Shown here piece by piece: positions 1 to 64,000 of a stretch of 64,000 nucleotides of DNA. Each line of letters opens with the position of its first letter. Position 1 is the stretch's first letter. The notes beneath the pieces are model-generated. The model was given only the letters and a program-made list of their open reading frames with translations. It had not been told where the DNA came from and did no database searches. Both the position numbers and the translations under genes were made by a program. This DNA is from Pleomorphomonas sp. PLEO (GTDB taxonomy: Bacteria; Pseudomonadota; Alphaproteobacteria; Rhizobiales; Pleomorphomonadaceae). The stretch covers positions 1,375,501 through 1,439,500 of the forward strand of contig NZ_CP166625.1 of assembly GCF_041320595.1 (NCBI RefSeq). Reading direction: 5' to 3'.

Positions 1-577
1 GAGCGTGTTCTCCGCCCTGGGTTTGCTGGATAAGAAACTGGCGCATCTCAGCCCGTTCTTCGATTGATACCCCGGTCAGATCGGCCAGCCAGATGCCGTC
101 CGCCGCAAGGCGGATGGTGGCGAGCGCCAGGCTGCCGTCGGTGGCGCGATGCCGCTCCTGACGGGTCTTGACCCAGTCCGACCAAAGGCCCCTCAGCTGC
201 GGGTCGGTCAGCAGCGATATCGACAGCGCCGCCCAGACGGCGCCGTTTGTCTCCGGCTCCATGTCGAAGACGGAGTCCAGATAGGCCCGCGTGTAGGCGC
301 CGCGCGGGTCGGGGTCGGCGGCGATCCGCGCATCGAGCTGGCGGTCGAGCGCTTCCAGAAGATCGGCGAAAACGGCGCTGATCAACGCCTGCTTGCTGGG
401 AAAATGATGCAGAAGGCCGCCCTTGGTGACCCCGGCCGCCTCAGCCACCGCCTGCACCGTGACGGCGGCGAGGCCATGCTCGACGGCCAGCTTCGCCGCG
501 TGGTCCAACAGGGCGCGGTGGACGAGTTCCGGCTGCTTTTTGCGCCGATAGCCAGTTTCCGGATAGCTGGCTTCCAT
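1..577 (-). CDS. TetR/AcrR-family transcriptional regulator (3' end cut by window edge)
   Basis: A reading frame starts with ATG at 577 and stays open to base 1, giving 192 residues without a stop, so only the last few codons can be missing. The N-terminus has a TetR helix-turn-helix: a helix about residues 15-30, then TVQAVAEAAGVTKGGLLHHF around residues 34-53, the usual recognition-helix pattern. The rest is a helical ligand-binding domain with no recognisable pocket. The gene starts 1 bp after the stop of the SMR exporter gene on the same strand, so the two form an operon. By analogy with QacR/EmrE-type loci it probably represses the exporter and itself; a dyad in the shared promoter (953-966) is a candidate site. 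The family call is firm, the ligand unknown. Confidence 0.88.
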   Translation of the reverse strand, partial: MEASYPETGYRRKKQPELVHRALLDHAAKLAVEHGLAAVTVQAVAEAAGVTKGGLLHHFPSKQALISAVFADLLEALDRQLDARIAADPDPRGAYTRAYLDSVFDMEPETNGAVWAALSISLLTDPQLRGLWSDWVKTRQERHRATDGSLALATIRLAADGIWLADLTGVSIEERAEMRQFLIQQTQGGEHA

Positions 578-578
578 C

Positions 579-923
579 TCAGTGAACCGTGCTGCGCGAC
601 ATGGTGTTCAGCACGATGGCGCCCAGCACGATCAGGCTCATGCCGAACAGGGCCCAGGTGTCGAGCGCCTGGCGAAACACCAGGAAGCCGATGGCAGCGG
701 TCAGTACGATGCCGACGCCGCTCCAGATCGCGTAGGCGATGGCAAGCGGAATGACCTTCAGGGCCTGCGACAGGAAGAAGAAGGCGGCGGCAAAGCAGAT
801 GGCCATCCCCAGGGTGGGCAAGGCCTTGGAAAACTGCTCGCTCTTCTGAAGCAGGGACGATCCCGTGACCTCCGAGACGATGGCAAGCGCAAGAAAGCCG
901 TAAGCGGCCAGAGACGGGTTCAT
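579..923 (-). CDS. SMR-family multidrug efflux protein (EmrE/QacE type)
   Basis: This 114-residue protein has the length and four hydrophobic segments of small multidrug resistance proteins, which work as antiparallel dimers in the inner membrane and exchange protons for cationic drugs. The essential membrane glutamate of EmrE (Glu14) corresponds to Glu18 in the AIVSEVTGSS segment, and the family signature AIAYAIWSGVGIVL lies around residues 62-75. A Shine-Dalgarno-like AGGAG lies just upstream of the ATG at 923. The gene is first in an operon with a tetR gene, which fits drug-inducible efflux. Guanidinium-exporter or SugE-type activity cannot be excluded, because substrate class in this family does not follow from the general signature. 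Confidence 0.9.
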   Translation of the reverse strand: MNPSLAAYGFLALAIVSEVTGSSLLQKSEQFSKALPTLGMAICFAAAFFFLSQALKVIPLAIAYAIWSGVGIVLTAAIGFLVFRQALDTWALFGMSLIVLGAIVLNTMSRSTVH

Positions 924-947
924 AAGTGGCTCCTGAAATCGACACGA

Positions 948-976
948 AAGATACCGTATGGTCGGTTTCTTTTCAA
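948..976 (-). promoter_or_regulatory. Probable promoter and TetR operator of the smr-tetR operon
   Basis: Read on the minus strand, TTGAAA (976-971) and TATCTT (953-948) are separated by 17 bp, a good sigma-70 arrangement 25 bp upstream of the smr start. An imperfect dyad ACCG-N6-CGGT occupies 953-966, inside the spacer and touching the -10 box, where a bound TetR dimer would block RNA polymerase. The operator role is inferred from position only. Confidence 0.5.
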
Positions 977-1238
977 GCGCAATGACGGGCTATTTATGGA
1001 TCCAACTGGTTCTGGCGATGACATCACGCCACGGTGACCACCGAACGTTCACCAAAAACGCGTCGCGATCTTTCGGATTCGCTTTGCCCGCTTTAAGTCT
1101 TTGTTGGTGGGCCTGCCGTTGGAGCAAACCCGCCGCGCAGTTGCGTGTCATGTTTTGTCGGAGTTTCGGCCCGCTCCGACCCTTGCCCTCACCGGGGCAT
1201 CGTGCAATGTCTTTGGTGGATCAACACATGTCGGCGCT
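977..1238. other. Intergenic region upstream of pgsA
   Basis: Together with the smr promoter this gap covers about 315 bp between divergent genes. Open frames cross it but none shows a family motif. It presumably carries the pgsA promoter, but no convincing -35/-10 pair or terminator was seen. Confidence 0.4.
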
Positions 1239-1817
1239 ATGAAATTCGTCTGGTCCCTGCCCAACATCCTCACCTATCTCCGCATCGTCGCCGTTCCGGC
1301 GGTGGTCGCCGCCTTCTACATTGAGGGTGACGCCGGGCGCTGGCTGGCCTTCGGTCTGTTCGCCGCGGCGTCGATCACCGACTATTTCGACGGCTATCTG
1401 GCTCGCCTGTGGAAACAGCAGTCGACGCTCGGCCGCATGCTCGACCCGATCGCCGACAAGCTCCTGGTGTCGGTTTGCCTGTTGGTGCTCACCTATTACG
1501 GCACCGTCGGCGGCTTCTCGCTGTGGGCGGCGGTGATCATCCTGATGCGCGAGATCTTCGTCTCCGGCCTCAGGGAATTCCTGGCCGATCTCAAGGTCAG
1601 CGTGCCGGTCAGCCGGCTTGCCAAGTGGAAGACGACACTGCAGCTGATCGCCATCGGCATCCTGCTGCTCGGACCGACCGGCGACAAGCTGGTCGACGGC
1701 ATCACCGAACTGGGCCTTGCCATGCTGTGGACGGCGGCCATCGTCACGCTCTACACCGGCTATGATTACTTCCGCAGCGGCGTCGTCCATCTGATGGAGG
1801 CAGGCCATGAGCCGTGA
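1239..1817 (+). CDS. pgsA: CDP-diacylglycerol--glycerol-3-phosphate 3-phosphatidyltransferase
   Basis: PgsA makes phosphatidylglycerophosphate from CDP-diacylglycerol and glycerol-3-phosphate, the committed step to phosphatidylglycerol and cardiolipin in the inner membrane. The 192-residue protein carries the full CDP-alcohol phosphotransferase motif: Asp48, Asp51-Gly52, Ala55-Arg56, Gly65, Asp69 and Asp73, where the aspartates bind the metal ions. Several hydrophobic segments follow. The frame is open further upstream to 1101, but the ATG at 1239 gives the typical family start (MKFVWSLPNILTYLR), so the shorter form was chosen. The stop overlaps the start of moaD by 11 bp, an arrangement common in rhizobial genomes, where uvrC usually lies upstream; here uvrC is absent from that position. 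Confidence 0.95.
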   Translation: MKFVWSLPNILTYLRIVAVPAVVAAFYIEGDAGRWLAFGLFAAASITDYFDGYLARLWKQQSTLGRMLDPIADKLLVSVCLLVLTYYGTVGGFSLWAAVIILMREIFVSGLREFLADLKVSVPVSRLAKWKTTLQLIAIGILLLGPTGDKLVDGITELGLAMLWTAAIVTLYTGYDYFRSGVVHLMEAGHEP

Positions 1818-2073
1818 GCCGGTGCTGATCCGCTATTTCGCCTGGGTGCGCGAGCGCATCGGTCTTTCCGAAGAGCGGCTGCTGCTGCCTGAGACCGTGA
1901 TAACGGCCGGTGATCTGGTGCGCTGGCTATCGGAGCGTGGCGAGGCCTATGCCTTTGCCTTCGAGACGCCCGGCACCATCCGCGTCGCCGTCGATCAGTT
2001 GCATATCGAGCAGGACGAGCCGATCGGCGATGCCCGCGAGGTCGCCCTGTTCCCACCGATGACCGGCGGCTGA
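1807..2073 (+). CDS. moaD: Molybdopterin synthase small (sulfur carrier) subunit
   Basis: MoaD is the ubiquitin-like sulfur carrier that, as a C-terminal thiocarboxylate, donates sulfur to precursor Z within molybdopterin synthase. The 88-residue product ends in the required Gly-Gly, preceded by the conserved PPMTGG tail, and has the beta-grasp length of the family. It overlaps pgsA by 11 bp and moaE by 1 bp (the stop TGA shares its A with the ATG of moaE), so its translation is coupled to moaE, which encodes the partner subunit. No other molybdenum-cofactor gene lies in the window. Confidence 0.95.
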   Translation: MSREPVLIRYFAWVRERIGLSEERLLLPETVITAGDLVRWLSERGEAYAFAFETPGTIRVAVDQLHIEQDEPIGDAREVALFPPMTGG

Positions 2074-2558
2074 TGGCCATGACAGCTGTGCCGCGCATCA
2101 TCGTTCGCGTTGGCCCCGACGATTTCGACGTCGGCGCCGAGATCGAAGCGTTGCAGGCCGGCGACCCCGCCGTTGGCGCGGTGACGAGCTTCGTCGGCTA
2201 TTGCCGCGACGAGGGCGGCCGTCTCGCGGCGCTCGAGCTTGAATATTATCCCGGCATGGCCGAGGCGGAGATCGGCCGCGTCGTGAAGGAGGCCGTCGCC
2301 CGCTGGCCACTCCTCGCCGTCACGGTGATCCACCGCGGTGGACGCATCAAGCCGGGCGAGCGCATCGTGCTGGTCGCCGTATCGTCCAGCCACCGCGCCG
2401 CCGCCTTTTCGGCCTGCGACTACGTGATGGATTTCCTCAAGACGCGCGCGCCCTTCTGGAAGAAGGAGCATCTGGCCGAAGGTGCCGACGGCGGCTGGGT
2501 GGAAGCCAAGATCGACGACGACGCCCGGGCCGACCGGTGGACGGCCGAGAAGGGTTAG
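2073..2558 (+). CDS. moaE: Molybdopterin synthase catalytic (large) subunit
   Basis: MoaE binds precursor Z and forms a heterotetramer with MoaD to make molybdopterin. The 161-residue protein shows the family landmarks in order: a FVG-x-x-R segment (here FVGYCR, about residues 47-52), HRGGRIKPGE, VAVSSSHRAAAF and the end motif LKTRAPFWKKE with the lysines that belong to the active site. Length is as usual (about 150). The start overlaps the stop of moaD. It converges with the vapB/vapC remnant that follows. Confidence 0.95.
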   Translation: MAMTAVPRIIVRVGPDDFDVGAEIEALQAGDPAVGAVTSFVGYCRDEGGRLAALELEYYPGMAEAEIGRVVKEAVARWPLLAVTVIHRGGRIKPGERIVLVAVSSSHRAAAFSACDYVMDFLKTRAPFWKKEHLAEGADGGWVEAKIDDDARADRWTAEKG

Positions 2559-2570
2559 GAACCCGTCTCG

Positions 2571-2633
2571 TTAGCCCCGCCGCCAGCCGCTCCCGTACTC
2601 GAGCCATGCGGATGTGTCGACAACGCGCTTCAG
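2571..2633 (-). pseudogene. VapC-type PIN-domain toxin remnant (N-terminus only)
   Basis: Directly after the stop of the AbrB-type antitoxin, and overlapping it, a frame reads LKRVVDTSAWLEY and stops within about 20 codons. The string VVDTSAWLEY is the N-terminal PIN motif of VapC ribonucleases, including the first catalytic aspartate. A complete VapC has about 130 residues with three more acidic residues, all missing here. The fragment begins with CTG where an ATG or GTG would be expected. The end of moaE lies 12 bp beyond the stop, so a deletion probably joined the toxin start to the moaE flank. The toxin cannot be active. Confidence 0.65.
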
Positions 2634-2842
2634 TAACGATCGTCGCGATCGCGGTAATCCTGGATATCCACGCCAGCCAACGTGCCGGCGAGGTCTTCGA
2701 TCTTCGGCACGGGGACAAGAAGCACGCCAGACCCCTTGGGAATGAACGCGAATTCCTGCCCGGCTTTCCACTTCCTGGCGTCGCGGACCGCTTTGGGGAT
2801 GGAAATCTGATACTTGGACGAAAGTTTGGCCGTAGTAGACAT
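2630..2842 (-). CDS. AbrB/MazE-fold antitoxin (VapB type), orphaned
   Basis: This 70-residue protein has a SpoVT/AbrB swapped-hairpin DNA-binding domain: KLSSKYQISIPKAVRDARKW at about residues 6-25, followed by an AGQEF turn and a GVLLVPV strand. These domains autoregulate toxin-antitoxin operons, while the C-terminal tail binds the toxin. The ATG at 2842 was preferred over one at 2872 because the domain starts immediately after it. Its toxin gene is reduced to a short remnant, so this antitoxin is an orphan; it may still bind DNA or neutralise a related VapC elsewhere. Confidence 0.8.
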   Translation of the reverse strand: MSTTAKLSSKYQISIPKAVRDARKWKAGQEFAFIPKGSGVLLVPVPKIEDLAGTLAGVDIQDYRDRDDRY

Positions 2843-3033
2843 GGTGGCGCCGTCCTTCGATCGATGGCTCATCGGTAAGACAGTATCTCCGATCGTCGAG
2901 TTTCAGAAGATGCGCCTGATCTCGCCGATGAGCCTCATTCGGACCGAGGTCTTCCGCAAGCGTGGTCCTACTGCAGGACAGAGCAAGCAGCCGATACAGG
3001 GTGCTTCGTGTCTTGGTTCGACGCACCCGAAGC

Positions 3034-3906
3034 TCAGTCTCCCGCCCTTATGAGCTTGGCCGGATCGCCGAACTTACCGTCGCGATAATCGGCGTAGGCC
3101 TGTTTGATCTCCTCGAAGGTGTTCATGACGAAGGGGCCGTGGGCCACCAGCGGCGCGTCGGTCGGCACGGCGTGGCCGAACAGCAGCACGGCATCGTCGG
3201 CGGCACCGACGACGAAGCTGTCGTCGTCATTGGAAAGTTCGACGAGGTTCCACTTGTCGACCGCCGTGCCGGCCACATCGACCCGGCCGGAGACGACGTA
3301 GAGGAAAACGTGCCGTCCCTTCTCGACCTGCAACGCCGCCTTGGCGCCGGCTTTCAGCTCCACTGTCGACATGAACACGTCGGTCAGCGAGGCGATCGGG
3401 CCGGTCGCTCCGGCGAATTCGCCAGAAATCAAATTGAGCGTACCGTTGCCGGCGGCGATCGACAGGGCGGGGATGTCGGCCTTCTGGACGCCGATATAGC
3501 GCGGCTCGGTCATCTTCAGCGCTGGCGGCAGATTGACCCAGAGCTGCAGGATTTCAAGCGGGCCGCCATCGCGCTTGAAGTCTTCCGGCGACAGCTCGGC
3601 GTGGACGAGACCGGAGCCGGCGGTCATCCACTGGACGCCGCCCGCCTCGATGATGCTCTCATGGCCGCCGCTGTCGAGGTGCGACAGGCTGCCCTGGAGG
3701 ATGAAGGTCACGGTCTCGAAGCCGCGATGGGGATGCGGGCCGAAGGGGAGGCCATGGTTGTTCGGTGCGTAGGTCTGCGGGCCGTGGTGATTGAGGAACA
3801 GGAACGGGTCGATCTGCTCGACGTCCGGTCCCGGTATAGGCCGGCGGGTGACGAGGTCGGCGATATCGTCGCGATGGGCGGGATGGACGGCGAGAACGCT
3901 ACGCAT
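3034..3906 (-). CDS. Pirin family protein (bicupin)
   Basis: The 290-residue protein is a bicupin of the pirin family. The N-terminal cupin carries the metal site: His58 and His60 in FGPHPHRGFET and His102 and Glu104 in SGLVHAE, matching the four iron ligands of human pirin and of E. coli YhhW. Some bacterial pirins have quercetin 2,3-dioxygenase activity, others regulate metabolic enzymes; the sequence cannot decide between them. It stands alone, with about 80 bp to the MFS gene on the same strand. Confidence 0.92.
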   Translation of the reverse strand: MRSVLAVHPAHRDDIADLVTRRPIPGPDVEQIDPFLFLNHHGPQTYAPNNHGLPFGPHPHRGFETVTFILQGSLSHLDSGGHESIIEAGGVQWMTAGSGLVHAELSPEDFKRDGGPLEILQLWVNLPPALKMTEPRYIGVQKADIPALSIAAGNGTLNLISGEFAGATGPIASLTDVFMSTVELKAGAKAALQVEKGRHVFLYVVSGRVDVAGTAVDKWNLVELSNDDDSFVVGAADDAVLLFGHAVPTDAPLVAHGPFVMNTFEEIKQAYADYRDGKFGDPAKLIRAGD

Positions 3907-3987
3907 GACAGGGCCTTCCGGGTGGTTACGCAGTTTCGCCTAATATAGGCCGCATTTCCGCCACGGCAACTCGCCGTCGTTCCGTCA

Positions 3988-5667
3988 TCAGGATGAGTGT
4001 ACCGGTTTGGCCTTCGGTGCCCGGATATCAGCGCTCTTCACTCGCAGATCCGCCGTCTGTCCAACCACCGTCACCTTGTCTACCCCGCGAAGCGTGACGA
4101 GGGCGGCGCTGAAGCTGCCGTGGCGGATGTCTTCGGGATCGTTCGGATGGGTAGCGCCGACGACGATCCGACTGGCGGCGACGGCGTCCGCCAATTCCGA
4201 CACCCTGCGCGCCGCCGCGCCGGCGGTGGCGTCGATGATCTGGCCCTTCGCCGCGATGCCGGCCGCCATCAGCCGCTCTATGGCTAAGCCGACTATGGTG
4301 TCGGCGGTGGCGGCATCCTCAAGGTCGGCTTCCTCTTCATCGACCACTTCGGCCATGCGGACGTGGGCGACCAGCACTAGACGCCCTTCGGCGCGGGCGA
4401 GGGCGGCGGCGCGGTCGAGTACGCCGGCGTCACTCAGGCTGCCGTCGACGGCGACGAGCAGCGGCGAGACGAGGGAAGTTGCCGCCTCGGCGGTCGGCCG
4501 CACCAGATGGCGGCGGCGCAGGTAGAAGGTGAGCGGCGCGGCCAATGCCGCGGCGGCCGCGACGGAGAAGGCGACCTCGACGCCGCAGAATTCGGCGATC
4601 TTCGGCACGGCATAGGGGGCGATGACGCCAGCGAACCAGCGCAGGAAGTTGTAGCCGGCGGAGGCGACAGGCCGGGGCGAGTCGGAGATTTCCAGCGCCA
4701 GTTCGGTGAACAGCGTGTTGCAGATGCCCATCACCGCGCCCGACAGCATGACGCAGGCGGCGACGACGCCCTTGGGCGCAAAACCCATGACGACGAGCAG
4801 GACGGCCATCAGCGTCAGGCAGACGGTGGTGACCGGGATCAGCCCGAAGCGCGCTTCGACGCGCGGCGCCACGAACACCGAGAAGATGGCGAGCAGCACG
4901 CCCCAGCCGAAGAAGATGCCGCCGACCTGCATTGCCGACATGTCGAGCACGAAGGGAGCAAAGGCCAGCACGGTGAAGAAGGCGAAATAGTAGAAAAAGG
5001 CGCCGATGGCCACCGTGAGCAGGCCGGGATGACCCAGTGCCCTGATAGGGGCGGTGAGGCTGGTCTTGACGGCCGGACGAGGCAGGTGCGGCAGGAACAG
5101 CGCGATGGCGATCAGGCCGACGGCCATCAGTGTTGCCGTGCCGAAGAACGGCCAGCGCCAGGAGTAGCTGCCGAGCAGGGCGCCGAGCAGCGGACCGCCC
5201 GACAGGCCGAGGCCCATCGCCGCCTCATAGAGCAACACGGCGCGGCCGGTGCCGCCGGCCGTCACCGCCACCAGCACGGAGAGGGCGGTGACGACGAAGA
5301 AGGCGTTGCCGAGGCCCCAGCCGCCGCGGAGCAACACCAGTTCGGTGACCGAGGTGGAGTTGCCGGCCAGCGCCGCGAAGACGACGATCAGCGCCGCGCC
5401 GACCAACATGGTCGTCCGGCTGCCCAGCCGGCTCGACACGAAACCGGTGACCAGCATCATCACCGACGTCACGAAGAAATAGCTGGTGAACAGCAGCGAC
5501 ACCTCGGCCGGTCCGGCGTTCAGCCCCTTGGCGATCGACGTCAGGATGGGATCGACGAGGCCGATCGACATGAAGCCGACGGTGCAGGCGAAGATGGTGG
5601 CCCATACGGCTTTCGGCTGATCGAAGAAGCCTGTGGCCGGCGCGGGCGACGCGGTAGAGTGAGACAT
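3988..5667 (-). CDS. MFS transporter with C-terminal universal stress protein domain
   Basis: The 559-residue protein has two parts. Residues about 15-405 are a 12-helix major facilitator of the drug:proton antiporter type, with MFS loop motifs such as SSRLGSRTT between helices 2 and 3. Residues about 425-540 form a universal stress protein (UspA) fold: a first strand PLLVAVDGS and a late VVGATHP...GSFSAAL segment that resembles the ATP-binding G-x-x-G-x9-G-S pattern only in part. The ATG at 5667 was chosen because GGAG precedes it; the frame is open to 5763, but that would include the operators. It is divergent from a marR gene with two identical palindromes between them, so MarR control is likely. 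Substrate unknown. Confidence 0.85.
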   Translation of the reverse strand: MSHSTASPAPATGFFDQPKAVWATIFACTVGFMSIGLVDPILTSIAKGLNAGPAEVSLLFTSYFFVTSVMMLVTGFVSSRLGSRTTMLVGAALIVVFAALAGNSTSVTELVLLRGGWGLGNAFFVVTALSVLVAVTAGGTGRAVLLYEAAMGLGLSGGPLLGALLGSYSWRWPFFGTATLMAVGLIAIALFLPHLPRPAVKTSLTAPIRALGHPGLLTVAIGAFFYYFAFFTVLAFAPFVLDMSAMQVGGIFFGWGVLLAIFSVFVAPRVEARFGLIPVTTVCLTLMAVLLVVMGFAPKGVVAACVMLSGAVMGICNTLFTELALEISDSPRPVASAGYNFLRWFAGVIAPYAVPKIAEFCGVEVAFSVAAAAALAAPLTFYLRRRHLVRPTAEAATSLVSPLLVAVDGSLSDAGVLDRAAALARAEGRLVLVAHVRMAEVVDEEEADLEDAATADTIVGLAIERLMAAGIAAKGQIIDATAGAAARRVSELADAVAASRIVVGATHPNDPEDIRHGSFSAALVTLRGVDKVTVVGQTADLRVKSADIRAPKAKPVHSS

Positions 5668-5707
5668 GGAAAGCTCCTGCCGTCGCGCGGAGGGGCGCGG
5701 CAATTTC

Positions 5708-5741
5708 GTGTATGATACACAAATAATGGTGTATGATACAC
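5708..5741. promoter_or_regulatory. Twin palindromic operators between MFS-USP gene and marR
   Basis: The 13-bp sequence GTGTATGATACAC occurs twice, at 5708-5720 and 5729-5741. Each copy is an inverted repeat GTGTAT/ATACAC around a central base, and the centres are 21 bp apart, two helical turns, so two dimers would bind the same face. They sit between divergent genes, 20 bp upstream of the marR start, the usual place for MarR autoregulation. Confidence 0.75.
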
Positions 5742-5761
5742 CTAAGTAGAGGAAAAACGTC

Positions 5762-6217
5762 ATGGCAGACCTGCCGGAGGAGGCGATCTCGCGCCTCGAG
5801 CCCGAGCTGGCGTTCCTGGTCAGGCGGCTGGAAATGAACTATCGCAAGCGCGGCTACCCGATGGAGCGCGCCCACTATCTGCTGCTCGGTCGTCTCGAAG
5901 AGGGCGAGAAGAGCACCGGCGAGATCGCCGAGGCGCTCGGCCTCGACCACTCGACCGTGGTGCGTCAGGTGGCGGCGGTCGAGGAACTGGGCTTCGCCGA
6001 TCGCCGGCCAAATCCTAGGGATCGGCGTTCGGTGCTGGTCGGCCTGACACCGTCCGGCGCGGCGTCGGTGGCGGACATGCGCGCGGCGCGCCAAGGGCGG
6101 CTCGGCCGCATCCTCGCCGACTGGAACGAGACCGAACGGGAAGCGTTCGCCGGCCTGCTCAAGCGGTTCAACGCCGCGCTGCTCGAAGCCGATCGTGCCG
6201 AGAGCATGATCGGTTGA
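5762..6217 (+). CDS. MarR-family transcriptional regulator
   Basis: A 151-residue winged-helix regulator. The MarR DNA-binding core is clear: STGEIAEALGLDHSTVVRQV (about residues 51-70) as the helix-turn-helix, then NPRDRRSVLVGLT (about 83-95) as the wing with the conserved Asp-Arg-Arg. Flanking helices form the dimer interface. It is divergent from the MFS-USP gene, and the two copies of a 13-bp palindrome between them are its probable operators. A typical outcome would be repression of both genes relieved by the transported compound, but the inducer is not predictable. Confidence 0.92.
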   Translation: MADLPEEAISRLEPELAFLVRRLEMNYRKRGYPMERAHYLLLGRLEEGEKSTGEIAEALGLDHSTVVRQVAAVEELGFADRRPNPRDRRSVLVGLTPSGAASVADMRAARQGRLGRILADWNETEREAFAGLLKRFNAALLEADRAESMIG

Positions 6218-6316
6218 CGAGGCGGGCAACGGCTTGCCTGGATAAGAAACCGAGCCAGCGTGTGTTTTCCCGGACGACCTATGGCCTGACGGCCGGCGCT
6301 GGGCGGAATTTGCTCC

Positions 6317-6925
6317 TCACGGGCCGTCATAGCGCGACAGGTCGATGTCCATCGCACGCGCGAAATCGGCAGTGATCAGGTCGATTTCTTCTTTGCTTGC
6401 CCCATCGAGCGGCGTCGGCCGGCTGGGATCGGCAGCGGCGAGATGGAGGAATTCCATGCCGTCGCCGCGTCTGTCGGCCAGGGCATGCAGCAATATCAAG
6501 CTACGCCGCACATGATAGGTGCTCGACACCAGCGCGACACGATGAGCGCCGATCCGCCGCAGGATCGGCAGCGAATAGGCGGCATTTTCCAGCGTGTCCG
6601 TAGCCTGCTCCTCAAGATGCAGCCGGGCGGCCGGCAAGCCTCTGGCAATCAACCAATTCGCCATGGCGTCGGCTTCGCTACGGACCGTTCCGAGCTTGCC
6701 GCCCGTCAGCACCAACGGCGCCTTTGCACTTGCCTCGGCCAGCGCGCGCGCCGCTTCCAGCCGGGCGACGAGCCGGGGCTTTAGGCCGCCGTCATCTTCA
6801 AGCTGATGACCGAGAACAAGAATGGCATCAAGGCTTTCAAGACCGGCATTAGGGATCGGCGATCCCGGGCGGAATTCGCTGAGGGAAAGCGACAAAAGCC
6901 GGTCGAAATAGGCGGTACGGGTCAT
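6317..6925 (-). CDS. YdcF/SanA-like DUF218 protein
   Basis: This 202-residue protein belongs to the DUF218 family (YdcF, SanA, ElyC). Typical segments are AILVLGHQL near residue 34, PLVLTGGK with the conserved Gly-Gly near residue 70, SEADAMANWLI, the DTLENA motif near residue 110 and VSSTYHVRRS near residue 130. Family members are linked to cell-envelope processes, and E. coli YdcF binds S-adenosylmethionine, but the reaction is unknown. No signal peptide or membrane segment is evident, so it looks cytoplasmic, unlike SanA and ElyC. It is convergent with marR and divergent from the ABC importer. Confidence 0.85.
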   Translation of the reverse strand: MTRTAYFDRLLSLSLSEFRPGSPIPNAGLESLDAILVLGHQLEDDGGLKPRLVARLEAARALAEASAKAPLVLTGGKLGTVRSEADAMANWLIARGLPAARLHLEEQATDTLENAAYSLPILRRIGAHRVALVSSTYHVRRSLILLHALADRRGDGMEFLHLAAADPSRPTPLDGASKEEIDLITADFARAMDIDLSRYDGP

Positions 6926-7055
6926 GGCTGGGCCTTGGAACGGAGCGTGGTGCGAAGACGCCTGGGGATAGCGCTGTCTGCCTTTTGTCAGGTCAGGCGA
7001 ACAATTGAATGACGACCGTTATTGAAACGTCGTGCGCGTGAATTAGTAAACGCTC

Positions 7056-7085
7056 TTGACAATTAGTCTCGCTGTTCGGTGATAA
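7056..7085 (+). promoter_or_regulatory. Probable sigma-70 promoter of the ABC importer operon
   Basis: TTGACA at 7056-7061 matches the -35 consensus exactly; TGATAA at 7080-7085 is an acceptable -10 after 18 bp. Transcription would begin near 7092, leaving a leader of only about a dozen bases before the TTG start at 7105. The surrounding DNA is clearly A+T richer than the genes. Confidence 0.5.
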
Positions 7086-7104
7086 CAGTCAAGGGAGAGA
7101 AAAA

Positions 7105-8376
7105 TTGCTTAGGCACATAAATATAATTGGGTTATCCGTGGTTTTTTCGGCCGGTGCATTGATTGGAGCACACGCGGAAACCAAGCCTGTTGGCGCCGAT
7201 ACGTTCAACCTGCTGCACCTAGATTTCGATGCAACTAAACTAACGCGCGAAAACTTCTACGAAATGCTGGCGCCGATCGCCAAGCAGGAGGGCGAGGTCA
7301 ACCTCTACTCCTTCGCCGCCAGCTTCCCCGCCTTCTGGAACGAGGCCGTCATTCCGGGCTTTGAGAAGAAATACGGTGTCCACGTCAATTTTTACGACGT
7401 GAAGGAAGACGTTGCCAAGCAGCAGCTGATCGCCGTTCACGAGGCCGGTCAGGATTCCCCGGCCGACGCCTATTTCGCCCCCGGCCCGACGCCGGCCGAG
7501 ACGCGCAGCACGCCGATCATCGCCAATCTGCCCTTGGCCGACATCCTGCCGGAAGCCACCAAATACGACAGCTATCTGCTGCACAACTCTTTTGGCTTTG
7601 CCCACGGCGGCACGTTCATGCCGTTGCACCGCGACCAGACTGGCCTCGGCTACAATAGCGCTCTCGTCAAGGCCGAAGACGTTCCCACCGACTTCCCCTC
7701 GCTGCTCGCCTATGCCAAGGCCAATCCGAAAAAGGTCGCCGTCACTTCGCCGCTCAAGGGCGGTTCGGGTGAAAACTTCCTCTATAGCCTGGCCCAGACC
7801 ATGCTGACCGGCGATTGCCACGACAAGCTGTCCAGCGATTTCGGTTGGGACGATGACGCGGCCCACGAGTGGGTGGCCAAGAGCGGCTGCTTCAAGCCGG
7901 TGTGGGATTATCTGATCGAACTGACGCCGCTGGTCGAGGTCACCAACGGCAATGCCGACACGCAGAACCTGATCGGCAACAACGCCGCGACGATCGGTAC
8001 GGTCTGGGAAGACTACGCCTATACCTTCGTGCAGGACAAGCAACTGCCGGAAAGCTACCGCATCACGCTGCTGGCCAACGGCCAGAATGGCGGTGGCGAC
8101 GGCATCTTCGTGCCGCGTAACGCCAAGCATGTGGCCGCCGCCTTGCTGCTGATCGACTACGCCATGGGGTATGACCCGCAGCTGTGGAAGATGAAGCACA
8201 TGGCGTCGCGCACGGCCCGCACCGACATCGCCATCACCGACGCGATCGACGCCCACAATGCCCAGTTCCTGGTGCCGGAACCGACCTATCGCAAATACGC
8301 GATCGGCTATCCGACCGTTCCGGTCATGACGGCGATCCGCGACGGTTATGTCGAGCAGGTCCTGTCGAAGTTCTGA
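7105..8376 (+). CDS. ABC transporter substrate-binding protein (iron/polyamine/thiamine-like class)
   Basis: A 423-residue periplasmic binding protein with a signal peptide: hydrophobic residues about 6-20 and a likely cleavage after AHA near residue 24. The start codon is TTG, preceded by AAGGGAGAG at good distance; no ATG fits. The body resembles extracellular solute-binding proteins of the family that includes YnjB and Fe3+/putrescine receptors, with segments such as GEVNLYSFAASFPAFW and TIGTVWEDYAYTF. It is the first gene of a receptor-ATPase-permease-permease operon. The two separate permeases differ from the single fused permease YnjC, so this is not a plain ynjBCD operon. The substrate is unknown. 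Confidence 0.85.
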   Translation: MLRHINIIGLSVVFSAGALIGAHAETKPVGADTFNLLHLDFDATKLTRENFYEMLAPIAKQEGEVNLYSFAASFPAFWNEAVIPGFEKKYGVHVNFYDVKEDVAKQQLIAVHEAGQDSPADAYFAPGPTPAETRSTPIIANLPLADILPEATKYDSYLLHNSFGFAHGGTFMPLHRDQTGLGYNSALVKAEDVPTDFPSLLAYAKANPKKVAVTSPLKGGSGENFLYSLAQTMLTGDCHDKLSSDFGWDDDAAHEWVAKSGCFKPVWDYLIELTPLVEVTNGNADTQNLIGNNAATIGTVWEDYAYTFVQDKQLPESYRITLLANGQNGGGDGIFVPRNAKHVAAALLLIDYAMGYDPQLWKMKHMASRTARTDIAITDAIDAHNAQFLVPEPTYRKYAIGYPTVPVMTAIRDGYVEQVLSKF

Positions 8377-8401
8377 GCATCGCACATAGGGAAAGGTGGG
8401 C

Positions 8402-9433
8402 ATGATGGCGCATCTTGAAGTCCACGGGCTAAGCAAGTCGTTCGGCAAGACCGTCGCGCTTCATCCCACCGATCTCCTCGTCGAGCAGGGGGAGTTCATC
8501 ACCCTGCTCGGCCCCTCGGGCTGCGGCAAGTCGACCTTTTTGCGCATGCTGATGGGCATCACTCTGCCGACACAAGGCGAAATCCGCCTGTCGGGCCGGC
8601 GTATCGACCGCGATCCGCCGGAGCGGCGCGACATTTCCATGGTGTTCCAATCCTACGCGCTGTTTCCGCACCTCACCGTGCTCGGCAATCTCAAGTTCGG
8701 ACTGCGCATGAAGCGCATTGCCCGGCACGAGCAGCAGCAGCGCATCGACCACGCTGTCCGCATCTGCAATCTCGGCGCCTATCTCAACCGCAGCCCGAAA
8801 GAGCTGTCGGGAGGCCAGCAGCAGCGCGTTGCGCTGGCTCGCGCCATCGTCATGCAGCCGGAACTGCTGCTGTTCGACGAACCCCTCTCCAATCTGGATG
8901 CCAAATTGCGGGAGACATTGCGCGAGGAGTTGCTCGATCTGCACCAGCGTATCGGCACCACCAGCCTCTACGTCACCCATGACCAGGACGAGGCGATGGC
9001 CATGTCCGATCGGATCGTCGTCGTCAACGATGGCCGGGTCGTCGAGATCGGAACGCCAACCGAGCTATATCTCTCCCCCAAGACCTTGTTCACCGCCCGC
9101 TTTCTCGGCAACACCTCGATCGTCAGGGCGCAGTCGTCGGGCCATGAGGTTCGCTTGCCATGGGGCCAGGTCATCAGGAGCGACCGCTCGGTCGAAGGCG
9201 ACGTCGACCTGTCGATCCGACCCGAGGATTTTTCCGCCAAGCCGTCCGAACAGGGACCGGCAACGGTGGTCGGCGCTCAGTTTCTCGGGGCGTCCATCCG
9301 CTATCGCCTGGCGGTCGGCGATCATCAGGTGATGGCCAGCGTCTCAGGACGCGACAGCGTGCTCGCCGCCGGCACGCGCGTCGAGCTCCTGCCGTTGGCA
9401 CCGCTGCACGTTCTCGAAAACGGTGGTGCCTGA
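8402..9433 (+). CDS. ABC transporter ATP-binding protein (PotA/FbpC type)
   Basis: A 343-residue importer ATPase with all nucleotide-binding motifs: Walker A GPSGCGKST (about residues 37-45), Q-loop VFQSYALFPHLTV, signature LSGGQQQR, Walker B LLLFDEPLSNLD and H-loop YVTHD. After residue 240 comes a TOBE-type regulatory domain, as in PotA, FbpC and UgpC. Starts at 8396 (GTG), 8402 and 8405 (both ATG) are all in frame; the ATG at 8402 has an AGG-rich stretch about 5 bp upstream. The gene lies 25 bp after the binding protein and 2 bp before the first permease, so it energises this importer. Confidence 0.92.
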   Translation: MMAHLEVHGLSKSFGKTVALHPTDLLVEQGEFITLLGPSGCGKSTFLRMLMGITLPTQGEIRLSGRRIDRDPPERRDISMVFQSYALFPHLTVLGNLKFGLRMKRIARHEQQQRIDHAVRICNLGAYLNRSPKELSGGQQQRVALARAIVMQPELLLFDEPLSNLDAKLRETLREELLDLHQRIGTTSLYVTHDQDEAMAMSDRIVVVNDGRVVEIGTPTELYLSPKTLFTARFLGNTSIVRAQSSGHEVRLPWGQVIRSDRSVEGDVDLSIRPEDFSAKPSEQGPATVVGAQFLGASIRYRLAVGDHQVMASVSGRDSVLAAGTRVELLPLAPLHVLENGGA

Positions 9434-9435
9434 TC

Positions 9436-10290
9436 GTGATCAAGGACAGACTTACCCTGCCGATCCTGCTCCTGCCGGGCGTAGGCTTTCTGCTGTTGAT
9501 GTTCGGGTTGCCGCTGGTCACGGCCTTCCTTGGCTCGTTCGGAATTGGCATATCCGGGCCGAAAGGTGGATTTTCGCTGGCCGCCTATCACAAGATCTTC
9601 CACGATTCCCGCTATGTCGAGGGGCTGAGCACGACGCTTTATTACGGTCTTGCCCCGATCGTAGTCGATCTTCTGGTGTCCATTCCCCTGTCGCTGGCGC
9701 TGAGCCGTAGCTTCATCGGCCGCAAGCTTTTCAATGGCCTCTACAAGATCCCACTGGCCATCCCCAGCATCGTCATCGCCTTTGCCACGCTGACACTGTT
9801 CGAGCAGGGCGGCTTTCTGAGCCGCCTGCTGGTCCATGTCGGCCTCGATCTGCCGCGACTGGTCCGTGATCCCTGGGGCGTCGGCGTCATCACCGCCATC
9901 GCCTGGAAGGACATTCCCTTCATGACGCTGATCATCACCGGCAGCTTCGCGGCGGTGCCGACCGAGCTGATCCATGCCGCCCGGGCGCTTGGCGCCTCGC
10001 GGCTCAGGGCCTTCGTACTGGTCATGCTGCCGCTCGCCATGCCCGGCATCACCGCCGCCATCTTGCTGGCCTTCATACGCTCGATCGGCTCCTTCGTGCT
10101 GCCGGATGTGCTCGCCGCGTCGTTCCCGCTGCCGCTGTCCGTACTGATGTACCAGGCGTTCCGCGAATCGAACTGGCCGCTGGTCTATGCGATCGGCTCG
10201 GTGCTGATGGCCGCCTCGCTGATGGTGCTGATCGCCTACTACCTGCTGACCGATCGGCTTGCCGCCGGTCGGGCCACGGCCCGGAGTTGA
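9436..10290 (+). CDS. ABC transporter permease, first subunit
   Basis: A 284-residue inner-membrane permease with about six hydrophobic segments. The cytoplasmic EAA loop that contacts the ATPase is HAARALGASRLRAFVLVMLP, about residues 180-199, with the conserved Ala-x-x-Leu-Gly-Ala core. The start is a GTG at 9436, three bases after the ATPase stop; an open frame upstream merely runs through the ATPase gene. It belongs to the PotB/FbpB type and pairs with the following gene, whose start overlaps its stop by 1 bp. Confidence 0.9.
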   Translation: MIKDRLTLPILLLPGVGFLLLMFGLPLVTAFLGSFGIGISGPKGGFSLAAYHKIFHDSRYVEGLSTTLYYGLAPIVVDLLVSIPLSLALSRSFIGRKLFNGLYKIPLAIPSIVIAFATLTLFEQGGFLSRLLVHVGLDLPRLVRDPWGVGVITAIAWKDIPFMTLIITGSFAAVPTELIHAARALGASRLRAFVLVMLPLAMPGITAAILLAFIRSIGSFVLPDVLAASFPLPLSVLMYQAFRESNWPLVYAIGSVLMAASLMVLIAYYLLTDRLAAGRATARS

Positions 10291-11162
10291 TGACGATGGC
10301 CTCCATCTCCATGCCGGCAAGGCCCGATGCCCAGCGACGCATCACGTTCACGCCCGAGGATGCGCCCTGGCTGGCCGGGGGGCTCTACGCGGCGCTGACC
10401 GTGGTTGTCGGTCTGCCGCTGGCCATGATCGTGCTCTGGTCGTTCGCCGACGGCTGGTTCCCGCCCGACCTGTTGCCGCAGGCCTATACCCTCGACCACT
10501 GGCGCCAGATCACCGCCGACCGTGGGCTCGCCGAAGCGGCGCTGCGCTCCCTGGCCATTTCGGCGATGGTGACGACACTGAGTTCGATCATCGCCCTGCC
10601 GACCGCCTGGGCCTTGGCTCGCTTTCCCTTTCGCATGAAGCGGGCCGTCGAGCTGTTCATCTTGGCGCCGCTGATCGTGCCGGGGCTGGTCGTCGCCGTT
10701 GGCATCGGCCAGCTGTTCCTGCGTCTTGGCCTCTCCTACACCGTGACCGGTGTCGTCCTGGTTCAGCTTGTCGGTACGCTGCCGCTGATGATCCGCCTGC
10801 TCAGCGCCTCGCTGGAGACCATTCCCGAAGACCTCATCCTCGCCGCCCGATCACTCGGCGCGTCGCCGTTGCGCGCCACGGTGGCGCTCATTCTGCCGCT
10901 GTCGATCCCGACCCTGCTGGCCGGTGGCTTGCTGACTTTCGTCGACAGCTTCCAGGAATTCGATATGACCTTCATCGTCGGCGCGCCATTGGTCGAAACG
11001 CTGCCGGTGCGACTGTTCTTCTATCTGGATGGATCGGGGATCCGCTTCACCAGCGCCGCCGTCGTCAGTCTGATTCTGGCCTTCCCGGTGTTGGTGGTGT
11101 TTGTTCTGGCCGGCCGCATCATGCGCGACGATGTGATGGCGTCGGGGATGGGCAAGCTTTAG
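10290..11162 (+). CDS. ABC transporter permease, second subunit
   Basis: This 290-residue protein is the second inner-membrane permease of the importer (PotC type). It has six hydrophobic segments from about residue 28 and an EAA loop LAARSLGASPLRATVALILP in the second half. The ATG at 10290 shares its A with the stop of the preceding permease gene (TGATG), pointing to translational coupling; a TTG one codon earlier is also in frame. The operon ends here and faces the convergent quinone-reductase gene. Substrate as for the binding protein: unknown. Confidence 0.9.
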   Translation: MTMASISMPARPDAQRRITFTPEDAPWLAGGLYAALTVVVGLPLAMIVLWSFADGWFPPDLLPQAYTLDHWRQITADRGLAEAALRSLAISAMVTTLSSIIALPTAWALARFPFRMKRAVELFILAPLIVPGLVVAVGIGQLFLRLGLSYTVTGVVLVQLVGTLPLMIRLLSASLETIPEDLILAARSLGASPLRATVALILPLSIPTLLAGGLLTFVDSFQEFDMTFIVGAPLVETLPVRLFFYLDGSGIRFTSAAVVSLILAFPVLVVFVLAGRIMRDDVMASGMGKL

Positions 11163-11200
11163 GATTTTCTTGGCGCTGGCGCCGTGGCAAGGCCGTGGCG

Positions 11201-11803
11201 TCAGGTGTGGGCGATCGGCCAGCGGTCGAGGACGGCGGCGACCCGGCCTTCGAAGCGCGCCACCCGCTCGGTCGACGGATTTTCGGCCGAGTGGAGCGAC
11301 AGCATGTTGAAGCGGGCGCCACGGGCGCAGGCGCCGAGAATGGCGATCCTCAGGATGCGCCGCACCGGCTGCCACAGCACCAGCGTGTCGATCCACCAGG
11401 GCGAGCCGAGGCTGGTGACCGCCAGCACGTGGCGGAGTTTGAGGCGCGGCTTGATCGGCCCGAAATTGCTGGAATGATCGAAGGCGATGCCGGGCGACCA
11501 GACGCGGTCGAACCAGCCCTTCAGGATGGCCGGAAAGCCGTACCACCAGGTGGGAAACACCAGCACCAGCGCCTCGGCCTCGGTGAGCCGCGCCGCCTCG
11601 CCGGCGATGGCCGAGGCATCGAATTGGGCGGCATAGTAGCCGCGGCGCTCGGTTTCGGTCAGCGCCGCGTCAAAGCCGTCGCCGTAGAGATCCTCGATCG
11701 TCACCTGATGGCCGGCCGCCTCGAGCCGCTTGGCGGCAAAACCGGCCAGCGATCGGCAGAGGCTGTCCGGCAGGGGATGGGCGATGACGACGAGGCATTG
11801 CAT
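11201..11803 (-). CDS. NAD(P)H:quinone oxidoreductase, flavodoxin-2 fold
   Basis: The 200-residue protein matches the flavodoxin_2 family (NQO1, MdaB, KefF), soluble FAD/FMN enzymes that reduce quinones by two electrons. It begins with the phosphate-binding strand CLVVIAHPLPDSLC and has the FPTWWYGFPAILKGWFDRV motif around residues 83-101 that covers the isoalloxazine ring. The ATG at 11803 was preferred over an in-frame upstream ATG since the first strand starts at once. A nearly identical N-terminal fragment lies at 16352-16396, so the genome once had a second, related copy. Confidence 0.88.
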   Translation of the reverse strand: MQCLVVIAHPLPDSLCRSLAGFAAKRLEAAGHQVTIEDLYGDGFDAALTETERRGYYAAQFDASAIAGEAARLTEAEALVLVFPTWWYGFPAILKGWFDRVWSPGIAFDHSSNFGPIKPRLKLRHVLAVTSLGSPWWIDTLVLWQPVRRILRIAILGACARGARFNMLSLHSAENPSTERVARFEGRVAAVLDRWPIAHT

Positions 11804-12080
11804 GGAATAGGCCCGGAACATGGAAAGACGCGCGAACTTGGCACGTCCCGGCCGCTACGCCTACCCGTTTTCAGACGAAATGATCGGGTGGTGGATGCAA
11901 TACTGCCGGTCGGACTGGCTCGATCCTCCGATAGCTCGCTCTTTCCTGTTCCAACGCAATAACGGCGCGAACCCACGTCGAACTGCGCAGGAAAAGCGTT
12001 TGAAAGATTGCTTAGTTTCAATACCTAATCGAATTGGCTTTGCGGCTTTCCTGCTTAACCGCAAGCAAATATTTACTCGG

Positions 12081-13493
12081 ATGGATGACTATTCCCGCAT
12101 TGAAATTCAATGGATGGTGCTGCCAATGTCTCCTCTGTCTGAAGCTGGTAAAGCTCGCATCGGTCTCTATCTTCTGGACGGAGTCGGTGATGAGGACAGG
12201 GCTGCGTTGGCTGTCATCGTCAAGTCGATCATCGATGAGGCGCTGGTCTTCAACCTCAGCTGGGCCCCCACCAAGGCCACGGCATTCCGCGCCGCCTTCG
12301 AGGCGCATGGCGCGGCGCTGACCGCCAAGGCCCGGCAGTATACGCTGCGGTTGTTCGACGCTCCGCTCGACGGCACGTTCGAAAGCGACAGCCTGGAGCG
12401 GGTCAAGTTCGAACGGTCGTGCGGCTTCGATTTCCGCTATCGCGTCGCGCTGAAGAGCGTGCTGATGAGCCGGGGAATCGCCGCGATCGGCAAGCGGTTC
12501 CGCTGGAACGGTCTCAAGGTGGCGCGCCTGTCAGACGTCTATACGCGCCTGCTGCAGCTCGACATGGCGATGGCCTTGGCCTTGCACGCCCAGCTCGATA
12601 GCGAGGCGGCCAAGAGCACGGCAACGCATTCGAGCGAGGTTCTGGCAAACTTCGGTTCGACCATCGACAAGTTGCGCAATTCCATCAGCACTGTCGCCAA
12701 GGATCTCGGGTCCACAACCGAGTCACTGCAGACGCTTTCCGGCCGTGTGTCGAGCGATGTGACGAGTGCGACCCGGTCCTCGGAAGGAACGGGCCATTCG
12801 ATCAGCGCAACGGCGGCCGCGACCGAGGAGCTGTCCGCCTCAACGTTCGAAATCGGCAATCAGGCGCGCGACAGTGCCAGTCTGGCCGCCAAGGCGGTGA
12901 CCGAGACGATGGCGAGCCGGGAAGCCATCCTGTCGCTGGAAGAGACGGTCGAGCGGATTGGTTCCTTCGTCGGCCTGATCACCAACATCGCGTCGCAGAC
13001 CAATCTTCTGGCGCTCAACGCCACCATCGAAGCGGCGCGTGCCGGTGAGGCTGGCAAGGGCTTTGCCGTCGTGGCATCCGAGGTGAAGCAGCTTGCTTCC
13101 CAGACCGCCAATGCGACGGACGAGATCGGCAAGCAGATCGGCCTCATCCAGGAAGCCACCCGGCGCTCGGCCGCCGTGACCGAGGAAACCGCCAAGGTGG
13201 TGGCGGCTATTTCCGAGAAATCGCAGATGGTGTCCGACGCGGTGGGAGCGCAATCGAGCGCCACCAAGGAGATCGCCGAGGCCACCAACAGCGCCGTTCG
13301 ACATTCCGGCACGATGACCGATGTCCTGCGCGCCATCGAAGCGACGATGAACGAAACCCGCGTCATGGCCGATCGCGTCCGGTCGATCTCCGGCATGTTG
13401 ACGGACCACACGGGCGATCTCGACCGAGCGGCCGAGGAGATCATGGGCGTCACGCGCGATATCGGCAAGGTTCGCGAACTCAAGCTGCGCTGA
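12081..13493 (+). CDS. Soluble methyl-accepting chemotaxis protein with globin-like N-terminal domain
   Basis: A 470-residue chemoreceptor without membrane segments. Residues about 190-470 are the MCP signalling domain with a conserved tip, [20 protein letters not shown], that contacts CheA/CheW. Residues about 20-175 resemble the globin-coupled sensor domain of HemAT and protoglobins in length, helical pattern and the position of a Q-Y-x-x-R-L-F segment. At residue 86 there is Gln where HemAT has the proximal haem histidine, and the following IG-x-x-H motif is also degenerate, so it may not bind haem. The frame is open to 11820, but the upstream part has lower G+C and no coding character; the ATG at 12081 is the likely start. 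Confidence 0.82.
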
Positions 13494-13526
13494 TCCGACG
13501 GCGCCGAGGGCCAGCCGCCGGAAACG

Positions 13527-14030
13527 TCAGTCCGGATGGCCTGGCCTTTGTCGCAGCCGTTCCAGATAGCTCTTCAGCAAGTCATTGAGCGCCGCTCTCT
13601 CCGGCTCCGCCAGCATGGACACCAGCCTGTGCTGGTTCTCGACATGCGCGGTCACGGCCTCATCGATCAGGGCGAAGCCCTTGTCGGTCAGCGACACGAT
13701 CATGCCGCGCCGGTCGTCAGGGTTCTGCTGGCGCTCGACAAGTCCCGCCTTGGCGAGCTGATCGATCCGGTTGGTCATGGTGCCGGAGCTGATCATCATC
13801 TGCTCCATCAGTTCCCCCGGCGACAATGCATGCGGTGGGCCGGCGCGCCTGAGCGTGGCGAGAACGTCGAAGCCGGAGCTGTTTAGGCCGAAGCGGGCAA
13901 AAACCTCTTCCTGCCGGCGCGACAACACCTCCCGCAGCCGCCCCAGCCGCCCGATGAGCGCCATGGGGCCGACATCGAGGTCGGGGCGCTCGCGGTTCCA
14001 CTGGGCAATGATTTCGTCGACGCCATCCAT
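13527..14030 (-). CDS. MarR-family transcriptional regulator
   Basis: A 167-residue winged-helix protein. The recognition region LSPGELMEQMMISSGTMTNR is followed by a wing with the MarR Asp-Asp-Arg-Arg (NPDDRRGMIVSLT). Residues up to about 45 (GRLREVLSRRQEEVFARFGL) belong to the dimerisation helices. ATG at 14030 and an in-frame TTG at 14036 are both possible starts. It is divergent from an EamA-type exporter gene with two near-identical palindromes between them, so it very probably controls that gene and itself. Confidence 0.92.
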   Translation of the reverse strand: MDGVDEIIAQWNRERPDLDVGPMALIGRLGRLREVLSRRQEEVFARFGLNSSGFDVLATLRRAGPPHALSPGELMEQMMISSGTMTNRIDQLAKAGLVERQQNPDDRRGMIVSLTDKGFALIDEAVTAHVENQHRLVSMLAEPERAALNDLLKSYLERLRQRPGHPD

Positions 14031-14053
14031 GGGCAATGTGTCACCATAGAATT

Positions 14054-14096
14054 ATCTTGACGTCAAGATTTGTCCATTTATCTTGACGTCGAGATA
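14054..14096. promoter_or_regulatory. Twin palindromic operators between marR and eamA
   Basis: A perfect 16-bp palindrome ATCTTGACGTCAAGAT lies at 14054-14069. A second copy with one mismatch, ATCTTGACGTCGAGAT, lies at 14080-14095 within an 18-bp TATCTTGACGTCGAGATA. The centres are 26 bp apart. Repeated TATCTTGACGTCAAGATA-type boxes are known for OhrR/MarR relatives. The second copy ends 13 bp before the eamA start, a position suited to repression. Confidence 0.75.
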
Positions 14097-14109
14097 AATG
14101 GAGTGACCC

Positions 14110-14964
14110 ATGCACCGGCTGTCCGACATCGCCCTCACGGCTCTGGCCCCCCTGATCTGGGGCAGCACCTATATCGTGACCGTGACCTTCCTGCCGGGGC
14201 TGGATCCACTGCTGGTGTCCTTCCTCCGGGCCATGCCGGCCGGGTTGCTCCTGCTGCTGTTCACCCGGCAACTACCGACGGGGATCTGGTGGCTGCGCAT
14301 CTTCCTGCTGGGTGCGCTCAATTTTTCCTTCTTCTGGTGGATGTTGTTCACGGCCGCCTATCGCTTGCCGGGCGGTGTGGCCGCCACGGTGGGGGCGATC
14401 CAGCCGCTGATCATCGTCTTCCTGGCGCGGTCTCTGGTGGGGACGCCGATCAAACCCCTGGCGATCATCGCGGCGATCGGCGGCGCGTTGGGCGTCGGCC
14501 TGTTGATCCTGAAGCCGAGCGCGGCGCTCGATCTGACGGGCATTGGGGCGGGCCTGCTGGGCGCTCTGTCGATGGCCTTCGGCACCGTGCTGACGCGGCG
14601 CTGGCAACCGCCGGTGCCGCTGCTCACCTTCACCGCTTGGCAGCTGACGGCTGGCGGCATCCTATTATTGCCCGCCCTGTTTCTGAACCTGCCGGCACTG
14701 TCAGGCTTCACGGCGCATAACCTGATCGGGGTGGCCTATCTCAGCCTGATCGGCGCCGGCTTCACCTACATCGTCTGGTTCCGTGGCATCGCCCGTCTCA
14801 ATCCCAATCTCGTGGCGCAGCTCGGCTTTCTCAGTCCGGTGACAGCCGTGGCGCTCGGCTTGCTGTTCAAAGGCGAGACCCTGTCGGCCCTGCAATGGCT
14901 GGGCATCGCCCTGATCTTCGGCAGTATCGTGTTGGGGCAAAGGGGGCTGCGGCGGGGGAAATAG
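14110..14964 (+). CDS. EamA/DMT-family transporter
   Basis: This 284-residue inner-membrane protein has about ten hydrophobic helices arranged as two EamA repeats. The first repeat starts with the typical PLIWGSTYIV, and the second includes SLIGAGFTYIVWFRGIARL followed by a helix-loop-helix with LSPVTAVALGLLFKGE. The family exports amino acids, metabolites or drugs such as paraquat. A GGAG sits about 6 bp upstream of the ATG. Its only clue to function is control by the divergent MarR protein, which suggests induction by a toxic or aromatic compound. Confidence 0.9.
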   Translation: MHRLSDIALTALAPLIWGSTYIVTVTFLPGLDPLLVSFLRAMPAGLLLLLFTRQLPTGIWWLRIFLLGALNFSFFWWMLFTAAYRLPGGVAATVGAIQPLIIVFLARSLVGTPIKPLAIIAAIGGALGVGLLILKPSAALDLTGIGAGLLGALSMAFGTVLTRRWQPPVPLLTFTAWQLTAGGILLLPALFLNLPALSGFTAHNLIGVAYLSLIGAGFTYIVWFRGIARLNPNLVAQLGFLSPVTAVALGLLFKGETLSALQWLGIALIFGSIVLGQRGLRRGK

Positions 14965-15063
14965 GAAGCGCGTCTTCGCGTGGGCGGTTTGCGGTCGATT
15001 GCCTTGTCGGTTATGCCGCCAAAGGGCAACTTGATTGATGTGCTGCCGAAAAGTGAGAGCGAT

Positions 15064-16349
15064 ATGCAAGACGTGATGCGGTCCGGCGCCAACAAGGTCG
15101 CCTTGAGAATTCTGCCGCTGCTCTGTCTTGGCTATGTGATTGCCTACCTCGATCGCATCAACGTCAGCTTTGCCGCCCTTCAGCTGAATGAAGATCTCAA
15201 CTTGTCGCCGGCCGCCTATGGTCTGGGCGCAGGGCTGTTCTTTGCCGGCTATGTCGTGTTCGAGGTGCCGAGCAACCTCATCTTGCGGCGTGTCGGCGCG
15301 AGGCTGTGGATCTCGCGCATCATGATCAGTTGGGGCCTCATCTCGGTCCTGATGGCCTTCGTCCACAGCGAGGCGACATTCTACCTGTGCCGCTTTCTGC
15401 TGGGCGTCGCGGAGGCGGGCTTCTTGCCCGGCGTCATTCTCTACGTGAACCAGTGGCTCCCTCCGCAAGACCGCGCCCGGGCGCTGTCCGTGCTGGCTGC
15501 CTCGACGGCGGTGGCCGGGCTGGTCGGCAGCCCGCTGTCGATGTCGCTCCTCGGGTTGGACAGCACATGGGGATTGCGCGGCTGGCAGTGGCTGTTCGTC
15601 CTCGAAGGGATTCCGGCGGTCGTCCTCGGCGTGGTGGTGCTCTTTATGCTGCCGAATACGCCCATGGAGGTGAATTGGCTGACCCAGAGGGAAAAGTCGG
15701 CCCTCCAATCTGCGCTGGGCAGGGAAACCGGCCATCTGGAACGTCACCAGTTTCATCTGATGGGACGCAGCCTGTTCGGAAAGGTCGGTCTCCTGGGTAT
15801 CGTCTATTTCTGCATGGTGCTGGGCATGTACGGCGTGGCTCTCTGGATGCCGCAGATCCTGCGGAAGACCCTCGACGGCACGAACCTGTCGCTGCTCGGT
15901 TGGTTCAACGCCATACCTTTCCTCGCCGCGATCGTGGGCATGCTGGCGTTTGGCTGGAGTTCCGACCGCTTTGGCGAGCGCAAGCTGCATGTGGTCGGTG
16001 CGCTCATCCTGGCGTCCGCTGGCTGTGTTCTCGCCGGCAAGGCGACCGGCCTCGTTGAATGCCTCGTCGCGTTGTCGCTGGCGTTGATCGGGCTCTGGTC
16101 GGTCATCGTACCCTTCTGGGCCTTCACGACGCGCGTATGGGCGGCCTGGCCGCCGCCGTCGGCGTGGCGCTGATCAACTCGATCGGCAATATGGGCGGCT
16201 TTTTCGGGCCGTACATCATGGGATGGCTGAAGAGCACGACTGCCGACTATCGGGTTGGACTTGACGTGCTGGCGCTAGTCCTGGTCGTCGGCGCGGGGGC
16301 AATGGTTCTCGTGCGCGCTGATAAAACGGCGGAGATGGTCGCCCACTGA
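15064..16349 (+). pseudogene. MFS transporter (ACS/anion:cation symporter type), frameshifted
   Basis: The product resembles the ACS family of major facilitators (tartrate, glucarate, phthalate transporters), with CLGYVIAYLDRINVSFAALQ at the start and RFLLGVAEAGFLPGVILY in the middle. The first frame stops at 16173 after SVIVPFWAFTTRV, whereas the next expected segment, GGLAAAVGVALINSIGNMGG, continues in the -1 frame to 16349. A single-base deletion near 16130-16145 explains this. Either the gene is inactivated late (before helix 11) or the base was lost in sequencing. The ATG at 15064 has GAGAG upstream; earlier starts at 14980 (GTG) and 15013 are in frame. It follows eamA on the same strand by about 100 bp. 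Confidence 0.8.
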
Positions 16350-16351
16350 GA

Positions 16352-16396
16352 TGGGCTGCCGGGCAGCGGATGGGCGACGACGACAAGACATTTCAT
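16352..16396 (-). pseudogene. N-terminal remnant of a flavodoxin-2 quinone reductase
   Basis: A frame starting with ATG at 16396 reads MKCLVVVAHPLPGS, which closely follows the first 14 residues (MQCLVVIAHPLPDS) of the intact quinone reductase gene at 11201-11803. The similarity then stops and the frame runs into the antisense of the broken MFS gene. It looks like the leftover start of a deleted paralogue, joined to the MFS 3' end. Confidence 0.5.
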
Positions 16397-16413
16397 GGGG
16401 CGGACACAGGCTT

Positions 16414-17307
16414 CTATCTCGCGCCAACGTCCCAAGCTCGGACAGTCAGAACGGCATCGGCGAAATCCCGAGGAGCCTCCCACGGCAGGTTGTGCCCGCA
16501 TTGAACGACGCGATGCTCATGCCGGCCTTTGAACATCGGCGCATGGTCCGCCGTGCCGCCTGGTTTCAGCGGGTCTTGCGTCCCGTCAAGGGTAATCGCG
16601 GCAACGCTGATCGGGGGCTTGTCGGCCAGCCGGGCTTCCAGCGCAGCCAGCGCGGGGTCGCCGGCTGCGAGGCCAAAGCAGAAACGATAAGCGTGAATCA
16701 CGACGTCGACAAAATCCGGATTGTCTAGGGAGCTCGCTGTTCGCTCAAATGTCTCGTCGTCGAAAGCCCAGGTCGGCGACCATTGCCGCCAGAGGATGCG
16801 GCACAGTTCGCGCCGGTGAAGCGACAGGCATTCCCGACCGCGCTCGTGCTGAAACAGATGCTGATACCAGACAGCCAGCTCCAAGCTTGGCGGATAGGCA
16901 TGGCCGTTCCGCTCCACATCGACAACGTCGTAGCCCGCATAGGAAACCAGTGCCGTCGCGCGTTCTGGCCACAAGGCCGATGCCACGCATGAGGCGACCC
17001 CGCCCCAGTCGTATCCGGCGAGAATGGCCCGTTCGATGCCAAGGGCGTCCAAGAGATCGACGAGGTCCTTGCCGAGGGCGGCCTGCTCACCGCTGCGCAT
17101 AGTCGTATCCGAAAGGAACCGCGTCGGACCGAAGCCACGCAGATAGGGGACGATCACCCTCGCTCCTGCTTCCGCCAGACGAGGCGCGACCTCGTCAAAG
17201 GCGTGAGTGTCGTAGGGAAACCCATGCGATAGCACGACCGGCCAGCCGTCGGCCGAACCGAACTCCAGATAGGCAATCTCAAGGGTATCCGTTGTAACTG
17301 TTCGCAT
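16414..17307 (-). CDS. Alpha/beta hydrolase (epoxide hydrolase/haloalkane dehalogenase-like)
   Basis: A 297-residue alpha/beta hydrolase. The oxyanion HG motif is SHGFPYD near residue 28, the nucleophile elbow is GYDWGG with Asp100, the acid is probably the Asp in LDGTQDPLKPGG, and the base is the His in VQCGHNLPWEAP. A nucleophilic aspartate, not serine, places it with epoxide hydrolases, haloalkane and haloacetate dehalogenases. The start at 17307 has GGGAGGAT upstream; the frame extends to 17433 without support. No neighbour reveals the substrate. It runs convergent to the frameshifted MFS gene. Confidence 0.85.
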   Translation of the reverse strand: MRTVTTDTLEIAYLEFGSADGWPVVLSHGFPYDTHAFDEVAPRLAEAGARVIVPYLRGFGPTRFLSDTTMRSGEQAALGKDLVDLLDALGIERAILAGYDWGGVASCVASALWPERATALVSYAGYDVVDVERNGHAYPPSLELAVWYQHLFQHERGRECLSLHRRELCRILWRQWSPTWAFDDETFERTASSLDNPDFVDVVIHAYRFCFGLAAGDPALAALEARLADKPPISVAAITLDGTQDPLKPGGTADHAPMFKGRHEHRVVQCGHNLPWEAPRDFADAVLTVRAWDVGAR

Positions 17308-17728
17308 GAGATCCTCCCGTTCTCGGACAACAAGCAGGCGCACTTTGCTGAATGAAGGCGGTACCGGCTGGATCGTGGGCCATGCGATTTCGGCACACTT
17401 GCAACGGCGGCGGGTCAGGATGGTTCCGCGCAAAAGGGGTTTCTAACGCGACGGGACGTAAGTCGCCAACGGTTGGCAGTGCGATCTGCGACGGAGTGCC
17501 GCCCCTTCAAGGAGATGGAACGATGGTTCCCTGGTGAAACAGCATTTGCCAGCGGCCGTCGATCAACTTCCAGATCGAGCTGCGGAGCGTGCTTTTTCCA
17601 ACTGTTCCGTCGGAGCGGCGGCGGCTACTCCGGTAAGTGACAAGCACGGCGTCTGAAGCAATGGAATGAACGGCGAATTCATGCACGTCCGGAACGAGTG
17701 CGGTCTCCGCCGCGGATTCGCCAGCTAG

Positions 17729-17738
17729 GCTCAGGACT
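17729..17738. repeat. Left terminal inverted repeat of the IS
   Basis: GGCTCAGGAC, exact reverse complement of 18562-18571. The stop codon of the second transposase frame touches it. Confidence 0.85.
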
Positions 17739-18112
17739 CATTGATTGATCCAGAAGATGACGGTGGCTGCGATGCAGATCGCTGACATGAAGGTGTGGGC
17801 GCAGCGATCATAGCGTGTGTGGATTCGCCGCCAATCCTTGAGCCTGCCGAACATGATTTCGATCTTGTGGCGCTGGCGATAAAGCGCGACATCGTGGGGG
17901 ATCTGGATCTTACGGTTGCGCCTTGAAGGGATGCAGGCGGCAATCTTGCGCTGTGCAAGTGCCGCGCGGAACCAGTCGGCATCGTAGCCTCGGTCGCCGA
18001 GCAGGGCCTTGGCCCTGGGCAGGGCGTCGATCATGAGCGCCGCCCCTTTGTAATCGCTCATCTGGCCTTCGCTCAGGAGCATGACCAGCGGCCTGCCCTT
18101 TGCGTCACACAC
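17738..18112 (-). CDS. IS5-family transposase, C-terminal frame (orfB)
   Basis: The second transposase frame encodes 124 residues from a GTG at 18112 but is open upstream to the slippery site, so it is probably made as a -1 frameshift fusion with orfA. It carries the second catalytic aspartate in LLGDRGYDADWFR and the glutamate in RHKIEIMFGRLKDWRRI, the Y-(2)-R-(3)-E-(6)-K-like block of IS5 transposases. The end, SAICIAATVIFWINQ, is typical of the group. Alone it lacks the first catalytic aspartate. Confidence 0.88.
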   Translation of the reverse strand: MCDAKGRPLVMLLSEGQMSDYKGAALMIDALPRAKALLGDRGYDADWFRAALAQRKIAACIPSRRNRKIQIPHDVALYRQRHKIEIMFGRLKDWRRIHTRYDRCAHTFMSAICIAATVIFWINQ

Positions 18113-18129
18113 GGCATGGAGCTTCGAGT

Positions 18130-18498
18130 TCAGGCCGCCTTTGGTGCGTCCGATACGTCGGGGAACAGCCCCTTTTTGAGCAAGCTGGCTGCGGTCCGGT
18201 GCGCCTTTAGGTGGGTTGCATCGATCATCAGTTGGTCGGGTTTCCCGCCCTTTGCGGCGAGCCCGGCGAAGATCTTGTTGAACACGCCGAGCCGGCTCCA
18301 GCGGATGAAGCGGTTGTAGATCGTCTTGTGCGGACCGTACTCAGCAGGTGCGTCGCGCCACCGCAGGCCGTTGCGGATCACGAAGATGATGCCGCTGATG
18401 ATCCGACGATCATCGACGCGCGGAACCCCGTGCGACAACGGAAAATAAGGCGCAATCCGTCGCATCTGCGCCTCCGACAGCCAGATCAGATCACTCAT
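18130..18498 (-). CDS. IS5-family transposase, N-terminal frame (orfA)
   Basis: The first frame encodes 122 residues from an ATG at 18498 with GGAGG upstream. It contains the DUF4096-type N-terminal domain (LSEAQMRRIAPYFP, then IISGIIFVIRNGLRWRDAP) and the first catalytic Asp in LMIDATHLKAH. Near its end lies a slippery C-AAA-AAG (18178-18172 read on the minus strand). A -1 shift there leads into the orfB frame, restoring the conserved RTKGGLNSKLHAV segment; without it translation ends at 18130. Confidence 0.88.
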   Translation of the reverse strand: MSDLIWLSEAQMRRIAPYFPLSHGVPRVDDRRIISGIIFVIRNGLRWRDAPAEYGPHKTIYNRFIRWSRLGVFNKIFAGLAAKGGKPDQLMIDATHLKAHRTAASLLKKGLFPDVSDAPKAA

Positions 18499-18561
18499 CG
18501 CAACGCCTCCTCACGCTGCCATTGAATCAACCAATCTTTGCGACCGCAACCAATTTAATAG

Positions 18562-18571
18562 GTCCTGAGCC
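18562..18571. repeat. Right terminal inverted repeat of the IS
   Basis: GTCCTGAGCC, exact reverse complement of the left end at 17729-17738. The TAG that follows (18572-18574) repeats the TAG at 17726-17728. Confidence 0.85.
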
Positions 18572-18781
18572 TAGCGCCTCGATGATCGACGCCTTGTCAT
18601 AGACCGTTCCAGAACTGCCGAACTCGATGAAGTCATCGGCCAGGAGCGCACCCACGGTCTCCGGCGACCGCCGAACCTCCGGGCGGTGCAGCGTCCGCTC
18701 AAGCGAACGAAAGAACTCCACGTCGAGATCGAAGGTTGTCATCGTTGCCCTTTCGCTTCGTCATGCGAGCGATGGGTTGCG

Positions 18782-21478
<2,697 letters not shown>

Positions 21479-21568
21479 GGCGCTCTCGTCGATCTCTGGA
21501 ACGAACAGTTTATCACATCGACCGATGTCAGGGCGTGGCAGCAGGGCGACAGGGGCACTCCCCTGTCG

Positions 21569-22429
21569 TCAATCGTTGCGGCAGACGCCGTTCACCCACT
21601 TGCAGGGTGCACCCGGCTTTCCGACGGCGCCGCCGTATTTGGGCTTTGCCACGGTTGCCGGTGGTGTCGCCGTTACCGCCGGCTGGCTGGACGTGGCGAC
21701 CGACTGGCTGGGGGGCGTGGCGGGCTGCGACGTGGCGGGTTGCGATGTGGCGGGCTGCGTCGGGGATGGGGCTGTCGTGCTCGGCTGCGTCACCGAGACC
21801 GACGGCGCGGTGGTTGGGGCAGGTCGCGCCGTTATCGGCGGTGTGCTGGCGACCACTGGCGGCGGTACGACGGTTGGCCGCGCCGCTTGCGGCTGTGGTT
21901 TCGGTCGATAAACCTCGACATTGGGCTGAGGGAGATCCGGCATCGGCGGCCCCGCCGTAACAGGGGGCTGCCGGTAGACGTAGGCCGGCGGCGGCTCGAT
22001 GTAGACGTTGCCGGGATAGGCTTCTTCCTGCTGCGGCCATTCCTGGTCGCCGTAGACCGGCGGCTGGCGATAGACGGGCGGCGGATTGGCGTAGACGGGG
22101 GGCTCACGGTAGATCGGCGGCGGTGAGAAAACCGGCGGCCGCATGATCTGTTGCTCGGCCGACCAGTTGCGGACGGTGCCGAGATAACGCGAGGCCAACC
22201 AGCCGCGCGTATTGCCATAGCCGACGTCGCACCAGCTGTCGTCGTCGAGACAACCATAGATATTCACCGGCGTGCCGGGCGGCAGCACGACGATGGGATA
22301 ATACTGCGCACCAGGGCCGGTGCGCAGGTTGACGGCGGCAAGGACTTCGGCCGGCGCGGCCAGCGCGCCGGTCGTGGAGGAGATCAGGCCGACCAGGCAA
22401 AGTGGCGCAGCCAGACGTCGCATACTCAT
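21569..22429 (-). CDS. Secreted SH3-domain protein with Pro/Thr-rich tail
   Basis: A 286-residue protein with a signal peptide (cleavage after LAA near residue 24) and one bacterial SH3 domain at about residues 28-85 (VNLRTGPGAQYYPIVVLPPG, then WCDVGYGNTRGWLASRYL). The rest is low complexity: repeated PPxY motifs (about 95-165), then a Pro/Thr/Ala/Ser-rich segment, ending in a small Cys-containing motif PCKWVNGVC. SH3_3 domains of this sort usually bind peptidoglycan or envelope proteins in the periplasm. It is a paralogue of the next gene upstream, and both run in the same direction. The function is unknown. Confidence 0.82.
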   Translation of the reverse strand: MSMRRLAAPLCLVGLISSTTGALAAPAEVLAAVNLRTGPGAQYYPIVVLPPGTPVNIYGCLDDDSWCDVGYGNTRGWLASRYLGTVRNWSAEQQIMRPPVFSPPPIYREPPVYANPPPVYRQPPVYGDQEWPQQEEAYPGNVYIEPPPAYVYRQPPVTAGPPMPDLPQPNVEVYRPKPQPQAARPTVVPPPVVASTPPITARPAPTTAPSVSVTQPSTTAPSPTQPATSQPATSQPATPPSQSVATSSQPAVTATPPATVAKPKYGGAVGKPGAPCKWVNGVCRND

Positions 22430-22531
22430 CGCGATTTATTCTCCGTCATGCAGTCCCCTCGGTGGAGCGAATTTGACATTCGAATCCCGTCTTAATTAGG
22501 GACGCCAATATCGCAATCGCGCCACTCTAGA

Positions 22532-23254
22532 TCAGTTCGGGCAACCCGGCGCGTCGGGCGGGCAGAACGGCCGACCCGTCCGTGGGTCGATTGGCGGCGG
22601 GCCATCGGGGCGCCGATTGCGATCCCAGCCGGGACCCGGGCGGCCTGGGCCGTCTGGACCGGGACCCGCGGGACCACGATCCCAACCGGGACCCGGGCGG
22701 CCTGGGCCGTCTGGACCGGGGCCCGCGGGACCACGATCCCAACCGGGACCTGGGCGGCCTGGGCCGTCTGGACCGGGACCTGCCGGACCACGATCCCAAC
22801 CGGGACCCGGGCGGCCTGGGCCGTCAGGACCAGGACCAGCTGGACCGCGATCCCAACCTGGCTCCGGCCGGCCGGGCCGAGGACGGTTTTGATACCAAGG
22901 CCGGTGAGCATAGTGGTTGTCCCAGTAGCCGAAATTGAAGCTCAGGAACGGCACCGGAGCATAGGGCCGTGGCCGGTAGGCCGGGCCGCTGTAGAAGGTG
23001 GACAGATAGCGTGACGAGACCCAGCCGCGTTCGCGGCCGTAGGATACGTCGCACCAAGTATAGCCCTGCAGACAGCCGTATAGCTCGACGGGGGCGCCGG
23101 CCGGCAGCAGCATGATCGGATAGTATTGCGTGCCGGGACCGGTCCTTAGGTTGACGTTGGCGGTGACTTGGGCGGGCGCGGCGGAAGCCGCTGCCGGAGC
23201 AGCCACGGTCGCAGCGGCGGAGAGCGCGGCGATCGACAGCAGGGATTTCAACAT
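22532..23254 (-). CDS. Secreted SH3-domain protein with 19-residue Gly/Pro repeats
   Basis: The 240-residue protein starts at ATG 23254, preceded by AAGGAG; a longer frame to 23350 lacks such a site. A signal peptide (cleavage after ASA near residue 25) is followed by an SH3_3 domain (VNLRTGPGTQYYPIMLLPAG, WCDVSYGRERGWVSSRYL). A tyrosine- and proline-rich linker leads to four near-perfect copies of GPGWDRGPAGPGPDGPGRP, about residues 139-214, and a tail with two cysteines. The repeats look like an extended, collagen-like or elastic spacer. The neighbouring SH3 gene shares the first 90 residues in pattern but has a different tail, so the two arose by duplication and divergence. Confidence 0.82.
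   Translation of the reverse strand: MLKSLLSIAALSAAATVAAPAAASAAPAQVTANVNLRTGPGTQYYPIMLLPAGAPVELYGCLQGYTWCDVSYGRERGWVSSRYLSTFYSGPAYRPRPYAPVPFLSFNFGYWDNHYAHRPWYQNRPRPGRPEPGWDRGPAGPGPDGPGRPGPGWDRGPAGPGPDGPGRPGPGWDRGPAGPGPDGPGRPGPGWDRGPAGPGPDGPGRPGPGWDRNRRPDGPPPIDPRTGRPFCPPDAPGCPN
22621..22848. repeat. 57-bp tandem repeat, four copies, inside the SH3-protein gene
   Basis: Four consecutive 57-bp units begin at 22621, 22678, 22735 and 22792, with a partial fifth at 22849. Units differ at only a few bases. Each encodes 19 residues on the minus strand. Because the unit is a multiple of three, copy-number changes would lengthen or shorten the protein without breaking the frame. Confidence 0.9.
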
Positions 23255-23478
23255 TGAGGGTTCACTCCTTCGCCGGTTCCACCGACCGGGCTTTCTATGG
23301 TCATGTTTATCGCATCGTTTCCTTGAGCGGGGGCTGAACTTGCCGTTCATAGGCCGTTCATCTGCGACTCAACGCTTGATATGGAACTTGGGTTGCAGAT
23401 GCGGCGGTAGTGCGGCCTTTTGGGCGGCAAAGGCGAATTTCCTTGCCGTCGAATAGGCGGATGATCTAGCTCTCGCCC

Positions 23479-24330
23479 ATGAATTATCGTCACGCCTTTC
23501 ATGCCGGAAACTTTGCCGACGTGCTGAAGCACGCCGTGCTGGCGCGCATCCTCGACTATCTCAGCCGCAAGGACGCCGGCTATCGCGTCATCGATAGCCA
23601 CGCCGGCATAGGTCTCTACGATCTCGCCGCCGAAGAGGCGCTGAAAACGGGCGAATGGCAGGGCGGTGTCGGCCGTATCCAGGCGGCGCGCCTGTCGCCT
23701 GCGCTGACCGATTGGCTCGCCCCCTGGCTGACGGCGCTCCGGGCCGTCAACGGCGGCGACGATTTTTTGCTCTATCCCGGTTCGCCGGCCATCGCCACGG
23801 CACTAGGGCGCCTCCAGGATCGCTACCATTTCAACGAGTTGCATCCGCAGGACTTCGCGTCCCTATCAGCGCTCTACGCCGGCGACCGTCGGGTGCGCGT
23901 CGGTTCGGAAGACGGGTACGTCACCGTGCGCGCCCAGTTGCCGCCGCACGAGAGGCGCGGCCTGGTGATCGTCGACCCGCCCTTCGAGGAGGCCGGCGAG
24001 TTCGACCGCATGTTGCGCGCCGTCCATGACGCCCGTAAGCGCTTCGCCACCGGTTGCCTGATGATCTGGTATCCGATCAAGGATATCGCCGCCGTCGACA
24101 CCTTTCTGAAAGGTGCGAGCGAGGCAGGCTATCCGCGCCTTATCGCCATCGAGCAGTGGGTGCGCGAGCCGGGCGGCGACGGGCCGCTTGCCGGGGCCGG
24201 CGTTCTCATTGCCAACCCGCCGTTCACGCTGGCCGACGAGACCGAAGCGATACTGCCGGAACTGACCCGCCTGCTCGGCGAGGACGAGGAAGCCGGCGCC
24301 CGTGTTCTGAGGCTCGCCGAGGATGTCTGA
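23479..24330 (+). CDS. rlmJ: 23S rRNA (adenine(2030)-N(6))-methyltransferase
   Basis: RlmJ methylates A2030 in domain V of 23S rRNA with S-adenosylmethionine. The 283-residue protein starts with the diagnostic MNYRHAFHAGNFADVLKH, contains the SAM-binding DSHAGIGLYDL at about residues 39-49, and the catalytic motif IV DPPFE at about 164-168, the N6-adenine methyltransferase signature. The extra substrate-recognition insert after residue 55 is present. It stands alone, divergent from the SH3 gene. Confidence 0.95.
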   Translation: MNYRHAFHAGNFADVLKHAVLARILDYLSRKDAGYRVIDSHAGIGLYDLAAEEALKTGEWQGGVGRIQAARLSPALTDWLAPWLTALRAVNGGDDFLLYPGSPAIATALGRLQDRYHFNELHPQDFASLSALYAGDRRVRVGSEDGYVTVRAQLPPHERRGLVIVDPPFEEAGEFDRMLRAVHDARKRFATGCLMIWYPIKDIAAVDTFLKGASEAGYPRLIAIEQWVREPGGDGPLAGAGVLIANPPFTLADETEAILPELTRLLGEDEEAGARVLRLAEDV

Positions 24331-24917
24331 CCGCTAGAGGGTTGATGGCATGGCTCTTGGTTGTAGTCTTCGCTCTTTGCTTGCGCGTTGGCGCGCGGCT
24401 TGCGCGGGGGCGAGAGCAATTTTAGTAAAGCTCGCCGCGAGCTTGCTTCAGAAGTTTCGTTAAAACAAATAGATAGAGTGGCTCCCGTGATCCTGCATTT
24501 ACCGGGACCGCGCCAGTAATCGCCAACCAAGGGGTGGCGTAAATCATAGGTCCGGTAATAATTTATCAATGTGCATAGTTTAGAACGTGTCGATGAAAAG
24601 AGTTGGGCTGGGCACGTAGAGGCGAGATTTCTTTCGCTTGAAGACCTTACTCGTCGATCCTGCCGCCTTCGTGAACTGGAGGGGCAGAGCTTTCAGGCGG
24701 TCCGTCAAGCTGCCGGGTCGATCGAATGGTGGCGGTCCCGGCTTGGGGAACCAGCGTTCGGCGCGCTTAGACGTCAGCGTAGGGCGTCAGCAAAATGTCT
24801 CGGTTGTTGTGAAAGCTTCTTTTGGGGTCCCCGGGCGCACGAAAAGCCGGCGTTCACGGTGATGTTGCGAGATGGGCCGCGACTGAGCGATGGGGTTGGT
24901 GCACGGGAAACGGTCAT
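24331..24917. other. Long intergenic region before the HD-GYP gene
   Basis: About 590 bp separate rlmJ from the HD-GYP start. The left part (24420-24590) is A+T richer than its surroundings and is a likely promoter region. Frames cross it, including an 81-bp frame at 24345-24425 coding for a hydrophobic peptide, but none has a recognisable family or clear coding bias. No RNA gene, hairpin terminator or repeat was found. Confidence 0.4.
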
Positions 24918-26030
24918 ATGGGGCGATCTCGGGTTAAAATCCGCCTCCTCGGCGAGCCTCGCGAGGAGGCTGATACGTGTCTGCGAGGCCTGCTTTCGCA
25001 GGGCTTTGCCGCTGACAGGAAGTCGCTTCTTCCCCACGATATCGCGACGGTCGCAAAAAGCGACATTCTGGTCGTAACGGGCCAGTTCCGGCCGGACTTT
25101 CATACGCCTGCCAATCTATCCAGGCTTCTCGGCGCTCGCCGGGAACGGACCATCCTGTTCCTCAGCAATGTGAACCCTCAATATTACACCGCCTTCGAGC
25201 AAGCGGGCTTTCTCTTCATCAACGTCACCACCGATGAGACGGTGCGAAGCCTTGCCGGCCTGATCGCCGAAGTTGACCCACATGTCGTCTATGATGCGTC
25301 GAAGACCGCGGCGATGCGTGCCAGCATGTCGGACAAGATCGCCCACGAGGTCGTCGATTTGTTCAATCGGCTCAGAGCCGACCCGGCCGCGCCCAAGCTC
25401 GAGGAGTCCAAGCGTCAGCAGCGTGTGATGAGCGAGCTGATCGGCAAGTCGCCGATGTCGGTCTGGATCGAGCTGATCCAGAACTATCACGACGGCACCG
25501 CTCAGCATTGCTCACTCGTCTCGGGATATACCCTTGCCTTTGCCCGGGTGCTCGGCGCCGGTGAAGCGCAAACCGGGCGGTTATTTGACGCAGCCTTCTT
25601 CCACGACGTGGGCAAGGCTATGATTCCGCTGGAGATTCTCGATAAGACCGGCCCGCTGGATGCCGCGGAATGGGAGATCATGAAGCGGCATGTCATTTAC
25701 AGCTATGACATACTCTCCCGCGACGCGCATACGAGCGGCGAGATTGCCCGCGTGGCGCGCGATCATCATGAGTATCTCGATGGTTCGGGCTACCCAAATG
25801 GCATTGCCGCCGGGCAAATCGACGACATAACGCGCATCATCACCATCTGCGACATCTTCGCCGCCTTGACGGAAAAGCGTGCTTACAAGCCGCCCAAGCC
25901 GTTTGACGAAGCATATTCGATTCTGCTGTCGATGGCCGGAACGAAGCTCGATCCGGATCTGGTGCGCTTGTTTGGCAAGGTGGCTGAGGAAAGCTCGGGC
26001 CGCGGTTGGTCCGTTGCTTCGGCGGCCTGA
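24918..26030 (+). CDS. HD-GYP domain protein (probable c-di-GMP phosphodiesterase)
   Basis: A 370-residue cytoplasmic protein. The C-terminal half is an HD-GYP domain with all expected metal ligands: AFFHDVGK, MKRHVIYSYDIL, DHHEYLDGSGYP with the GYP triplet, and the late Asp in TICDIFAAL. These proteins hydrolyse cyclic di-GMP. Residues 1-130 look like a receiver fold, but the phosphorylation site position reads SDILVVTGQ with no aspartate at the end of the third strand, so it may be a pseudo-receiver. The start at 24918 follows a weak ribosome site; the frame is open to 24822. The next gene, 54 bp on, encodes two receiver domains, which suggests a shared signalling path. Confidence 0.88.
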   Translation: MGRSRVKIRLLGEPREEADTCLRGLLSQGFAADRKSLLPHDIATVAKSDILVVTGQFRPDFHTPANLSRLLGARRERTILFLSNVNPQYYTAFEQAGFLFINVTTDETVRSLAGLIAEVDPHVVYDASKTAAMRASMSDKIAHEVVDLFNRLRADPAAPKLEESKRQQRVMSELIGKSPMSVWIELIQNYHDGTAQHCSLVSGYTLAFARVLGAGEAQTGRLFDAAFFHDVGKAMIPLEILDKTGPLDAAEWEIMKRHVIYSYDILSRDAHTSGEIARVARDHHEYLDGSGYPNGIAAGQIDDITRIITICDIFAALTEKRAYKPPKPFDEAYSILLSMAGTKLDPDLVRLFGKVAEESSGRGWSVASAA

Positions 26031-26084
26031 TGTGAGACGATCTGGATTGGCGAAGAGGGTGTTCGCGAGGACTGAGAAAACAAG

Positions 26085-26909
26085 ATGCTGAACCTCAGGG
26101 CGCTCATTGTCGATGATTCCGCGGTCGTTCGGATTCAGTTGCGGAACGAGATCCGTGAGATCGCGCCGGATTGCCACGTCTTCGAATGCGAAAGCGTTCT
26201 TGAGGCGGGCCGGTTTTTGTTGCGCAGCATCCCTGATGTTCTCTTCCTCGACCTCAACATGCCCAATATCAATGGCATCGAGCTGTTGAAAAGGTTCGAT
26301 GCCGTGCTCGGTGGCCGTCGCGCGCCGATCGTCGTGTCGATTTCCACCGATATGCGACCGGTGACTCTTGAGGCCCTGAAGGCACGTGGCGCCTATGCGC
26401 TGCTGCCCAAGCCGTTCGACAAGGCGAAAGTCGCGATGATGCTGCTGCGCATCGTCAAGATGGTTCAGTCGCGCCGGGTGCTGATCGTCGATGACAGCGC
26501 CACTGTTCGTTCGGTGGTCAAACGCATCATCGAACACAGCCGGTTCAGATTGCAGGTGGAAGAGGCTGCCAACGGCGCCGACGCGATCCGCCAGTTTCGC
26601 AGTGGCGGGTTCGACCTCGCCTTCATCGATGTCGAAATGCCGGGGATCGACGGCCTCGAAGCGGCGGGAGAGATCCTCTACGCCTCGGGCGACGCCCATG
26701 TCGTGCTGATGTCGGGCAAGGCCGACGAGCCGATCCGCCGCGCCGCTTCCCACATCGGCGTGGAGTTCTTTCTCAAAAAGCCGTTTTACGCCAAGGATGT
26801 GGACGAGGTGCTGCACAGCCTGTTCAGCGTGGCTGAAACGGACTTCATCTCGGGACGAGAGCCCGATGTCTTCGAGCAACCGGACAGCACCGCCCAGTCC
26901 AGGTCGTGA
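26085..26909 (+). CDS. Dual receiver-domain response regulator without output domain
   Basis: The 274-residue protein consists of two CheY-like receiver domains in tandem. Domain one (about 4-125) has the acidic pair Asp10-Asp11, phospho-acceptor Asp56 in FLDLNMPNINGIEL and Lys109 in LPKPFD. Domain two (about 130-250) has Asp136-Asp137, acceptor Asp182 in IDVEMPGIDGLEAA and the KKPF lysine. Both therefore look phosphorylatable. No DNA-binding or enzymatic domain follows, so it probably acts by phosphotransfer or protein contact, for instance on the HD-GYP protein before it or the chemoreceptor after it. No kinase gene is nearby. Confidence 0.9.
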   Translation: MLNLRALIVDDSAVVRIQLRNEIREIAPDCHVFECESVLEAGRFLLRSIPDVLFLDLNMPNINGIELLKRFDAVLGGRRAPIVVSISTDMRPVTLEALKARGAYALLPKPFDKAKVAMMLLRIVKMVQSRRVLIVDDSATVRSVVKRIIEHSRFRLQVEEAANGADAIRQFRSGGFDLAFIDVEMPGIDGLEAAGEILYASGDAHVVLMSGKADEPIRRAASHIGVEFFLKKPFYAKDVDEVLHSLFSVAETDFISGREPDVFEQPDSTAQSRS

Positions 26910-26962
26910 AGGAAAAGAGTGTTGGTGCTGACATCAATTTCGTTTGCCGGGTTTTGGCTGGC

Positions 26963-26983
26963 TCTTGGGAAAGTTTCCCAAGA
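26963..26983. promoter_or_regulatory. Perfect 21-bp inverted repeat upstream of the chemoreceptor gene
   Basis: Two 10-bp arms (TCTTGGGAAA and its exact complement) flank a single central base. No T-run follows on either strand, so an operator is more likely than a terminator. It lies 54 bp after the dual-receiver gene and 210 bp before the chemoreceptor start, in A+T-rich DNA that also has a weaker dyad GCGGAA-N7-TTCCGC at 27130-27148. Confidence 0.5.
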
Positions 26984-27192
26984 CTAAATGTCTCCTCATC
27001 AGTTTGTCGTCGGATTGCTCCCTAAGCTCAACCAGTTTTGGGCTGAATTTTTAATTTTGAACCGCGTATATATTCCCCCAATTTTTAAAATTCGCAGTCC
27101 CCAAATTTTCATAAGCGTCCCTTGCCGTCGCGGAATTAATATTTCCGCTACAAATCATTGATATATTTGGGTGTCTTTATCGAGGGTCTGAA

Positions 27193-29283
27193 ATGAACCG
27201 CCTCACCGTAAGCCTGACTTTGAGAGTAACCATTGCCGTTCTCGTTGCCGGTATTCTGGTTCAACTGGCGGTAGGTGCCTGGACGTCCTGGCAGAGCGCC
27301 GGCACGGCTGCCCGCATCGAAACGGTTGCCCAGGCCACGACGCAGATGTTCCAGGCCTTGCCGAACCTGCGCATCGACCGAAGCAACACCGGTAGGGCCA
27401 TCAAGGCCGATCAGGGACTGGACGGGTTCGTCAAGCAGGTCGCGGATGCGCGCGGCATCGAGATGCCGGCAATCGAGGCGGCGATCGCCACCCTAGAAAG
27501 CGCTGATCTGCCCGACGGCGCCCAGCTCGCCAAGGGCTTGCGTGAAAAGTTCGACGCTCTCAAGGCGCTTCAGGCCAAGACCGACGAGGCCTTCAAGCAG
27601 GACAAGGCCAGCCGCCAGGCCTCGCTCGCTGACGACTATACCAAGGTCGCCACGGCGATGATCGACCAACTATCCTCAGTCTCCTCCAAAATCGCCGAAG
27701 ACGTGCGTCTGGCCGATGGCCTGATCGACCGTTTGCTCGACATCAAGGCGCTTGCTTGGGTCATGCGTAACGCCGCCGGCGATGCTTCGGGCTTGGCCGC
27801 CAACGCCTTGGGGGCGATCGGCGTGCCAGCGAACGCGTTGGAATCCTACACCGCCAATATGGCGACAGCTCAGGTGGCGTGGAAGTCCATCAAAGATATG
27901 TCGTCGGGTGTGGATCTGCCGCCCGCATTCGCTGAGGCGATGGCCACGGCGGATCGGGAGTACTTCAGCTCGGGCTCGATCGATCGTCAGACCACCTTGC
28001 TCAAGACGGTGCTTAGCGGCCAGAAGGCCGACACCGACACCCTCGGCTGGAGCAACTACAACGCGCCGCGCTTGACCACATTGCTCAACGTTGCCAACGC
28101 CGCGCTGGCCATCGCCGAGACCAAGTCCAACGAGACGTATACCCAGGCAACACTCTCATTGTGGATAAACCTCGGCCTGTTCGGCAGTGCGCTGCTACTG
28201 GCCGTCGCGGTCACCATGGTCGTTCAGCGTCGCGTCATTCACCCGCTCAGCGTCATCGGCGATCGTATGATGGCGCTGGCCAACGGCCAATTCTCGATCG
28301 AGGCTCCTTATGTGGAGCGCAATGACGAGATCGGCGCGCTCGGCAAGACCATGGCCGTCTTCCGCGACAACATGCAGGAAACCGAGAGATTGCGTGCCGA
28401 AAGGGCGGACCAGGAGCGCCTCGACCGCGAACATCGTGCCGAAGACATGAACAATCTGGCAATCCGGTTCGACGAGGCTGTCGGCGACATCGTGACGATG
28501 GTGGCATCGGCGTCCACGGAGTTGCAGATGTCGGCGAAATCGCTGACGTCGCTGGCGGATTCGACCCAGAACCAGTCGGCTTCGGTGGCCGCCGCCGCCG
28601 AACAGGCTTCGGCCAACGTCGCTTCAGTGGCGTCGGCGACCGAGGAACTGTCGTCGTCAGTGTCGGAGATTGCCCGTCAGGTGGAGAAGTCGTCGGAGAT
28701 CGCCTCAAGGGCGGTGATCGAGGCCAACACCACCAACGACAAGGTCAAGGGCCTGGCCGCCGCCGCCGAGAAGATCGGTGCCGTCGTCGAATTGATCAAC
28801 TCGATCGCCGGCCAGACCAACCTTCTGGCGCTCAACGCCACCATCGAGGCGGCGCGGGCCGGTGAGGCCGGCAAGGGCTTTGCCGTGGTGGCCGCCGAGG
28901 TCAAGCAACTCGCCGACCAGACCGCCAAGGCAACGGCCGAAATCGGTGCGCAGATCGGCGCCATCCAGACTGCGACCTCCGAGGCGGCCGAGGCCATCAA
29001 CGGCATCGGCTCCACCATCGAGACGATGAACGACATCGCCAAGTCGATCACCGGCGCGGTGGATGGGCAGAACGCCGCCACCGTCGAGATCGCCCGCAAC
29101 GTCCAGGAAGCGTCGATCGGCACGGGAACGGTGTCGCAATCCATCACCTCCGTCACCATGGCCGCCAGTGAATCGAGCAGCGCCGCCACGCAGGTCCTGG
29201 CCTCGGCCTCCGAGCTCAGCCGCAACGCCGAACGCCTGCGGCACGAGCTGAACACCTTCCTCGGCTCGATCCGCGCCGCCTGA
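27193..29283 (+). CDS. Methyl-accepting chemotaxis protein (transmembrane)
   Basis: A 696-residue chemoreceptor of class I topology: a first membrane helix at about residues 9-30, a helical periplasmic sensor of about 290 residues, a second membrane helix at about 324-346 followed by [17 protein letters not shown], a HAMP domain, and a long signalling coiled coil. The tip [20 protein letters not shown] is strictly conserved. No CheR-binding pentapeptide is present at the end. The sensor resembles helical-bundle types of the rhizobial MCPs, ligand unknown. It follows the HD-GYP and double-receiver genes after a 283-bp A+T-rich gap, so it probably has its own promoter. Confidence 0.93.
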
Positions 29284-29322
29284 TGTCGCGCGCCGACCGA
29301 GGTTGGATTCATAAGGGATAAC

Positions 29323-29351
29323 CATATCGGGCTCTTTGCGAGCCCGATATG
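29323..29351 (+). terminator. Strong hairpin after the chemoreceptor gene
   Basis: Twelve-base arms CATATCGGGCTC and GAGCCCGATATG enclose a 5-base loop, 40 bp after the chemoreceptor stop. The stem is perfect. There is no T-run after it, so it is either a weak terminator or a 3'-end stabiliser of the transcript. Confidence 0.6.
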
Positions 29352-29391
29352 ACGCCGGGACTCCGATCTCGAAGTCGGTGGAGACCATTCG

Positions 29392-29799
29392 ATGAACGTG
29401 AGCCAGAAACACTTTCGCACCGTGTCGAGCATCACGCTCGGTGTCGCCGACCTCCGCCGCTCTCGTGCTTTCTACGACGCGTTGGGCTTCCTAGCCGACC
29501 CAGCCTCGAACGACGAGTTCGTCATCTACAAGCTCGATAGCGTAACGCTTTCGCTCTTTCCAAGGGCGCTGCTGGCTAGGGATGCCGAGGTCGAGAACGA
29601 TGGTCTCGGCTTCGACGGCATCACATTTGCCCACGACTACCCGTCCGAGGCGGCCGTTGACGCGGCGATGGCACATGCCCTCTCAGCCGGCGCTGTGCCG
29701 CGGCGACCGGCCAGGACCGTGTTCTGGGGTGGCTACTCCGGGTTCGTTGCCGACCCCGACGGCCATCTTTGGGAGCTGGTGTTCAACCCGTTCGCCTAA
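29392..29799 (+). CDS. VOC-superfamily (glyoxalase/bleomycin resistance-like) protein
   Basis: A 135-residue single-module vicinal oxygen chelate protein. The first beta-alpha-beta unit is SSITLGVADLRRSRAFYDALGF, the last unit GGYSGFVADPDGHLWELVFNP with the family's Asp-Pro-Asp-Gly-His and a terminal Glu that normally binds metal. VOC proteins include glyoxalase I, extradiol dioxygenases and antibiotic-binding proteins; nothing here allows a choice. It starts just after the hairpin and is convergent with the DUF1003 gene. Confidence 0.88.
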   Translation: MNVSQKHFRTVSSITLGVADLRRSRAFYDALGFLADPASNDEFVIYKLDSVTLSLFPRALLARDAEVENDGLGFDGITFAHDYPSEAAVDAAMAHALSAGAVPRRPARTVFWGGYSGFVADPDGHLWELVFNPFA

Positions 29800-29863
29800 C
29801 CGTTCGGCTCCGACCTCAGCCCCGTCGATACCCATCTCGGGTTAGAGGCGGTGGGGGGGATGA

Positions 29864-30412
29864 TCATGAGGTCTGGCTTTGCGCCGCGCCGGTGACGTGC
29901 CGGTGGACTTCGATGGTCAGTGTTTCGACGCGCTCTGTCAGCGTCTTGATGGTCTCCGTCAGCGCGGTGTTCTGCTGAACAAGGTCGAGGAGCATGGCCG
30001 TCTGCTGCGCCGCTATTGCTTGGCGTTGTTCGCTGGTGTGCGCGATATCCTCGCGATGCTGAGCGTCGGCCTCGGCATGGGCCTTGTCGCGGTCGGCTTG
30101 GCGGGTCTGGGCCAACAGGATGAGGGGCGCCGCATAGGCGGCTTGCAAGCTGAAGGCGAGGTTCAAGAGGATGAAAGGGTAAATGTCGAAATGGGTCCAT
30201 CCGGCGACATTGGCAACAATCCAGCCGGCCACAATCACCGTTTGCCCGATGAGGAAGGAAGGCGTCCCGAAGAAGCGCGCGAATTTTTCCGCTTTCAACG
30301 CGAACCAGTCGTCGCCGAACACCGAATGCAGATGCGCGTGTGGAAGGTGAAACCGGAAGAAAACTTTCAAATTATTGGCTCCGTTTGGTTCGATGCTGTC
30401 GCCGTTGGACAT
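29864..30412 (-). CDS. DUF1003 membrane protein
   Basis: The 182-residue protein carries the DUF1003 core: FGTPSFLIGQTVIVAGWIVANV (first membrane helix, about residues 47-68), then FDIYPFILLNLAFSLQAAYA with PLILLAQTRQADRDK (second helix). The C-terminal third is a polar coiled coil, as usual in the family. Function unknown; such proteins often occur near ion transporters or stress genes. The coiled coil probably lies in the cytoplasm. Confidence 0.88.
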   Translation of the reverse strand: MSNGDSIEPNGANNLKVFFRFHLPHAHLHSVFGDDWFALKAEKFARFFGTPSFLIGQTVIVAGWIVANVAGWTHFDIYPFILLNLAFSLQAAYAAPLILLAQTRQADRDKAHAEADAQHREDIAHTSEQRQAIAAQQTAMLLDLVQQNTALTETIKTLTERVETLTIEVHRHVTGAAQSQTS

Positions 30413-30641
30413 AAAAGTCTCCTCCGAACACGGTCCGGCTTCCCGCCATCTCCGAGTTGGCCGGCCGGCGTGCCTATGAATGCCGAGAAAGTGGCAGATT
30501 TTCGCGTTTCCGCCGGCCGCGCCGATCGACGGCCATAAATCCGTGATAGTCCGGAGATGTTCGGCGTGGTCGACGCGTTTGATCCCAGGTCAGCCTGTGT
30601 CATCCAGCCGCCGTATGTTTCAGCTCTCCGGAGGTCGGAAG

Positions 30642-31727
30642 ATGCATAGACGGTCCTTGCTGATGGGGCTTGGTGGACTTGCCGCGCTGGCCGGTGCCGG
30701 CGGAGCGGGGCTGCACACGGCGATCGGTTCGTCTGGAGCCTACGGCCGCTATGCCACTGTGTCGCGGGCAATTCCCACCGCGTTCGCTGTCCCGGAACTC
30801 ATCCGCCTGGCGACGCTCGCCGCCAACAGTCACAATACGCAGCCATGGCAGTTTCAGGTCGCCGAGACAGCGATCAATATCCGGCCCGATCCGTCTCGCG
30901 CCACGCCGGTCGTTGATCCAGACAATCATCATCTGTTCGTCAGCCTCGGCTGCGCGGCCGAGAATCTGGTCGTTGCCGGGGCGGCAATCGGCGTGCACGG
31001 CGTGATGGAAAGCAGCCCGGACGGCAGCCTGCGCTACAGTTACGGGCTCGGCACGCCGCAGCCCGATCCACTGCTGGCGGCGATCGGCGCGCGCCAGACC
31101 ACCCGTGCCCTCTATGACGGACAGCCCGTGGCGGCCTCCGACCTGGAAACCCTGCGCCTGGCCGCCGAGACCGATGGCGTGCGGCTCATCATCATCGAGG
31201 AACGAGCCCGTATCAATCAGGTCCGCGACCTGGTGGTCGCCGGCAACGATGCGCAGATGCAAGATCCGGCCTTTCGAGCTGAACTCAAAAAGTGGCTTCG
31301 TTTCAATCCGCGGAGTGCCATGGCAACGGGGGATGGTCTCTATGCGCCGGCAAGTGGTAACCCCGCCCTGCCGGATTTCGTGGGCCGGCTAGCCTTCGAT
31401 GCGTTCGTCACGGCCGCCGCCGAGAACGACAAATATGCCAAGCAGATCGATTCCTCTTCTGGGATCGCGATCTTTCTGGGCGAGCGGGCCGATATCCAGA
31501 CTTGGATCAGGGTTGGTCGCGCCTGCCAGCGTTTTGCCCTTACCGCGACCATGCTCGGGCTCAAGCATGCGTTCATCAATCAACCCGTCGAGGTCGCGAG
31601 CCTGCGCCCCGAACTCGCTTCTCTGGTCGGCGAACCCGGTCTGCGCCCCGACATCGTCATGCGCTTCGGCCATGGGCCGCAAATGCCGTTTTCACTGCGC
31701 CGACCGGTTGAAGCCGTGATGGTGTGA
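30642..31727 (+). CDS. Nitroreductase-fold (Acg-like) protein with Tat-type leader
   Basis: A 361-residue protein with GGAGG upstream of the ATG at 30642. The N-terminus MHRRSLLMGLGGLAALAGAG is a twin-arginine-like leader, so export of a folded cofactor protein is likely. The core resembles flavin-dependent nitroreductases of the Acg type: LIRLATLAANSHNTQPWQFQ, where NSHNTQPW contacts FMN, and ARQTTRALYDGQPV. The C-terminal part includes ACQRFALTATMLGLKHAFIN. Acg-like proteins in mycobacteria bind FMN but lack reductase activity and may sequester it. Exact role unknown. Confidence 0.78.
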   Translation: MHRRSLLMGLGGLAALAGAGGAGLHTAIGSSGAYGRYATVSRAIPTAFAVPELIRLATLAANSHNTQPWQFQVAETAINIRPDPSRATPVVDPDNHHLFVSLGCAAENLVVAGAAIGVHGVMESSPDGSLRYSYGLGTPQPDPLLAAIGARQTTRALYDGQPVAASDLETLRLAAETDGVRLIIIEERARINQVRDLVVAGNDAQMQDPAFRAELKKWLRFNPRSAMATGDGLYAPASGNPALPDFVGRLAFDAFVTAAAENDKYAKQIDSSSGIAIFLGERADIQTWIRVGRACQRFALTATMLGLKHAFINQPVEVASLRPELASLVGEPGLRPDIVMRFGHGPQMPFSLRRPVEAVMV

Positions 31728-31784
31728 CGGGGCGGGGCGCCTCACGGCACGGCCGGCGGTGATTTCCCCGCCTGCTCATGCCGG

Positions 31785-31904
31785 CCCCACTATGCCAGCG
31801 ACGCTCTCGATGGCGTGCTGACAGGGACTGTTGCCGCGCTCATCGTTCGCGGGGTGTATCGAGAAGGCACCAGAGCCGACCGGCTGATGACCCGCATCCT
31901 GTAG
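31785..31904 (+). pseudogene. C-terminal remnant of a PAP2 phosphatase
   Basis: A frame directly before the DedA-PAP2 gene reads HYASDALDGVLTGTVAALIV and ends at a TAG at 31902-31904. The HYxSDxxxGxxxG pattern is the third catalytic motif of PAP2-family lipid phosphatases, with the catalytic His and its Asp partner. Nothing upstream in frame supplies the first two motifs, so only the last 40 residues remain. The same motif family occurs in the next, intact gene, so this may be the trace of a former neighbour or of a partial duplication. Confidence 0.5.
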
Positions 31905-31914
31905 GATAGTAGCC

Positions 31915-33957
31915 TTGGCATCCCTGATATCATCGGCAACCGACTGGCTCAGCGCGCACTCGCTCATTGCCTATCTCGCGGTGTTCCTGCTTGCCTTTTC
32001 CGAGTCGATCCCAATGGTCGGCGTCGTCGTGCCGGGAACGGCGGTGATCCTTGCGTTGAGCGCCCTCATTCCGAGCGGTGTTCTGAGGCTGTGGCCTCTG
32101 CTCGTGGCGGCGACGGCGGGTGCGATCGTCGGAGATGGCGTCTCCTTCTGGCTCGGTCACCGTTACCGTGGCGAGATCCTTCGGCGTTGGCCGCTCAGCA
32201 AGTATCCGGACCTCATCAAGCGCAGCGAGGCTTTCTTCGAACGGCACGGGGACAAGAGCGTTTTCATCGCCCGTTTCGCGCCGGGTGTTCGTGCCTTCAT
32301 CCCCATTCTCGCTGGTATGCTCGCGATGCCGGTGCGGCGGTTCTATGCCGTCAACATCGCGTCGGCGCTGGTCTGGGCGGGCTCGCATATCTTGTCGGGC
32401 GTTCTGTTCGGGGCCACGTTCCGCGTTCTCGGCGCGGCGGCAAAGCCGGTGGCTATCCTTCTGGTGGTTCTTCTCGCCGCGGGCTGGGCGGTGTGGAGTC
32501 TGGTGCGCTGGACATTGAAGCGCGCCGTTCCGCTGGTAGATGCCGGCATCACAAAGTTGCGGTGCTGGGCTGAGGTCCGCGACAGCTGGCTCAGCCGCAG
32601 CATCGTCGGTCTGCTCGATCCGGAGCGTTCCGAAGCGCGGGTTCTCGCCGTGATGCTGGCCCTCCTCGTCGGCGCGGCCTGGGTGTTCCTCGGCATCCTT
32701 GAGGACGTCGTCAATGGCGAACCGCTGGTTCTCGCCGATGGCGCCATCTACAATGCCCTGCAGGAAATTCGTTCGCCAGCCGGCGATGCTGTCATGATCG
32801 GCATCACCGAGCTTGGCGACCCAAAAGTCGTGGTGGCTGTCACGGCCGTCGTGTTCCTATGGCTCGCCTGGAAGCGTGCGTGGCACACGGCCGCTTTCTG
32901 GCTGATCGCCGTCGCCGGAGCGTCGGCCCTCAACACGGCGATCAAGGTCACTCTTCACAGGGCAAGGCCTGACGAACTGCTTTATTCGGGCTGGAGCGCG
33001 TTTTCCTTTCCGAGCGGCCATAGCACGACAAATATGGTGCTCTATGGGTTCCTCGCGGTCCTCGTTGCCCGTGAGCTTCGGCCGGCACCAAGGCTTTCGG
33101 TTGCTCTCGGTGCGCTGAGCCTGATCTTCCTCATCGCCGTTTCGCGCCTCTATCTCGGCGCGCATTGGTTTTCCGACGTGGTTGGCGGGGCGGCATTCGG
33201 CTCCGCGTGGTTGATACTGCTCAGCCTGCTCTATCTACGCAGGCCGGCTGAACGCATAGGCTCGCCCGCCTTGCTGGTCGCCGCGTGCGCCGCGCTGCTT
33301 CTGGCGGGGAGCGCCAACATTTTTCAAAACCATGCGGGCGATGTCCAACGCTATGCCGTTCGACATACGACGCAGACCGTAACCGTTGCCGATTGGCAGA
33401 CGACAGGTTGGCAGACGCTTCCGGCGTGGCGGTTCGATCTTACCGGTGAGGTGGAGGAGCCGCTGACGTTCCAATGGGCCGGTAGCCTTCAGAATTTGCA
33501 GGAGGTTCTGCAAAAAGATGGATGGAGGCAACCCGTGGGTTGGTCTGTGACGACCACGGTGGCGTGGCTGAGCCCGACCACAGACGCCGCGTTCATCCCG
33601 GTGGTCCCTCTCTTTGCCAGCGGCCGCCTTCCCGATCTCACCCTCATCCAGTCTTCGGTTGCGCCTGCTTCCTCTGCTTCCCGCCTAGTTCTTCGTCTCT
33701 GGGCAACGGACATGGAGCTGGCGGGCGTAGAACCGAAGCCGCTTTGGACAGGGTCGGTCATGGAGGAGCGCATCCATCACCCCCTCTCCCTGATCACCGT
33801 GGTCTCGACCGGATCGGACTTCAACGCGCCGAGGCAGACGCTGGCACGATCCTTTGACGGTGGCACTCTGATGGTGCGGGCCGGCGCGCCAACGAACGCG
33901 GAGTGGGACGGGCGCGTTCTGCTGGCCCGTCAGGAAGTCGGCGCGACGAAGCCGTAG
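31915..33957 (+). CDS. DedA-PAP2-LssY_C fusion protein (undecaprenyl/lipid phosphatase and flippase-like)
   Basis: A 680-residue membrane protein with three parts. Residues about 1-200 are DedA/SNARE-associated: VFLLAFSESIPMVGVVVPGT and RFAPGVRAFIPILAGMLAM with the conserved Arg/Pro-Gly-x-Arg. Residues about 225-430 are PAP2, with Lys344-x6-Arg-Pro, PSGH at 366-369 and SRLYLGAHWFSDV, the complete phosphatase triad of motifs. Residues about 450-680 match the LssY C-terminal domain, probably exported. Such proteins handle undecaprenyl phosphate or phospholipids; LssY was found next to a type I secretion system in Legionella. The start is TTG at 31915 with AGGAT upstream. The 3' end overlaps the kinase gene by 28 bp. 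Confidence 0.85.
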   Translation: MASLISSATDWLSAHSLIAYLAVFLLAFSESIPMVGVVVPGTAVILALSALIPSGVLRLWPLLVAATAGAIVGDGVSFWLGHRYRGEILRRWPLSKYPDLIKRSEAFFERHGDKSVFIARFAPGVRAFIPILAGMLAMPVRRFYAVNIASALVWAGSHILSGVLFGATFRVLGAAAKPVAILLVVLLAAGWAVWSLVRWTLKRAVPLVDAGITKLRCWAEVRDSWLSRSIVGLLDPERSEARVLAVMLALLVGAAWVFLGILEDVVNGEPLVLADGAIYNALQEIRSPAGDAVMIGITELGDPKVVVAVTAVVFLWLAWKRAWHTAAFWLIAVAGASALNTAIKVTLHRARPDELLYSGWSAFSFPSGHSTTNMVLYGFLAVLVARELRPAPRLSVALGALSLIFLIAVSRLYLGAHWFSDVVGGAAFGSAWLILLSLLYLRRPAERIGSPALLVAACAALLLAGSANIFQNHAGDVQRYAVRHTTQTVTVADWQTTGWQTLPAWRFDLTGEVEEPLTFQWAGSLQNLQEVLQKDGWRQPVGWSVTTTVAWLSPTTDAAFIPVVPLFASGRLPDLTLIQSSVAPASSASRLVLRLWATDMELAGVEPKPLWTGSVMEERIHHPLSLITVVSTGSDFNAPRQTLARSFDGGTLMVRAGAPTNAEWDGRVLLARQEVGATKP

Positions 33958-35429
33958 AGACGACCGGCGACGTCGCGATAACGCGCGGCCTTCTCCCGGT
34001 AAGCTGCCACCTGCTGCGCTCGCGGCGTGAAGGCCTTGCCCTCGCGGACGAAAGCAGCCGCCGCTTCGGCATAGGAGCCGAAGACGCCGATGCCGACGCC
34101 CGCGCCCATGGCGGCTCCGGCACAGCTCGCCTCGCCTGTTACGGCGACCACCTCGCGGTTGAAGATATCGGCCTTCATTTGCAGCCAGCGCTCGGACCGG
34201 GCGCCGCCGCCGACGGCGTGGATGCGGCCGATGTCGATGCCGATCGAGGCTTGCAGTTCTAGGTTCCAGCCCATCTCCAGCGTGATGCCCTCGATGGCCG
34301 ACTTGGCGAAATCTTCGTAGGTGGTGTTGGCGTCGATGCCGACCACCGCGCCGCGTGCCCGGGCATCGAGCCAGGGCGTGCCGGTGCCGACGAGATGGGG
34401 AAACATCAGGAGATCGGTCGGCTCTTCCGGCAGGTCGGCGAGGATCAGCTCATAGGGGTCGACACCCTTGAGCGTCGCCAGCTCCAGCAAATGGCGGCTC
34501 GCCACGTCGCGGAACCATTTCAGCGCCACGCCGCCAGCAATGTAGGAGAGGGTGAGTTTCAGCGGCGCCACGGTGTGGCGCTCGGTTGGGAAATTGCAGC
34601 CGAGTGCCGCAGCCGTCAGCACGGCTTCACGAACCGGAATGGAGACGCATTCGAAGGTGCCGGTGCCGTCGACGGCGATGCCCTCGGCCACGCCGCCGGC
34701 GCCCAGCGAGCAGCATCCCTGGTCATGCCCCCCGGTCACCCACTGTACATCATACGGCAGGCCGAGCTCATCAGCGGCGGCTGGCGCGGCGCGACCGACC
34801 GGCGTGCCGGAACCGACAGGCGTTGCCAGTTGCGTCGGCGCGATGCCGGCGAAGGCGAGATACTCCTCGATCCAGGCGCAGCTTTCGACATCGAGGGCCA
34901 TGGTGCGCGAGGCGAGCGAGGTGCTGATCCACGCGCCGACGCCGAGCCGGTTCAGGATATAGTCCTCGACGCAGAGGAAGCGATCGGCGGCGGCGAACAC
35001 CTCAGGACGGTTGGCCCTGAGCCAGGCGATCTTCGGCAACGTGTACATCGAGTGGATGGGAAGTCCGGTCCGCTGGAAAATCTCCGCCTTGCCGAAGTGC
35101 GCGGCGAAGGCGGCGGCCTCATCGACGGCTATTGGTGCCGTATTGAGGATGAAGGGGCCGATGGCCCGCCCGTCGCGATCGACCGGTACGAAGCTTTCGC
35201 CGTGGCTGGAGATGGCCGCCGCCCGGATCTCGGCCCTCGGCGCGACATCGCGCAGACGATGGATAACGTCGCCCAGCGCCCGCCACAGGCTGTCGGGGGG
35301 GAAGCCTTCGCCTGATTTGGTCCTGCCATATTCGAGCGAGGCACCAGCGAGTTTTTCGCCGTCAAGCGCATAGAGCGTCGCCTTGAGGGCCGTCGAGCCG
35401 ATATCGATGCCGAGTAACGCCACGATCAT
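33930..35429 (-). CDS. FGGY-family carbohydrate kinase
   Basis: A 499-residue sugar kinase. The N-terminal phosphate-binding strand is ALLGIDIGSTALKATLYALD, the catalytic base is the Asp in VTGGHDQGCCSLGAGG (about residue 234), and the ATP-binding AVGGGARSERWLQMKADIF lies at about 416-434. FGGY kinases phosphorylate ketoses such as xylulose, ribulose or fuculose, or glycerol. It is the last gene of an aldolase-like/isomerase/kinase operon, so its substrate should be the ketose made by the isomerase. The stop overlaps the convergent DedA-PAP2 gene by 28 bp. Confidence 0.92.
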   Translation of the reverse strand: MIVALLGIDIGSTALKATLYALDGEKLAGASLEYGRTKSGEGFPPDSLWRALGDVIHRLRDVAPRAEIRAAAISSHGESFVPVDRDGRAIGPFILNTAPIAVDEAAAFAAHFGKAEIFQRTGLPIHSMYTLPKIAWLRANRPEVFAAADRFLCVEDYILNRLGVGAWISTSLASRTMALDVESCAWIEEYLAFAGIAPTQLATPVGSGTPVGRAAPAAADELGLPYDVQWVTGGHDQGCCSLGAGGVAEGIAVDGTGTFECVSIPVREAVLTAAALGCNFPTERHTVAPLKLTLSYIAGGVALKWFRDVASRHLLELATLKGVDPYELILADLPEEPTDLLMFPHLVGTGTPWLDARARGAVVGIDANTTYEDFAKSAIEGITLEMGWNLELQASIGIDIGRIHAVGGGARSERWLQMKADIFNREVVAVTGEASCAGAAMGAGVGIGVFGSYAEAAAAFVREGKAFTPRAQQVAAYREKAARYRDVAGRLYGFVAPTS

Positions 35430-35498
35430 CCCCGCCTTGATGGAGAACGGAACTAGCGCCGACGTTGCGAAGGCCGGCGCCGAAGGTGCGTCGGTTGG

Positions 35499-36917
35499 TC
35501 AGTCTATCTCGACGACGTCATAGCCGAGGTAGCGGACGAAGGCCTCGTTGATGGCCGTCTTCATATGACCGACGCCGATTGTGGTGTGGTGGCGGAAGCC
35601 GCCCTGGCCCAGACGGATCAGCTTCTTCTGCAGTCCAGGAATGGCACAGACACCGGCGCAGCCGAAGAACTCCTTCTCGATCGGGTCGGCGGTGAACTCG
35701 CCCTCGGTGAGGTAAATGGTCAGCTTGCCGTCCTCGGTCTTGCAGTTGGACAGCGTTGTCGGGAAGGCGGCAATCCGACCTTCGTTGCTGCCCCAGCCGC
35801 AGCCCGGCTGGCTCTTGGCGAACATCTTGTGATCGGTGACCTCGCCCTTCTCGGTCATCAGCGACTGGGCGACCGGGCCGCAGTGGAACAGGATCACCTT
35901 GTCGGGATCGTCGCCATAGTTGTTGTTCCAGTCGAGACAGGCGGCCGGCTTGCCGCTGGCGAGATTCAGGGCCCGCATGGTGACGGCGCTGCAGATGTCG
36001 ATCTCGCAGCTCGACACCACGCCCCGGTCATTGAGTTCGCTGAGCAGCACGCAAGGCGCAATGCCGAGTTCGGCCTGCATCTCGGTCCAGCAGCGGATGG
36101 CGACGGTGTCCAGGTGATACTCGTCGATATAATCGTCGAAGGCGACGCCGACCTTGGCCAGCGTCAGCATCTTGTCAGTCGGCACCTTGCAGCAGTTGGT
36201 GTAGCTGGCCAGCCTGTCGCGCTTTTGGGTGACGCGATTGTCGCTGTCGGCCATGCCGGCGACGCGCCGGAACAGGTCGGAAAGGTCGAAGGTCTCGACG
36301 GTGATGCCGGCCTTCTGCAAGGCGATTTCGTCGAAGCGCACGGTCTTGAAGGCCGTGGTGCGGGCGCCGATGCAGCCGATGGAGAACCGCCGCATGCCCT
36401 TGACCACCCGGCAGATGGCGGCGAAGTCGTCGAGGTTGCGTCGGAAGGCCGCCGTCAGCGGATGCACGACATGCGGTTCCAGCATGGTGAAGGGCAGGCC
36501 ATACTGGTGGAAGACGTCGGCGATCGAGAACTTGCCGCAGTAGGAGTCGCGGCGGTGCTCGAAGTCCATCTTGCCGATCTCGTCGGGATAGGCTTGCAAC
36601 AGGATCGGTACGGCGCAGTCCTGCAACGCGGCGATGGCGCCGTTCTCGTCAGAGAAATTAGGCATCGACAGGATGACGCCGTCATAACGGCCGCGATTGG
36701 CCGCCAGCCATTCGGCATAGGCTCGCCCTTCCTCGCGCGTCTCGACGGCGCCGTAGCGGGTCAGCTCGACCGGCGGGATGAGGTAGCCATAGCCTGCATC
36801 CCCGACGGCTCTTGCGACCTCATCGCGGGCACCGGCGATCAGACTTGCCGGGAAGAAGCCGCGATTGCCGAAATAGAGCGCGAACGTGGTCCGGGGCGGA
36901 CCGCCAGCTTGGGTCAT
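35499..36917 (-). CDS. L-fucose/L-arabinose isomerase family protein
   Basis: The 472-residue protein resembles the COG2407 isomerases, which convert aldoses to ketoses with Mn2+. Likely metal and catalytic residues are the Glu in AIRCWTEMQAELG, the Asp in ACLDWNNNYGDD and the His in VILFHCGP, which follow the Glu-Asp-His order of FucI; this assignment is by eye. The C-terminus has a second His pair in GGFRHHTTIGVGH. The start at 36917 follows GGGAGAGACA. It sits between the aldolase-like gene (60 bp before it) and the kinase gene (70 bp after it). Sugar specificity is not certain, but the arabinose-type AraC regulator nearby favours L-arabinose, L-fucose, D-arabinose or a relative. Confidence 0.85.
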   Translation of the reverse strand: MTQAGGPPRTTFALYFGNRGFFPASLIAGARDEVARAVGDAGYGYLIPPVELTRYGAVETREEGRAYAEWLAANRGRYDGVILSMPNFSDENGAIAALQDCAVPILLQAYPDEIGKMDFEHRRDSYCGKFSIADVFHQYGLPFTMLEPHVVHPLTAAFRRNLDDFAAICRVVKGMRRFSIGCIGARTTAFKTVRFDEIALQKAGITVETFDLSDLFRRVAGMADSDNRVTQKRDRLASYTNCCKVPTDKMLTLAKVGVAFDDYIDEYHLDTVAIRCWTEMQAELGIAPCVLLSELNDRGVVSSCEIDICSAVTMRALNLASGKPAACLDWNNNYGDDPDKVILFHCGPVAQSLMTEKGEVTDHKMFAKSQPGCGWGSNEGRIAAFPTTLSNCKTEDGKLTIYLTEGEFTADPIEKEFFGCAGVCAIPGLQKKLIRLGQGGFRHHTTIGVGHMKTAINEAFVRYLGYDVVEID

Positions 36918-36976
36918 TGTCTCTCTCCCATGGTTTGGTTGCGCGGCCGCCTGCATCGGGCGGCCGTCTGTTGTGG

Positions 36977-37999
36977 TCAGCTGCCGTAAGCGCTGGCGGT
37001 GGTGGTGAGCACGAGGTCGTCGGCCAGCGAGCGGTGGGGCTTGAGGCCGATCTTGCCGATGGCCGCGTGGTAGGATTTCACGGCGTCCTCGGCCTTGAGG
37101 TCGCCGTCGCCGACGCGCTTCAGGTGCTCGATGAAGGTGAGCTGATCCTCGGCGGCAACGATCTTGCGGCCGAACAGGGCAACGCGGGCGCCGTGCTTCT
37201 TGGCATCCTCGATCAGGAAGAACGCGTCATGGGTGGTACCGGCCGATCCGCCGAGCACGCCGACGATGATGCTGGGGTCGTAATGGCAGAGTTCGGCGAC
37301 GGCCCGGCCGCCCATGTAGGGCAGCTTCAGGAACAGTGGTCGTGCCGATTCCGGTACGCCGGCCAACAGGCGGACGATGTGGTCGTTAACGAAGCCGGGG
37401 ATGGCCTCCGGCGCGAGGCCATGCACCTCGGGCGGCACGTTGGGCAGGAAAACCTCGAGGAAGTGGTCGAAACCCTTCTCCTCGGCCTCGATGCGGAAGG
37501 CGTTGTAGCGTTCGAGCGTCAAGAGATCGGCGTCGGGGATGTTGTTGAAGGTCACCGAATAAAGGCCGAGGTTGGCGCCGCGCGTGCGCTCCTTGGGCGA
37601 GGGGTTCAGTTTGCCGGCCTGGATGTGGTCGATGGTCGCCGTGCTGAAGGGCGCCGACGGCGCCGTCACGTATCGGCCGCCCCGCACGACGTGCAGATCG
37701 GTGGTGTCGTTGGCGCGAACGGCCGGAAGAACCGGCGATCCGTCAAAGATCCGCTCTTCGATGGTCAGCTTGGCGGAGGTACTCGCCGACATCAGCATGA
37801 TGTCGACCAGTTCCGCCTCGACGATGTTGCGGATATCCTGGTGAAGGTTGTCGATCGATCGGAGCCCGCCGTCCGCCGTCCGTCCGGCCGAGGCGACGCC
37901 ACGCGCCATATCCGGGTCCTTGGCATCGGCCAGGATGAAGCAATTGGCGGACGGGTTTGCCTTGAGGATTGCCAGCTTTTTGTCGAACGTCTTTTCCAC
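36977..37999 (-). CDS. Aldolase-like TIM-barrel protein of a sugar operon
   Basis: A 340-residue protein I do not recognise with certainty. The order of hydrophobic strands suggests a TIM barrel like class I aldolases of the LacD/YihT type: ANCFILADAKD, VDIMLMSAS, GLYSVTFNN, DHFLEVFLPN, LFLKLPYMGG and SIIVGVLGGSAGTTHDAFF. The Lys in FLKLPYMGG sits where a Schiff-base lysine is expected and the Gly-Gly-Ser-Ala-Gly loop could bind phosphate. The GTG start at 37999 has GGAGAG 5 bp upstream. As first gene of the operon with an isomerase and a kinase, it would supply the cleavage step. An epimerase role cannot be excluded. Confidence 0.6.
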   Translation of the reverse strand: MEKTFDKKLAILKANPSANCFILADAKDPDMARGVASAGRTADGGLRSIDNLHQDIRNIVEAELVDIMLMSASTSAKLTIEERIFDGSPVLPAVRANDTTDLHVVRGGRYVTAPSAPFSTATIDHIQAGKLNPSPKERTRGANLGLYSVTFNNIPDADLLTLERYNAFRIEAEEKGFDHFLEVFLPNVPPEVHGLAPEAIPGFVNDHIVRLLAGVPESARPLFLKLPYMGGRAVAELCHYDPSIIVGVLGGSAGTTHDAFFLIEDAKKHGARVALFGRKIVAAEDQLTFIEHLKRVGDGDLKAEDAVKSYHAAIGKIGLKPHRSLADDLVLTTTASAYGS

Positions 38000-38302
38000 T
38001 CTACTCTCCGCTAGGTCGATCTAGACTTGCCTCGCAGCGTAAAAATGCGGGCGCATAACAAGATTTAAAATCTCATGAAATAGTACCCCGGCCGACAACA
38101 GTCGCATGAAGGCAAAGAAAACACGCCCCTTGCCACGCGGTGGAAAGGCCTTGGTCGTCCATGCATATACATATCTGCTTGCCCGACTCTCCCTTTGTCG
38201 GATCGCAGACTTCGTTCTGTCTGCCCCGATTGGCCGGTTTTCCATAGCCTTTGATTTGGCTATAGTCTGATCCAGTCGCAGACGACAGAGGGCGGATTGG
38301 CT
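38000..38302. promoter_or_regulatory. Divergent control region between the sugar operon and araC-like gene
   Basis: About 300 bp, A+T richer than the genes, hold the promoters of both directions. TCCATA at 38241-38246 matches the second half of the E. coli AraC half-site, and an inverted repeat ATAGCC/GGCTAT (38244-38249 and 38258-38263) overlaps it, 40-60 bp upstream of the araC-like start. The first AraC half-site box (TAGC) is not well matched. Other TCCATG-like and CATATACATATC sequences occur near 38158-38175. Binding is inferred. Confidence 0.4.
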
Positions 38303-39265
38303 ATGAGTATGTCAAATCTTGCTGGGATGGCCGGTTCGACGGATGCCAAGGCCGATCGCCTCATCCATCGCCTTGCATTCATGAACACCTTTTCAGAAGG
38401 GCAGCAGGATCCCGAGGTTGCTCCGTTGTTACCCGGATATACTTTTGGCCAAAGGCTGATGTCGGGCCTGACGCCGGTCGAACGCGACGGGCTCCTGGAT
38501 TTTGCCATCGAGCGGCCGAACGGTCTGGACGGTTGGGCGCTGCTGCTCACCGTGCGTGGCCGTGGCCTGCTGCTCGACCGGCCGGGCGAGGTGGAACTGC
38601 GGGAAGGCGACGTGCTGCTGATCCCGCCAGGGGCGGAACACCGCTATCGCCGGCACGAGGACTCGCCTTCCTGGTGGCATCGCTGGGTGTATTTCCAACC
38701 GCGCCAGACCTGGCTGCCCTGGCTATCCTGGCGGGGCGGCGTGCCCAAGGCGACGCTGTTGCGCGGGCAGGACGATGACTTCCGCCGCGAACTCGACCGG
38801 ATCTTCACCGAGATCGACGCCTGGTCGATCAACGCCGACGCCTTCGCCCTGGAGATGTCGTTCAATCTTCTGGAACGCGCCATCCTGATCTGCAGCCGCT
38901 ACAACGAAAAGCCGGTGGCCGATTACGATTCGCGCCTTGCCGGTGTCTGCGCCTACATCGCCGAGAACATCGACAAGGCGCTCACGCTCGAGGCCATCGC
39001 CGGGCACGCGCGCCTCTCGGTGTCTCGCCTGTCGCACCTGTTCCAGGATCGTTACGGCTGCTCCATCATGGCTTGGCGCGATGATCTCCGGATGCAGCTC
39101 GCCTGCCGCATCCTCAAGATGACCGACGCACCGGTGAAGCAGGTGGCGATCCGGGTGGGCTACGCCAATCCGCTGCATTTCTCCAAGATGTTCCGCAAGC
39201 GGATGGGGCTGAGCCCGAGCGGATACCGATCGGAACAGGGTCTGAGCGAGATAGCTGCGGCGTGA
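38303..39265 (+). CDS. AraC-family transcriptional regulator with arabinose-type cupin domain
   Basis: A 320-residue activator closely similar in layout to E. coli AraC. The cupin domain (about 35-140) contains LPGYTFGQRLMSGLTPVERD, then RPNGLDGWALLL, GAEHRYRRH and WHRWVYFQP. Thr, Arg, His/Tyr and His/Trp residues that line the arabinose pocket of AraC (T24, R38, H80, Y82, H93, W95) are all kept at matching places. The DNA-binding domain follows with two helix-turn-helices, the second ending in KQVAIRVGYANPLHFSKMFR. An in-frame TTG lies at 38297; the ATG at 38303 was chosen. It is divergent from the aldolase-like/isomerase/kinase operon, which it probably controls in response to an arabinose-like sugar. 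Confidence 0.88.
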   Translation: MSMSNLAGMAGSTDAKADRLIHRLAFMNTFSEGQQDPEVAPLLPGYTFGQRLMSGLTPVERDGLLDFAIERPNGLDGWALLLTVRGRGLLLDRPGEVELREGDVLLIPPGAEHRYRRHEDSPSWWHRWVYFQPRQTWLPWLSWRGGVPKATLLRGQDDDFRRELDRIFTEIDAWSINADAFALEMSFNLLERAILICSRYNEKPVADYDSRLAGVCAYIAENIDKALTLEAIAGHARLSVSRLSHLFQDRYGCSIMAWRDDLRMQLACRILKMTDAPVKQVAIRVGYANPLHFSKMFRKRMGLSPSGYRSEQGLSEIAAA

Positions 39266-39364
39266 TCGCTTCGAACGGGTCCAAAAGTCAGGTCGACAAG
39301 CGGGTAGGTCCGTTTATCCTGCCTTCACCGACTTCCGCTGCCACTGCCGATGAGGGGACCGATC

Positions 39365-39751
39365 ATGCGTCTTGCCGCTGCTTCGTTTGTGCTCTGCTGT
39401 TCGACCGTGATGGCCGCGGCCGGAGAGCTTCCCACCTGCGACAATGCCTCGGTGCTCTCGACGCTTTCGAGCCGCCAGGCCTGGGCCGAGGCGCATACCT
39501 GGAAGGATGGCGTCACCATCGCCGCCGTCGATCGGATCGATGAACGGCGTCTGGTGACCGAGGTTTTCAGCGTCATCGACCGGCGTTATTGCGCCGCCCG
39601 TGCCGAACTTACCGCCGCCCTGCCGACGACGCTCTACTACGTGGTGTCGGCGGACGAGGGCTTCGCCGGCTACGGCTGGAACGTCGAGTTCTGCCTGTCC
39701 GGCCGCGATCCCTATCGGGTCTACGGCGCCGACTGCAAGATCCTGAAATGA
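39365..39751 (+). CDS. Small secreted four-cysteine protein coupled to RNase T2
   Basis: A 128-residue protein from ATG 39365 with a signal peptide (hydrophobic stretch LAAASFVLCCSTVMAAAG, cleavage near residue 20). The mature part keeps four cysteines in PTCDNA, RRYCAAR, EFCLSGR and DCKILK, enough for two disulfides. I recognise no family. Its stop overlaps the start of the RNase T2 gene by 3 bp (ATGA), so the two are translated together. It may be an accessory factor, specificity subunit or inhibitor of that secreted nuclease, but this is only inferred from the coupling. Confidence 0.75.
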   Translation: MRLAAASFVLCCSTVMAAAGELPTCDNASVLSTLSSRQAWAEAHTWKDGVTIAAVDRIDERRLVTEVFSVIDRRYCAARAELTAALPTTLYYVVSADEGFAGYGWNVEFCLSGRDPYRVYGADCKILK

Positions 39752-40389
39752 ACGACCGTCTCGTTCGCCTGCTGCTGATCCTCCTTGCGATGTGGCCGGT
39801 CGCCGCGCGGGCCGGCGACGTGCCGGGACGCTTCGATTTCTATCTCCTGTCGCTCACCTGGTCGCCGAGCTATTGCGCGGCGGAAGGTGGGGCGCGGGGC
39901 GACGCGCAATGCCAGAGCGGCCGCCGCTACGGCTTCCTGGTGCATGGCCTGTGGCCGCAATATGAGCGCGGCTTTCCTCAAGATTGCCCGACAAGCCTCG
40001 CTCCAAGCGAGGCCGACATCCGCTCTGTCTCCGACCTGATGCCGGCGCGCGGCCTCGCCCGCCACGAGTGGCAGAAGCATGGCGCCTGTTCCGGTCTTGC
40101 GCCGGCCGATTATCTCAAGGCGATCCGCGCGGCGCGCGAGACGGTTCGCATACCCACCGCCTTTCAGCGGATCGACACCTATGTGACCGTGTCTCCCGCC
40201 GATGTGGAGGCGGCCTTCATCGCGGCCAATCCCGGGCTCAAGCCGGAGGGCGTCGCCGTCACCTGCGACGGACGGCGTCTGCGCGAAGTGCGCCTCTGCC
40301 TGACGCGCGACCTTGGTTTTCGTGCCTGTCAGGAGGTCGACCGGCGCGGATGTCGCGCCGATCGGGTGGTTTTGCCGCCGGTAAGGTGA
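39748..40389 (+). CDS. Secreted ribonuclease T2 family protein
   Basis: A 213-residue RNase T2 enzyme, an acid-type endoribonuclease of the periplasm or exterior that cuts RNA through 2',3'-cyclic phosphates. The signal peptide ends at about residue 22 (ARAG). Both catalytic segments are intact: CAS1 FLVHGLWPQY with the first His and CAS2 RHEWQKHGACS with Glu, Lys and the second His. Eight cysteines in the mature part fit disulfides. The ATG at 39748 overlaps the stop of the small secreted protein gene; an open frame farther upstream is not real. It resembles E. coli RNase I but is shorter. Confidence 0.93.
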   Translation: MNDRLVRLLLILLAMWPVAARAGDVPGRFDFYLLSLTWSPSYCAAEGGARGDAQCQSGRRYGFLVHGLWPQYERGFPQDCPTSLAPSEADIRSVSDLMPARGLARHEWQKHGACSGLAPADYLKAIRAARETVRIPTAFQRIDTYVTVSPADVEAAFIAANPGLKPEGVAVTCDGRRLREVRLCLTRDLGFRACQEVDRRGCRADRVVLPPVR

Positions 40390-40493
40390 GGCAAGGGGAG
40401 GCCGCCCCGCCAGTCAACGGTTCGATCCGCATCGAAGCATCTCGCACTCGGCAAGCGCTAGAGATGGGAGAGAGCCCGAACAAAAACAGGATT

Positions 40494-41396
40494 ATGATGG
40501 CCGAGAAGACAGGCATGGCAACGGAACTGGCGCTGCTGCTGGTGCTCTCGACGCTTTGGGGTGCGTCCTACACCCTCATCAAGATCGGCGTGACGACCAT
40601 TCCTCCGGTCACGCTGATCGCCGCGAGGACGCTGATTGCCGGCTCCATCCTCGTTGCCATCATTGGGTGGCGCGGACTGAAGCTGCCGGGCGACCTCAGC
40701 ACCTGGAAGCGCTTTCTGTTTCAAGCCTGTCTCAACTCCGTCGTGCCGTTCACCCTCATCGCCTGGGCTGAACAGACGACCGAGGCAGGCCTCGCCACGA
40801 TCCTGAATTCGACGGCCCCGATTTTCGTGTTTCTGCTGACGGCGCTGATCACTCGCCATGAAACCGTGACCGGCCGCCGGCTGTTCGGTGTCGCAACGGG
40901 CCTGATCGGGACGTGTCTGATCGTCGGTGTCCAGGCCCTCGGCGGGCTCGGAGAGGAACTGTGGGCGCAACTTGCCATCGTCGCGGCCACGATCTGCTAT
41001 GCGGGTGCCGCCATCTTCGGCAAGACCTTCAAGGGGCTCGATCCCATGATGCCAGCGGCCGGATCACTGATCTCCGGCGCTGTGATCCTCATTCCAACGA
41101 GTCTTGTTGTCGATCATCCCTGGACATTGGCCCCGAGCGCCGCGTCTCTGTTGGCGCTCGCCGCCTTGTCTGTCTTTTCCACCGCGCTGGCGTTCGTGAT
41201 CTATTTTCGGCTCATCCAAACGCTCGGCTCGGTTGGCACGACGGCACAGGCCTATCTGCGTGTGCCGATCGGTGTGGCGATCGGCGTTCTGTTCCTGGGT
41301 GAACATCTCTCCTGGACGGCATCGATCGGGCTGGTCTGCGTCCTTGCCGGCGTCCTCGCCATGACGGTGCCGGTGCGTCCTGCCAAAAGCCGTTGA
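40494..41396 (+). CDS. EamA/DMT-family transporter
   Basis: This 300-residue inner-membrane protein has ten hydrophobic helices in two EamA repeats: LLLVLSTLWGASYTLIKIG opens the first, and TALAFVIYFRLIQTLGSVGT with a following LRVPIGVAIGVLFLGEH closes the second. Starts at 40464 and 40494 are in frame; the latter begins just ahead of the first helix. It follows the RNase T2 gene by about 100 bp on the same strand and faces the GH31 gene. The substrate is not predictable. Confidence 0.88.
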   Translation: MMAEKTGMATELALLLVLSTLWGASYTLIKIGVTTIPPVTLIAARTLIAGSILVAIIGWRGLKLPGDLSTWKRFLFQACLNSVVPFTLIAWAEQTTEAGLATILNSTAPIFVFLLTALITRHETVTGRRLFGVATGLIGTCLIVGVQALGGLGEELWAQLAIVAATICYAGAAIFGKTFKGLDPMMPAAGSLISGAVILIPTSLVVDHPWTLAPSAASLLALAALSVFSTALAFVIYFRLIQTLGSVGTTAQAYLRVPIGVAIGVLFLGEHLSWTASIGLVCVLAGVLAMTVPVRPAKSR

Positions 41397-41401
41397 TCAG
41401 A

Positions 41402-41422
41402 CCCGGGGGGCTCGCCCCCGGG
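41402..41422. terminator. G+C-rich hairpin between convergent genes
   Basis: CCCGGGGG and CCCCCGGG pair across a 5-base loop, 6 bp after the EamA stop and 22 bp before the GH31 stop on the other strand. It can serve both directions. There is no clear T-run. Confidence 0.6.
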
Positions 41423-41443
41423 CCTCAAGCGGCTGGTGCCTTG

Positions 41444-43498
41444 TTACGGGCGCGTTCCGGCGGGGAAGACACTGAGGACAGCCGCGCCCTGTCGCAGGAA
41501 AAGCGGCAACTCGGTCAAAGGTGCCGCGCAGGAGATGGTTTGCCCCCCGGCGAGGACGCGTCCTGTCCAGGCATCCACCCAGTCGGTGCCGGCCGGCAAA
41601 TAGACGCTGCGTTCTCGCTCACCGGCCTGCAAGACGGGGGCGACGAGGATGTCGCCACCGAACATGTACTGGTCGTCGATCTCCCAGCAGCGAGCATCCC
41701 CGGGGAAGGCGTAGAACAGCGTGCGCATCAGCGGGTCGCCCTGTTCGTGCGCCATCCGCATCAGGTCGCGAACATAGGGGCGAAGCCGTTCGCGGAGGTC
41801 GGTATAGCCTCGCAGGATGGCGTAGACGTCGTCGCCGAAACTCCAGAGTTCGTTGCCGGCGCCGGTGTCGCACTGGGCGACGCCATCGCGGAACGGCACG
41901 GCCGGCGGCGTGGTCGGCTCGCGGTAGCCATGCATGCGCAGCACCGGCGAGAACACCGCCCACTGGAACCAGCGCACCATCAGTTCATGGAAGGCGGGGT
42001 CATTGACGTTGCCGCCATGGAAGCCGCCGATGTCGGTCGTCCACCAGGGAATGCCGGCCATTCCCATGTTGAGCCCGGCGCTCAGTTGGTTGCGCATCGA
42101 GGCGAAGGAACTCTGGATGTCGCCCGACCAGATCAGTGCGCCGTAGCGCTGGCTGCCGGCCCAAGCGCATCTGACGAGGCTGACGATCTCCGTCTCACCC
42201 GCCGCTTTCATGCCCTCATAGATGGCTTGGGCGTAATGGGCCGGATAGGCGTTGCCGACCTCCAGGAGGTTGCCGGTGTGGTAGCGGTAGTTCTCGAAAT
42301 CGTAGACGGCATATTCCGGCTCCGCCTCGTCCAGCCAGAACACCCGGACGCCCTTGTCGTAGTAGTTCTTGCGGGCGACGCTCCACAGGAACTCGCGGGC
42401 GGCCGGATTGGTCGGGTCGATGAACCGGCTGTTGCCGAGAAAGTCGAACTGGACGGGAATGCCGCGGTTTGTGTTTACGAGATAGCCCTTTTCGGCCATC
42501 TCGGCGTAGTTCTCCGATCGGGAGTCGACGGTCGGCCAGATGGAGACCATCAGCTCGGTACCCATCGCCTTGAGCTCGGCCACCATGGCGGCGGGGTCCG
42601 GCCATTCGCGCTCGTCGAAGCGCCAGTCGCCCTGCACCGGCCAGTGGAAGAAGTCGGCGACGATCACCGACAGGGGGATGCCGCGCGCCGCGTAGTCGCG
42701 CGCCACCGACAGGAGTTCCTCCTGCGTGCGGTAACGCAGCTTGCTCTGCCAGAGGCCCAGCGCGAAGTCCGGCATCATTGGAGCGGTGCCGGTTGCTCTC
42801 GCGTAGTTGCGCAGGATGTCGGCGGGCGTATCGCCGGCGGTCACCCAGTAGTCGATGCCTTGCGCGGCTTCCGAGATCCAGCGCGTACCGTTCCTGGCAA
42901 AGGAGGCTTCGCCGACGGCCGGCGTGTTCCACAGAAAGCCGTAGCCATGACTGGAGACGACGAAGGGCACGCTGGCCTGCGAGTTGCGCTGGGCGAGTTC
43001 CAGCGTGCAGCCGGCAAGATCGAGATTGGGCTGCTGGTATTGGCCCATGCCGAACAGCCGCTCGCCGGCGATCGGTTCGAAGCGGACGGTGATGCGCGAG
43101 GCGTCGCCATGTAGCGGCTTGAACTCGCGCCCGGACAGACAGAGCGCACTGATGGTCTCGGCCGCTTGGTCGCCGATGGTCCAGAACTTGGTCAGCGTGT
43201 CGCGCTGGCGCCACTTTTCTTCGAGCAGCACGGTGCCCGCCCGGTTGAGGAACTTGACCCGCCCTTGCAAATCCACCTCTGCGGCGATGGCGCCATTCTC
43301 GATCCGCATGCCATTGCTAAGTCGGCTAATAACCGGTGTATGGTCCCGCGAGGCAAGGAGCGCGCCCTCGGCTGTTTCGCGCATCGGGTAGATCGATGAT
43401 CTGAGGCGCAAGCCATCCTTGCCATGGGCTTCGATCCTCAGCCACGCGCCATTGTAGGACCAGCACAGCGCATCGCGCTCAATCGACAGAGTTTCCAA
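41444..43498 (-). CDS. Glycoside hydrolase family 31 (alpha-xylosidase/alpha-glucosidase)
   Basis: A GH31 retaining alpha-glycosidase of about 684 residues. The nucleophile is the Asp in VFWLDEAEPEY (about residue 389), a form typical of alpha-xylosidases, and the acid/base is the Asp in IWSGDIQSSFASMRNQ (about 458). The N-terminal beta-sandwich and the C-terminal DILVAPVLQAGERERSVYLP are present. The motifs differ from those of the sulfoquinovosidase YihQ. A TTG at 43498 with AAGGAAG upstream is the favoured start; a TTG at 43552 is possible. No signal peptide, so it acts in the cytoplasm on oligosaccharides brought in by the ABC importer encoded just upstream. Confidence 0.9.
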   Translation of the reverse strand: METLSIERDALCWSYNGAWLRIEAHGKDGLRLRSSIYPMRETAEGALLASRDHTPVISRLSNGMRIENGAIAAEVDLQGRVKFLNRAGTVLLEEKWRQRDTLTKFWTIGDQAAETISALCLSGREFKPLHGDASRITVRFEPIAGERLFGMGQYQQPNLDLAGCTLELAQRNSQASVPFVVSSHGYGFLWNTPAVGEASFARNGTRWISEAAQGIDYWVTAGDTPADILRNYARATGTAPMMPDFALGLWQSKLRYRTQEELLSVARDYAARGIPLSVIVADFFHWPVQGDWRFDEREWPDPAAMVAELKAMGTELMVSIWPTVDSRSENYAEMAEKGYLVNTNRGIPVQFDFLGNSRFIDPTNPAAREFLWSVARKNYYDKGVRVFWLDEAEPEYAVYDFENYRYHTGNLLEVGNAYPAHYAQAIYEGMKAAGETEIVSLVRCAWAGSQRYGALIWSGDIQSSFASMRNQLSAGLNMGMAGIPWWTTDIGGFHGGNVNDPAFHELMVRWFQWAVFSPVLRMHGYREPTTPPAVPFRDGVAQCDTGAGNELWSFGDDVYAILRGYTDLRERLRPYVRDLMRMAHEQGDPLMRTLFYAFPGDARCWEIDDQYMFGGDILVAPVLQAGERERSVYLPAGTDWVDAWTGRVLAGGQTISCAAPLTELPLFLRQGAAVLSVFPAGTRP

Positions 43499-43566
43499 CG
43501 TAGGCTTCCTTTTTGTCGAGACGGTCGGACCGCCCCGGTCATTCAAGTCCAAGGGCGTGTGCGTCC

Positions 43567-44646
43567 CTAAAGCGCGCGGCCCGTTTCCGGGTCGAACAGG
43601 TAGATGTCGTCGCCGGCGATGCCGAGTGTCAGCGGTGCGCCGGCCTCGGTCTCGTAGGTGCCGGCATGGGCGATGCTGAGCAGAGCACCGCCGACTGTCG
43701 CCTCGATGAAGGTCATCGAGCCCGTTCCCTCGACGGTCTCCACCGTCGCGGCGAGCTGCTCGCCGCTGCCATCGAGCCGGAGATGCTCGGGCCTGAGGCC
43801 AGCCAGCACTTTTCGCCCGGTTTCTTGAGCCCGCTCGATTTTGAGGAGCACGCCCGCGCCGATGGCGATCGCCCTGCCATCGGCGGTCACCTCGGCCGGC
43901 ACGAAGTTCATGGCCGGCGAGCCGATGAAGCCGGCAACGAAACGGTTGGCCGGATGGCGGTAGAGGTCGAGCGGCTTGCCGATCTGCTCGATGCGGCCGT
44001 CGTGCAGCACGACGATCAGGTCGGCCATGGTCATCGCTTCGATCTGGTCGTGGGTGACGTAGACCGATGTCGCGCTGAGGTTCTTATGCAGCTTGCGGAT
44101 CTCGCTGCGCATCTGAACGCGCAGGGCGGCGTCGAGATTGGACAGCGGTTCGTCGAACAGGAAGACCTTGGGATTGCGGACGATCGCCCGCCCCATGGCG
44201 ACGCGCTGGCGCTGTCCGCCGGAGAGTTGTTTTGGCCGCCGCGTCAGGAGCTTTTCCAGCCCAAGAATCTTCGCCGCCTCGCCGACGCGCTGGTCGATCT
44301 CCGCCTTGGGCCGTCGGCGCAGGCGCAGCGAATAGGACATGTTCTGCTCCACCGTCATATGCGGATAGAGCGCGTAGGACTGGAAGACCATGGCGAGATC
44401 GCGTTCGCGCGGCGCCTTGTCGTTGACCACTTCGCCCGCCACCTTGATGGTTCCCGACGTGATGGTCTCGAGGCCCGCGATGGTGCGCAGCAGCGTCGAC
44501 TTGCCGCAACCCGACGGCCCGACCAGGGCGACGAAGGCGCCGATGGGGATGTCGAGGCTGATGTCGTGCAACACCTGCAGCGAGCCGTAGTTCTTGTTGA
44601 GATGTTGGATTTCGATTTGGTTCATCGACGGGTGATCCACGTTCAT
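43567..44646 (-). CDS. Sugar ABC transporter ATP-binding protein (MalK/UgpC type)
   Basis: A 359-residue importer ATPase: Walker A GPSGCGKST (about residues 42-50), VFQSYALYPHMTV, signature LSGGQRQR, Walker B FLFDEPLSNLD and YVTHD. The C-terminal 120 residues form the OB-type regulatory domain with LAGLRPEHLRL, typical of MalK, UgpC and MsmK. The ATG at 44646 overlaps the stop of the preceding permease gene (ATGA); a second ATG seven codons later is also possible. It energises the importer of the operon and the GH31 gene follows it closely. Confidence 0.94.
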   Translation of the reverse strand: MNVDHPSMNQIEIQHLNKNYGSLQVLHDISLDIPIGAFVALVGPSGCGKSTLLRTIAGLETITSGTIKVAGEVVNDKAPRERDLAMVFQSYALYPHMTVEQNMSYSLRLRRRPKAEIDQRVGEAAKILGLEKLLTRRPKQLSGGQRQRVAMGRAIVRNPKVFLFDEPLSNLDAALRVQMRSEIRKLHKNLSATSVYVTHDQIEAMTMADLIVVLHDGRIEQIGKPLDLYRHPANRFVAGFIGSPAMNFVPAEVTADGRAIAIGAGVLLKIERAQETGRKVLAGLRPEHLRLDGSGEQLAATVETVEGTGSMTFIEATVGGALLSIAHAGTYETEAGAPLTLGIAGDDIYLFDPETGRAL

Positions 44647-45455
44647 TTCAGCGCGCCGGAGGTGAGGCCGGTGACGATCTGCCGCTGCAAGAGGATGAAG
44701 ACGATCAGGATGGGCGCGACATAGATGCCGGCGTAGTTCATCAGGCCCACCCAGTCGGCCGAATTGGCGCTGAGATAGGTGGCGAGATTGACGGTGGCGG
44801 TCTGTAGTTCGCGCGTTGCGATGAACGAACGCGAGTAGACGTATTCGCCGAAGGACTGCAGGAACACCAGCACCGAGGTGATCAGGATGCCGTTGCGGGC
44901 AAGCGGCAGGATGATCAGGAAGAAGGCGCCGAGGTGGGAGTTGCCGTCGACCAGCGCCGCGTCCTTCAATTCGCGCGGCACCTGGGTGAAGGTGGCGCGG
45001 CAGAGGACGATGTAGAAGGCCAGCGTCTTGGCGGCGGTGGCCAGCACCACGGCCGTGCGGGGGTAATCGAGCAGGCCGACGTGGTTGAAGGCGACGAACA
45101 GCGGCGTCACCATCAGCGACGGCGGCAGCACCTGCAGCACGATGACCAGGAACAGCGCTACGTTGGCCTTGGCGCCACGGGCGTTGGCCAGCGCATAGGC
45201 AGCTCCCGTGCCGAGCAGCATGGTGATGGCGGTAATGCCGGTGGCGACCAGCAGCGAGTTCCACAGATAACGGCCGATGTCGTGCTCGGCAAACACGCGC
45301 GATACCTGGAACAGCGGCTGGGAGGGCCAGAGTTCCGGCGGATATTTGAAGATGGAGCCGGAGGTCTTCAGCGCGGTCGCATACATCCAGTAGACGGGAA
45401 AGAGATAGATGGCGGCGAACAGGATGGCGAGTGCCAGGAGGACATATCTTTTCAT
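44643..45455 (-). CDS. Sugar ABC transporter permease (MalG type)
   Basis: The 270-residue protein has six membrane segments; the first, YVLLALAILFAAIYLFPVYW, is near the N-terminus. The EAA loop is ELKDAALVDGNSHLGAFFLI at about residues 178-197. The start at 45455 is preceded by GGGGCGAAG; earlier frames belong to the antisense of the upstream permease gene. It forms the channel together with the MalF-type protein encoded 11 bp upstream. Confidence 0.93.
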   Translation of the reverse strand: MKRYVLLALAILFAAIYLFPVYWMYATALKTSGSIFKYPPELWPSQPLFQVSRVFAEHDIGRYLWNSLLVATGITAITMLLGTGAAYALANARGAKANVALFLVIVLQVLPPSLMVTPLFVAFNHVGLLDYPRTAVVLATAAKTLAFYIVLCRATFTQVPRELKDAALVDGNSHLGAFFLIILPLARNGILITSVLVFLQSFGEYVYSRSFIATRELQTATVNLATYLSANSADWVGLMNYAGIYVAPILIVFILLQRQIVTGLTSGALK

Positions 45456-45466
45456 CTTCGCCCCGC

Positions 45467-46375
45467 TCAGAACGACTGTTCGCGCTGTACGGAGCGCACG
45501 TAGATGACGGCGACGACGATCACCAGGGCGATCATCATGGTCGCCACGGTGGCACCGCCGGAGATCTCGTAGGTCTGGAACGACATCTGCCAGGACCAGT
45601 ATTGCGCCACGTTCGACGAGTTGGCCGGCCCGCCCTGGGTGAGCGCTGCGACGAGGTCGAACTGCTGCAGGGTGAAGATGACGCCGAGCGCCACGACGGC
45701 GCCGAGCGTCGGTCCCATCATCGGCAGGGTGATCGTCAGGAAGCGCTGGAAGACGTTGGCACCGTCCATTTCCGCCGCCTCGTAGACGTCGCCGGGGATG
45801 CCGGCGAGACCGACCGACAGCAGGATCATGTTGAAGGGAATGCCGAGCCAGATGTTGGCGATGATCACCGAGTAGAGCGCGTAGGCGGGGTCCGACAGCC
45901 AGTAGATCTGCCCGTCGATCAGCCCCAGGCTCTGAAGGGCGTAGTTGAGGACTCCGAAGTCGCCGGCAAAGATCCAGCGCCAGACGGCGCCGACCACCAG
46001 GGCGGGCAGGATCCAGCCGGCCAGAAACAGGCCGCGCACGTAGGTGGAGCCCGGAAAATCCTGCAGGAAGAACAAGGCGAGTGCGAAACCGATCGCCAAT
46101 TGGAAGACAATGGACAGCGTCACGAAGATCACGGTGTTCCAGACGATCGGCGCGAACTCCGGCCGCTGGAACAGGTCGGTGTAGTTTTTGAGGCCGGCGA
46201 AGGGGCGGACGAGCGTGCCGAGCGTGAACATGTCGACTTCCTGGAACGACATGAGCACGGTGTAGAGCAGGGGAAAGGCGGCGAAGACCAGAAGGTAGAG
46301 CACGGCGGCGACGATCAGCGTGCCCTCGAAGCCCTTGCCGTCGCGCAGATATCTCGCAAAACCCGATTGAAGCAT
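45467..46375 (-). CDS. Sugar ABC transporter permease (MalF type)
   Basis: A 302-residue permease of the carbohydrate-uptake-1 family, with six membrane helices and the EAA loop DVYEAAEMDGANVFQRFLTI near residue 200. A GGP motif follows in LTQGGPANSSN, as in other MalF/UgpA proteins. The ATG at 46375 lies just before the first helix; the frame extends to 46489 without a ribosome site. The 129-bp gap after the binding-protein gene may hold processing or attenuation signals, a common feature of such operons. Confidence 0.93.
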   Translation of the reverse strand: MLQSGFARYLRDGKGFEGTLIVAAVLYLLVFAAFPLLYTVLMSFQEVDMFTLGTLVRPFAGLKNYTDLFQRPEFAPIVWNTVIFVTLSIVFQLAIGFALALFFLQDFPGSTYVRGLFLAGWILPALVVGAVWRWIFAGDFGVLNYALQSLGLIDGQIYWLSDPAYALYSVIIANIWLGIPFNMILLSVGLAGIPGDVYEAAEMDGANVFQRFLTITLPMMGPTLGAVVALGVIFTLQQFDLVAALTQGGPANSSNVAQYWSWQMSFQTYEISGGATVATMMIALVIVVAVIYVRSVQREQSF

Positions 46376-46504
46376 GATCCCGTCGTCCAATGCGGAAAGT
46401 ATCCGTCCTGATCGTGGCGTCCGGGGCGATCGCCCCGGACGGGCATCGGCGCGTGAACGGCTGCCGGCGAAGAGGCAACCCGGCACCAATGCGTGGCGCT
46501 CAGA

Positions 46505-47713
46505 TCACTTGATAAGGCCGTCGATGGTGCTCTGGGCGGTGTCGAGCGCCGCCTTGGCGTCGGTCTTGTGCGTCAGGGCGTCCTGGATGGCCACCTGGAT
46601 GGCCTTGGAGACCTTCGGCCAGACTGGCGAGGGACCACGACCACGGGCGTATTTCATCTGCTCGGCGAACACGGCGTAGGCTTCCGGCCACTTGGGGTCC
46701 TTCGGCGTGGCGGTCTGGTCGAGCGGCAGCCAGCCGTATTCGTTCCAGTCGCGGGAGCTCTGCGAATAGATGTATTCGAGGAACTTGAAGGCTTCGTCGG
46801 GGTGGGCCGAGGTCTTGGGGACGGCATAGGCCAGTTCGCCAAGGGCCGAGGCGCGCGGCGCGCCGGCTTTTTCGACCGGCATCAGCGCGACGCGCCAGTC
46901 GAACTTCACCTCATTGGCAAAGCGCGGCAGTTCCCAGCAACCGGTGACGATCATGCCGATGTTGCCGGCGACGAACTGGCTGCCGAGATCGGGCTGGTTG
47001 AGCACCAGAACTTCCGGCGTGGCGACCTTGTCGTCGACGAGCTTCTGCCAGAACTGCAGCGCCCGCACCGAGCCATCGGTGTTGATGGCGTTGAAGTCGC
47101 CGCCGGCCGATTGCGCCCAGGGTAGGAACTGGAAGGTGGATTCCTCGGTGGCGACCGCCGAGAAACCGAAGCCATACTGGCGCTTCTTGGCGTCGGTCAG
47201 CTTGGCAGCGGCGGCCGAGATTTCGTCCCAGGTCTGCGGCGGCTTGGTCGGGTCGAGGCCGGCCGCCTTGAACAGATCGGCGTTGTAATAGAGGCCGAGC
47301 GTATTGCCACCGCGCGGGAAGCCGTAGATCTTGCCTTTCCAGGTCGATTGATTGATCGGGCCGGGGTAGAAATTCTTGGCGTCGACCACCTTCGAGGCGG
47401 CGATGCGGTCGCTGAGGTCGAGCAGCACGTCATGCGAGGCCACCGAGGCGACATCCGGATTGTCGAGCATCAGCAGGTCGGGCGCCGTATTGGTCGACAC
47501 GGCCCGGATGGTGTCATTGAGAATGTTGGCGAAGTTGACCAGCTTGATGTCGAGCTTGATATCGGGGTTCTTGGCCTCGAACTCCTTGGCCATGTTTTCG
47601 GTGAAGTGAACCGGCTCGTCGAGCGCCCACACTTGCAGCGTCACCGGCGCAGCGATGACGGCGCTTGTGGCGGCTGTCGAAAAGACAAGCCCAAGCAATA
47701 GCTTCCTCATCAT
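46505..47713 (-). CDS. Sugar ABC transporter substrate-binding protein
   Basis: A 402-residue periplasmic receptor of the extracellular solute-binding family 1 (MalE/UgpB-like). The signal peptide MMRKLLLGLVFSTAATSAVI ends near residue 22 (AAP). Typical features are VTLQVWALDEPVHF, APDLLMLDNPDVASV, GKIYGFPRGGNTLGLYYNAD and the C-terminal AFKFLEYIYSQSSRDWN. GGAGG lies 8 bp upstream of the ATG at 47713. It is the first gene of the importer operon and is divergent from the lacI-type regulator. The GH31 enzyme of the operon suggests alpha-xylosides or alpha-glucosides as ligands. Confidence 0.93.
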   Translation of the reverse strand: MMRKLLLGLVFSTAATSAVIAAPVTLQVWALDEPVHFTENMAKEFEAKNPDIKLDIKLVNFANILNDTIRAVSTNTAPDLLMLDNPDVASVASHDVLLDLSDRIAASKVVDAKNFYPGPINQSTWKGKIYGFPRGGNTLGLYYNADLFKAAGLDPTKPPQTWDEISAAAAKLTDAKKRQYGFGFSAVATEESTFQFLPWAQSAGGDFNAINTDGSVRALQFWQKLVDDKVATPEVLVLNQPDLGSQFVAGNIGMIVTGCWELPRFANEVKFDWRVALMPVEKAGAPRASALGELAYAVPKTSAHPDEAFKFLEYIYSQSSRDWNEYGWLPLDQTATPKDPKWPEAYAVFAEQMKYARGRGPSPVWPKVSKAIQVAIQDALTHKTDAKAALDTAQSTIDGLIK

Positions 47714-47831
47714 AGTCGTTTTCCTCCACTTGGCATGCAAAAGCCCGTTGCCGCGCCGATAAATCAGCGCGACATGCAGCGTCATCGCAAAGCGTGACGC
47801 GATTTGTATGTATAGCCTTGCGTAAAGCGTC

Positions 47832-47886
47832 GCAGCACTGATTACTCTCTCCGCTCAGTGCTGCTGTAAACGATTGCGAATTTACA
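47832..47886. promoter_or_regulatory. Dyads in the control region between sugar importer and lacI-type gene
   Basis: A 10-bp inverted repeat GCAGCACTGA/TCAGTGCTGC (47832-47841 and 47855-47864, 13-bp spacer) is followed at once by TGTAAACGATTGCGAATTTACA-type symmetry with arms TGTAAA (47865-47870) and TTTACA (47881-47886) enclosing AACGATTGCG, similar to LacI-family operators with a central CG. Both lie 120-150 bp from the importer start. One of them is the probable site of the adjacent regulator. Confidence 0.5.
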
Positions 47887-48037
47887 ATTCATCGAATGTC
47901 GAGTCAAATTGTTTTTGGACGTGATGCTCGGATGCTGGTATCAGGTTGTCGGGTGGAACGGAGAGGGCTTGTTCCGGCGGAGGGCTTCCGGTGAACGCCT
48001 CGGGCTTGTAGTCTTCGGGCAAAAGGGCGGGACGATC

Positions 48038-49060
48038 GTGGGCATCAAGGAACTGGCTGACTATCTCAATGTGTCGATCGGCACCGTGTCGCGGGCCCTC
48101 AACAACCATCCGCTGGTCAATGCCGACACGCGCCGCCGGGTGCTGGAAGCTGCCGACGAGTTGGGATATGCGCCCGATCAATCCGGCCGCAGCCTCAGGA
48201 AAGGCACCGTCAACTCGATTGCCCTGGTGCTGTCCACCGACCGGACGTCGAGCCAGGAAGCGATGATCTTCATGGAGATCAGCCGCAGCATGCAGTCGGT
48301 TTTTCGGCGGTTCGAACTCGATCTGATGATCCATCTCAACGAGCCCGGCCAGGAGCTCAACGACCGCGTCCGGCGCGTCGTCGAGCGTCGGCAGGCGGAC
48401 GCCATCGTGCTGGCGGAAACGCGCGAGAACGATCCTCGTCTCGACTATCTGACCAAGCGCAAGATTCCCTTTGCCACCTGGGGCCAAAGCCGGTCGGGCG
48501 GTCTTCATCCCTGGCTCGATCTCGACTTCGACGGGGCCATGGCCGCCATCTTCGATCGGCTGACCGGGTTTGGTCATCGCCGAATCGCACTGGTGTCGAA
48601 CAAGCCGGCGCTGATGTTCGACCAGCTTCTCCAGTCGGCCTATCGGCGGGAACTCGCTCAGCGGGGATTGTCGTTCAGTCTCGTTCTCGAAGCCGATGCG
48701 GACGAACGGGGCGGATACAAGGTTGTGGAACAGGTGCTGGCTTCGCCGGAGCGGCCGACGGCCATCGTGTTTCCCGACTCACGTCCGGCGGCCGGCGCCT
48801 TTCTCGCCTTCAGCGAAGCCGGCATTGTTCCGGGGCGGGATATTGCCATCGCCAGCTGTTCGGTGGACACGCCGATGGCCGGCTACATGTCGCCGGGCCT
48901 TACCTGTTTCAGTGTCGACCTGAAGCGCCTTGGCGAGCGTCTGGCCGAGGCAGTGCTGTCCGGAATGCCTCGATTTTCAGCCGAGTTTGGGGGCAAACCG
49001 ATCCAGGAGATTTTCCCACTCCATCTCATCGCCAGGGAAAGCGACGCCTTCCGGCTATAG
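48038..49060 (+). CDS. LacI-family transcriptional regulator
   Basis: A 340-residue repressor. The DNA-binding domain opens with IKELADYLNVSIGTVSRALNNHPLVN, the LacI helix-turn-helix, followed by the hinge LGYAPDQSGRSLRKG. The remainder is a periplasmic-binding-protein fold with AIVFPDSRPAAGAFLAFSEAG and a C-terminal FSVDLKRLGERLAE. The GTG at 48038 with AAAGGGCGGGA upstream starts right before the HTH; the frame opens earlier, at 47909, without support. It is divergent from the sugar importer/GH31 operon and probably represses it, with the imported sugar as inducer. Confidence 0.92.
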   Translation: MGIKELADYLNVSIGTVSRALNNHPLVNADTRRRVLEAADELGYAPDQSGRSLRKGTVNSIALVLSTDRTSSQEAMIFMEISRSMQSVFRRFELDLMIHLNEPGQELNDRVRRVVERRQADAIVLAETRENDPRLDYLTKRKIPFATWGQSRSGGLHPWLDLDFDGAMAAIFDRLTGFGHRRIALVSNKPALMFDQLLQSAYRRELAQRGLSFSLVLEADADERGGYKVVEQVLASPERPTAIVFPDSRPAAGAFLAFSEAGIVPGRDIAIASCSVDTPMAGYMSPGLTCFSVDLKRLGERLAEAVLSGMPRFSAEFGGKPIQEIFPLHLIARESDAFRL

Positions 49061-49197
49061 CCGGGTCAGTGGTCGGGTCGCCTTTCAGTGGCTAGACAAC
49101 TGTGTCATGGTCCCCCACCTAAAGAGGAGGAGCGCCTTCCACGCCGAGCGGCGGTACCGCTCGCGGGACGATGCGAGGTGAGGCGATCGGGGGAAAC

Positions 49198-50232
49198 ATG
49201 TCGCGGCGATTGGCTTTCGGAATAGCGCTGCTGGCGGTCGCCCTCAGCACGGCGATTGATGCCTCGGCGGCCGAACCGAAGCGGTTTGGTGCCTTTTCTG
49301 TCGTTTGCGACGACAGCCTGCATTGCGCGGTCAGCATACAGGCGGCGAATCCGGACAAGGCCAGCGTCTTCGTGCTGTCGCGCTCCCCGGAGACCCGGGC
49401 ACGCTGGACGGTGTTGATCTCGACGCTGGGTGTGCTTGCCGATCGCGACCGACCGGTCGCGCTGTCGGTCGACAACGGTGTCGATATCACGCTCCGGCCA
49501 GTGTCGGACTATGTGCCCTTCGTCAACCCGTCCGACTATTACATCGTGTCGCCGTCGGCGCTCGACCGGCTGATGCTGCAAGTGCAGCGCGGCCACGTGC
49601 TGCGCTTTTCCTTCATCGACCTTGCCGGCGTGGCGCATACCGACCGCTTCCCGCTGGACGGGCTGATGCCCGCTCTCAACGAGGTCGACCGCCAGCAGGG
49701 CCACATTGCCGGCGATCGCCGGGCCGGGCCGCCCATCGGTTTGCCGGAAGCGCCGGACGTTGATGTTGCCGCTCACTTGGCTGCCGCCGGCGTGCCGCCG
49801 CGTCTTCTTGAGCTGCATCTTGCTTCCACCGCCTGCGAGGCGCCGGACGCCGCCGACATCGCCGACGCCAAGCCGCTGATCGCGCCGCTCAGCGAAACGG
49901 CGACGCTCTACGCCATCCCCTGCTTCCGCAATGCGTCGGGCCTCGCTTCCCGTCTTTATCTCATCGAAAGCGGCGAGATCGGCGGCATGTCACCACTCGT
50001 CTTTGCCGGCTTCTCCGATCGGCTCGGCTGGTATGGCGTCGATGTGCTCTCGGGCGTCGCCTACGATCCGGCAAGCCGCCGCCTGGATGCGACCGGTACC
50101 GACGACCGCGGCTGTGCCTTCCGCGGCAGTTGGACCTTCACCGACACCGCCTTTCGCCTCGACCATCTGTCGGCCGCCACGGACTGCGGAGCCACCGCGA
50201 CGAGTTGGAAGGACGTCTATCCGGCGCCCTGA
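49198..50232 (+). CDS. DUF1176 secreted protein
   Basis: A 344-residue exported protein. The ATG at 49198 follows GGGGGAAAC, and the leader RRLAFGIALLAVALSTAIDA ends near residue 25 (ASA). The DUF1176 pattern is visible: a first domain with Cys residues in VVCDDSLHCAVSI, a central linker, and a C-terminal DRGCAFRGSWTFTDTAFRL followed by TDCG and WKDVYPAP at the end, the latter highly typical. Mature cysteines suggest disulfides. Function unknown; members are found in the envelope of proteobacteria. The GST gene follows 18 bp later. Confidence 0.85.
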   Translation: MSRRLAFGIALLAVALSTAIDASAAEPKRFGAFSVVCDDSLHCAVSIQAANPDKASVFVLSRSPETRARWTVLISTLGVLADRDRPVALSVDNGVDITLRPVSDYVPFVNPSDYYIVSPSALDRLMLQVQRGHVLRFSFIDLAGVAHTDRFPLDGLMPALNEVDRQQGHIAGDRRAGPPIGLPEAPDVDVAAHLAAAGVPPRLLELHLASTACEAPDAADIADAKPLIAPLSETATLYAIPCFRNASGLASRLYLIESGEIGGMSPLVFAGFSDRLGWYGVDVLSGVAYDPASRRLDATGTDDRGCAFRGSWTFTDTAFRLDHLSAATDCGATATSWKDVYPAP

Positions 50233-50250
50233 GTTTTGTGAGTCTTTGTC

Positions 50251-50859
50251 ATGTCCGACATGATCCTGCGCGCCAGCCTGACCTCTCCGTTCGGGCGCAA
50301 GCCGCGCCTTGCCGCCGCCGTTGCCGGCCTTTCCGATCGGGTCGAGGTGGTGATGGCCGATACCTTCGACGATAGCGACAGCCTCAGGACGCAGAATCCG
50401 CTCGGCAAGGTTCCGACGCTGGTGCTCGCCGACGGTTCGACGCTCTACGACAGCCGCGTCATCCTCGAATATTTCGATTATCTCGCCGGTGGCGATCGGA
50501 TCATTCCGATCGAGCCGGCGGCGCGTTTCGCGGCGCTGAAGCTGCAGGCGCTTGGTGATGGCATTCTCGATGCCGGCGTGCTCCGTCGGCTTGAGACGCT
50601 GTTCCGCGACGAAACGCTGCGGTCGCACCGCTGGCTCGGCTATCAGAGCGGCAAGATGGCCCGCGCCCTCGATGTGCTGGAAGCCGCGCCGCCATCGGAC
50701 ACCGATATTCTGGTGGGCGAGATCGCCGTTGCCTGCGGTCTCGGCTTCATCGACTTCCGGCTTGGCGATGAGTGGCGCGCCGGCCGGCCGCGCCTTGCCG
50801 GCTGGTTCGAGCGTTTCGGCGAGCGTTGTCCCGGCTTTGCCGACACCGCCCCCCACTGA
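50251..50859 (+). CDS. Glutathione S-transferase family protein
   Basis: A 202-residue GST. The N-terminal thioredoxin fold starts with LRASLTSPFGRKPRLAAAVA, where Ser/Thr residues take the place of the Cys/Tyr found in some classes, and has the cis-proline loop NPLGKVPTLVLADGSTLYDS with the Asp-Ser pair binding the glutathione gamma-glutamyl group. The helical C-terminal domain follows from residue 85. It lies 18 bp after the DUF1176 gene and is convergent with the peptidase gene. Substrate unknown. Confidence 0.9.
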   Translation: MSDMILRASLTSPFGRKPRLAAAVAGLSDRVEVVMADTFDDSDSLRTQNPLGKVPTLVLADGSTLYDSRVILEYFDYLAGGDRIIPIEPAARFAALKLQALGDGILDAGVLRRLETLFRDETLRSHRWLGYQSGKMARALDVLEAAPPSDTDILVGEIAVACGLGFIDFRLGDEWRAGRPRLAGWFERFGERCPGFADTAPH

Positions 50860-50875
50860 GCTTTTGGCGTCATCT

Positions 50876-51973
50876 CTAGGACTTGATCCCCATCAGCGCC
50901 GTGAGCCGATCGAGCGGCAGGGCGTCGACGTGGTAGCCGTTCTTGCCGCTCATCGGTTCGGCGGCGCACATGGCGTTGAGTATCGCTTCGTCGACGGCTT
51001 CGACCGCTGCTAGGAACAGCGGGTCGAGCAGATCGTTGGAGATCGCCTCGAAGCCGAGCCTCGCTGGTTCCGGCAGCGGGCCGGGATCGTTGGCGGTGGA
51101 GAAGGCGAGGAAGATGTCGCCGGAACTGTTGCCCGAGGGGGTGCCGGCCCGGCCGATGCCGATGGCGGCGCGGCGGGCCAGCCGCTCGATCTGGGTCGGA
51201 ATGAGCGGCGCGTCGGTGGCGATGACGACGATGATCGAGCCGCGCTCGCGCTCATGAACCCGATTTTCCGACAGCGCCGCGCCGACCGGCTGGCCGCAGA
51301 TCGTCAGCCAGGGGCGGAGGCCGTGGTTGGCCTGTACCAGGGCGCCCAGAGTATAGCCCTTGCCGGCCAGCTCGACCTTGCGCGAGGACGTGCCGGTGCC
51401 GCCCTTGAATTCATAGGTGATCATGCCGGTGCCGCCGCCGACCGAGCCCTCGGCGACCGGTCCGCCGGCGGCGCTGTCGATGGCGGAGAGCACGTGGCTC
51501 TCGGTGACATGCAGACCGGCGATGTCGTTGAGATAACCGTCATAGGTTTCGGCGGCCACCGGCAGCACCCAGATATCCTCGCCCACCTTGTCGGGGAAGT
51601 GCTCGATCATCCAGCGGACGGTGGCATGATGGGCGAGGCCGACGGAGAACGTGTTGGTGATGGTGATCGGCCCGGTGAACCAGCCGGCTTCCTTGATCCA
51701 GTGCACGCCGGTCATCTCGCCGTTGCCGTTCATCGAGAAGGCGCCGGCCCAGACCGGATGCAATAGGTTGGCGGCCGGGCGCGGCAGCACGGCGGTGACG
51801 CCGGTGCGAATGGAGGCGCCGTCGATGAGCGTCGTCAGCCCCACCGAGACCCCGGCAACGTCGGTGATGGCGTTGAGCGGACCGGGCGTGCCAGGCAGCG
51901 GCAGACCGAGCGCCCGAGCGCGCGGGCGGGCGGACGAAGTTTCGGTGCGAAGGGGCTTGGAATCGTCGGTCAT
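50876..51973 (-). CDS. P1/DmpA-family (S58) aminopeptidase
   Basis: A 365-residue N-terminal-nucleophile hydrolase similar to DmpA of Ochrobactrum and BapA. These enzymes cleave themselves before a Ser or Thr, which then acts as nucleophile on N-terminal residues of peptides, D-amino-acid amides or beta-peptides. The sequence has the DVAGVSVGLTTL entry, MNGNGEMTGVHWIKEAGW, TNTFSVGLAHHATVRWM and the TPSGNSSGDIFLAFST segment that contains the processing site. It is divergent from the polyamine-type importer 130 bp away, which may import its products or substrates. No signal peptide is seen. Confidence 0.9.
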   Translation of the reverse strand: MTDDSKPLRTETSSARPRARALGLPLPGTPGPLNAITDVAGVSVGLTTLIDGASIRTGVTAVLPRPAANLLHPVWAGAFSMNGNGEMTGVHWIKEAGWFTGPITITNTFSVGLAHHATVRWMIEHFPDKVGEDIWVLPVAAETYDGYLNDIAGLHVTESHVLSAIDSAAGGPVAEGSVGGGTGMITYEFKGGTGTSSRKVELAGKGYTLGALVQANHGLRPWLTICGQPVGAALSENRVHERERGSIIVVIATDAPLIPTQIERLARRAAIGIGRAGTPSGNSSGDIFLAFSTANDPGPLPEPARLGFEAISNDLLDPLFLAAVEAVDEAILNAMCAAEPMSGKNGYHVDALPLDRLTALMGIKS

Positions 51974-52022
51974 AAGGTGTTCTGCCTAGTTGTGCGGCAA
52001 ACGCGGTGCCGAGCGCCTAAAT

Positions 52023-52063
52023 GTTATTCTTGTACCTAAGCATACTGATGTTAGAAAAATAAC
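52023..52063. promoter_or_regulatory. Inverted repeat and possible promoter upstream of potABCD
   Basis: GTTATT (52023-52028) and AATAAC (52058-52063) are exact complements, extended by further near-matches towards the centre (TT at one side, AA at the other). Between them TTGTAC and TAGAAA with a 16-bp spacer could be a promoter reading towards potA. A regulator bound to both arms would cover it. The RpiR protein encoded after the operon is a candidate. Confidence 0.4.
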
Positions 52064-52105
52064 TCAACAACGGATGCGCTGCCAAGCGAGGAGCACCCCC
52101 TGCCG

Positions 52106-53230
52106 ATGGCCACCCAATCCCTCAGAGCGTCAGCCCCGAAGGCCGTCGACGGTGCCTCGGTCATCGAGATCGAGCGAATTTCCAAACGCTTCCAGTCGGC
52201 CGAAGGCGCCGAGGTCACGGCGCTCGATAAGGTCAGCCTCTCCATCTCCGCCGGTCGGTTCACGACTTTGCTCGGCCCGTCGGGTTGTGGCAAGACGACG
52301 CTGCTGAGGGCGATCGCCGGCTTTGAGGATCCCGACGCGGGCCGCATCCTACTGGGCGGCGTCGACATCACGCGCATGCCGCCGTTCGAGCGGCCGGTGA
52401 ACACCGTTTTCCAGCATTACGCGCTGTTTCCGCATCTGTCAGTCGAGCAGAACGTCGCCTATGGGCTCGAGGTGACGGGCGTCGCCCGCGCCACCATCCG
52501 GCCGCGCGTCGCGGCGGCGCTGGAGCTGGTCCGGCTCGGCGGTCTCGGCAACCGGCGCATCGCCCAGCTGTCGGGCGGCCAGCAGCAGCGCGTGGCGCTG
52601 GCCCGCTCGCTGGTGCTGCAGCCGGAAGTGCTGTTGCTCGACGAGCCGATGGCGGCGCTCGACCGCAACCTGCGCAAGGAGATGCAGGTCGAGCTGAAGC
52701 GCCTGCAGAACGAGGTCAAGATCGCCTTCCTGTGCGTCACCCACGACCAGGAGGAAGCGTTGTCGATGAGCGATACCGTCGTGGTGATGAATCGTGGCCG
52801 CGTCGAGCAGATCGGCAGTCCGCGCGACATCTATGAGCGGCCGCGGAGCCGGTTCGTGGCCGGTTTCGTCGGCGACGCGGCGCTGATCGACTGCACCGTC
52901 GCCGGTGTCGATACGTCGGGTGTTCTTCTCGCCCTCGCCGATGGCGCGACGATGCGGGCCGGCAAGGTGGGGCTGGTCGCCGGCACGCGGGCCACCGCCG
53001 TGTTGCGGCCGGAGCGGTTGACGATCCTTCCGGAGGCAAGCCAGGCGCGCCACGTGCTGTCCGGTCTGGTGCGCAACGCCATCTATCTTGGCGACAAGTT
53101 CCGCCTTGATGTGGAGGTCGCCGGCTGTGGCGTCGCCGTTCTCTGCAGCGGTTCGATTGAGGTTCCCGCCTCGGGGTCGACGGTGCGTCTCGCCTATGAT
53201 CCCGCTGACGTGCAGGTGGTGACCGAATGA
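52106..53230 (+). CDS. potA: Polyamine-type ABC transporter ATP-binding protein
   Basis: A 374-residue ATPase of the spermidine/putrescine class: Walker A GPSGCGKTT (about 57-65), VFQHYALFPHLSV, signature LSGGQQQR, Walker B LLLDEPMAALD and CVTHDQEEA, followed by a TOBE domain with VLRPERLTILPE. It is the first gene of an operon in the order ATPase, permease, permease, binding protein, as in E. coli potABCD. GAGGAG lies 12 bp upstream of the ATG at 52106, rather far but the only candidate. The symbol reflects class, since the ligand could be another amine. Confidence 0.9.
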   Translation: MATQSLRASAPKAVDGASVIEIERISKRFQSAEGAEVTALDKVSLSISAGRFTTLLGPSGCGKTTLLRAIAGFEDPDAGRILLGGVDITRMPPFERPVNTVFQHYALFPHLSVEQNVAYGLEVTGVARATIRPRVAAALELVRLGGLGNRRIAQLSGGQQQRVALARSLVLQPEVLLLDEPMAALDRNLRKEMQVELKRLQNEVKIAFLCVTHDQEEALSMSDTVVVMNRGRVEQIGSPRDIYERPRSRFVAGFVGDAALIDCTVAGVDTSGVLLALADGATMRAGKVGLVAGTRATAVLRPERLTILPEASQARHVLSGLVRNAIYLGDKFRLDVEVAGCGVAVLCSGSIEVPASGSTVRLAYDPADVQVVTE

Positions 53231-54147
53231 GCGCCGCCCCTCCCATCAGCCGTCTGGAGCGGCGCCGGCGGCAGGGCGGCCTTGCCCTGCTGACGCCGAG
53301 CGCCCTGTTGCTCATCTGCCTGTTCCTGGTGCCGCTCGGTCTGGTGGCGACCTATTCGATCATGACGCGCGGCACCTATGGCGGTGTCATCTGGCAGCTC
53401 GATTTCGACGCGTATGCCCGCATCTTCGGCCTGCCCAACGAAGACGAGTTGCGCGACTGGGATTTCATCTATTTCGGCGTCTTCCTGCGCACCGCCGGCA
53501 TTGCCGGCACGACGGCGCTGCTGGCGCTGCTGATCGGCTATCCCGCCGCCTGGTTCATCGCCCGGGCGCCGCGCCGCCGCCGGTCGGCGCTGTTGCTGCT
53601 CGTCACGCTGCCGTTCTTCGTCAACGCGCTGGTGCGCATCTATGCCTGGATGCTGATTCTCAGGAGCGACGGCCTTGCCAACAATATTCTGATGGGGCTC
53701 GGCCTGATCAAGGAGCCGCTGACGCTGATCTACACGCCCGGCGCCATCGTGCTGTCCATGGTCTACCAGTATCTGCCGTTCATGGTGCTGCCGCTTTATG
53801 CCTCGATCGAGAAGCTCGACCCGCGTCTCATCGAAGCATCGTTCGATCTCGGCGCCGCCCGCTTCACCACCTTCCGCCGGGTGATCGCGCCGCTCACCTG
53901 GCCAGGCATCGCCGCCGGACTGGTGCTGACCTTCGTGCCGGCCTTCGGCAACTTCATCGCGCCGACGCTGATCGGCGGCTCCAAGCAACTCCAAGTCGGC
54001 ACCTTGCTGGCCCAAGCCTTCCTGTCGGCGCGCGATTGGCCGTTCGGCGCGGCGGTTTCCACCGTCCTCAGCCTGATCGTGCTGGCCGCCTTGATCTTCA
54101 TGGTGCGCAGCGAACGCGGCGTTGTCGGAAAGGGGGCGCGCTCATGA
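53227..54147 (+). CDS. potB: Polyamine-type ABC transporter permease
   Basis: A 306-residue inner-membrane permease with six helices. The first spans about residues 17-38 and is followed by the large periplasmic loop typical of PotB. The EAA loop is LIEASFDLGAARFTTFRRVI at about 200-219. The ATG overlaps the stop of potA by 4 bp and its own stop overlaps potC by 4 bp, so the operon is tightly coupled. Ends in a positively charged tail. Confidence 0.9.
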   Translation: MSAAPPISRLERRRRQGGLALLTPSALLLICLFLVPLGLVATYSIMTRGTYGGVIWQLDFDAYARIFGLPNEDELRDWDFIYFGVFLRTAGIAGTTALLALLIGYPAAWFIARAPRRRRSALLLLVTLPFFVNALVRIYAWMLILRSDGLANNILMGLGLIKEPLTLIYTPGAIVLSMVYQYLPFMVLPLYASIEKLDPRLIEASFDLGAARFTTFRRVIAPLTWPGIAAGLVLTFVPAFGNFIAPTLIGGSKQLQVGTLLAQAFLSARDWPFGAAVSTVLSLIVLAALIFMVRSERGVVGKGARS

Positions 54148-55013
54148 GTTCGTCGCGCTGGAGCCGCAACGGGCGCGGCCTGCTCGCCCTGCACGTCACG
54201 CTGTTCTTCGTCTTCCTCTACCTGCCGATCGCCATGCTGGTGGTCTATTCCTTCAACGCCAACGACGTGTCGATGATGACCTGGACCGGGTTCACCTTCG
54301 ACTGGTACGTGCGCGTGTTCCAAAACCTAGGCCTCGTCTCGCCAAACGATGCCCAGATCGCCGCCGGCAACGCCCAGCTCTATTCCGATCCCAATCTGGC
54401 GCCGGCCGTCGTCAACAGCCTGATCGTCGGCTTCTCCTCCAGTTCGCTTGCCACCGTCATCGGCACCCTGACGGCCATCGGTCTCGATCGGGCGGTCTTC
54501 CCGGGCAAGCAGATCTATCGCGGCCTGGTCATGCTGCCGATCATCATCCCCGACATCGTGCTGGGCATCGCGCTTTTGGTGTTCCTGTCGTCGGTCGGCC
54601 TGCCGCTTGGGCGCGGCTCGGTGATCGCCGCCCACACGCTGTTCCTCACCTCCTACGTTACGGTGGTGGTGGGCGCTCGCCTTGCCGGCATGGATCGCAG
54701 CCTTGACGAAGCGTCCGCCGATCTCGGCGCTCGTCCCTTGGCGACCTTCCGCCGGGTGACGCTGCCGCTGCTCGCCCCATCGATCGCCGGTGGTTTCCTG
54801 TTGTCGCTGGTCATCTCCTTTGATGACCTGGTGATCGCCTTCTTCACCTCCGGCGTCGGTGCGACGACGCTGCCGATCTACCTGTTCAGCGCCATCAAGC
54901 GAAACGTCTCGCCGGAGATCAACGCCGTGTCGGTGCTGATCGTCGCCATGTCCATGCTCTGCGTTGTCGTCGCCCTCATCCTGAGGCGAGACAATCGCGG
55001 TGCCAGCCTTTGA
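54144..55013 (+). CDS. potC: Polyamine-type ABC transporter permease
   Basis: A 289-residue second permease. FVFLYLPIAMLVVYSFNAND at residues 22-41 is the characteristic PotC first helix, and the EAA loop reads LDEASADLGARPLATFRRVT, followed by LPLLAPSIAGGFLLSLVISF and DDLVIAFFTSG, a conserved PotC string. GGGGGCGC precedes the ATG at 54144, which overlaps the potB stop. It pairs with PotB to form the channel. Confidence 0.92.
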   Translation: MSSSRWSRNGRGLLALHVTLFFVFLYLPIAMLVVYSFNANDVSMMTWTGFTFDWYVRVFQNLGLVSPNDAQIAAGNAQLYSDPNLAPAVVNSLIVGFSSSSLATVIGTLTAIGLDRAVFPGKQIYRGLVMLPIIIPDIVLGIALLVFLSSVGLPLGRGSVIAAHTLFLTSYVTVVVGARLAGMDRSLDEASADLGARPLATFRRVTLPLLAPSIAGGFLLSLVISFDDLVIAFFTSGVGATTLPIYLFSAIKRNVSPEINAVSVLIVAMSMLCVVVALILRRDNRGASL

Positions 55014-55054
55014 CCGCCTAAGCCTGCCTCACCATCCCCCTCAGGGAGAACTCC

Positions 55055-56107
55055 ATGAACCGCAAAAGCTGCCTCGGAACATTGACCGCCGCCTGTCTTG
55101 CCGGCCTTGCCCTTGTCCATCCCGCCGCGGCGGCGGGCAAGCTCGCCCTCTACAACTGGTCGATCTATATCGACCCCCAGGTGATCGAGGATTTCTCCAA
55201 GGAAACCGGCATCGCCACCACGCTCGACAATTACGGCAACAACGAAGAGATGCTGGCCAAGATCCAGGCTGGCGCCACCGGCTACGACATCGTCTTCCCG
55301 TCCGTGCACATGCAGGACATCATGACGTCGCTTGATCTGCTGCAGCCAGTTGGCTTGCAGAGTCTGAAGGGCCACGAGAACATCGATCCCAAGTATTTCC
55401 GCGCCAAGACCGATCCCGATCACCAGGCCTGCATGCCTTACAATTGGGGCTCGACCGGTCTGCTGGTCAACAAGACGATGACATCAGGCCAGGACGTCGA
55501 GACCTGGAAGGTGGTGTTCGATCCGCCGGAGGCGCTGAAGGGCAAGATCGCCATGCTCGACGACGTGCGCGAGACCGTCGGCGCGGCGCTGATCTACAAC
55601 GGCTTCTCGATCAACTCCACCGATCCCAAGGAACTCGCCAAGGCGCGCGACACCATCATCAAGGCCAAGCCCTATTGGGCGGCCATGCTGACCGACGGCA
55701 TCGGCGACAAGGTGGTCAACGGCGACTTCGCCGTGGCGCAGTGGTGGTCAGGTTCGGCTGCCCAGACGGTCGATACCGCCAAGGACAAGGTCGACTATGT
55801 GCTGCCGCGTGAGGGCGTCAACGGCTTCCAGGAGAACATGTGCCTGTTGAAGACCGCGCCCGATGTCGCCGAAGCCAAACTGTTCTTCGAATACATGATG
55901 CGTCCGGACGTATCGGCCAAGAACACCAACTGGCTGCGCGGCGGTTCGCCCAACAAGGCGGCGCTGCCGCTGATCGACAAGGGGCTGACCTCCAACAAGG
56001 CGCTCTACCCCGACGAGGCGACGTTCAAGCTGTTCAATCTCGTCCAGGATCTCGGCGACGGCATCCGGCTGTGGGATTCGGTCTGGACCAAGGTGAAGGC
56101 CGACTGA
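55055..56107 (+). CDS. potD: Polyamine-type ABC transporter substrate-binding protein
   Basis: A 350-residue periplasmic receptor with a leader ending near residue 27 (AAA). The mature start KLALYNWSIYIDPQVIEDFS is diagnostic for PotD/PotF receptors, with a Trp-Ser in the ligand pocket region. Further landmarks are YDIVFPSVHMQDIM, PYNWGSTGLLVNKTM and AVAQWWSGSAAQ, which carry aromatic and acidic residues used to bind polyamines. GGGAGAA lies ahead of the ATG. It closes the potABCD-like operon. Ligand class is likely, exact polyamine unknown. Confidence 0.92.
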   Translation: MNRKSCLGTLTAACLAGLALVHPAAAAGKLALYNWSIYIDPQVIEDFSKETGIATTLDNYGNNEEMLAKIQAGATGYDIVFPSVHMQDIMTSLDLLQPVGLQSLKGHENIDPKYFRAKTDPDHQACMPYNWGSTGLLVNKTMTSGQDVETWKVVFDPPEALKGKIAMLDDVRETVGAALIYNGFSINSTDPKELAKARDTIIKAKPYWAAMLTDGIGDKVVNGDFAVAQWWSGSAAQTVDTAKDKVDYVLPREGVNGFQENMCLLKTAPDVAEAKLFFEYMMRPDVSAKNTNWLRGGSPNKAALPLIDKGLTSNKALYPDEATFKLFNLVQDLGDGIRLWDSVWTKVKAD

Positions 56108-56132
56108 GCTGCCTGATCGCCGTTTGAATTTG

Positions 56133-56164
56133 ACCGCCGCTGGTTCGCAAGGGCCGGCGGCGGT
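56133..56164. terminator. Hairpin between convergent potD and rpiR genes
   Basis: ACCGCCGC (56133-56140) and GCGGCGGT (56157-56164) form a stem with some extra inner pairs. It sits between the two convergent stops and ends next to the stop of the rpiR-type gene. No T-run follows. Confidence 0.45.
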
Positions 56165-57049
56165 TCAGCGTTTCTCGAAGTCGCCAAATACGTCCTGAAG
56201 GCGGGCGATGCGCTGGGTGCGCCGCCGCACCGCTTCGCCGCCATCGGCGATCACCGATGTCATCAGGAAGTCGAGCAGGGCGGCGAGCGACATGAAGTTG
56301 TCCCAGGTGCGCGATCGCGTCGCCGGCAGCATCAGGACGCACTGATCCTCGGCCACCCAATCGCAATATTGATCGGTGACCACCAGAAGGTCGTGGCCGG
56401 CAGCGACCGCCTCCCGCGCCAACACCCGCGATTTGCTGGCAAAGCGCCGGCAGTCGACCAGCACCAGCAGCGTGCCCTCGGGCGGATGGTCGAGCAGTTC
56501 GGCGTAGGTGCCGTTGAGGCCGTCGAGATAGCGCACGCCGTCCCGGGCGTAGGCGAGCTGTTCGGCAAAGTAGCGGGCGATGCCGCCGATGTTCTGATAG
56601 CTGGCGACGAACACTTCGCGCGCCGTGAGGAGGCGCCTGACGGCCTCCGCCCAGACCGGCTGCTTGGACAGCGCGTAGAGCCGGTGCAGCGTTTCGATCT
56701 GGTCGGTCATCACCTCGGCGAGCAGCTGGCCGTTCTGCAAGTCGCGTTGCAGCGTGTCGGGCGTGTCGCTGACCTGCCAGGCGGTGGTGGTGGCGCGCAA
56801 CCTCAGTTCGGTCTTGAGACCGTCGAGACCCTGAAAGCCGAGCCGCCGCAGAAAGCGGCTGACGGTCATCGGGCTCAAGTGCAGTTGCTGGCCGATGGAG
56901 GCCGCCGTCTCGAAGGGCACATTGGCGAGATTGTCGATGAAGAAGCGGGCCAGGCGGCGCTCGGCCGGCGTGCCGGTGGCGACGGTGGCTTCCAGCTTGC
57001 GCTCCACCGTACCAAGAGGTCCATCACCGTTTGGGGAATCAGCGACCAA
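56165..57049 (-). CDS. RpiR-family transcriptional regulator (HTH + SIS)
   Basis: A regulator of about 294 residues. The N-terminal HTH_6 domain includes FIDNLANVPFETAASIGQQL and LSPMTVSRFLRRLGFQGLDG, the recognition helix of the RpiR family. A SIS domain from about residue 115 follows, with REVFVASYQNIGGIARYFAE, TLLVLVDCRRFASKS and HDLLVVTDQY, the usual phosphosugar-binding fold. No ATG exists near the N-terminus; a TTG at 57049 has AAGGACG at good distance and was preferred over a TTG at 57091. It is convergent with potABCD and may regulate that operon; RpiR proteins more often respond to sugar phosphates. Confidence 0.87.
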   Translation of the reverse strand: MVADSPNGDGPLGTVERKLEATVATGTPAERRLARFFIDNLANVPFETAASIGQQLHLSPMTVSRFLRRLGFQGLDGLKTELRLRATTTAWQVSDTPDTLQRDLQNGQLLAEVMTDQIETLHRLYALSKQPVWAEAVRRLLTAREVFVASYQNIGGIARYFAEQLAYARDGVRYLDGLNGTYAELLDHPPEGTLLVLVDCRRFASKSRVLAREAVAAGHDLLVVTDQYCDWVAEDQCVLMLPATRSRTWDNFMSLAALLDFLMTSVIADGGEAVRRRTQRIARLQDVFGDFEKR

Positions 57050-57148
57050 ATCCGACGTCCTTCCAGCGACCTGCGCCGCCCATAGTCGCAAAGCGGGTTT
57101 TCCTTTGCAACAAAGGACTTGCCGCGGAGCGCCGCTAGCTCGCCGACA

Positions 57149-57185
57149 TAAAAAAAGGCCCCGGAGCCGAAGCTGCCGGGGCCTT
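57149..57185 (-). terminator. Rho-independent terminator of the omp gene
   Basis: Read on the minus strand, AAGGCCCCGG and CCGGGGCCTT pair across an 11-base loop and a run of T follows, ending near 57149. It begins 23 bp after the omp stop. The best terminator in the window. Confidence 0.9.
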
Positions 57186-57207
57186 CAGATACCTGACCTT
57201 TTAAAGA

Positions 57208-57816
57208 TCAGAACTTGTAGGCGACGCCGAGCTTGACGGCGTTGCCGCTGAGGTCGCCGTCACCGCCGGCCGAACCGTAGTTACGGGTGTTGGTGCCGGT
57301 GTAGAGGTACTCGGCACGGGCCGTGATGTTGGTGGTCAGAGCGGCTTCGACACCGGCGCCGACCTGATAGCCGTAGTGGGTCCGGGTGTTGTCGGAGCCG
57401 TTGTTCTTCATCTCGCCCTGGCCGACCAGGCCACCGGCCGTGCCGTAGACCAGGATGTTGTCGAAGGCGTAGCCGGCGCGGCCACGGATGGCGCCGGTCC
57501 AGGTGGCCAGCGGGTCAGCGCCGCCGTAAGCGACTTCGCCTTCACCACCGACGACGATGTTGTTCTGGATCTGGTAGTTGTAGCCGGCGAACACGCCACC
57601 CACGACAGCGTCGTGATTCTTGCTGAAGGACGAAGGCTTGTTGGCCCAGCTGTAACCAGCGTCGGCACCGACATAGGCACCTGTCCAATCGAAGGCGGTC
57701 GAAACCGGAGCGGCGTAGGGGGCCGCCGGGATCGGCTCGTTAAGGTCGGCGGCGAAAACCGGGGCCGACAGGAGAAGGGCTGTACCGGCGACGGCGCCTA
57801 GAAGCAGCTTGCTCAT
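57208..57816 (-). CDS. Outer-membrane beta-barrel protein (Omp25/Omp31-like)
   Basis: A 202-residue eight-stranded barrel of the rhizobial Omp25/RopB class. The leader LLLGAVAGTALLLSAPVFAA ends after FAA at residue 23, and the mature start is a proline-rich linker before FDWTGAYVGADAGYSWA, the hallmark first strand. Strands such as RGRAGYAFDNILVYGTAGG and ITARAEYLYT follow, and the protein ends with Phe in GVAYKF, the signal for outer-membrane assembly. AAGGAGTGAA precedes the ATG at 57816. Such proteins are abundant and stabilise the envelope. Confidence 0.93.
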   Translation of the reverse strand: MSKLLLGAVAGTALLLSAPVFAADLNEPIPAAPYAAPVSTAFDWTGAYVGADAGYSWANKPSSFSKNHDAVVGGVFAGYNYQIQNNIVVGGEGEVAYGGADPLATWTGAIRGRAGYAFDNILVYGTAGGLVGQGEMKNNGSDNTRTHYGYQVGAGVEAALTTNITARAEYLYTGTNTRNYGSAGGDGDLSGNAVKLGVAYKF

Positions 57817-58282
57817 TCTTTCACTCCTTACACACTTGGCGCGGTGACATTGGGAGTTGCCCCGCGCACCTTGCATCTGGCCGTAAGCAATTGCTGCCCG
57901 GCTGTTCGATGAGTGGAAGATGATGTCCAATTGAGGCGGTGTCGATGCGAGAATTTGACGAAATCTGGGCAAGACGACGGCGTATTCTGGCTGATGTATT
58001 GATGCCACAGTATGGTTATTGATCTGAAACGGTGCGGCAATCGAAATTTAATACAAATGAATATTATCACAATTGCGCGATTTGGGAACACATTTGGTTA
58101 ACCATAAAATCGGCGGCCAGGCACCCTGAGGGGGCGATTTTTCGAAAACGAACGAATCGATGAAGGAGCGATTCTTTCTGACGCCAGCCGCCGCTTTTCT
58201 GACCGGCCGATTTGTGGCAGACCGGAGACAACCGGATCGTGGCCCCCGTGTGCGTGTGGCCGGGCCGGACGGGGAGATCATC
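57817..58282. other. Intergenic region between omp and proC
   Basis: About 465 bp between divergent genes. The part near 57990-58110 is A+T rich and probably contains the omp promoter. The proC frame is open back to 58160, but this extension lacks family similarity. No repeat or RNA motif was seen. Confidence 0.4.
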
Positions 58283-59104
58283 ATGCCGTTTTCGGATATC
58301 GGATCGCTCGTGCTCGTCGGAGCCGGCAAGATGGGCGGAGCCATGCTGCATGGCTGGCTCAAGAAGGGGATGAGCCCCAAGGCCGTGGCGATCGTCGACC
58401 CGCATATCGGCTCCGAAGCCTTCTCGATGCTGATCGAATATTCGGTCACCCATTATAAGGACGCTGCCGACATCAGCGCGCCGGCCGATGTGGTGGTGCT
58501 CGCGGTCAAGCCGCAGCAGATGGGCGAGGCGCTGCCGGCGCTACGGCGCGTGGTCGGGCCGACGACCCTGGTGGTGTCGATCGCCGCCGGCACGACGCTC
58601 GCCAACCTTTCGGCGGCGCTTGGCGACGGGCCGATCATCCGCGTCATGCCCAACACGCCGGCCCAGGTGGGGCAGGGCATGTCGGTGGCCGTCGGCAACG
58701 GCGTGGTGACCGAGGCGCACCGGCGCATCGTGACCAGCTTGCTCAACGCGGTCGGCAAGTCGGCCTGGATTACTGACGAAGCGCTGATCGACGTGGTGAC
58801 CGCGCTTTCGGGGGGCGGGCCGGCCTATGTTTTCCTGCTGGTCGAAGCGCTGGCCGCCGCCGGCGAAAAGGCGGGGCTGTCGCATGATCTATCCATGCTG
58901 CTCGCCCGCCAGACCATCATCGGTGGCGGTGCGCTGTTGGCTGGCGTGCCGACCGATGCAGCGACGCTCAGGAAGAACGTTACCTCGCCGGGCGGCACCA
59001 CCGCCGCCGCGCTGGCGGTGCTGATGGGCGAGCAAGGCTGGCAGCCGCTCGTCGACGAGGCGATCGCCGCCGCTGCCCGCCGTTCGCGCGAGCTGGCGGG
59101 CTGA
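58283..59104 (+). CDS. proC: Pyrroline-5-carboxylate reductase
   Basis: ProC reduces pyrroline-5-carboxylate to proline with NAD(P)H, the last step of proline synthesis. The 273-residue protein has the Rossmann start LVLVGAGKMGGAMLHGWL, then VVVLAVKPQQM, IRVMPNTPAQVGQGM and the C-terminal dimer domain with ALSGGGPAYVFLLVEAL and NVTSPGGTTAAAL, the family signature. The ATG at 58283 follows GGGGAG; it is the first residue before the Rossmann fold. The next gene begins 2 bp after the stop. Confidence 0.96.
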   Translation: MPFSDIGSLVLVGAGKMGGAMLHGWLKKGMSPKAVAIVDPHIGSEAFSMLIEYSVTHYKDAADISAPADVVVLAVKPQQMGEALPALRRVVGPTTLVVSIAAGTTLANLSAALGDGPIIRVMPNTPAQVGQGMSVAVGNGVVTEAHRRIVTSLLNAVGKSAWITDEALIDVVTALSGGGPAYVFLLVEALAAAGEKAGLSHDLSMLLARQTIIGGGALLAGVPTDAATLRKNVTSPGGTTAAALAVLMGEQGWQPLVDEAIAAAARRSRELAG

Positions 59105-59106
59105 GC

Positions 59107-59448
59107 ATGAGCGAGCAGATCGGCTACGACGACTTCCTGAAAGTCGACATCCGCGTCGGCCGCGTCATCGCGGCCGAGGTGTTCAAGGAAGCGCGGCGGC
59201 CGGCCTACAAGCTCGTCATCGACTTCGGACCGGAGATCGGCCAACGCCGGTCTTCGGCGCAGATCACCGAGAACTACAAGGTGGAAGACCTCGTCGGCCG
59301 GCTGGTGCTCGGCGTCGTCAACTTCCCGCCCAAGCAGATCGGCCCGATGCGCTCGGAGGTGTTGACGCTGGGCGTGCCCGACGCCGCCGGCCATGTCGTT
59401 CTGGTGGCGCCGGACAAGGACGCGGTGGTCGGTGGCCGACTCTACTAG
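59107..59448 (+). CDS. csaA: tRNA-binding domain protein (CsaA-like)
   Basis: A 113-residue EMAP/MetG-type OB-fold protein, the length of CsaA. Typical segments are FLKVDIRVGRVIAAEVF, RRPAYKLVIDFGPEIG, SSAQITENY, and VLGVVNFPPKQIGPMRSEVLTLG. CsaA binds tRNA and has secretion-chaperone-like activity in Bacillus; the related domain of MetG and Arc1p also binds tRNA. It lies 2 bp after proC, probably in the same operon, with no obvious link in function. Confidence 0.9.
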   Translation: MSEQIGYDDFLKVDIRVGRVIAAEVFKEARRPAYKLVIDFGPEIGQRRSSAQITENYKVEDLVGRLVLGVVNFPPKQIGPMRSEVLTLGVPDAAGHVVLVAPDKDAVVGGRLY

Positions 59449-59472
59449 GGAATTCCGCTCCGGCGGCCATCC

Positions 59473-60372
59473 TCACCGCGCCTCGTTCATCTCCTCGACC
59501 TGGGCGTAGAGCCATTCGACGAAGCGTGTCACCTCCGGCTTCGGCCTCAATCGGTCGCGACGGACGAGATAGAAGTTGTCGACGCCGGGGGCGACGATGC
59601 GGAAGGGCGCCACCAGGCGACCGAGGCTGAGGTCGTCGTCGATCATCGAAAGGTCGGCTATGGCAAAGCCGCGCCCCGCCTCGGCGGCGCGCAGCGCGGT
59701 GTCCATTGTGTCGAAGGTTTCGCCGTGCTCGACGTCGATCGCGTTGTCGCCGAAGGCGCGGGTGACCCAGCGCGTCCAGTCGGTCATGCCAGAACAGTGC
59801 AAGACCTGACCGCGGCGCAACTGCTCCACCGGCTCAAGATGGGCGACGGTCTGGTAATAGCTCGGTGAGCAGACCGGCGTCAGCCGCTCCATCAGGAAAG
59901 GCACCAGTTCCTCCGGCTGCCACTGCCGCGTCTCATAGAGGATGCCGACGTCGTTCTCGACGTCGCTGGGGTCCATGTTCTCCCACAGCACCGATACGCG
60001 CACCGTGAGGTCGGGATTGGCCGTCTCGAAGCTTCGAAGGCGGGGCAGTAGCCAGCGGGCGCCGAAGGTGGGCGGCGTGCGGACACGGACGACACCGGGG
60101 CGGGCCCGGATCTGCTCGACGCCGCGTCGGATTGCCTCGAAGGCCGTGCCGAGCGACAGCGCCAGCTGTTCGCCCTCCGGCGACAAGCGGACGCCACGGT
60201 GAACGCGGCGGAACAGCTCGACGCGCAGATCATCCTCCAGCGCCCTGATCTGCCGGCTGACGGCGCTCTCGGTGACGTTGAGCTCCTCGGCGGCGCGGTT
60301 GAACGCGCCGAGGCGGGCGACACTTTCGAAGGCCTTGAGGGCGTTGAGGCTGGGCAGGCGGTTGACGGCCAC
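59473..60372 (-). CDS. LysR-family transcriptional regulator (GcvA-like)
   Basis: A 299-residue LysR regulator. The N-terminal HTH (LNALKAFESVARLGAFNRAA, then LNVTESAVSRQIRALEDDL) is of the GcvA/AmpR subtype, as shown by the RLPSLNALKAFE opening. The effector domain follows with VRTPPTFGARWLLPRLRSF and FAIADLSMIDDDLSLGRLV. A GTG at 60372 with AGGAG upstream is the likely start; the frame is open to 60417. It is convergent with csaA and nothing next to it reveals the regulated genes, although a dyad lies upstream in the gap that follows. Confidence 0.92.
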   Translation of the reverse strand: MAVNRLPSLNALKAFESVARLGAFNRAAEELNVTESAVSRQIRALEDDLRVELFRRVHRGVRLSPEGEQLALSLGTAFEAIRRGVEQIRARPGVVRVRTPPTFGARWLLPRLRSFETANPDLTVRVSVLWENMDPSDVENDVGILYETRQWQPEELVPFLMERLTPVCSPSYYQTVAHLEPVEQLRRGQVLHCSGMTDWTRWVTRAFGDNAIDVEHGETFDTMDTALRAAEAGRGFAIADLSMIDDDLSLGRLVAPFRIVAPGVDNFYLVRRDRLRPKPEVTRFVEWLYAQVEEMNEAR

Positions 60373-60712
60373 GTTCGGCGCTCCTGCTAAATGGGTCTGG
60401 TTGATTTTCACGCACAAAAAGGGGCTGCTGCGTCCTGCGGAAAACTGCTAGTCGACCAAGGTATCAGCGGCATACCATCATCCCGTAAACCCCGTAGTTT
60501 GCAGTCGAAAAAAGGCCGTATTGTCAGAAATATGACGCTTTCGCACGTCATTTCACTTAGACGGCGTCCGCACTCTGACCATTGCTTTAACGCCCTTGGT
60601 AAGGATTTGTTTACGGGTGAGTTTTTGGAACGTCAAGCGGGCAAAAAAGGCGTTTGAAGGGACGGGTCGGCATCGTCATATAGAAGCCAAGCGAACAGTA
60701 CGGAGTTCTATC
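60373..60712. other. Intergenic region between lysR-type and DUF1127 genes
   Basis: About 340 bp between divergent genes. GGTAT-N7-ATACC at 60460-60476 is a small dyad with the size of a LysR (T-N11-A) box and lies about 90 bp upstream of the LysR start, a possible autoregulatory site. A+T-rich DNA at 60480-60610 probably contains the DUF1127 promoter. No RNA gene was recognised, though small RNAs would be missed by eye. Confidence 0.4.
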
Positions 60713-60949
60713 ATGATCAACTCGATGTCCCTCCGTCAGTGGGCCGGCGGCACTTTTAATCCGAGCCAGCTCTATCGGCAGTGGCGCAAGCGCAGCCTTT
60801 TGAGGCACGACCTGCAGCGGCTGGTCGAGGACCCGTATCTGCTCGACGACGTCGGCTTCTGCCGCGAGACCGCCGAGCGCGAGCTCGATCGTTCGGTCTG
60901 GGAGCCGGTGGCCAATCTGCGCACGCCGCCGCATAGGCGCGCCGCCTGA
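60713..60949 (+). CDS. DUF1127 (YjiS-like) small protein
   Basis: A 78-residue basic protein. The C-terminal part carries the DUF1127 motif: WRKRSLLRHDLQRLVEDPYL, then LDDVGFCRETAERELDRSVW, with the Asp-(Ile/Val)-Gly and final Trp typical of the domain. In alphaproteobacteria such arginine-rich proteins bind RNA and influence small-RNA turnover and phosphate or carbon metabolism. The ATG at 60713 is the natural start; the open frame goes upstream to 60596 with no family match. A strong terminator follows. Confidence 0.85.
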   Translation: MINSMSLRQWAGGTFNPSQLYRQWRKRSLLRHDLQRLVEDPYLLDDVGFCRETAERELDRSVWEPVANLRTPPHRRAA

Positions 60950-60974
60950 CAGGTCAAAATCGTAAGTCAATCTT

Positions 60975-61005
60975 AAGCCCCGGTGCCACCCGCGCCGGGG
61001 CTTTT
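60975..61005 (+). terminator. Rho-independent terminator of the DUF1127 gene
   Basis: AAGCCCCGG (60975-60983) pairs with CCGGGGCTT (60995-61003), followed by TT. It lies 26 bp after the DUF1127 stop. Confidence 0.85.
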
Positions 61006-61010
61006 CATAT

Positions 61011-61036
61011 GAAAAAGCGGAGCCTTTCGGCTCCGC
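61011..61036 (-). terminator. Rho-independent terminator of the gguAB operon
   Basis: On the minus strand GCGGAGCC-GAAA-GGCTCCGC forms a stem with a stable GAAA tetraloop and then TTTTTC. It lies 40 bp after the permease stop and back to back with the DUF1127 terminator. Confidence 0.88.
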
Positions 61037-61075
61037 CAAGTTCGTGAGGAGGATCGGGGCTGGAGGTGTGAGGTT

Positions 61076-62272
61076 TTACCCCTTGTTTTTATTGTAGAGG
61101 TCGAACACCACGGCGGCGAGCAGGACGAGGCCCTTGACCATCTGCTGGAAGTCGATGCCGAGGCCCATGATCGACATGCCGTTGTTGAGCACGCCCATGA
61201 TGAAGGCGCCAACCACCGCGCCGGTCACCCGGCCGACGCCGCCGGTGGTCGAGGCGCCGCCGATGTAGCAGGCGGCGATGCAGTCCATCTCGAAGCCGGT
61301 GCCGGCCTTGGGCGTCGAGGAGTTGAGGCGGGCGGCGACGATCAGGCCGGCGAAGGCCGCCATGACGCCCATGTTGATGAACGTATAGAAGGAATAGCGG
61401 TTGGTATTGATGCCGGAGAGCCGCGTCGCCTTCTCGTTGCCGCCGAGGGCGTAGATGGAGCGGCCGATGGTAGTGCGTGTCGTCAGGAAATAATAGGCGC
61501 CGACCATGGCGCCCATGATCAGCAGAATGTTGGGAATGCCCTTGAAGACCGCCAGCTGATAGCCGAACAGCAAGATGATCGCCGAGACGATCGTCGTCTG
61601 CACCAGGAAAACCGGCATCGGCGGCACTTCCTCGCCATGCGCCTCTTCGCTCTTGCGGCCGAGGAGCGACCAGCGAACAAAGGCGGCCGTCAGCAGCAGG
61701 GTGAGAATGACCGCCGTGGAGTTGACGCCGGGTATGGCGAACGGGTCGGGCAGGAAGCCGGTGGAGAGCTTGGTGAATTCGGCTGGGAAGGGACTGATGT
61801 TGATGCCGCCGAGGATCCAGAAGGTGACGCCGCGGAACACCAGCATGCCGGCCAGCGTGACGATGAAGGCGGGGATGTGGTGATAGGCCACCCAGTAGCC
61901 CTGCGCCGCGCCGATGGCACCCCCGGCGATCAGGCAGATCAGGCAGGCGACCCAGGGATTGATCTGAAGCCTGATCATCAGGATGGCGGCGAGCGCCCCG
62001 ATGACGCCGACGATGGAACCGACGGAAAGGTCGATATGGCCGGCGATGATCACCAGCAGCATGCCGAGCGCCATGATCACGACGAAAGAGTTCTGCAGCA
62101 CCAGGTTGGTCAGATTGACCGGCATGAACAGAACGCCGCCGGTGATCACCTGGAAGAACACCATCACCGCGATCAGCGCGATGAGCATGCCGTAATCCTT
62201 GGCGTTGCGCCGGAGCACCGACAGCATCGACCCCTCATTGCCTTCCGCCATGGGCGAATTCACGCTGGACAT
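61076..62272 (-). CDS. Sugar ABC transporter permease (GguB/XylH type)
   Basis: A 398-residue permease of the ribose/xylose/galactose class with about ten membrane helices. Characteristic strings are VIIAGHIDLSVGSIVGVIGA, in which the Asp-Leu-Ser-Val-Gly is diagnostic, LGGNEKATRLSGINTNRYSF, ARLNSSTPKAGTGFEMDCIA and ACYIGGASTTGGVGRVTGAV. The ATG at 62272 has GGGGAGAGAG upstream. The gene follows the ATPase gene after a 127-bp gap with a large hairpin. The binding protein gene (ChvE-like) should lie beyond the right window edge. Such systems import galactose, xylose, arabinose or glucose. Confidence 0.92.
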   Translation of the reverse strand: MSSVNSPMAEGNEGSMLSVLRRNAKDYGMLIALIAVMVFFQVITGGVLFMPVNLTNLVLQNSFVVIMALGMLLVIIAGHIDLSVGSIVGVIGALAAILMIRLQINPWVACLICLIAGGAIGAAQGYWVAYHHIPAFIVTLAGMLVFRGVTFWILGGINISPFPAEFTKLSTGFLPDPFAIPGVNSTAVILTLLLTAAFVRWSLLGRKSEEAHGEEVPPMPVFLVQTTIVSAIILLFGYQLAVFKGIPNILLIMGAMVGAYYFLTTRTTIGRSIYALGGNEKATRLSGINTNRYSFYTFINMGVMAAFAGLIVAARLNSSTPKAGTGFEMDCIAACYIGGASTTGGVGRVTGAVVGAFIMGVLNNGMSIMGLGIDFQQMVKGLVLLAAVVFDLYNKNKG

Positions 62273-62352
62273 CAGACTCTCTCCCCTGGAGCACCCGCCG
62301 ATCGGGTTGGAACAACCCGATCGAAAAGCGGCTGCTCGAACCAAATAATCCG

Positions 62353-62399
62353 GAGCCTTCGCTTGGCGGCCAGATGCGGTCATCTGGCCGGCGAAGGCT

Positions 62400-62400
<1 letters not shown>
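62353..62400 (-). repeat. Large hairpin between the sugar ATPase and permease genes
   Basis: An outer stem GAGCCTTCGC/GCGAAGGCTC (62353-62362 and 62391-62400) and an inner stem GGCCAGATG/CATCTGGCC (62368-62376 and 62381-62389) with a 4-base loop form one long structure that overlaps the last base of the ATPase stop. REP-like elements at this place slow 3' decay and set different levels of upstream and downstream proteins. Confidence 0.75.
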
Positions 62401-63950
<1,550 letters not shown>

Positions 63951-64000
63951 GGGTTCCTCCCGAGACAGGACGCTCCCACGTCCAAAAAGTCATCAGTTGA

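Follow-up and report, generated by a model that had tools for sequence, protein, structure and literature searches.

The four-gene locus analysed here appears to encode a self-contained catabolic module that senses, isomerises, phosphorylates and cleaves a sugar. We give this reading, in which the favoured substrate is L-arabinose or a sugar that shares its ring configuration, a probability of roughly 0.6. In the proposed route, an AraC-type regulator would sense an aldose with an L-arabinose-like ring and turn on three divergent genes. The COG2407-type isomerase would convert the aldose to the ketose, and the FGGY kinase would phosphorylate the ketose, most simply at C1. A class I aldolase would then cleave this ketose phosphate; the simplest products would be dihydroxyacetone phosphate (DHAP) plus a short aldehyde, predicted to be glycolaldehyde from a pentose or lactaldehyde from a 6-deoxyhexose.

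What is new here is the combination, controlled by a regulator of the arabinose type, of an isomerase and an FGGY kinase with a third enzyme from an uncharacterised family of class I aldolases. The isomerise-phosphorylate-cleave route put forward in the original prediction is well supported as an architecture by the fold, the residues and the gene context, while all three reactions are what we infer. Likewise, we infer the C1 position, the cleavage products and the sugar identity.

Gene organization and spread in the genus

The window, which is the whole analysed stretch of 64,000 nucleotides, comes from a Pleomorphomonas genome assembled as one contig of 5.48 Mb. The module occupies the following positions in it.

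33930..35429, minus strand: FGGY carbohydrate kinase of 499 aa that falls in none of the named FGGY equivalog families
35499..36956, minus strand: isomerase of the COG2407 type (L-fucose/L-arabinose family), with 485 aa in the listed frame
36977..37999, minus strand: aldolase-like protein, 340 aa, modelled class I (Schiff-base) aldolase fold, without a Pfam family
38000..38296: divergent intergenic region, presumed control region, with short blocks kept across four aligned genomes
38297..39265, plus strand: AraC-type regulator, above the NCBI cut-off for the arabinose operon regulator

The original prediction had three same-strand genes diverging from an AraC-like activator, and all four frames were found where it placed them. 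The families it named were matched for the isomerase (Fucose_iso_C), the kinase (FGGY_N and FGGY_C) and the regulator (HTH_18 and AraC_binding). Its third enzyme, said to be neither AraD nor FucA, is indeed accompanied by no AraD in the module, and the three module enzymes give no match to the class II aldolase family (PF00596) that is a feature of the FucIKA type. As listed, the aldolase and isomerase frames are 20 bp apart and the isomerase and kinase frames 69 bp apart.

The same gene order, with the regulator divergent from aldolase, isomerase and kinase, is also present in three Pleomorphomonas records (L009-L011) at protein identities of 85–94%. The regulator, aldolase and isomerase genes occur together in 4/14 genus genomes, the source genome counted; this count is of these three genes on short loci, and the kinase is visible in the longer loci L009-L011. 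Three of the four genus loci have the same identity figures as L009-L011. The closest named relatives of the aldolase (91–92% identity) belong to P. koreensis, P. carboxyditropha and a Pleomorphomonas MAG.

The module itself contains no gene for a sugar transporter. A GH31 alpha-xylosidase gene and ABC genes nearby were considered as members and rejected because other genes intervene and GH31 was not found in L009-L011. The module regulator is split into two pieces at L009, and its frame carries one in-frame TAG in genome G004.

Fold and conserved residues of the aldolase-like protein

The aldolase-like protein matches no Pfam family at E ≤ 0.1 and scores 16.8 bits with the NCBIfam ADH-synthase models, under their cut-off of 241. 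PDB sequence searches gave nothing significant, the best E-values being 0.07 with the sequence alone and 0.33 with a profile, so the fold was placed via AlphaFold and Foldseek. The AlphaFold model, made with 15 aligned sequences, is a barrel with a mean pLDDT of 81.6 and a pTM of 0.84, residues 29–36, 99–120 and 335–340 being poorly modelled.

The top PDB matches of the model are MJ0400, LacD, LsrF and an archaeal FBP aldolase, so the protein left unplaced as aldolase-like by the original prediction has a predicted barrel with class I aldolases as its best matches. The best is the M. jannaschii ADH synthase MJ0400 with an E-value of 8.5e-9 and a TM-score of 0.55 by query length. LacD is a tagatose-1,6-bisphosphate aldolase, and LsrF is annotated as a thiolase. 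The TM-scores with class I aldolases are moderate, about 0.5–0.55 by query length, and other barrels also match lower on the list, such as pyruvate carboxylase with an E-value of 5.4e-7.

Eight residues, D25, K27, E182, K225, G250, G251, G277 and R278, are invariant in all 47 aligned sequences. K225 is on strand 6 and the acidic D25 and E182 are on strands 1 and 5, so the class I aldolase residue pattern is present. E. coli YihT carries a D-x-R motif, E159 and K193 within motifs like those of the family, and LsrF carries K203; we take D25, E182, K225 and these counterparts to be catalytic. The profile alignment with LsrF (probability 11.5%) begins only after the lysine and is shifted by one residue at that point, so the K225 assignment is made by motif and strand position. 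We place the protein in a widespread, uncharacterised family with a modelled class I aldolase fold, and it is predicted to cleave a ketose phosphate.

Gene neighbourhoods of the aldolase family

The clustering that the original prediction proposed to look for was seen in the genus, as above, and beyond it. Within 6 kb of the aldolase-family gene, 26/46 loci have a sugar kinase and 9/46 a sugar isomerase, against 0/20 for either in control stretches under the same test. The kinases counted are FGGY, PfkB, ADP-PFK-like and DhaK, and the control consists of 20 stretches of 13 kb from the source genome alone with the same queries. By group, the kinase is present at 24/24 proteobacterial loci and at 2/22 of the remaining loci.

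The 46 loci are a chosen set in which close relatives are not independent: all 14 from the search that gave the nearest named relatives, 12 of 47 plasmid records, 2 same-genome paralogues, 6 alphaproteobacterial loci and 12 of 13 genomes, the thirteenth being the genome of L014. Gene recognition used 41 query proteins, and since several came from these loci themselves, the count is not a blind one, and gene absences should be read as lower bounds. Simple scripts chose the open frames at the loci, in some cases on the wrong strand.

In rhizobia, Agrobacterium, Shinella, Vibrio and alphaproteobacteria with small genomes, members of the family recur close to sugar kinases. At two planctomycete loci (L012 and L013) and three alphaproteobacterial loci in 1.4-Mb genomes (L092-L094), the aldolase gene is accompanied by a PfkB kinase gene and a gene of the D-lyxose isomerase family. 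These five loci share the three-step logic of the module, with first and second enzymes unrelated to its isomerase and kinase. Neither kinase nor shell genes were recognised at 9 of the 22 non-proteobacterial loci (L020 begins at a contig end), and these nine count against a universal link between the aldolase and a kinase. L123, also among the nine, has a gene of the lyxose isomerase family.

The kinase and the position of the phosphate

The kinase has FGGY_N (120.7 bits) and FGGY_C (77.3 bits) domains above the cut-offs and reaches no equivalog cut-off. A 29-sequence tree, in which one gene appears twice, places it as a lone branch outside the FucK and RhaB branches and so points to neither C1 nor C5. 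It is about 27% identical to the FGGY kinase at L048, a locus of the same genome.

Its top equivalog score is for xylulokinase, with 220.9 bits under a cut-off of 380.25, which is consistent with phosphorylation at another carbon. The kinase would then make a 5-phosphate, and the aldolase would cleave it as fructose-6-phosphate aldolase does, releasing dihydroxyacetone together with glycolaldehyde phosphate. One aldolase relative, at L035, fits this, being located directly upstream of DhaK and DhaL genes. However, the nearest folds to the aldolase mostly use or form DHAP, judging by the PDB titles, and PfkB is adjacent at many loci, in the manner of the LacC-LacD and YihV-YihT pairs. The 5-phosphate is thus unlikely, and phosphorylation at C1 followed by release of DHAP is preferred.

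The regulator and the sugar

The regulator scores 291.9 bits with the NCBI arabinose-AraC model (cut-off 208), and its best PDB matches are E. coli AraC domains. The pocket positions checked are presumably sugar-contact residues, among which P8, T24, R38, H80, Y82, H93 and W95 of E. coli AraC are kept and three are changed (V20M, M42L and I46A). Position 46 is A or T in 3/3 aligned module copies. The salicylate-responsive AraC engineered in PMC6350385 is altered at positions 8, 24, 80, 82 and 93.

A second, higher-scoring AraC is present in 14/14 genus genomes, and the five distinct copies aligned have the same pocket residues plus V20, M42 and I46. In the source genome this AraC belongs to the core arabinose locus (L070), together with an AraA-family isomerase that scores 183.6 bits, under its cut-off of 622, and an AraD-family epimerase that passes one subfamily cut-off (328.4 vs 257). 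The AraA-family isomerase is likewise present in 14/14 genus genomes, in two of them as partial copies only. The module control region and the core locus have no common word longer than 12 bases, and that longest word was not read as a site.

Because the genus has this core AraC/AraA-family locus, its ordinary L-arabinose use is probably covered. L-arabinose was one of the sugars named by the original prediction, and its claim on the module is weakened by the core locus in all 14 genus genomes, although in the source genome the core locus is without an FGGY gene for about 30 kb around it. The nearest ones are about 32 kb away, and the core locus possibly shares the kinase of the window. The module may be either a second L-arabinose route or a route for a sugar with the same ring, such as D-fucose or D-galactose.

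L-fucose and D-arabinose were also named in advance. Both belong to the mirror-image series relative to L-arabinose and the regulator keeps the seven L-arabinose pocket residues listed above, so these two appear less likely from the sequence. The pocket hence favours an L-arabinose-like sugar without settling which one.

D-fucose (6-deoxy-D-galactose) resembles L-arabinose and is an anti-inducer when bound by E. coli AraC. It might be the module sugar in a natural phosphorylative route, in which the extra AraC with the smaller residue 46 would take D-fucose as an inducer. The route would run from D-fuculose to D-fuculose 1-phosphate and then to DHAP and D-lactaldehyde, the last step via the new class I aldolase family. 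No publication on a phosphorylative D-fucose route was found in the literature searched, most subscription journals being outside its scope. We regard this specific reading as quite unlikely, and return to an L-arabinose-like sugar in general.

Aldolase relatives at microcompartment loci

The aldolase-family gene is near a class II aldolase gene at 11 planctomycete or verrucomicrobial loci (L014-L016, L018, L019, L021, L115-L118 and L124). EutN shell and aldehyde dehydrogenase genes are present at 10/11 of them, L016 being cut by a contig end. Lactate/malate dehydrogenase is found at 10/11 and acetate kinase within 6 kb at 7/11. This is the content of the PVM-type microcompartment loci, described for L-fucose and L-rhamnose in PMC4207490 and PMC8857213. 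The class II aldolase is their signature enzyme as named in PMC4207490. The relatives at these loci are 50–56% identical to the window protein and stand beside the dehydrogenase at the 10/11 loci, whereas the window module is without shell genes.

A class II aldolase is thus already at hand where these relatives occur, and LsrF, among the closest folds, carries its thiolase annotation. Both would suit a third enzyme that, rather than cleaving a phosphoketose, acts on a downstream intermediate in some other carbon-carbon or isomerising reaction. However, the invariant D, E and K set is like that of YihT, a sulfofructose-1-phosphate aldolase, and Pfam revealed no other cleaving or epimerising enzyme among the module genes. 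Such a reaction is therefore decidedly improbable, and the aldolase assignment is kept.

The isomerase and its relatives

The isomerase matches Fucose_iso_C with 46.1 bits and the sulfoquinovose isomerase SftI model weakly with 96.5 bits (cut-off 700). It has no PDB match at E ≤ 0.1. Profile alignments with E. coli FucI and AraA have probabilities of 1.4 and 1.2% and are not trustworthy, so its active site is read solely as conserved blocks of the subfamily, among which those resembling a metal site are conserved. Its start is probably an internal ATG 13 codons into the listed frame, giving 472 aa as in the relatives.

No relative above 39% identity was found outside the genus in 385 alphaproteobacterial genomes, 398 genomes and plasmid records. 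Two paralogues in the source genome are 36–38% identical, and one of them (L048) is beside a two-subunit transketolase and a glycerol-kinase-like (GlpK-like) FGGY kinase. Enterobacterial relatives of about 37% identity are likewise beside a split transketolase and an FGGY kinase, an arrangement that we take to be the D-apiose transketolase pathway. A conserved stretch reads CGKFSIADVF in the module and CGKxSVxNN-like, mostly CGKISVCNN, in the relatives; a different substrate is plausible given this CGKFSIADV difference.

These neighbours would fit a second route, its substrate being D-apiose or some other branched or rare pentose, with an apiose-type isomerase and the aldolase replacing the two-subunit transketolase, yet it is the least probable of the readings considered, as the C3-branched ketose apulose should not undergo a retro-aldol split into DHAP, the regulator is arabinose-type and the isomerase departs from its relatives in the above stretch.

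Comparison with known systems

The E. coli systems FucI-FucK-FucA for L-fucose and RhaA-RhaB-RhaD for L-rhamnose likewise cluster an isomerase, an FGGY kinase and an aldolase, and the module isomerase belongs to the fucose-isomerase group of Pfam. The aldolases of the FucA/RhaD type in E. coli are class II zinc aldolases, whereas the module has a predicted class I fold and an arabinose-type regulator. A class I aldolase with similar D-x-K/R, E and K motifs ends the E. coli YihS-YihV-YihT route and the LacC-LacD route. However, YihT and LacD share no sequence family with the module enzyme above chance, and the YihV and LacC kinases are PfkB proteins whereas the module kinase is FGGY.

The AraA-AraB-AraD system with AraC is similar in the regulator, which is above the AraC cut-off in the module with the checked pocket residues kept, but the module is without AraA or AraD, such genes being at L070. 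The clusters of a COG2407 isomerase, a split transketolase and an FGGY kinase have isomerases 36–39% identical to that of the module, likewise beside an FGGY kinase. They differ in that the module has the aldolase in place of the transketolase, which is absent from the module and present at L048.

Neither the module nor the aldolase family was recognised as described in the portions available of the literature searched, most subscription journals being outside its scope, and this is weak evidence of absence. The analysis gives a testable function to an aldolase family not covered by Pfam, and the module would show an arabinose-type regulator coupled to a different enzyme set. Settling one member of the family would make many sugar clusters easier to annotate. 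Among the 47 plasmid records with the family, its member is a 'hypothetical protein' or unannotated in the 40 listed.

Aldolase relatives in other gene neighborhoods

PVM-type microcompartment loci of planctomycetes and verrucomicrobia regularly include a relative of the 340-aa aldolase-like protein (loci L014, L015, L018, L019, L021, L115-L118 and L124), and in these same loci a class II aldolase is already there beside it. Most planctomycete and verrucomicrobial relatives (L012-L019, L021, L113-L120 and L122) are longer, with about 390-510 aa versus 340 in the window, as measured on open frames, and the extra length is mostly a C-terminal extension.

In the alphaproteobacterial loci L037, L038, L051 and L128, the aldolase relatives adjoin genes resembling ADP-dependent phosphofructokinase/glucokinase, and the one at L051 matches PF04587 with 52.7 bits. 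At L036, L127 and L130, and also at L034, the clusters that contain the relatives also encode a dehydrogenase resembling GlpD, a kinase of the FGGY family and an ABC transporter of the maltose type, a combination suggestive of polyol-phosphate routes.

Other loci of the genus and the window

A paralogue of the module's isomerase lies elsewhere in this genome, in a gene row with the arrangement of a D-apiose-type cluster.

L048 10073-14841 (C1 about 208000-212800): consecutive genes encoding the isomerase paralogue, a split transketolase and an FGGY kinase that resembles GlpK

In the Pleomorphomonas locus L009, the regulator frame of the module (about 7754-8695; G004:C19:12018-12854) is broken in the genome sequence by one in-frame TAG, which may be either real or a sequencing error.

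Further glycosidase and transporter genes of the window are outside the sugar module.

41444-43552, 43567-44724 and 45467-46489, all on the minus strand: GH31 glycosidase and adjoining ABC transporter genes

The top PDB match of the GH31 glycosidase is the alpha-xylosidase MeXyl31 (943 bits). These genes probably serve the uptake and cleavage of xyloglucan-type oligosaccharides.
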